Of a stretch of 20,531 nucleotides of DNA, positions 1 to 20,531 are shown one piece after another. Within the stretch, counting starts at the first letter, position 1. Each line of letters begins with the position of its first letter. This stretch comes from a virus. Made by a program: the position numbers and the translations under genes. The stretch lies in IMG/VR virus record IMGVR_UViG_3300020175_000962, positions 1 through 20,531 of that record. One strand, given 5' to 3'. The notes below the pieces were generated by a model. The model was not told the origin of the DNA and made no database searches. It saw nothing but the letters and a program-made list of their open reading frames with translations.

Positions 1-19
1 ATAGTTTCCTGAGGCTTTT

Positions 20-700
20 TTGATTGTTGCGACTAACTGTCAGTATAAGTTTACGGACAGAATAGAAGAGGCGTTTAAGCATATCGATCTTGTTTACTTT
101 AGCATCGATGGTTATAAGGAAAGCTATGAAAGAGATCGCTCGCCTGCTAAGTGGCCCAAGTTAATAAAGTTTTTAGATGATTTTAAAAATAGAGATCGAC
201 ATGGTTGTAGGGCGACTTGTAACTATGTTGTGAATCCTGACAATGTTCAAGACATCCAAACAATATATGATGAGATTGTCGTTCCTTATGAACTTGAAGA
301 GCTGAGACTCAACATTGCTCAAGATTGGTCTCCGGATAAGTCAATGCCTGGAGGATATTCACAGGAGCAGATCGATTATCTTAAAATAAATTGGAAAGAT
401 AACATAAAAGGAAAGTCAGAGTGGAATTTTGATAAATGTTTCTGGCCACAAGAAGGTTTGTACACGACTGTAGACGGTAGAGTTCTTATGTGTGCGCTCA
501 ACACAGCCGAGAAAGGTTTTGGTAATCTTTTTGAGCAAAACATAGATGATATAAGGTCGTCACAAAGATACACGGCCATACGACAATCATGTGAGACTAA
601 TTGTCCAACATCCCACTGTGAAAGGTGTTCATACAAAGAACTGGCACCTTTACTCCAACTATTGGAAGTACATAATGAAGTTTCGGAAGCATCTAAATGA
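20..700 (+). CDS. Radical SAM protein with SPASM-type C-terminus, N-terminus missing
   Basis: This is the C-terminal two thirds of a radical SAM enzyme. An SIDG strand near residue 30 followed by an R-D-R helix is typical of the mid-barrel. The C-terminus resembles a SPASM domain: a first Cys in DKCFWP, a DGRVLMC segment, a GNLF turn, then CETNCPTSHCERC. SPASM Cys residues usually bind auxiliary iron-sulfur clusters. The CxxxCxxC motif that binds the SAM-cleaving cluster is absent and would lie upstream. All three plus-strand frames carry a stop within the first 23 bases (TAG 2-4, TGA 10-12, TGA 21-23), so no upstream reading frame joins this one without a frameshift. The TTG at 20 is only the first usable start codon. 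It overlaps the aminotransferase gene by 26 bases. Substrate unknown; a role in modifying a sugar or amino-acid building block is inferred from the neighbours. Confidence 0.72.
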   Translation: MIVATNCQYKFTDRIEEAFKHIDLVYFSIDGYKESYERDRSPAKWPKLIKFLDDFKNRDRHGCRATCNYVVNPDNVQDIQTIYDEIVVPYELEELRLNIAQDWSPDKSMPGGYSQEQIDYLKINWKDNIKGKSEWNFDKCFWPQEGLYTTVDGRVLMCALNTAEKGFGNLFEQNIDDIRSSQRYTAIRQSCETNCPTSHCERCSYKELAPLLQLLEVHNEVSEASK

Positions 701-1682
701 CGTAGAAAGGATGAGAGGATCTTATCCTGCTCCTGGTTCTATAAGACTAGCATCAGCTGAACGAGACTCTTCGTTTGGTGAATTAATGTATAAGAAATTT
801 ATCGATTCGTTGTGTGATACCGATATAAGGTACTATCCTGACGTTGATTATGCATTGCATGTGTTGAGTAAATTTACAGGTGTACCAGCTAATCATTTGA
901 CGATAGGCCACGGATCCGATCAAATCATAAAAAATGTGTTTGAATGCTTTGTGCTCGAAGGTACAAATATTGTTACAACTGATCCCTGCTTTCCCATGTA
1001 TAAAGTTTATGCATCAGTTATGAATGCTGAAGTGAGAGCAGCTGGTTATACTAATAAAAGGGTAGATGTCGATCAGATGGTTGATCTGATTGATCATAAT
1101 ACATCGCTTGTAGTTTTTAGTAATCCATGTAGTCCAATAGGTGATATATTTTACACAGATGACATCAAAAGGCTGATAAAGAAAGCACGGTCATGTGGAT
1201 GTATAGTTCTCATTGATGAAGCGTATCAAGAATTTTCTGCAACTCCTTCGTGGATAGAAAATTATACACAATATAAAAATGTAATTGTGACAAGAACATT
1301 CTCTAAAGCAGTTGGCGCAGCTGGTCTCAGATTTGGTTATGGTGTTGCCAACGAAGTAACGATCAACTTGCTTTCCAAAGTAAAAAGCATGTATGAGGTT
1401 ACGGGTCCAACAATAAAATGGATGGAAACTGTTATTGACAATTGGGACGACGTTCGAACGTATATTGATAAAGTAAGAATAAACAAAGATGTGTTGATCG
1501 CAGAATTAGAAAAGCAAGGACACGAAGTTGTGCCTGGTTATTGTAACTGGATTCATACCACAAAGAACGATTACAATAAAATCCTTGACACAAAGCAATG
1601 TAAACTTCCATGGGACGATAGAACATGGACAAGGCTCTGTATACCAAGTAGACGAAAAACAGTAGGAATAATATTAGAATGA
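675..1682 (+). CDS. HisC-like PLP-dependent aminotransferase (fold type I)
   Basis: A 335-residue protein of the histidinol-phosphate aminotransferase/CobD type, class I/II aminotransferases that use pyridoxal phosphate. Visible marks are the N-terminal YPDVDYALH segment, GHGSDQII (phosphate-binding turn), SNPCSPIG (the Asn-Pro of the family), VLIDEAYQEF (the Asp that pairs with the PLP ring nitrogen), and TRTFSKAVGAAGLRFGY with the probable Schiff-base lysine at residue 211. The length is close to that of HisC. The ATG at 675 is preferred over a GTG-type start at 591, because the 28 residues in between lie inside the radical SAM gene and add nothing family-like. The last bases overlap the next gene by 4 (ATGA). 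Phages have no use for histidine synthesis on its own, so an amino transfer onto a sugar, amino alcohol or phospho-compound for the surrounding glycan genes is more likely. That role is inferred. Confidence 0.85.
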   Translation: MKFRKHLNDVERMRGSYPAPGSIRLASAERDSSFGELMYKKFIDSLCDTDIRYYPDVDYALHVLSKFTGVPANHLTIGHGSDQIIKNVFECFVLEGTNIVTTDPCFPMYKVYASVMNAEVRAAGYTNKRVDVDQMVDLIDHNTSLVVFSNPCSPIGDIFYTDDIKRLIKKARSCGCIVLIDEAYQEFSATPSWIENYTQYKNVIVTRTFSKAVGAAGLRFGYGVANEVTINLLSKVKSMYEVTGPTIKWMETVIDNWDDVRTYIDKVRINKDVLIAELEKQGHEVVPGYCNWIHTTKNDYNKILDTKQCKLPWDDRTWTRLCIPSRRKTVGIILE

Positions 1683-2497
1683 AAATAGCGTTGTGTTTAT
1701 CAGGTCAAATGCGCGCCATGAAGCATTGCATCGACACACTAGAAACAGCATTTCCAGATTGTGATGTTGATGTTTACGCAACTGTATGGGATTATGAAGA
1801 CAGAAATAATGTAGAACTGTTGAGGGAAAAAACTAATCTTGTTTATGTGAATACCATAACCAACGATGATCTTGCAATAAACAGTGAGTTTGAAAAGCAA
1901 GTCATAAAAAGAGGTTTTTACAATCAGTTTCATATAAAAAACTGGGCACCTGTCCCAGTGTGGAATCTTTCCAGAATAGAGACAATGGCTAAGTTTAGTT
2001 TTATTGCTGTTGCCCATGATGAATACGACTTTGTTGTGAGATCTAGATATGATACCAAATATCTTAGAAGTGTTGTTCCTATGCTTGACAAAACAAAGTT
2101 GCTTGTGTCTGAAGATATCGGTGGTAGCGCTCCCTGGGACATATGGAAGAATACAAGAATGATATATGACGGTTTTGCCGCAAGTTCTTACCCAGTTATG
2201 CTTGAGTATTATCAGTTTTCAAATTGGCTTCCTTCTTATTTTGAATACCATAGAGACACGTTAAAAGCAGAACGTACATTGGGTTGGTTTCTTGAAGAGA
2301 TAGCTGCGTTACCTATGAAGTTTGACAGAGATTTTCTTGGCTTACAGGTAAATCAAACTGAGTGGTACAACAGATCTAATCCTATTGAAACTAATTCGTT
2401 GAAGGATAAGCAAAAAGGCACGTTTGATTTTTACAAGAGTGATTTAAAGAAAAATCATCCGGACCTTTATGATGAGGTAGCATTCAGTTTTGAATAA
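1679..2497 (+). CDS. Putative glycosyltransferase, WavE-like (first of two paralogs)
   Basis: A 272-residue protein starting with a strand and the loop SGQMR (residues 8-12), followed by a DVYATVWDYED segment and YDFVVRSRYDT (RSRYD at 121-125). These are the marks of a loose family of glycosyltransferase-like proteins seen in LPS and capsule loci and in marine phages. The Arg-Tyr-Asp loop probably plays the part of the DxD metal/nucleotide-sugar site. It resembles the gene at 3125-3976 at the same positions (MKIA, SG..R, VVR.RYD, then a GG-S-P...W-DGFA...SY stretch), so the two are paralogs. The ATG start overlaps the aminotransferase stop by 4 bases, and the end overlaps the sulfotransferase by 8. 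Sugar donor and acceptor are unknown. Glycosyltransferase is the best guess, not proven. Confidence 0.62.
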   Translation: MKIALCLSGQMRAMKHCIDTLETAFPDCDVDVYATVWDYEDRNNVELLREKTNLVYVNTITNDDLAINSEFEKQVIKRGFYNQFHIKNWAPVPVWNLSRIETMAKFSFIAVAHDEYDFVVRSRYDTKYLRSVVPMLDKTKLLVSEDIGGSAPWDIWKNTRMIYDGFAASSYPVMLEYYQFSNWLPSYFEYHRDTLKAERTLGWFLEEIAALPMKFDRDFLGLQVNQTEWYNRSNPIETNSLKDKQKGTFDFYKSDLKKNHPDLYDEVAFSFE

Positions 2498-3128
2498 ATT
2501 CACTGTATATTGTGCTCATCGATCTGGTTCAAATTTTCTTCAACGACTAATTGTTGACAACTTTGAAGAGTGTGACTATATTGAAAAAGATAGAAGAAAA
2601 ATGGGATGGAAGCATCAAACATATCATCCAAAGTACATGAAGGGAAAGGATTTTTGTCTGTTGATAGCTAGACATCCAGTAAAATGGATGAATTCGTGTT
2701 TAAGATTCAATGCTGATATGTGGAAGTGGTGGGATGTTAATGGACAAGAACCCAACGGATTGTCGTTCCTTTATAAAGGAAGGCATGTAAGTGTAGTTAA
2801 GATGGTTGACAAGTGGAACTCTTTTTACAGAGAGTGGATTGAGAATTCGTCTTGTGATGTGGTCTGGTTTGCTGACCTTTTACAAGACGAATCTTGTAAC
2901 CGTGTACTTTGTAAAGTAGCAGAAAAAAACAATTTGACATTCAAAAACAAAAATATTTTCATACCAGAAAAAGTTCAGCACAGTCAAAAATATGATAAAT
3001 CAAAAAAAATTAATGAATTTAATTTATATATGAATGACAGGCTAGACATTCTTCCACATATTAAAGATTATGTTGTAGACAACATTGATAGTGAATTGAT
3101 TAAACACATAGAGCAAAATAAATTATGA
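2490..3128 (+). CDS. PAPS-dependent sulfotransferase-like protein
   Basis: A 212-residue protein with the two PAPS-binding elements of sulfotransferases. The 5'-phosphosulfate loop is HRSGSNFLQRLI (residues 10-21), a P-loop-like turn after the first strand. The 3'-phosphate motif is LIARHPVKWMNS (58-69), with Arg61 and the following Ser as expected ligands. Its expected reaction is transfer of sulfate from PAPS to a hydroxyl of a glycan or other acceptor. It starts with TTG at 2490, 8 bases inside the upstream gene, supported by GAGG at 2474-2477. No ATG fits, because the PAPS loop begins ten residues in. It sits between the two paralogous glycosyltransferase-like genes. The acceptor is unknown. 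Confidence 0.75.
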   Translation: MNKFTVYCAHRSGSNFLQRLIVDNFEECDYIEKDRRKMGWKHQTYHPKYMKGKDFCLLIARHPVKWMNSCLRFNADMWKWWDVNGQEPNGLSFLYKGRHVSVVKMVDKWNSFYREWIENSSCDVVWFADLLQDESCNRVLCKVAEKNNLTFKNKNIFIPEKVQHSQKYDKSKKINEFNLYMNDRLDILPHIKDYVVDNIDSELIKHIEQNKL

Positions 3129-3976
3129 AAATTGCAGTTGTATACAGTGGTGAGCCCCGGTCATACGATTCCGTTATAAATCAACATGAAGATCAATTCC
3201 TCGAAGGCCTTGATTATGATACCTATCATTCGACTTGGACAAAAACACCACAGCATGAAATAGATAAAATCATAAAAGCCAGAAACTTCAATGGATTGAA
3301 GCAAGTCAATTATTTTTGCAATGATAGGCCTGATCTATGGCATTTCGAAAACTTGCTCCTAAGATCAAAGCAGAATCATCCCATATTCATGCTTGGCCGC
3401 ATTCAGTATATGACAGCAATGGCATTCGAGCCAGTTCATTCAAACTCAGAGTTTTATGATGTTGTTGTTCGTCTTAGATATGATTTCGAATACAAAGGTA
3501 AACTGAAAGATTATTTGCATCTAATGCAAACCTCCAATGACATCGTGGTTACGCGGAAAATGGGTGGTAAGTCAAGTCCAATAAACATATGGGATGGTTT
3601 TGCATTTGGTTCTTATGCTGCTATGACATGGTACTTTCATTTCCACAGATGGATTCCCTTTTCACTTTTTAATCGAGATGTAGCAGGTTGGAAATTCCAA
3701 CCTGAGTTTGTTTACGGAACTTACCTGAGACATGCAGGTATGAATGTTGTGGAGAGTGATGTACAACCTGTGCATGTGTATCCAGACAACAAGACAGTGG
3801 ATGACCACAGAGAGATGAGAACTGTGCAATATTATAGAGACTTAGCAACCTTTCATAAACAATTCTACAAACAAAAAAATGGAAAGTTGATTATAGAAAA
3901 CGATAGTCCTTGGGTACCTGATAGTTTGATCATAGATACGTTACGTAAAGAAGGTTATAAGTGTGATGAAATATAA
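3125..3976 (+). CDS. Putative glycosyltransferase, WavE-like (second paralog)
   Basis: A 283-residue paralog of the protein at 1679-2497. It shares MKIA, the SGEPR loop (residues 8-12, like SGQMR), a Y-x-STW segment, YDVVVRLRYD (RLRYD at 116-120) and the later GGKSSPINIWDGFAFGSY stretch. A HVYPDN segment near the end may add ligands. The function is probably nucleotide-sugar-dependent glycosyl transfer, judged from the fold marks and the setting. It starts with ATG overlapping the sulfotransferase stop by 4 bases, and it overlaps the next sulfotransferase start by 11. The two paralogs differ enough to suggest different sugars or linkages. Confidence 0.6.
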   Translation: MKIAVVYSGEPRSYDSVINQHEDQFLEGLDYDTYHSTWTKTPQHEIDKIIKARNFNGLKQVNYFCNDRPDLWHFENLLLRSKQNHPIFMLGRIQYMTAMAFEPVHSNSEFYDVVVRLRYDFEYKGKLKDYLHLMQTSNDIVVTRKMGGKSSPINIWDGFAFGSYAAMTWYFHFHRWIPFSLFNRDVAGWKFQPEFVYGTYLRHAGMNVVESDVQPVHVYPDNKTVDDHREMRTVQYYRDLATFHKQFYKQKNGKLIIENDSPWVPDSLIIDTLRKEGYKCDEI

Positions 3977-4601
3977 CAGACAAACACCTTGCATATATAT
4001 CAATCTTCAAGTTGTGTATCACGGTATACCTAAGAACGCTTCTACAAGCGTAAAAAATGCACTGTATACGTATGAGCATGGTTATGAGTTTCAAGGTAAC
4101 AAACAGTGGATACATAAAGGAAATGAAAAGGGGGGTTCGATTTATCCTGATGTGAAATGTGTAAAGGAAAAGTTTGAATCGTGGTTCCATTTTTCTGTTG
4201 TTCGTAACCCTTATGATAGATTCAAAAGTTTCTATAATGATTTGTTTGCAGGTACAACAAAGATAAGACACAACGTACCTCCTTTCTATACAGATAACAA
4301 CATAGAGCTTAAACCAACACCTGTTGACAAAGTTATAGATATGATCGAAATGTTTCAAGATAGTGATGCAGATGAACACTTTGCATCACAAAGCTCGTTC
4401 ATCCATTATCCAGCTGAAACAGTAAAGCTGGAAGAGTTGGAAGAAAAGTGGTTACCGATAACAGAGTATCTTGGCGTTGATTACAAACCGCTCAACGTGT
4501 ATAATAAATCCGTTGACACAATAGAACTGACTAAAGAACAAAAACAAAGAATATATAATCGTTACGTAGACGATTTTGAAAACTTTGGATACGGAGCATA
4601 G
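3966..4601 (+). CDS. Sulfotransferase, Sulfotransfer_2 (carbohydrate sulfotransferase) type
   Basis: A 211-residue protein with hallmarks of the Sulfotransfer_2 family, which includes carbohydrate O-sulfotransferases. HGIPKNASTS (residues 19-28) matches the IPKxASTS form of the 5'-phosphosulfate loop, and FSVVRNPYDRFKSFY (76-90) is the 3'-phosphate motif, with Arg80 and Ser88. The C-terminal half has the usual WLPITEYLG...NVYNKS region, resembling the LG...N.S end of such enzymes. It is not a close copy of the first sulfotransferase, so the two probably act on different positions or acceptors. ATG at 3966 is chosen; a GTG lies one codon upstream at 3963. The gene overlaps the preceding glycosyltransferase by 11 bases and stops one base before the oxygenase ATG. 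Confidence 0.82.
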   Translation: MKYNRQTPCIYINLQVVYHGIPKNASTSVKNALYTYEHGYEFQGNKQWIHKGNEKGGSIYPDVKCVKEKFESWFHFSVVRNPYDRFKSFYNDLFAGTTKIRHNVPPFYTDNNIELKPTPVDKVIDMIEMFQDSDADEHFASQSSFIHYPAETVKLEELEEKWLPITEYLGVDYKPLNVYNKSVDTIELTKEQKQRIYNRYVDDFENFGYGA

Positions 4602-4602
4602 T

Positions 4603-5229
4603 ATGAAGAAGTTTGAATTTGAAGACAACATTTATAATGATGTTGCTAATCAATTACAAATACATGATGAATGTTTTGATGATAGGTTTATCATAGAACT
4701 TGATGATCTCACAGACAGGTTACCTATGGTTTTGACAAACATAGCTAACCGAAATACATATCCTTATGGCTCTCGAGGTACTCACAAACTCATTGGAGCA
4801 AACTTGTTTACCAGAAAAGGTGAGAACGAGATTGACAACAGATGTCCTAGAGAAATAATGGGTTTGTATAATCATGCAATAAATCGAATACTGCACGATG
4901 ATGGAGGTAATGTTGGTGTCAACGTTGGTCTTGATAGTATATCGTTAAATGTACAACCAATGGGTCAGAACGGTACACCCCATAGAGATGGTGTCTTCAA
5001 TGGTAACGACAAGACATTGATGTATTTTGTAAACAACAAGTGGGAAAAGAAGTGGGGTGGTCCTTTCCAGTTATTGAATCCAGAAACGAAAGAGGTTGTT
5101 AATGAAATAGATTTTGTTCCTGGCCGTTTAGTCTATTTTGATGGAGGATTATTACACAGAGGCCTCGCACCAAAAAACGTTCCTTACATCTATAGAAAAT
5201 CACTAGTATTCAGGATCAAAGCAAGATGA
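4603..5229 (+). CDS. 2-oxoglutarate/Fe(II)-dependent oxygenase (P4H-like)
   Basis: A 208-residue protein with the facial triad of 2OG oxygenases: PHRDG gives His127 and Asp129, LLHRG gives His185, and an Arg in YRKSLVFRI (198 or 204) should hold the 2OG carboxylate. The spacing between the HxD and the distal His (about 57) and the VPGRLVYFDGG strand before it fit the double-stranded beta-helix of prolyl-hydroxylase-like enzymes, which are common in T4-like marine phages. ATG 4603 is chosen over the longer frame from 4576, because it has CGGAG just upstream (from 4592) and leaves the preceding gene intact. It ends in an ATGA overlap with the next glycosyltransferase. Likely hydroxylates a sugar, amino acid or protein residue; substrate unknown. 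Confidence 0.8.
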   Translation: MKKFEFEDNIYNDVANQLQIHDECFDDRFIIELDDLTDRLPMVLTNIANRNTYPYGSRGTHKLIGANLFTRKGENEIDNRCPREIMGLYNHAINRILHDDGGNVGVNVGLDSISLNVQPMGQNGTPHRDGVFNGNDKTLMYFVNNKWEKKWGGPFQLLNPETKEVVNEIDFVPGRLVYFDGGLLHRGLAPKNVPYIYRKSLVFRIKAR

Positions 5230-5960
5230 GCGAACCAATAAAAATATTCATAGGCACTTCATCAAACGGTGAAGATGCTAAAGCTGAAATGGTTTACGAA
5301 TACTCGATTCGAAAGAACGCATCAGTACCCGTAGACATTACATGGATGAAACAAACGCGTGATGAAACATCTCCATGGGGTGATTGGGAAACACCAAACT
5401 GGTCTACACCTTTTTCAGGATTCAGATGGATCATACCTGAGGTGTGTGGGTTCCAAGGTAGAGCAATCTACACGGATTGTGATATGATAAATTTCAAAGA
5501 TATGAATGAACTTATCAATATCGATATGGAAGGTAAACCTATAGCTGCAAGGAGAGGCAATCGTTTTGGAGGTCATGAGTTTTGTGTCATGGTTTTCGAT
5601 TGCGCTGCTTTTGAACATCATGCAATGCCCTCACGAAGAATGAAAATGATTCCAGAATCTCATCACAGGATGATAAACAAGTTCAGTGGCAGCGCACTTG
5701 TGAAAGATCTAGATCCAAAATGGAATTGTTTAGACGGAGAGTATCTAGATCTCAAAGACATATGGCAGTTGCATTATACAAACATGGCAACGCAACCTTG
5801 GCGACCTGAATGGTATGTTGGTCCTCAAGAAGAACACAAGCGTAAGGATGTTAATGACGTGTGGTACAGTATGTATGAAGAAGCAAAAGCATTTGGTGTG
5901 GATGAGCGGAGCTATATACCTAAAGAATCGTTTGGTGAATACAATATTATAGGTCAATAA
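5226..5960 (+). CDS. GT-A fold glycosyltransferase (GT8-like)
   Basis: A 244-residue protein with a Rossmann-like start (IKIFIGTSS), a helix-rich donor region and a clear DxD motif, AIYTDCDMI (residues 80-88, DCD at 84-86). This resembles GT8-type retaining transferases, where the two Asp bind Mn and the nucleotide sugar. A later IWQLHYTNM segment has the His often found near the C-terminal metal ligand. Start ATG overlaps the oxygenase stop (ATGA). The product should add a hexose-type sugar to the growing chain made by the neighbouring genes. Donor and acceptor are unknown. Confidence 0.75.
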   Translation: MSEPIKIFIGTSSNGEDAKAEMVYEYSIRKNASVPVDITWMKQTRDETSPWGDWETPNWSTPFSGFRWIIPEVCGFQGRAIYTDCDMINFKDMNELINIDMEGKPIAARRGNRFGGHEFCVMVFDCAAFEHHAMPSRRMKMIPESHHRMINKFSGSALVKDLDPKWNCLDGEYLDLKDIWQLHYTNMATQPWRPEWYVGPQEEHKRKDVNDVWYSMYEEAKAFGVDERSYIPKESFGEYNIIGQ

Positions 5961-5961
5961 T

Positions 5962-6876
5962 ATGGGTAGTGTGGGAATCTTTCTCGAAAGTGCTAATGAC
6001 GATATCTTCAAACAGCTGTTGTTTAGTATGCATTGGGGAATTACAGAGTGTGGCAATGATGCGTATGCAACATATGGCAGTGATATGTCAAATATTGATG
6101 TTGCTGTTATATTTGGTTCCTGGAAAGACAGGCCATCAACTTGGCATAAGTGTAAAAATAAAATAGTCTCATCTGGCAAGCCTTTTGTTGTAATTGAAAC
6201 ACCGCTCATCGGTAGGGGTCCTGTTACTGATATTCTTCAAGACAGTTGGTACCGTATTGGTGTGAATGGTTTTCTCGCTGACACGGGTAGATTCTACAGA
6301 CAAAATAAAAACTATTCAGCTGACAGATGGAACAAGATTAAACACCAGTTGGGTGTAGAATTAAAGCCTTGGAAAGACCCTCAAGAAGGAAACTACATCG
6401 TCGTTGCTCTTCAATTACCTGGTGATGCTTCATTAAGAGGAACTGACATAACAAAATGGGCAGCAGAGACGGTACAAACGTTGCGTACGTACACAAGCAG
6501 ACCAATTATTGTTAGGACACCACAGCTTGATAGAGAGTTCGATAAAGAAAATATTCTAAACATTACTCGTATTGAAGGAGTTTCACTGGTTAGAGGAACT
6601 AGAGAAAATCTCTTTACCATGATTGATAATGCTTATGCAACAGTAACTTATAGTTCTGGTTTTGGAATTGACTCAGTCATTAGAGGTATACCAACCATAG
6701 CTGTGGATCCGGGTAACTTTGCCTACTCGCTTGGTAACAACAAACTTTCACAAATAAACAACCTTGTTCGTTCAAGTGATCGTGAACAATGGCTGTACAA
6801 TCTTTCTTGGGCTCAGTGGTCCAGAGATGAAATTAAATCAGGCGAAGCCTGGCGTCATATAAAAGAGCAACTATGA
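5962..6876 (+). CDS. Capsule polysaccharide synthesis-like (GT-B/KpsC-S-like) protein
   Basis: A 304-residue protein. The C-terminal part, about residues 190-260, has ENLFTMIDNAYATVTYSSG then GIDSVIRGIPTIAVDPG. This is the donor-site pattern seen in GT-B-like capsule synthesis proteins, where a hydrophobic strand, SS/TSG and a G-I/V-P strand form the nucleotide-sugar pocket. The N-terminal half holds a VAVIFGSW strand and a KPFVVIETP strand, consistent with a first Rossmann-like domain. It starts with ATG two bases after the previous stop and overlaps the methyltransferase by 4 bases (ATGA). A role as glycosyl- or Kdo-type transferase is likely, but the assignment rests on motifs only. Confidence 0.55.
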   Translation: MGSVGIFLESANDDIFKQLLFSMHWGITECGNDAYATYGSDMSNIDVAVIFGSWKDRPSTWHKCKNKIVSSGKPFVVIETPLIGRGPVTDILQDSWYRIGVNGFLADTGRFYRQNKNYSADRWNKIKHQLGVELKPWKDPQEGNYIVVALQLPGDASLRGTDITKWAAETVQTLRTYTSRPIIVRTPQLDREFDKENILNITRIEGVSLVRGTRENLFTMIDNAYATVTYSSGFGIDSVIRGIPTIAVDPGNFAYSLGNNKLSQINNLVRSSDREQWLYNLSWAQWSRDEIKSGEAWRHIKEQL

Positions 6877-7550
6877 ATATTGAAGAATTTCGTGATATTC
6901 ACGTTATAAACGATGGTTTCTATCCTGTAGATGCTAAAGATAAGGAGTTTGATTTTTGTCTTCCGATATGCAATGCTTATGGACATTTTATTGAGTTGGG
7001 TGTTTGGTTTGGCAGAAGTATCAACTACATGGCTTCGAAGTATCCAAAATATCATTTCTATGGGTTTGATACCTTTGAAGGCGTGAAAGAAATATGGGAA
7101 ACAGGTGGCAAGAAAGTAGATATGTCACGTTTCCAAATTTCAAAAGTAGACATGGATGGTGACTCTGGATTACCTAAAGTAAAAGAAAACGTAACATTGA
7201 CCAAGGGTCTCTTTCAAGATACATTAACTAAGTGGCTCGAGGAACATGAGGGTCACATCTCTTTCATTAACATGGATCCAGACATATACTCTGCTACAAT
7301 ATATGCCTTAGAGACGTTGAACGAAAGAATCGTACCAGGTACAATAATTAGGTTCGATGAAATATGTGACTGGCGTGATGTAAACTTTCCTGGTTGGGAT
7401 GTTAACAACAATCATCAGATATCAATATACACCACATGGAGAGAAGGTGAGTGGAAAGCTCTCAACGAGTGGTTAGAAAAATATGACAGACAAGTAAAAC
7501 CAATATGGAGGAACTGGCACCAGTCAGCTGGTGTACAAGTAATTAAATGA
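6873..7550 (+). CDS. SAM-dependent O-methyltransferase, TylF/macrocin-O-MTase-like
   Basis: A 225-residue class I methyltransferase. FIELGVWFGRSINYM (residues 39-53) is the SAM-binding motif I, YGFDTFEGV (63-71) is the TylF-type motif II region, FINMDPDIYSATIYALETL is the strand with acidic ligands, and TIIRFDEIC fits the Mg-binding Asp/Glu seen in TylF enzymes. Family members methylate sugar hydroxyls in antibiotic or surface glycans. The start overlaps the upstream stop in ATGA form, and the end overlaps the APS-kinase-like gene by 4. In this setting it probably caps or decorates a sugar of the same glycan. Exact substrate unknown. Confidence 0.82.
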   Translation: MNIEEFRDIHVINDGFYPVDAKDKEFDFCLPICNAYGHFIELGVWFGRSINYMASKYPKYHFYGFDTFEGVKEIWETGGKKVDMSRFQISKVDMDGDSGLPKVKENVTLTKGLFQDTLTKWLEEHEGHISFINMDPDIYSATIYALETLNERIVPGTIIRFDEICDWRDVNFPGWDVNNNHQISIYTTWREGEWKALNEWLEKYDRQVKPIWRNWHQSAGVQVIK

Positions 7551-7966
7551 AAATACTAGTTATGGGACTACCTGGATCAGGTAAAACTTGGTTAGCAGAA
7601 AGATTGCAACCAGAACTCGAATGTGCATGGTACAATGCTGATGCTGTGCGAAAGATGGCAAACGACTGGGACTTCTCTGATGAAGGACGCCAACGTCAAA
7701 GTAATCGTATGAGAAGTATTGCTGACTATGAGAAAGGACATGGTCGTACAGTTATTTGCGACTTCGTGTGTCCAACTCAGGAAACCAGGGATGCTTTTGA
7801 CGCAGACATGACTATCTGGGTTGATACAATAACAGAAGGAAGATTTGAAGATACCAATAAAGTATTTCAAAAACCATCACAAGTTGAGTATACAATTACA
7901 AGACACTTGAGTGATGATGAAATAAAGGACTTTGCAAGTGAGCTCAAGGAGAAAATAAATGTTTGA
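7547..7966 (+). CDS. Adenylylsulfate (APS) kinase-like protein
   Basis: A 139-residue P-loop kinase with a Walker A GLPGSGKT (residues 7-14). The segments YNADAVRKMANDW, FSDEGRQRQSNRMRSIADY and VICDFVCPTQETRDAF match, in order, the DGDxxR, FSxxDRxxNIRR and ISPxxxxR elements of CysC-type APS kinases. APS kinase uses ATP to make PAPS, the donor for sulfotransferases, two of which lie 3-5 kb upstream. It is shorter than the usual CysC (about 200 residues), and the KGLYKKA segment of the family is replaced by EGRFEDTNKVF. It may therefore phosphorylate a related adenylylated compound instead. It overlaps the methyltransferase by 4 and the nucleotidyltransferase by 8 bases. Confidence 0.78.
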   Translation: MKILVMGLPGSGKTWLAERLQPELECAWYNADAVRKMANDWDFSDEGRQRQSNRMRSIADYEKGHGRTVICDFVCPTQETRDAFDADMTIWVDTITEGRFEDTNKVFQKPSQVEYTITRHLSDDEIKDFASELKEKINV

Positions 7967-8369
7967 TTGGCAGAAACCAACTACTGAAATGTTAGGACGA
8001 TGGCAACCATGGCACGACGGACACACTGCTCTCTTCAAAAAAGCCCTGCTGGAAACTGGTCAAGTAGCAATCATGATTCGCGATGTCGGTGGTGTTGTTG
8101 GGCAAGATGCTGGGGGAGGCCGCACCGGTAACCAAAATGACAATCCTTTTGACTACGATGCTGTGGTTGAAAATATCAAAGCTGGGTTAGCAGAAGCTGG
8201 TTTCACTTACGAAGAAGAATATGTTATAATGAAGGTTCCTAACATTGTTGACATTAGTTATGGTCGCGGTGTTGGGTACACGTTCACAGAACATGACCTT
8301 GGTGATGATATCCACAATGTCAGCGCCACAAAAATTAGAGCTCAACTACGTGAGCAAGGAAAATTGTAG
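7959..8369 (+). CDS. HxGH nucleotidyltransferase (cytidylyl/adenylyltransferase-like)
   Basis: A 136-residue nucleotidyltransferase-superfamily protein. GRWQPWHDGH (residues 13-22) is the phosphate-binding HxGH turn, and VSATKIR (121-127) is the C-terminal ISxTxIR motif that also contacts the triphosphate. These motifs occur in NMN adenylyltransferases, CTP-dependent cytidylyltransferases and, more distantly, ATP sulfurylase. Directly next to the APS-kinase-like gene, with ATG 7959 preceded by AAGGAG (7946-7952) and an 8-base overlap, the attractive reading is an ATP-sulfurylase-type step that makes APS. NAD salvage or making a CDP-linked glycan precursor are equal alternatives on sequence alone. 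Confidence 0.7.
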   Translation: MFDWQKPTTEMLGRWQPWHDGHTALFKKALLETGQVAIMIRDVGGVVGQDAGGGRTGNQNDNPFDYDAVVENIKAGLAEAGFTYEEEYVIMKVPNIVDISYGRGVGYTFTEHDLGDDIHNVSATKIRAQLREQGKL

Positions 8370-9139
8370 TGAGATTTGAAGTAGTAACATCGATGAACCA
8401 GTCGTACTATGACAACATTGGGCATAAGATGTTGCTAAGTTACATACACAGCTGGCCTGAGGATGTAAAACTGAGAATATACACAGAAGACAATCTTGTT
8501 ATTCCAAACAGTTTGCATTACAAAAAATATGATCTGGTGCATCTTGAACCCGAGCTTATAAAGTTTGTGAATCGTAACAAAGACAGAAAGGATCAGCAAA
8601 ATCCTAAAGAGCTTCATCTTGGTGCAGTACGGTTTTCATATAAGACGTTTAGCATAATCAATGCCTGCACAACATCTTTAGCTGATTATGTGATATGGTT
8701 AGATGCAGATACATTTACACATACACCCCCCACCCACGAATTCCTTGAGTCATTAGTAAAGCCAGAAGCATACCTGACATATCTTGGTAGAGAGAACAAT
8801 TACAGTGAGTGTGGTTTTGTGATCTACAACGTCAATCACGAATGTAACAGCAGCTTCATGGAAAGTTGGAAGAAACTTTACACCACAGACAATGTCTTTC
8901 GGTTGCCTCAGTGGCACGACAGCTATGTGTTTGATTCGTTGCGTAAGTCGTTTGAAGATTTTCATGAGATTGCTAACTTTAATTTGAGTCCTTGGGGTAA
9001 GGATTACGACCATGTTTTTATTAACAGTGTGCTCGGAGAGTATATGGATCATATGAAAGGCGATCGTAAGTACGAAGGAAAAAGTAAAAAATCTGATTTG
9101 ACAAGAAAAGTAGAAGCATCATACTGGAGAGACCTATGA
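8369..9139 (+). CDS. GT-A fold glycosyltransferase
   Basis: A 256-residue protein with a GT-A layout: an RFEVVTSMN strand, a helix, then DYVIWLDADTF (residues 107-116, DAD at 112-114). That is a textbook DxD site for Mn and nucleotide sugar. ECGFVIYNV and a WHDSYVF segment further on resemble the acceptor and second metal-binding parts of such enzymes. The start is GTG at 8369, overlapping the upstream TAG by one base, with GCAAGGA about 9 bases upstream. The end overlaps the next small gene in ATGA form. Sugar specificity unknown. Confidence 0.75.
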   Translation: MRFEVVTSMNQSYYDNIGHKMLLSYIHSWPEDVKLRIYTEDNLVIPNSLHYKKYDLVHLEPELIKFVNRNKDRKDQQNPKELHLGAVRFSYKTFSIINACTTSLADYVIWLDADTFTHTPPTHEFLESLVKPEAYLTYLGRENNYSECGFVIYNVNHECNSSFMESWKKLYTTDNVFRLPQWHDSYVFDSLRKSFEDFHEIANFNLSPWGKDYDHVFINSVLGEYMDHMKGDRKYEGKSKKSDLTRKVEASYWRDL

Positions 9140-9324
9140 CTGAGTACTATCATCCAGAAACAAACAAGACAAAAAAGATTGATACAGGATTTGAAGGTGG
9201 TGTAACTACCGTAACCGAAACAAATGGATCCAATGTTCAATCGCTGACTTTAAGAGAGTCAGAAGTACCACAATTTGTTGAAAGGTTAATTAACACTGGT
9301 TGGTTACAGCGTCAGCTGCTCTAG
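9136..9324 (+). CDS. Small hypothetical protein (62 aa)
   Basis: A 62-residue hydrophilic protein, rich in Thr and Glu in its first two thirds, with a C-terminal helix of the form VPQFVERLINTGWLQRQLL. No family is recognised. It starts with ATG overlapping the glycosyltransferase stop by 4 bases (ATGA), and no other frame in this interval explains the spacing before the SprT-like gene. There is no signal peptide or membrane segment. Confidence 0.6.
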   Translation: MTEYYHPETNKTKKIDTGFEGGVTTVTETNGSNVQSLTLRESEVPQFVERLINTGWLQRQLL

Positions 9325-9359
9325 TTGACTTTGATACTGAAGCATGGGATAATCGTCTT

Positions 9360-9827
9360 ATGTTTTTTGAACTGACTGGTATTAGGAAAAGATGCGACAG
9401 AGAGTTTATCTCTGATGCGTTTCATTTTTTTGCAACAACTCTTCTCCATCGTCGCACGGTTGAAATTCTTGAGCTTTCTGTCGTTGTGAAAGATCTTGGC
9501 CATGCACATGGATTCTGTAGCTGGGAAGATAATAACATAAATCCAAGGGAATTCACAATAGAGCTAAACAAAAACTTGAGTGGCATTGAGTTGATAAAAA
9601 CAATAGCTCATGAGATGGTACACCTAAAGCAATTTGTTAAAGGTGAACTAAAAGAAAGATATAGACCATCTCATCGTCATATTTGGTATGGTGATATTAT
9701 TGATGTTAGTGATGATAACTTTTATGATGTACCTTGGGAAGTTGAAGCGCGTGACATGGAGCAAGAGTTGTTTCTTTTATTCGAAGATAAAATAGGTGAC
9801 AAATGGCAACACAACTTACTGTTTTAG
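9360..9827 (+). CDS. SprT-like zinc metallopeptidase (first of two)
   Basis: A 155-residue protein with the zincin motif in TIAHEMVHLKQF (HEMVH at residues 84-88) and a downstream PWEVEARDME whose Glu is the probable third zinc ligand. This is the layout of SprT/Spartan-like domains. A second, clearly related gene lies at 15936-16379 and shares AHExVHLKQF, GEL and PWEVEA. Aligning the two puts the start at ATG 9360. The frame stays open back to a TTG at 9300, which would add 20 residues absent from the paralog. In cells, Spartan-type proteases cut DNA-protein crosslinks; the viral role is unknown. It overlaps the GT4 gene by 25 bases. Confidence 0.75.
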   Translation: MFFELTGIRKRCDREFISDAFHFFATTLLHRRTVEILELSVVVKDLGHAHGFCSWEDNNINPREFTIELNKNLSGIELIKTIAHEMVHLKQFVKGELKERYRPSHRHIWYGDIIDVSDDNFYDVPWEVEARDMEQELFLLFEDKIGDKWQHNLLF

Positions 9828-10825
9828 ACTCTGAACCTCAAGCTGATGATGTAGGTTTCAGTCTTGGTGAGAACACCGAAGGCGTTACTGTAGACGAATT
9901 GTCTAAAGATGCTATGGGTGGTACTGAAATGATGAAGCATGGTCTCTACGATAGATTGCCTGCTGACATCAGAGACGAAGTTCAAATCATCTGTTCCAGA
10001 GTAAGAGATGTCGACACACATCGTCCTTCTATACTCTGGTTGCATGATCTATTCAATGACCCGGAAGCAGTGCACTTGCGTGAAGAAGAGTCGCGCAAGA
10101 GATTTGCCAAACTTGTGTTTGTGTCTCATTGGCAGTTTAACAGCTATCACTTAGCTATGGGTGTACCACATTCAGAATCTATGATATTCAAAAACGCTAT
10201 AGAGCCTTTTGAGCCAGTGAGCAAACCAAATGATGGCACTGTTCGCATGATATATCATACAACACCGCACAGAGGCCTTGAAGTACTTGTACCTGTAGTT
10301 GAGTGGCTAGAAAACCACCACACAAACTTTCATCTCGATGTGTATTCTTCATTTGCTGCATATGGTTGGCCTCAAAGGGATGAACCTTATTTGGAATTAT
10401 TCGAAAGAATCAAGCAAAGTCCTAACATGACATATCATGGTTACCAACCTAACGATGTTGTGCGTGAAGCATTGAAAGAAGCTCACATATTTGCTTATCC
10501 TTCTATTTGGCAGGAGACGTCATGCATAGCTGCCATGGAAGCTATGAGTGCTGGTTGTACTATTGTATGTCCAGAGTATGCTGCATTACCTGAAACAACA
10601 GCCAACTTTGGTTTAACATATCAATGGCATGAAGACATCCAACAGCATGCAAACGTCTTTGCCAATGCTTTGAGTCATACTATTGATATAGTACAATCTA
10701 GACCAGAAAGTATAGCTCCAAGGTTGCACGCTCAGAAGATGTATGCTGACTCGTTCTACAGCTGGGATCAAAGAGCAAAAGAATGGGAGAACCTAATCCG
10801 TGGCATCCTCGCAAAGAAAGCGTAA
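9803..10825 (+). CDS. GT4-family (GT-B) glycosyltransferase
   Basis: A 340-residue protein with the Glycos_transf_1 layout. The N-terminal half contains an SILWLHDL strand and an LVFVSHWQ element, typical of the acceptor domain. The C-terminal half runs from about residue 145 (RMIYHTTPHRGLEVLV) to the donor site EX7E at 238-246, within IWQETSCIAAMEAMSAGC. The two Glu contact the nucleotide sugar. It is the only clear GT4 enzyme in the window and probably adds a sugar to the glycan made by the upstream genes. ATG 9803 has AGGTGA just upstream (9794-9799). The gene overlaps the SprT-like gene by 25 bases and the next gene by 26. Confidence 0.85.
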   Translation: MATQLTVLDSEPQADDVGFSLGENTEGVTVDELSKDAMGGTEMMKHGLYDRLPADIRDEVQIICSRVRDVDTHRPSILWLHDLFNDPEAVHLREEESRKRFAKLVFVSHWQFNSYHLAMGVPHSESMIFKNAIEPFEPVSKPNDGTVRMIYHTTPHRGLEVLVPVVEWLENHHTNFHLDVYSSFAAYGWPQRDEPYLELFERIKQSPNMTYHGYQPNDVVREALKEAHIFAYPSIWQETSCIAAMEAMSAGCTIVCPEYAALPETTANFGLTYQWHEDIQQHANVFANALSHTIDIVQSRPESIAPRLHAQKMYADSFYSWDQRAKEWENLIRGILAKKA

Positions 10826-11285
10826 AAGAAGACAGCTTACTCCAGAACAGAAGCAGGCTGCAGCTGAACGTCTAGCTGCTGCCAGAGAGAAACGTGCAAA
10901 GAACAATCCTCCTGCTTATAAGAATGTTCACCCAGCTGTCATGGCTCTGCCTGATGATGACAATTGGTCTCATCGGACTGTTAAAGAGTGGATTAAACAG
11001 TGGAAGCAAAATAAGGAAATGTTTCACAAACAATATAGGCAAGGAGACAACAAAGCTCTTGCAAAGAAACTTGCTGCTGAAAATTACATTAACAATATGG
11101 AAACATATTTAAAGACAAGTGTTTGGTTAGATATGTTTTGGGGACCAGAAAGAAATAATCCTGTAGCGTTTCGTTGCTACGCTCCTGCCTACCATCACCA
11201 AGGAAAGAAAAAAGGTATGATGAAAAGACATAAAAACACATATTACAGTGATGTTGGCATGGTAGGTGAAAATGAGGAGTGTTGA
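10800..11285 (+). CDS. Basic hypothetical protein (161 aa)
   Basis: A 161-residue, strongly basic protein. The first 35 residues are a Lys/Arg/Ala/Gln-rich tract likely to be helical or disordered, then a NPPAYKNVHP turn, a Trp-rich middle (WSHRTVKEWIKQWKQN) and a basic C-terminus. No family recognised. Nucleic-acid binding is possible from the charge alone. The GTG start at 10800 has GGGAGA ten bases upstream and overlaps the GT4 gene by 26 bases. The end overlaps the next gene by 14 bases. Confidence 0.65.
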   Translation: MASSQRKRKRRQLTPEQKQAAAERLAAAREKRAKNNPPAYKNVHPAVMALPDDDNWSHRTVKEWIKQWKQNKEMFHKQYRQGDNKALAKKLAAENYINNMETYLKTSVWLDMFWGPERNNPVAFRCYAPAYHHQGKKKGMMKRHKNTYYSDVGMVGENEEC

Positions 11286-11628
11286 ACCTGACATAAATAA
11301 TTTTATGTCAAACGTATATAAATTTCCAGAAAACGTAACGTCATTGGATATTGATGAGCTCAAGAAGAAAAATCTCGAAGCTCATGAGAAAAACAAAGCA
11401 TTTAGATCTTCGCAAATAGATGATGTTGCTTTGATATGTCAACATGAACTTCTATCATACCTTGAGCTGCAAGGATTTGATGTAGATGGTTATGAGTTTA
11501 TAGAACATTTTAGCTTTGCTATGGAAGCTCTACGGTCGTGTCTTCTTCAGTCAGCAGGACTCAATCATCCCCTTCAACAAATAAAACCTAATCTCCAACG
11601 ACTACTGGAGGACTGGCCTGAGAGTTGA
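11272..11628 (+). CDS. Hypothetical protein (118 aa)
   Basis: A 118-residue protein with no family I can name. It has a charged helix (DIDELKKKNLEAHEKNK) in its first half and a mostly helical second half (HFSFAMEALRSCLLQSAG), ending in LEDWPES. Two starts compete: ATG 11272, preceded by GTAGGTGAAA, and ATG 11305, which begins MSNVYKFPEN but has only an AT-rich CATAAATAATTTT before it. The first is used here. A GTG two codons further upstream (11266) is also possible. Its stop codon is inside the -35 box of the next promoter, so it closes the long upstream run. Confidence 0.65.
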   Translation: MRSVEPDINNFMSNVYKFPENVTSLDIDELKKKNLEAHEKNKAFRSSQIDDVALICQHELLSYLELQGFDVDGYEFIEHFSFAMEALRSCLLQSAGLNHPLQQIKPNLQRLLEDWPES

Positions 11629-11653
11629 CCTCATAGTGTGTTTCACGTATACT
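11625..11653 (+). promoter_or_regulatory. Sigma70-type promoter upstream of RNase H
   Basis: TTGACC (11625-11630) and TATACT (11648-11653) separated by exactly 17 bases, each one mismatch from consensus. The -35 box overlaps the TGA of the preceding gene. The -10 lies about 30 bases before the RNase H ATG, and a GGAG at 11673-11676 follows. This is one of only two near-consensus host-type promoters seen on this strand and fits an early promoter for the nucleic-acid genes downstream. Confidence 0.8.
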
Positions 11654-11682
11654 GATAGGTGAAATAACATTTGGAGAATATT

Positions 11683-12546
11683 ATGATACTCGTTGATTTT
11701 AATCAAATAGTGATTGGCAATTTCATGATGCAAGTTGGTAACCACACAAACATCCCTCTTGATGAGGGAATATTACGCCATATGATTCTCAACGCGCTAA
11801 GATACTATCGTAACAAGTTTCACGAGGACTACGGTGAGCTTGTGATATGCTGTGATAGTAAACGGTACTGGCGTAAAGAGGTTTTTCCGTACTACAAAGC
11901 TGGCCGAAAGAAAGATAGGCAGGCCTCTGGTGTCGATTGGAGCACTATGTTTACTGTCCTCGACAAAGTCAGACAAGAGCTTATTGATGTCTTTCCTTAC
12001 CGTACAATGATAATTGAAGGTGCAGAGGCTGATGATATTATTGGTACCATCGTTGGTTACGAGCGTGAGGAGAAAATATTAATCCTTTCGAGTGATAAAG
12101 ATTTTGTGCAGCTTCATGTATATAATAATGTTGAACAGTATAGTCCTGTACTCAAGAAGTTTGTACGACATGAAAATCCAAAGCTATATTTAAGAGAGCA
12201 TATCATTAAAGGTGACCGCAGTGATGGTATACCCAACATAATGTCAGCTGATAGCGTGTTTGTCAATGGCGGACGTCAGAAGCCTATCCGTAGGAATATG
12301 ATAGCAGAGCTTGCAAGAGTCGATGTCGATCATGTTGAAGAAAGTGATCTCTTTAGAGAAGACGAACACAAGCGTAACTGGTTGAGAAACAGACAGCTTG
12401 TTGATCTCAAAATGATCCCAAGCGAGCTACGAAATAAAATTGAACGTACGTTTGTTGATTATAATACCAATGACAGAAGCAAGTTATTTAACTACTTCGT
12501 ACAAAATAAGTTGAACAACTTAATGGAGAACATAAATGAGTTTTAA
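11683..12546 (+). CDS. rnh: RNase H / FEN-1-family 5'-3' exonuclease (T4 RNase H-like)
   Basis: A 287-residue protein of the T4 RNase H family, which removes RNA primers and flaps from lagging-strand DNA using clustered Asp/Glu residues that bind Mg. Visible: MILVDFN with Asp5, CDSKRYWRKEVFPYYKAGRK (57-76), GAEADDIIGTIV (113-124), LSSDKDFVQL (135-144) and GDRSDGIPNI (177-186). These are the acidic and basic motifs of the family in order. The length is close to T4 RNase H (about 305). ATG 11683 with GGAG 7 bases upstream is the start; the TTG at 11671 lies within the leader. It is the first gene after the promoter and overlaps the next gene by 11 bases. It places this part of the genome among replication genes. 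Confidence 0.9.
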   Translation: MILVDFNQIVIGNFMMQVGNHTNIPLDEGILRHMILNALRYYRNKFHEDYGELVICCDSKRYWRKEVFPYYKAGRKKDRQASGVDWSTMFTVLDKVRQELIDVFPYRTMIIEGAEADDIIGTIVGYEREEKILILSSDKDFVQLHVYNNVEQYSPVLKKFVRHENPKLYLREHIIKGDRSDGIPNIMSADSVFVNGGRQKPIRRNMIAELARVDVDHVEESDLFREDEHKRNWLRNRQLVDLKMIPSELRNKIERTFVDYNTNDRSKLFNYFVQNKLNNLMENINEF

Positions 12547-12976
12547 CATGAGTGTCTATGAAATGTTAGAAGCTGTAGACAAGGAGAAAACTAAAGCAAA
12601 GAAAGTTTCGTTACTACAACAGTATTCGAAAGAATCACAAGCACTGAAGATCGTTATGGAGCTTGCATACGATAAAGCATGGCAGTGGTTACTTCCAGAA
12701 GGTAATCCTCCATACAATGCCTCACCAAAGGAGGCAGACCTTCAACACGTGCTAAAAGCTGATGCACGTCGTCTTCAGTACTTTGTTAACACGCCTCAAG
12801 GCAATGCAATGAAACCTCTGAGACGTGAGACAATGTTCATTGAGCTCCTTGAAGCTGTCGATCCTCTAGATGCAAAACTTTTAATAGCAGCTAAGTCTAA
12901 AAAGTTGCCGTTTAAGTCTGTTACTAAGAAACTTGTTACGGAGGCTTTCCCAGAAGAAACGAAAGGCTGGTCATGA
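12536..12976 (+). CDS. DUF6433-like conserved T4-like phage protein
   Basis: A 146-residue helical protein starting MSFNMSVYEMLEAVDKEKTK. The phrase YEMLE followed by alternating helices, and a C-terminal part with a PLRRETMFIELLEAVDPLDAKLL segment, resemble a conserved T4-like phage family (DUF6433) of unknown function. The identification is from memory of the family and not certain. There is no catalytic motif, signal or membrane segment. It overlaps RNase H by 11 bases and the next gene by 4. Confidence 0.65.
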   Translation: MSFNMSVYEMLEAVDKEKTKAKKVSLLQQYSKESQALKIVMELAYDKAWQWLLPEGNPPYNASPKEADLQHVLKADARRLQYFVNTPQGNAMKPLRRETMFIELLEAVDPLDAKLLIAAKSKKLPFKSVTKKLVTEAFPEETKGWS

Positions 12977-13560
12977 GTAGAGCATTTGTAATTGGAAACG
13001 GAAAGTCACGCGAAGGCTTCGATCTTGAGCAACTGAGACGGTATGGCAAGATCTATGGTTGTAATGCTCTCTACAGAGACTTTGAGCCTGACTATCTTGT
13101 TGCTATTGATGACAAGATAACTGAAGAAATTGAAGCCAGTGACTTTCCATCGGAAAAGTTTATTCATCCTGAGTTTGAAGAGCAGTGGGAGCATCCTGAG
13201 TTCAATCCTTTTACGAGATTGAGATCAAATGCTGGAATGAATGCTATGGTCGAAGCTCTGCGTCACGGTCATAGAGAGATCATCTGTCTGGGATTTGACT
13301 TTATAATTTTGAACGATCTTAGCACAAGTAATATTTACGAAGGTACAAACGCTTACGGACCTGAGACAAAAACGTCATTTCAAGATGGTCTCAGAAGAGC
13401 CAAGTATCTTGACTGGTTTGCAAAGAAGAATCATGTAGCTCAGTATAGGCTTCTACTACCACGAGTTGAAAACTTACAAATACACAGATTTACAACACCA
13501 AATATTCGTGGAATGTTTATCGATGAACTCATGGATTACCTAAATAGAAGTGGTGTATAA
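12973..13560 (+). CDS. DUF115/MptE-like protein, possible glycosyltransferase
   Basis: A 195-residue protein starting with a Rossmann-like strand and a Gly loop, AFVIGNGKSREGFDLEQL, then IYGCNALYRDF and PDYLVAIDD. This order (GNGxS, GCN, PDY...D) is shared by DUF115/MptE-like proteins and by some sialyltransferase-fold enzymes. Later, an EIICLGFDFI strand and a DWFAKKNHV helix complete the fold. No catalytic residues can be assigned. The function may be glycosyl transfer, but pterin-type pyrophosphokinase folds share these features. It sits in a replication-type block, away from the glycan cluster. It overlaps the upstream gene by 4 bases. Confidence 0.5.
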   Translation: MSRAFVIGNGKSREGFDLEQLRRYGKIYGCNALYRDFEPDYLVAIDDKITEEIEASDFPSEKFIHPEFEEQWEHPEFNPFTRLRSNAGMNAMVEALRHGHREIICLGFDFIILNDLSTSNIYEGTNAYGPETKTSFQDGLRRAKYLDWFAKKNHVAQYRLLLPRVENLQIHRFTTPNIRGMFIDELMDYLNRSGV

Positions 13561-13568
13561 GGAGAATT

Positions 13569-13880
13569 ATGCCAACCTACACATTTCATAACAAAGAAAC
13601 TGATGAAGTATGGGACGAACTTTGTTCCATATCAGAAAGATCTGCCTTCCTAGAAGCCAATCCTCACATTGAAACACTAATAATGGAGGCACCTGTATTG
13701 GTGGCTACAAAATATTCTAGTGGTCCAAAAAACGATGATGGCTGGAATGAAAACCTTGCTCGCATAGCTGAAGCCCATCCTAATAGCAATCTTGCTGATA
13801 GATATGGGTCTAAGTCAATTAAGCAATCAAAGAACAGGGATATCATTAAGAAATGGAGGGCGCACACTGGTAGTCCATAG
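13569..13880 (+). CDS. Small FmdB-like phage protein without zinc cysteines
   Basis: A 103-residue protein starting MPTYTFHNKETDEVWDEL, like the N-terminus of FmdB-type zinc-ribbon proteins (MPTYEY...). The CxxC pairs of FmdB are absent; the only Cys is in the ELCS segment. T4-like phages carry similar small proteins in this setting. A Pro/Gly-rich middle and a basic tail (KSIKQSKNRDIIKKW) follow. AAGGAG (13559-13564) sets the ATG. It precedes PhoH with a 9-base gap containing AGGAG. Function unknown. Confidence 0.6.
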   Translation: MPTYTFHNKETDEVWDELCSISERSAFLEANPHIETLIMEAPVLVATKYSSGPKNDDGWNENLARIAEAHPNSNLADRYGSKSIKQSKNRDIIKKWRAHTGSP

Positions 13881-13889
13881 GAGACAAAA

Positions 13890-14675
13890 ATGAGTAATCT
13901 TGCTGTCGAATATCTTGAAGATTATTATAATGCCAAAAATGACAAAGACATATTTAAATATAATAGAAAGAGAAAAAGGAGAAACCAGGCTAAAAAACAA
14001 TTGTTAGAATTGCATGACATAAAACCAATGACTGCAAACCAGCATAAAGTGTTTGCATCTTATGACAACGGTAGCAATATACTTCTACATGGTGTTGCCG
14101 GTACAGGTAAAACTTTCCTTTCATTATACCTTGCTCTTGAGGATGTAATGAGCAAGGGAGACAGAAAAGAGAAAGTGGTTATTGTCAGATCAGTAGTTCC
14201 AACAAGAGACATGGGTTTCCTACCAGGCAAAGAATCAGAAAAGACAGCAGTATACGAACAACCATACAAAACTATATGTTCCGAGATAGCTAATAGAGGA
14301 GATGCATATGATGTCCTCAAGGGCAAAGGAATCATTGAATTTATTTCCACATCATACATAAGAGGAACAACTTTAGACGATGCAGTTGTTATAGTTGACG
14401 AATGTCAGAACATGACATTTCATGAACTTGATAGTATAATTACTAGAGTTGGAGTAAACACAAGAATAATGTTCTGTGGTGACTTCAGACAAACAGATCT
14501 CAACAAACCTCACGAAAAGTCAGGAATTAAGGAGTTTATGTCAATCATTAGCGACATGTACTACTTTGACAATGTTGAATTCGATTTTGATGACATCGTG
14601 AGATCAAGTCTTGTGAAGGATTATATCATAGCTAAAGAAAAATACAATGAAATTCACCCACTACAATCCCCATAA
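13890..14675 (+). CDS. phoH: PhoH-like P-loop ATPase
   Basis: A 261-residue ATPase. Walker A is GVAGTGKT (residues 68-75) and Walker B is AVVIVDECQN (165-174). IVRSVVPTRDMGFLPG lies between them, with a DFRQTD motif after, all of which are PhoH-type. The N-terminal 40 residues are Lys/Arg-rich. PhoH-like proteins are very widely distributed in marine phages and are used as a marker gene. Their role in phage is uncertain, with RNA binding or helicase-like activity and phosphate stress both proposed. ATG 13890 follows an AGGAG. It overlaps the nuclease gene by 29 bases. Confidence 0.9.
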   Translation: MSNLAVEYLEDYYNAKNDKDIFKYNRKRKRRNQAKKQLLELHDIKPMTANQHKVFASYDNGSNILLHGVAGTGKTFLSLYLALEDVMSKGDRKEKVVIVRSVVPTRDMGFLPGKESEKTAVYEQPYKTICSEIANRGDAYDVLKGKGIIEFISTSYIRGTTLDDAVVIVDECQNMTFHELDSIITRVGVNTRIMFCGDFRQTDLNKPHEKSGIKEFMSIISDMYYFDNVEFDFDDIVRSSLVKDYIIAKEKYNEIHPLQSP

Positions 14676-15315
14676 CATACCTAAACTTACAAGAGTAACA
14701 GAGAACGGAAAGCGGTACTATCTTACACCAGATGGTAATAAGTACCCTTCCGTTACTACTGTTGCTGGTATCTTTGCGAAAGAAAAGATAATCCAATGGA
14801 GGAAGAGAGTAGGTAAAGAACAGGCTACCAAGATAACTACGCAAGCATCAGTTAGAGGTACTGCTGTTCATAAGTTGTGTGAGGACTACATTAACAATGT
14901 AGAAGATTATACAAAAGGACAGATGCCTGTCAATGTTGATTCGTTCAACAGTATAAAAACTATCATCGACTCAAGTATCAACAATGTTGTGATGCAAGAG
15001 TGTCCACTCTATTCACACTATCTCAAAGTAGCTGGTACTGTTGACTGTATAGCAGAATGGAACGGTAAATTATCAATCATTGACTTCAAGACGTCACGTA
15101 AGCCCAAGAAGCTAGAGTGGATCGATAACTATTTCATGCAGACAGCAGCCTATGCTGTAATGTTCGAAGAGCTGACAGAGAAACCAATAACAGATTTAGT
15201 TATATTGATATCAGTTGACAACGAAGAGCCTCAGATATTCACACAGAAGCGAGACGAATGGATATCAAAGTTTATGGAAGCAAGGGATGAGTTCAAGAAT
15301 CGGTATGGGTACTAA
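14647..15315 (+). CDS. PD-(D/E)XK nuclease, RecB/Cas4-like
   Basis: A 222-residue nuclease. RGTAVH (70-75) gives the N-terminal His, GTVD (130-133) and IIDFKTS (144-150) give the catalytic Asp, Asp and Lys, and QTAAY (165-169) is the RecB-type motif. This is the Cas4/RecB-like exonuclease layout found in many T4-like marine phages, usually linked with recombination or genome processing. The start is ATG 14647, 29 bases inside PhoH. Its TAA (15313-15315) interlocks with the stop codon of the minus-strand gene. Confidence 0.85.
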   Translation: MKFTHYNPHNIPKLTRVTENGKRYYLTPDGNKYPSVTTVAGIFAKEKIIQWRKRVGKEQATKITTQASVRGTAVHKLCEDYINNVEDYTKGQMPVNVDSFNSIKTIIDSSINNVVMQECPLYSHYLKVAGTVDCIAEWNGKLSIIDFKTSRKPKKLEWIDNYFMQTAAYAVMFEELTEKPITDLVILISVDNEEPQIFTQKRDEWISKFMEARDEFKNRYGY

Positions 15316-15842
15316 AATGGATTGAAGAGTCTTCCTCTTCTAAATCCTTCTGGTATCTCACCGTAACATCTTTTCTCTTCACCCGTTGTGCGATTATGAA
15401 TCCAAAACCATCCACCCTTGTTGTTATTATTCACAGATTTTTGCTTTCTGGTTTCTTCTGAATCAACGTAACCCTTCTTACCATGAAGATTATATTTGTA
15501 GTAGAACTTGAGCTTTTCAGATTTTGACAAACGAATATGTTCTGGATCAACAGCACCATAACGTCCATTGACCTTACCAGAGACGTTTTTAGATATTCTT
15601 TGCTTAGTTTCTTCCGTATGCCTAAACTTAACATTCTTTTTTCTGATGCGGTTGACGACTCGTTTGTCGACTTCACACTCGTTAAGAACATCGCACTTGT
15701 AGATCTTCTTATAAGCGTCTGTACGGACGAAAATAGACTCGATGTTCTGATTGGTCTCGAGAAGCTCCAAACCACGCTTATTTCGCTTCTCAGACGCTAT
15801 AATCAGCTGTTTTTCGGTGTTGTCATAGTATAGATAGTACAT
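15312..15842 (-). CDS. Free-standing homing-endonuclease-like protein with NUMOD3 motif
   Basis: A 176-residue basic protein on the strand opposite to every neighbour. Residues 75-96 (HTEETKQRIS...GK...GRYG) match the NUMOD3 DNA-binding helix common to GIY-YIG and HNH homing endonucleases. The C-terminus (WFWIHNRTTGEEKRCYGE then IPEGFRRGR) is the tail repeatedly seen in phage homing endonucleases. No GIY-YIG or HNH catalytic motif is visible in the first 70 residues, so it could be a shortened or catalytically dead form, or a type whose nuclease part I do not recognise. Both it and the nuclease gene end in overlapping stop codons (TAG on minus at 15312-15314, TAA on plus at 15313-15315). A cargo gene that inserts between essential genes is the usual pattern. 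Confidence 0.78.
   Translation of the reverse strand: MYYLYYDNTEKQLIIASEKRNKRGLELLETNQNIESIFVRTDAYKKIYKCDVLNECEVDKRVVNRIRKKNVKFRHTEETKQRISKNVSGKVNGRYGAVDPEHIRLSKSEKLKFYYKYNLHGKKGYVDSEETRKQKSVNNNNKGGWFWIHNRTTGEEKRCYGEIPEGFRRGRLFNPF
15319..15347. terminator. Hairpin between convergent genes, possible terminator
   Basis: Beginning four bases after the TAA of the nuclease gene, GGATT-GAAGAG-(5-base loop)-CTCTTC-TA-AATCC can form an 11-bp stem with a 2-base bulge. No T-tract follows on the plus strand; on the minus strand it is followed by ATTTT. It lies inside the 3' end of the antisense gene. It may limit readthrough from both sides, but a chance hairpin cannot be excluded. Confidence 0.35.
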
Positions 15843-15868
15843 AGCTCACTGATATTGAAGGGAAAATA

Positions 15869-15909
15869 TTGACTGTTGACTTTATGAACGAGATCCCTGA
15901 AGGTATATG
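15869..15909 (+). promoter_or_regulatory. Possible promoter region before second SprT-like gene
   Basis: The 93-base gap between the divergent genes holds TTGACT twice (15869-15874, 15876-15881), separated by one base, and TATATG at 15904-15909. The spacing from the second TTGACT to TATATG is 22 bases, too long for a standard sigma70 promoter. Since the preceding gene is antisense, some promoter here is plausible, but the match is weak. Confidence 0.3.
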
Positions 15910-15912
15910 TCT

Positions 15913-15930
15913 ATTTAGGAGATTTAGGAG
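15913..15930 (+). repeat. Perfect 9-bp tandem repeat carrying two ribosome binding sites
   Basis: ATTTAGGAG occurs twice with no gap (15913-15921 and 15922-15930). Each copy contains a Shine-Dalgarno core AGGAG. The second copy lies at the right distance (about 5 bases) from the ATG at 15936. It looks like a simple slippage duplication of the leader. Confidence 0.8.
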
Positions 15931-15935
15931 TTATT

Positions 15936-16379
15936 ATGATAGTTAAGTTTACAAACAGGTTTCGTAAGGAGAAGCGACCTCGTTATGAAAGAGCTCTCCG
16001 CTTTTATTTGAGTAAGCTCGGACTGACTGACGATGACCTAAAAGACGTCGAAGCGAGTATCTTCTTACGTAAGTCGGAAGACAGGGGATGTTGTCAACAT
16101 GACTTTGGTGTGCGTAATCCAAAGTCGTTTGAGATAATTATATCTCCAGGTGGACCAGTTAGTCCTTTGCAGACACTAGCTCACGAAGCTGTTCACCTTA
16201 AACAGTTTTTGTTAGGTGAGTTGCGTATGCTTTCCAAGTGCTGTAAGTGGAAAGGTGAAGTCTGGAAGTCAGATGGATCAGATCTCGACAGCTATTACGA
16301 CTCTCCTTGGGAAGTAGAAGCGTATGGTAAAGAAGAGGGTCTTTATGTTAGATTTCTTGTAGAGGAAAAAAATGGCTAA
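15936..16379 (+). CDS. SprT-like zinc metallopeptidase (second of two)
   Basis: A 147-residue paralog of the protein at 9360-9827. It has TLAHEAVHLKQF (HEAVH 83-87), LLGEL and SPWEVEAYGKEE, the same three blocks at the same spacing, so the zinc ligands are two His and a later Glu. It also carries Cys pairs GCC (51-53) and KCCKW (101-105) that the first copy lacks. The basic N-terminus (RFRKEKRPRYERALRF) matches the paralog in length. ATG 15936 follows a duplicated AGGAG. It overlaps the next small gene by 8 bases. Function in the phage unknown; DNA-protein crosslink repair or maturation proteolysis are possibilities. Confidence 0.75.
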   Translation: MIVKFTNRFRKEKRPRYERALRFYLSKLGLTDDDLKDVEASIFLRKSEDRGCCQHDFGVRNPKSFEIIISPGGPVSPLQTLAHEAVHLKQFLLGELRMLSKCCKWKGEVWKSDGSDLDSYYDSPWEVEAYGKEEGLYVRFLVEEKNG

Positions 16380-16515
16380 GAAAGTGTCAATAGGAATGTC
16401 TATAGTTCAACCAAATAACAAGAAAACTTGTATTGGTAGAGGCAACGTAAAAACGTCTTCAATGAACAAGACAAGAAAAAGAGCGTACAAAAAGTATAGA
16501 GGTCAAGGTCGATGA
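16372..16515 (+). CDS. Small basic phage protein (47 aa)
   Basis: A 47-residue, very basic protein beginning MAKKVSIGMSIVQPNNKK, with a TCIGRGNVKTSS middle and ending in RAYKKYRGQGR. I recall similar short basic proteins ending KxYRGQGR in T4-like phages, with no known function; this is memory, not a search result. GAGG stands 5 bases before the ATG. It overlaps the SprT-like stop by 8 and the next ATG by 4. RNA or DNA binding would fit the charge. Confidence 0.65.
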   Translation: MAKKVSIGMSIVQPNNKKTCIGRGNVKTSSMNKTRKRAYKKYRGQGR

Positions 16516-16673
16516 ATTTTGAAGTAGAAAGTTTCTTGAAAAGTTTACTCGATCCTGAGAAGTACGGCCATGCTGTTACCGCTGAGGTGAGAGACGAAGC
16601 CCGAGCGTTGTTGGGTATGAAGGAAGTCGAGACAAAGCTGATCAAAGTAGGCTTTGATCTTGAAGAATTATAA
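16512..16673 (+). CDS. Small hypothetical protein (53 aa)
   Basis: A 53-residue, mostly helical, slightly acidic protein (MNFEVESFLKSLLDPEKYGH at the start, ending GFDLEEL). No family recognised. It is chained to both neighbours: the ATG overlaps the previous TGA (ATGA), and its TAA shares one base with the next ATG. This tight chaining and the absence of any other open frame here support it as a real gene. Confidence 0.6.
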   Translation: MNFEVESFLKSLLDPEKYGHAVTAEVRDEARALLGMKEVETKLIKVGFDLEEL

Positions 16674-16993
16674 TGGAAGTACAAAGAGCAGTCGCAGCTT
16701 CCAAGATAAACTGGAAGGTGGTTGAAAGATATCGTAGAAAGTTTAAGTACGATTCCAACGAAGAGATGCTTCTCGATTGGATTACTGACAGAGAGCTTGT
16801 ATACGATAGAGGTCTCAAGAGGAGACCCAATCCTTTTCACAAACACGTAAGAATCAATTTGGATAAAATGGAGTATCTTGGTCTGTCAAGCATTGATGCA
16901 GTCATTAAACAAGGGTTGAAACTTACAAAAAAACAGATAGAAGATTACAAGGCAGGGTTAGAAGAAACAAAAGATGAACAAGAAGAGATTTGA
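16673..16993 (+). CDS. Hypothetical protein (106 aa)
   Basis: A 106-residue helical protein with an N-terminal INWKVVERYRRKFKYDSNEE segment and an acidic C-terminus (EETKDEQEEI). LGLSSIDAVIKQGLKLTKKQ in the second half looks like a helix-turn-helix-like pair of helices, but this is weak. No family recognised. ATG shares one base with the upstream stop. The gene ends 20 bases before the next. Confidence 0.6.
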   Translation: MEVQRAVAASKINWKVVERYRRKFKYDSNEEMLLDWITDRELVYDRGLKRRPNPFHKHVRINLDKMEYLGLSSIDAVIKQGLKLTKKQIEDYKAGLEETKDEQEEI

Positions 16994-17013
16994 TCAGCTG
17001 TTCTGGAGTCATT

Positions 17014-17256
17014 ATGACAAAGAAATACATACACATAAACCAGCACAAGATACGAGCAAACAAAAAGAATGGGACGAACGATCCAGTCATAACCGTAAAG
17101 GAGGGAAGAAAGAATACATACGGTCACTCCGTAAGGATAAACGGTCCAAGCAAAGTGATCTATGGCGGGAACGGTAAACCAGTTCTAAGCTGTGGTGCTA
17201 GAGTAGTAATTGTAACTGAATCCGAGGTAGAAATTGATGATCAACCGTACGCGTAA
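17014..17256 (+). CDS. Conserved phage protein (80 aa)
   Basis: An 80-residue protein starting MTKKYIHINQHKIRANKKNG, with VITVKEGRKNTYG, INGPSKVIY and LSCGARVVIVTESEVEI. This pattern (KYIHxNQHxIxANKK ... GPSxxxY ... SCGARV) occurs in many tailed-phage genomes as a conserved small protein of unknown function. It looks all-beta in its second half. ATG 17014 with CTGGAG upstream is preferred over the GTG/ATT-type start at 16990, because the conserved N-terminus starts there. The start lies inside an alternative 67-residue frame (16974-17177) that I reject. Confidence 0.7.
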   Translation: MTKKYIHINQHKIRANKKNGTNDPVITVKEGRKNTYGHSVRINGPSKVIYGGNGKPVLSCGARVVIVTESEVEIDDQPYA

Positions 17257-17398
17257 CCTCGTTAGACAAAGACAGAATGCTGTCTCAAATGCTCGTCGTC
17301 GCCAGATGAAACAAAATTATTTCGAACAAATTAAGAAACCTCATTTAAATCAAGGGTCTACGCCTCACTATAACCCCTTGAATTCTGACGAGAAATAA
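17237..17398 (+). CDS. Small Arg-rich protein (53 aa)
   Basis: A 53-residue protein, Arg/Gln/Asn-rich in its first half (MINRTRNLVRQRQNAVSNAR) with a PHYNPLNSDEK tail. No family recognised. GAGG (17224-17227) stands 9 bases before the ATG, and the gene overlaps the previous one by 20 bases. The end of the frame carries the first arm of an inverted repeat. Its size keeps confidence moderate. Confidence 0.5.
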   Translation: MINRTRNLVRQRQNAVSNARRRQMKQNYFEQIKKPHLNQGSTPHYNPLNSDEK

Positions 17399-17428
17399 TT
17401 ATTTTCACCTTTCTTTATTTTTCAAGGG
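17350..17428 (+). repeat. Three-copy TCAAGGG element, alternating inverted repeat
   Basis: TCAAGGG (17350-17356), its inverse CCCTTGA (17375-17381) and TCAAGGG again (17422-17428). The middle copy can pair with either flanking copy: 7 bp with the first (18-base loop, inside the 53-residue gene) or 8 bp with the last (38-base loop). The last copy ends 10 bases before the -35 box of the next promoter. It may act as a transcript 3' end or control element; a terminator is not certain because no T-tract directly follows the stem. Confidence 0.35.
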
Positions 17429-17438
17429 TTTAGGCCCG

Positions 17439-17467
17439 TTGACATTATGATTTACCTATTCGATAAT
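17439..17467 (+). promoter_or_regulatory. Sigma70-type promoter upstream of 17502 gene
   Basis: TTGACA (17439-17444), a perfect -35, then 17 bases, then GATAAT (17462-17467), one mismatch from consensus. A further TATACT at 17471-17476 is too far from the -35 to pair with it. TGAGGA (17488-17493) and ATG 17502 follow at normal spacing. The 103-base gap from 17399 to 17501 holds nothing else I can name. Confidence 0.8.
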
Positions 17468-17501
17468 ACCTATACTGATTAAATAACTGAGGAAATTAAT
17501 C

Positions 17502-17984
17502 ATGACAGCATTCACTAAAGACCAACTTGGCTACACCGTTATTGCAATGGGCGTTGATGCCGGTCGTTACGCTACTGCTGAAGTAGCAGCACAGGTCTAT
17601 GTAGATGACCTGTATGGCTACATCTCAGATGCGTCTAAGGAAGCTCAGGGTTTCCGTTTCCGTGTGGACGTTAGCGGTATGACCTTTGCTGAACTTGAGG
17701 CAGAGTGCGACTATTGGTCTAACCAGGCAGCTATTGCTATCGAGGAAGAAAAAGAAGCTGAGGCTTTTGCAGTGGAGGAGTTTAAGGCTCTGGTCGCCCG
17801 CACGATTGAGCTCGGTGCTAAAGACGAGGAGACTGCTCTTCGTTGGTTGGCCGAGGACGAAAGGTTTTATGATAGTCAGGATGTTGAGCATTTTGTTTGG
17901 AGTTACGGTATTCTGTTTACCGACTACGGTCGTGAGCTTTGTAAGAAGCTCGAAACCATCGTAGCCTATGTTGAGGTTGCGTAA
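17502..17984 (+). CDS. Acidic hypothetical protein (160 aa), probable early gene
   Basis: A 160-residue acidic protein (33 Asp/Glu against 14 Lys/Arg by my count), Ala-rich, with an EEEKEAEAFAVEEF helix in the middle and aromatic residues in the last third (HFVWSYGILFTDYGREL). No family recognised and no membrane segment. It has a near-consensus promoter and a strong TGAGGA site. Six of its seven Arg codons are CGN, whereas AGA/AGG is frequent in most other genes here, and GC use is higher. This suggests strong expression or recent acquisition. A protein that binds a host nucleic-acid-binding partner, or mimics DNA, would fit the charge, but that is a guess. Confidence 0.75.
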   Translation: MTAFTKDQLGYTVIAMGVDAGRYATAEVAAQVYVDDLYGYISDASKEAQGFRFRVDVSGMTFAELEAECDYWSNQAAIAIEEEKEAEAFAVEEFKALVARTIELGAKDEETALRWLAEDERFYDSQDVEHFVWSYGILFTDYGRELCKKLETIVAYVEVA

Positions 17985-18009
17985 TGGCTACTTTTGAGGA
18001 GACAAAAAT

Positions 18010-18258
18010 ATGATTTGGTACTTAGAAGAAGCTGATCCAAAGCATCCTGACTACAAACGTCATGGTGGTCCTTATGATAGAGGTGGAGCTGATAGCTATT
18101 ATGGTCGTTTAGAGACTCCACACTACTACAGAGGAGCTACAGGCTCATCAGAACGTGCAGAGATTCCAGAGGATCAGAAAGAATCGAATATCTACAAAGC
18201 CTACATGCAAGGCTATCTTGATAACGAGAAAGCAAATAACTTTAAAGATTGGGGATGA
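18010..18258 (+). CDS. Conserved small phage protein (82 aa)
   Basis: An 82-residue Tyr/Gly-rich protein, with EEADPKHPDYKRHGGPYDRG, ADSYYGRLETPHYYRG and a C-terminal YKAYMQGYLDNEKANNFKDWG. I recall short proteins with HGGPYDRGxADSYYGR in other T4-like phages; no function known. It starts at ATG 18010 with GAGGAG upstream, 25 bases after the previous gene. The hydrophilic, aromatic-rich composition is unusual, but no catalytic motif is visible. Confidence 0.7.
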   Translation: MIWYLEEADPKHPDYKRHGGPYDRGGADSYYGRLETPHYYRGATGSSERAEIPEDQKESNIYKAYMQGYLDNEKANNFKDWG

Positions 18259-18483
18259 ATGGTGAACAGAGTGACTGATTACAATAATATTTACTTCAAG
18301 CTGGTCGACGCTCGATGCCAGCTTGCTGGAATTGTTACATCGATGGAAGGGTATCTGAAAGCTGTTGATAATAATCAGGAGCGGTTGAAAGAGATTTGCT
18401 TTGAACTTCTCAAGGAAGATATCCTCGAAGCTAAAAATATGATTGACAAAGGAATCCATGATGAAGAATGCGAAACTGAATAA
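18259..18483 (+). CDS. Hypothetical protein (74 aa)
   Basis: A 74-residue helical protein, with a ARCQLAGIVTSMEGYLKAV amphipathic helix followed by an acidic helix ending in HDEECETE. No family recognised. ATG directly abuts the previous stop codon. It overlaps the next gene by 26 bases. Confidence 0.55.
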   Translation: MVNRVTDYNNIYFKLVDARCQLAGIVTSMEGYLKAVDNNQERLKEICFELLKEDILEAKNMIDKGIHDEECETE

Positions 18484-18694
18484 CAATCACCTTGAGAAGC
18501 TCTTTGAGCTTTACGAGGATGAGTCATTGACTGACACTCAGTTCAAGATACTGTGTATCAAGTTCATTGAGGAAGCAAGGGTTCCTAACGAGTCAGTCCT
18601 TTATAAACTTAAAAACTATAACACGACACGAGGTCAGGCTTTGGTTAGTGTCAATAACTTTATCTTAAAAGGAACAGGAGACGGAGTGATATAA
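18458..18694 (+). CDS. Hypothetical protein (78 aa)
   Basis: A 78-residue protein (from ATG 18458; a second ATG follows at 18461) with helix-rich character: HLEKLFELYEDESLTDTQF then KILCIKFIEEARVPNES. AAAGGA stands about 5-8 bases upstream of these starts. A longer TTG-start frame from 18443 lies inside the previous gene and is not preferred. No family recognised. It shares one base with the ATG of the next gene. Confidence 0.55.
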   Translation: MMKNAKLNNNHLEKLFELYEDESLTDTQFKILCIKFIEEARVPNESVLYKLKNYNTTRGQALVSVNNFILKGTGDGVI

Positions 18695-19389
18695 TGGCAG
18701 CAACGTATAACAAGATTCAAGATGGTCTGCTTGACCAATACTTTGACTGTGATAAGAAGGTAGTTCTAATGGCACTTAACAAACATGGATCAAGTACGAT
18801 CACCAATGTTATGGAAGAGTCTGAGAACTCGTTTGAGATTTCGTTTCGAATGCCTGACTACGATTACACAGATCATGAGTATCAGTCGATTCATTCGTTT
18901 CGTCCGCAGTTCGATGATTTCGATAAGTTCATCACATACAGAGACTTTGAAGATGTATGGGTGTCTGCTTTCTCATATGAAGTAAGGACATCGCATTTCA
19001 AACCTATCTTAGATGGTGATAAGGATGAAGTCAAACAGAAAGTCTATGATTCTATCAAAGCAATAGGTGGACTTGATGTCTTCTGCAATCAAGACTTCAA
19101 AGCGATGAACGGAACGTATATGTCTATTTGTTATGCAAGTGAGTTTCCAGAGATAGCAGATAAGATTGTAGAGACGTGTACTCCAGTAGATGTAGAAGTA
19201 TTGCCAAACTTTCTTGCAAGGTTTGTCGAAGGACCGTTCAAAGCTACTCACGTCAATCAGACGTCAGATCCAGTCAAGCAAGGAATTGCTGAAGCGTTTG
19301 ATGAGTATGGTATTATGGATGCATTGAAAGAGAAGTATGAAGTCGACTACAATTTCAAGATGAAGCTGAAGGAAAAGCTCAGTGCTTGA
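18694..19389 (+). CDS. Hypothetical protein (231 aa)
   Basis: A 231-residue protein of mixed composition with aromatic and acidic clusters (MPDYDYTDHEYQS; RPQFDDFDKF) and a conserved-looking FNQ/CNQDFKAMNGTYMSICYASEF segment. The C-terminal third is helical (KQGIAEAFDEYGIMDALKEK). No catalytic motif or membrane segment is visible, and I do not recognise a family. The start is ATG 18694, with GGAG in ACGGAG 5 bases upstream. It overlaps the following membrane protein by 8 bases. Confidence 0.65.
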   Translation: MAATYNKIQDGLLDQYFDCDKKVVLMALNKHGSSTITNVMEESENSFEISFRMPDYDYTDHEYQSIHSFRPQFDDFDKFITYRDFEDVWVSAFSYEVRTSHFKPILDGDKDEVKQKVYDSIKAIGGLDVFCNQDFKAMNGTYMSICYASEFPEIADKIVETCTPVDVEVLPNFLARFVEGPFKATHVNQTSDPVKQGIAEAFDEYGIMDALKEKYEVDYNFKMKLKEKLSA

Positions 19390-19651
19390 TATCTTTTGTC
19401 AGGTAGTCATTACGATATGTGGTTTCACTTCGCTTTACTTACTTGCTAGTCAAGATCCTAAGATAAGGATGTATGCTGGCATTGTTGGTCTGATAGGAGA
19501 GCCATTCTGGCTTACGACGACTCTTATCAACGGTCAGTATGGTATTGTCGTTTTGTGTTTTGTGTATGGAGTCAACTGGATCAGAGTTGTCTATAGTAAT
19601 TGGAAAGTTATCAATGAATCAAACAGTGAAGAGGCCTTGGGGAGAGTATAG
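19382..19651 (+). CDS. Small multi-pass membrane protein (89 aa)
   Basis: An 89-residue protein with three hydrophobic stretches: residues 3-22 (CQVVITICGFTSLYLLA), about 30-48 (YAGIVGLIGEPFWLTTTLI) and about 50-68 (YGIVVLCFVYGVNWIRVVY). The middle has a KIRMYAGIVGLIGEPFW turn, a pattern I have seen in short phage inner-membrane proteins. It starts with GTG at 19382 and overlaps the cupin gene by 38 bases. Role unknown; a holin is possible but has no direct support. Confidence 0.6.
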   Translation: MLDIFCQVVITICGFTSLYLLASQDPKIRMYAGIVGLIGEPFWLTTTLINGQYGIVVLCFVYGVNWIRVVYSNWKVINESNSEEALGRV

Positions 19652-19994
19652 AGTCGTCTCTGATTCTATCCATAAGGAAGATACCTTCCCTTTCGGTATA
19701 ACTCACATCAAGACAAAAATTCTCACTGTCTCGCCGAAGAGCCGCCTTTCAATGCAAAGACACTCTAAACGCTCCGAAGTTTGGACTGTTCTACGAGGCA
19801 CAGCAGTTCTTGAGACGTGGCATGAAGATATTGAGACTTTGTCACTCAGAATACTACGTGAAGGAGATGTAGTGACAATAAGGCAATTCGAGTGGCACAG
19901 ACTTTGTAATAAGATGGATGATGCGTTGACAATCATTGAGGTTCAATACGGAAGTGAGTGTATAGAAAGTGATATTCGGAGGATAGGGATATGA
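19614..19994 (+). CDS. Cupin, mannose-6-phosphate isomerase type II-like
   Basis: A 126-residue single cupin domain close to the C-terminal half of ManC-type bifunctional enzymes. It starts with RPWGEYRVV, then SPKSRLSMQRHSKRSEVWTVLRGTAVL, EWHRL and LTIIEVQYGSECIESDI. The metal-binding Gln, His and Glu sit in MQRHSKRSE, with a further His in EWHRL. These residues match the type II phosphomannose isomerase pattern, interconverting fructose-6- and mannose-6-phosphate. ATG 19614 is chosen because the PWGxY start of the family begins a few residues in; the frame from 19539 lies inside the membrane gene. It may feed the glycan cluster 8 kb upstream, or bind another sugar phosphate. Confidence 0.78.
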   Translation: MNQTVKRPWGEYRVVSDSIHKEDTFPFGITHIKTKILTVSPKSRLSMQRHSKRSEVWTVLRGTAVLETWHEDIETLSLRILREGDVVTIRQFEWHRLCNKMDDALTIIEVQYGSECIESDIRRIGI

Positions 19995-20149
19995 AAGGTA
20001 CAGAAATGGAAGGACACTTCAAGGTGTCGTTAGCTAAGAGTGCAATCAGAATAGCAGCAGGAGTAGCCTTGATCCTCAATCTATTTGTAGCAGCAGGAGT
20101 GTTACTGATCGTTGCTGAAGGCTTTGGTGTAATGGAAGAGGTGGTCTGA
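19991..20149 (+). CDS. Single-pass membrane protein (52 aa)
   Basis: A 52-residue protein with a basic N-terminus (FKVSLAKSAIR) and one hydrophobic Ala/Leu/Val helix (IAAGVALILNLFVAAGVLLI, about residues 21-40), ending in an acidic tail. ATG overlaps the cupin stop (ATGA), and its TGA overlaps the next ATG by one base. No family recognised. Confidence 0.55.
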   Translation: MKGTEMEGHFKVSLAKSAIRIAAGVALILNLFVAAGVLLIVAEGFGVMEEVV

Positions 20150-20334
20150 TGGATCTTAAATTCACAAATGCAAAACAGTATTCAAGGTATGCAGTAAGTA
20201 AGAAAGAGAACACAAAGACGTTTGTTTACTGCTACGAGCAGGATGAGCTGAAGAAGAAGATAGATGTGACAGACCACTCCGATTACTTTGTGAGGGACTG
20301 TATAGAGAACTGGAACGATGGAATTATTGAGTAA
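20149..20334 (+). CDS. Small hypothetical protein (61 aa)
   Basis: A 61-residue charged protein (TFVYCYEQDELKKKIDVTDH in the middle) with no membrane segment and no recognised family. It shares one base with the previous stop, and its own end overlaps the next tiny gene by 17 bases. Confidence 0.5.
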   Translation: MDLKFTNAKQYSRYAVSKKENTKTFVYCYEQDELKKKIDVTDHSDYFVRDCIENWNDGIIE

Positions 20335-20413
20335 GTTCAAATGGTGTCTCTGGCTTCTCTGGCCAGGATTGCTTGTGTTCTTTTGGTGGTTAGGTAATCA
20401 GTTGGGGGTGTGA
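20318..20413 (+). CDS. Tiny Trp-rich membrane peptide (31 aa)
   Basis: A 31-residue hydrophobic peptide with five Trp (KWCLWLLWPG and VFFWWLGNQ), long enough for one membrane span. It begins with ATG inside the previous gene. No ribosome site of note is seen, so the call is tentative. If real it is one of a chain of small membrane genes here. Confidence 0.4.
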   Translation: MELLSKFKWCLWLLWPGLLVFFWWLGNQLGV

Positions 20414-20414
20414 T

Positions 20415-20531
20415 ATGGAGATATGGTTAACGTACTTCTTCCTAATGATTCTGCTCGCAATCAACATCACAGGGTTTTTTGTTTGTGTAAAATGTTTGAT
20501 TGACGTAGAAGAGATCAGAATCATTAGGAAA
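20415..20531 (+). CDS. Membrane protein, partial at window end
   Basis: The first 39 codons of an open frame that continues past the window. They encode one hydrophobic helix (MEIWLTYFFLMILLAINIT) followed by a charged segment (CLIDVEEIRIIRK), consistent with a short membrane protein. It begins one base after the previous TGA. The C-terminus and any further domain are outside the window. Confidence 0.45.
   Translation, partial: MEIWLTYFFLMILLAINITGFFVCVKCLIDVEEIRIIRK

Follow-up and report, generated by a model that had tools for sequence, protein, structure and literature searches.

A probable virus-encoded PAPS synthetase, formed by an overlapping kinase and nucleotidyltransferase gene pair in a glycan-type gene run

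The stretch of DNA that was analysed (the window) is the whole of IMG/VR record IMGVR_UViG_3300020175_000962, a 20,531-base virus fragment, from a marine phage, in which genes for a T4-type RNase H and for PhoH are present. Within it lies a run of glycan-type genes that holds a kinase and a nucleotidyltransferase (NT) side by side, and the features considered here are as follows.

20..9139, plus strand: glycan-type gene run holding the kinase-NT pair (Pfam and PHROG matches; order shared with contigs L341-L343)
2490..3128, plus strand: divergent sulfotransferase, a predicted PAPS user (AF2 model, VIA-align)
3963..4601, plus strand: Sulfotransfer_2 family sulfotransferase, a predicted PAPS user (PF03567, 50.8 bits against a cut-off of 22)
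7547..7966, plus strand: APS-kinase-like P-loop kinase of 139 aa, first half of the pair (PF01583; PDB profile matches; NT partner)
7959..7966, plus strand: overlap of 8 nt, ATGTTTGA, in which the NT start lies over the kinase stop (sequence)
7959..8369, plus strand: HIGH-superfamily nucleotidyltransferase of 136 aa, a predicted non-canonical ATP sulfurylase (homologue context; AF2 fold; invariant residues)

The run opens with genes for a SPASM protein, a HisC-like aminotransferase, two phrog_13607 proteins and the sulfotransferases at 2490 and 3963, and continues through a 2OG oxygenase, a GT8 glycosyltransferase, an unknown protein, a TylF-type methyltransferase, the kinase, the NT and a further unknown protein. 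All of the junctions from 1679 to 8369 either overlap or leave a gap of 1 nt, and the ORFs of the kinase, the NT and both sulfotransferases were found on the plus strand as listed; some first-possible starts in the run (591 GTG and 4576 TTG) are probably too early. A promoter scan returned sites no more numerous than in shuffled sequence. The 8-nt overlap suggests that translation of the kinase and NT is coupled. A preliminary description of this DNA had pointed to an HxGH nucleotidyltransferase adjacent to an APS-kinase-like protein, with two sulfotransferases upstream in the same run, and each of these elements was recovered: the pair by its overlap and by PF01583, the nucleotidyltransferase by a conserved HxGH and a HIGH-superfamily fold, and the sulfotransferases by PF03567 (3963) and by predicted fold (2490).

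The kinase has PF01583 as its best Pfam family (33.6 bits against a cut-off of 21.1). When a profile of 23 homologues was compared with the PDB, APS kinases scored approximately 28 to 56 bits and shikimate kinase approximately 25, with two very large chains also scoring by way of the P-loop alone. Its D..R, F and R positions align with those of APS kinases. Against the apsK equivalog TIGR00455 the protein reaches 25.6 bits, far under the cut-off of 138.7 (a bacterial relative, L200, reaches 44 bits), and since it is both short and under that cut-off it is to be regarded as APS-kinase-like rather than as a standard member. Judged by sequence, it appears to be a short and divergent APS kinase, for which phosphorylation of APS is predicted. 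Phage APS-kinase-type genes linked to sulfur metabolism have been described before: Kieft et al. (2021) reported phage cysC, and state that neither a sulfate adenylyltransferase nor an APS reductase was found in phages (PMC8190135), whereas the window couples a candidate APS-forming gene to the kinase.

That candidate, the NT, belongs among the HIGH-superfamily nucleotidyltransferases, as indicated by its HxGH and S-x-T-x-x-R signatures and by the superfamily fold of its AF2 model (pLDDT 84, pTM 0.79). HxGH and SATxIR are conserved in it and invariant among 32 sequences, and the wider set of invariant positions includes GR.QP.HxGH, R41, NP, PN, YGRxVGY and SATxIR. The fold itself is generic: structural alignment placed PPAT and NMNAT at Z of about 10, a Foldseek search returned ATP sulfurylases among its weak rows, and the comparison does not single out a substrate, given that its matches extend to pantothenate synthetase and ATP sulfurylase as well as to PPAT and NMNAT. 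As a canonical Sat the NT was ruled out by a score of 11.4 bits on PF01747 (cut-off 24.3) and by the absence of any ATP sulfurylase or Sat from the matches of its profile in the PDB; in addition, the TRN-motif loop of canonical Sat is missing, and in place of the TRN..H.GH and GRDHAG of two SAR11 Sats (L244, L245) it has QPWHDGH and YGRGVGY. The YGR[DG]VGY of the NT may be an echo of GRDHAG. It matches no CysD model. In family terms the NT lies outside the ATP sulfurylases; its closest sequence resemblance is to the archaeal NMN adenylyltransferases, with scores far under their cut-offs.

The latter resemblance bears upon an alternative, NAD salvage, in which nicotinamide riboside would be converted to NMN by the kinase and then adenylylated by the NT in the manner of NadR, perhaps to replenish NAD+ while an anti-phage defence is active. 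Archaeal NMNAT and NadM are the best matches of the NT profile in the PDB (38 and 32 bits), the fold and the GR.QP.H.GH, NPF and S.T..R stretches are common to the archaeal-type enzyme (NF002243, TIGR01527), a fused kinase-NT homologue in phage Bhz60 adjoins an NADAR-domain gene, and another fusion (L242) gives a weak match to the nadR model (25 bits against 341). The NMNAT scores are all far under cut-off, however (23.7 bits against 127 for NF002243; 17.5 against 181 for TIGR01527); the NT has a YGRxVGY of its own; the closest resemblance of the kinase is to APS kinase; the neighbours of the pair are cysI-cysH, aprMBA and sulfotransferases; and an ordinary NadD is kept in most NT-bearing SAR11 genomes, being over its cut-off in 28 of 40. 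Because NMNAT scores are low, NadD is present and the contexts are those of sulfur genes, NAD salvage was set aside as the main reading and is considered unlikely. The profile search advised by the preliminary description gave a divided answer, with the kinase over the PF01583 cut-off and the NT nearest to NMNAT yet under every curated family cut-off, and the accompanying rule, that an NMNAT-like protein would mean no supply step, misleads, since the NT resembles NMNAT despite its sulfur contexts.

Those contexts come from bacterial homologues, which are widespread across SAR11 and its alphaproteobacterial relatives: a single bacterial genome scan returned at least 498 NT relatives, the best 80 of them nearly all from SAR11, and those aligned with the NT of the window share 53-58% identity with it. 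The kinase is carried at 79 of the 83 NT loci first examined (within 200 nt in 76), which, together with an order kept in related phages, argues that the pairing is beyond chance. In one operon (L184), a siroheme gene, the C-terminal part of cysG, cysI, cysH, DUF2061, the kinase and lastly the NT follow one another in a genome in which neither Sat nor CysD was found; two further loci (L185, L248) have the same operon tail, by gene size and reading. Sulfotransferases adjoin fused or paired kinase-NT genes in L242 and L179, and one lies within a few genes of them in L167. All genome counts given in this report are from related and often incomplete genomes, and among 40 that bear the NT, aprA was found in 35, Sat in 2 and CysD in none; two SAR11 genomes have both the NT and a canonical Sat.

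At approximately 25 of the best 80 loci, the NT, with or without the kinase, lies directly upstream of aprM-aprB-aprA (aprA identified at 995 bits, aprB by PF12139), and in a further set the kinase-NT genes and aprA converge; of 46 tabulated genomes with these genes on the same contig, 31 have this arrangement, the order having been read in L346-L348. Among 147 Pelagibacterales genomes drawn without regard to the NT, 110 carry the NT and 108 carry aprA (both in 101, NT only in 9, aprA only in 7, neither in 30); the Fisher value for this association, about 1e-16, is not readable as a probability, as the genomes are related and often incomplete. The kinase is absent from 17 of 39 NT genomes, and aprA is present in all 17. 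In a tree, the aprMBA-linked NTs are spread over more than one group, so that this label must have changed at least twice.

An additional pattern, which was not predicted beforehand, emerged on inspecting the exceptions. A HIT-domain protein lies directly upstream of aprM in six of the seven aprA genomes that lack the NT, and in all 20 sampled genomes that have the NT elsewhere (59-76 bits in six proteins scanned), and no HIT protein occupies that slot at the NT-at-apr loci examined; non-orthologous displacement would look like such a swap. Fhit, a HIT-family protein, cleaves APS, releasing AMP (PMC7072326), and since unrelated proteins alternate at one slot, one of them from an APS-cleaving superfamily, the NT is argued to handle APS. 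The same alternation is consistent with a different role, in which the NT would act on APS otherwise, for example as an APS:phosphate adenylyltransferase or an APS hydrolase, and the kinase would draw on APS made by the host; beside AprMBA, removal of APS would be enough. Against such a role, the cysI-cysH operon of L184, whose genome gave no Sat or CysD match, depends on APS synthesis, and enzymes of the HIGH superfamily consume a nucleoside triphosphate with release of PPi; the role is accordingly held to be distinctly unlikely.

In viruses, the NTs form one clade (support 100/99) that is separate from the bacterial NTs, and they carry a glycine-rich insert. Neighbours of the viral pairs include KDO-type, epimerase, carbamoyltransferase and GT8 genes, and HIGH-family cytidylyltransferases are known to work in the synthesis of activated sugars and glycan precursors, both of which would suit a proposal that the pair makes a compound of that kind, through a small-molecule kinase and a cytidylyl- or adenylyltransferase unrelated to sulfate. 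This proposal appears very improbable, as it leaves unexplained the aprMBA and cysI-cysH linkage, the missing CysD and Sat, the APS-kinase-like partner, and the link to DUF2061, a membrane protein whose gene lies between kinase and NT at 17 of 49 distinct viral loci and adjoins the kinase in the bacterial cys operon as well.

Of the two predicted PAPS users in the window, that at 2490 has no sequence-family match of sulfotransferase kind in Pfam or NCBIfam, and was placed in the sulfotransferase fold on a modest AF2 model (mean pLDDT 74, from three sequences only): all 50 of the best VIA-align rows are sulfotransferases, led by human tyrosylprotein sulfotransferase (Z 10.9 over 176 residues), and Foldseek results were weak (best E 0.17). 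Its relatives were found on two contigs only in the search. Sulfotransfer_2, the family of the protein at 3963, occurs on 13 of 30 NT-bearing phage contigs and on 2 of 20 PhoH-bearing contigs without the NT, a modest enrichment (nominal Fisher p 0.014, per-base test p 0.036, with contigs counted regardless of relatedness). No Sulfotransfer_3 (PF13469) protein was over the cut-off in the phage contigs, and no sulfotransferase is annotated near the fused kinase-NT homologue in Stenotrophomonas phages.

Comparison of related viral contigs indicates how supply and use are arranged. L342 has the gene order of the window, with DUF2061, kinase and NT in succession, and L341 resembles the window with an IMPDH gene inserted and the sulfotransferase of 2490 absent. 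The closest relative, L343, has a run with both sulfotransferases and the methyltransferase that leads directly into a homologue of gene 8369; kinase and NT are both missing from this run, and the whole 41-kb contig yielded no NT. The retention of both sulfotransferases without the pair suggests that the pair is a discrete, removable supply cassette on which the sulfotransferases do not depend, and host PAPS is presumably able to serve where the pair is absent. The module had been called complete in the preliminary description; predicted supply genes and users are indeed both present in the window, and the word is overstated, given that L343 has the users without the pair.

The virus-encoded route that had been proposed at the outset, from sulfate to APS, to PAPS and to a glycan, is the best-supported reading, with its activities predicted from the contexts of bacterial homologues. 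It is favoured because bacterial pairs keep company with sulfate-assimilation genes in an operon, with APS reductase and with sulfotransferases, and the genomes concerned mostly lack the known ATP sulfurylases. The nearness of the NT sequence to NMNAT, the missing TRN-motif loop, the position of the kinase under the apsK cut-off, and the lack of the pair in L343 all count against it, as do the modest size of the sulfotransferase enrichment, the Stenotrophomonas phages with no sulfotransferase annotated near the fusion, the NADAR-domain neighbour in Bhz60 and the two SAR11 genomes with both NT and Sat. We consider it probable that the pair is a virus-encoded PAPS synthetase feeding the phage sulfotransferases and glycan cluster; the identities of the genes, their overlap, the conserved pairing and the bacterial contexts are what we observed, and the activities, the direction of the NT reaction and the glycan target are what we infer. 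The two translationally coupled pieces would form one such enzyme: the NT, a small HIGH-superfamily adenylyltransferase orthologous to neither Sat nor CysD, would convert ATP and sulfate to APS; its short APS-kinase-like partner would convert APS to PAPS; and the two sulfotransferases, perhaps with those of the host, would transfer sulfate from PAPS to a glycan handled by the neighbouring glycosyltransferase, methyltransferase, aminotransferase and oxygenase genes.

We further infer that the NT is a non-orthologous ATP sulfurylase of approximately 120 aa. On balance, it is likely a third kind of ATP sulfurylase, with no detectable sequence kinship to Sat or CysDN, that would run forward with the kinase to make PAPS, in phages and in some bacteria, and backward beside AprMBA, where it would recover ATP; the SAR11 form, in many cases lacking the kinase, would there convert APS to sulfate and ATP. 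The NT appears to represent a type of sulfate-activating enzyme that had gone unrecognised, and no earlier link of its family to sulfur was found in open-licence PMC papers. Smith et al. (2016) described Ca. Pelagibacter as having AprBA and as lacking cysDNCHIJ and sat, nonetheless listed cysC for aprA-bearing strains in a table, and gave no enzyme to the APS-to-sulfate step (PMC5069961). A homologous NT lies in the same operon as AprMBA, to which APS handling in SAR11 has been linked, and the NT family is a candidate for the missing APS-handling step in these bacteria, which are among the most abundant in the ocean; if this is true, an NT beside AprMBA would recover ATP from sulfite oxidation, the step reported missing in Ca. 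Pelagibacter.

Known PAPS synthetases and sulfate-activating pairs (animal PAPSS; Sat with CysC; CysDN with CysC) likewise pair or fuse an APS-kinase-type with an adenylyltransferase-type protein, in shared sulfate-assimilation or sulfotransferase contexts, and the kinase comes first in the fused homologues L242, L251 and L252 as it does in PAPSS. They differ from the pair described here in that its adenylyltransferase is a HIGH-superfamily protein of approximately 120 aa that matches neither Sat nor CysD, and in that its kinase is short and under the apsK cut-off. Marine phages would, if the proposal is true, gain a compact two-gene PAPS route and hence sulfated glycans, and a sulfur function would be supplied for a protein family that is now unnamed or called only 'kinase'. 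The latter is the sole function stated for phrog_10255, the first half of which is matched by the kinase (104 bits) and the second half by the NT (74 bits); its members are fused in Stenotrophomonas, Xanthomonas and Clavibacter phages, and are represented in the window by two overlapping genes.

In the window, a HisC-like aminotransferase (591-1682) is encoded beside a SPASM protein, and such an aminotransferase is found again beside the fused kinase-nucleotidyltransferase gene of a second locus, L242 (4540-5589), with the two aminotransferases displaying 31% identity. This recurrence hints at a glycan pathway that is common to the window and L242. Interleaved with the sulfotransferase genes of the window are two phrog_13607 paralogues, with starts of the MKIA.xYSGxxR type:

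1679-2497, first phrog_13607 paralogue
3125-3976, second phrog_13607 paralogue

A Pfam search with both of these proteins returned no match; gene-order comparison indicated that the paralogues are retained in all relatives.

The viral nucleotidyltransferases harbor a glycine-rich insert of the DAGGGRT type that is absent from the bacterial proteins, and which corresponds to the region of lowest confidence in the AF2 model of the window enzyme:

8090-8140, glycine-rich insert (residues about 44-61)

Elsewhere in the window, an ORF on the opposite strand resembles, by eye, a phage protein of the homing-endonuclease type:

15312-15842, minus strand, ORF of 176 aa, read by eye

In SAR11 genomes, the locus upstream of aprM (the first gene of the aprMBA operon for dissimilatory APS reductase) carries either pabB-pabA-pabC or a CADD-family protein (TIGR04305), with equivalents in L349-L375:

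L351:1982-4854 and L164:9272-9949, pabB-pabA-pabC and CADD-family alternatives

Because CADD proteins are tied to p-aminobenzoate supply, this alternation looks like a second displacement at the aprM locus. Two SAR11 genomes that bear the nucleotidyltransferase also encode a canonical ATP sulfurylase (Sat), in which the TRN..H.GH and GRDHAG stretches are present, and in several SAR11 genomes a HalD/WelO5-like halogenase-type oxygenase lies downstream of the kinase-nucleotidyltransferase genes:

L244:1021-2118 and L245:1072-2136, canonical ATP sulfurylase
L203:10345-11196, halogenase-type oxygenase (PF23169, 45 bits)

The fused kinase-nucleotidyltransferase gene of Stenotrophomonas phage Bhz60 (L082:5593-6333) has neighbors unlike those in marine phages, being adjoined by a NADAR-domain gene, with a MazG-like gene nearby.
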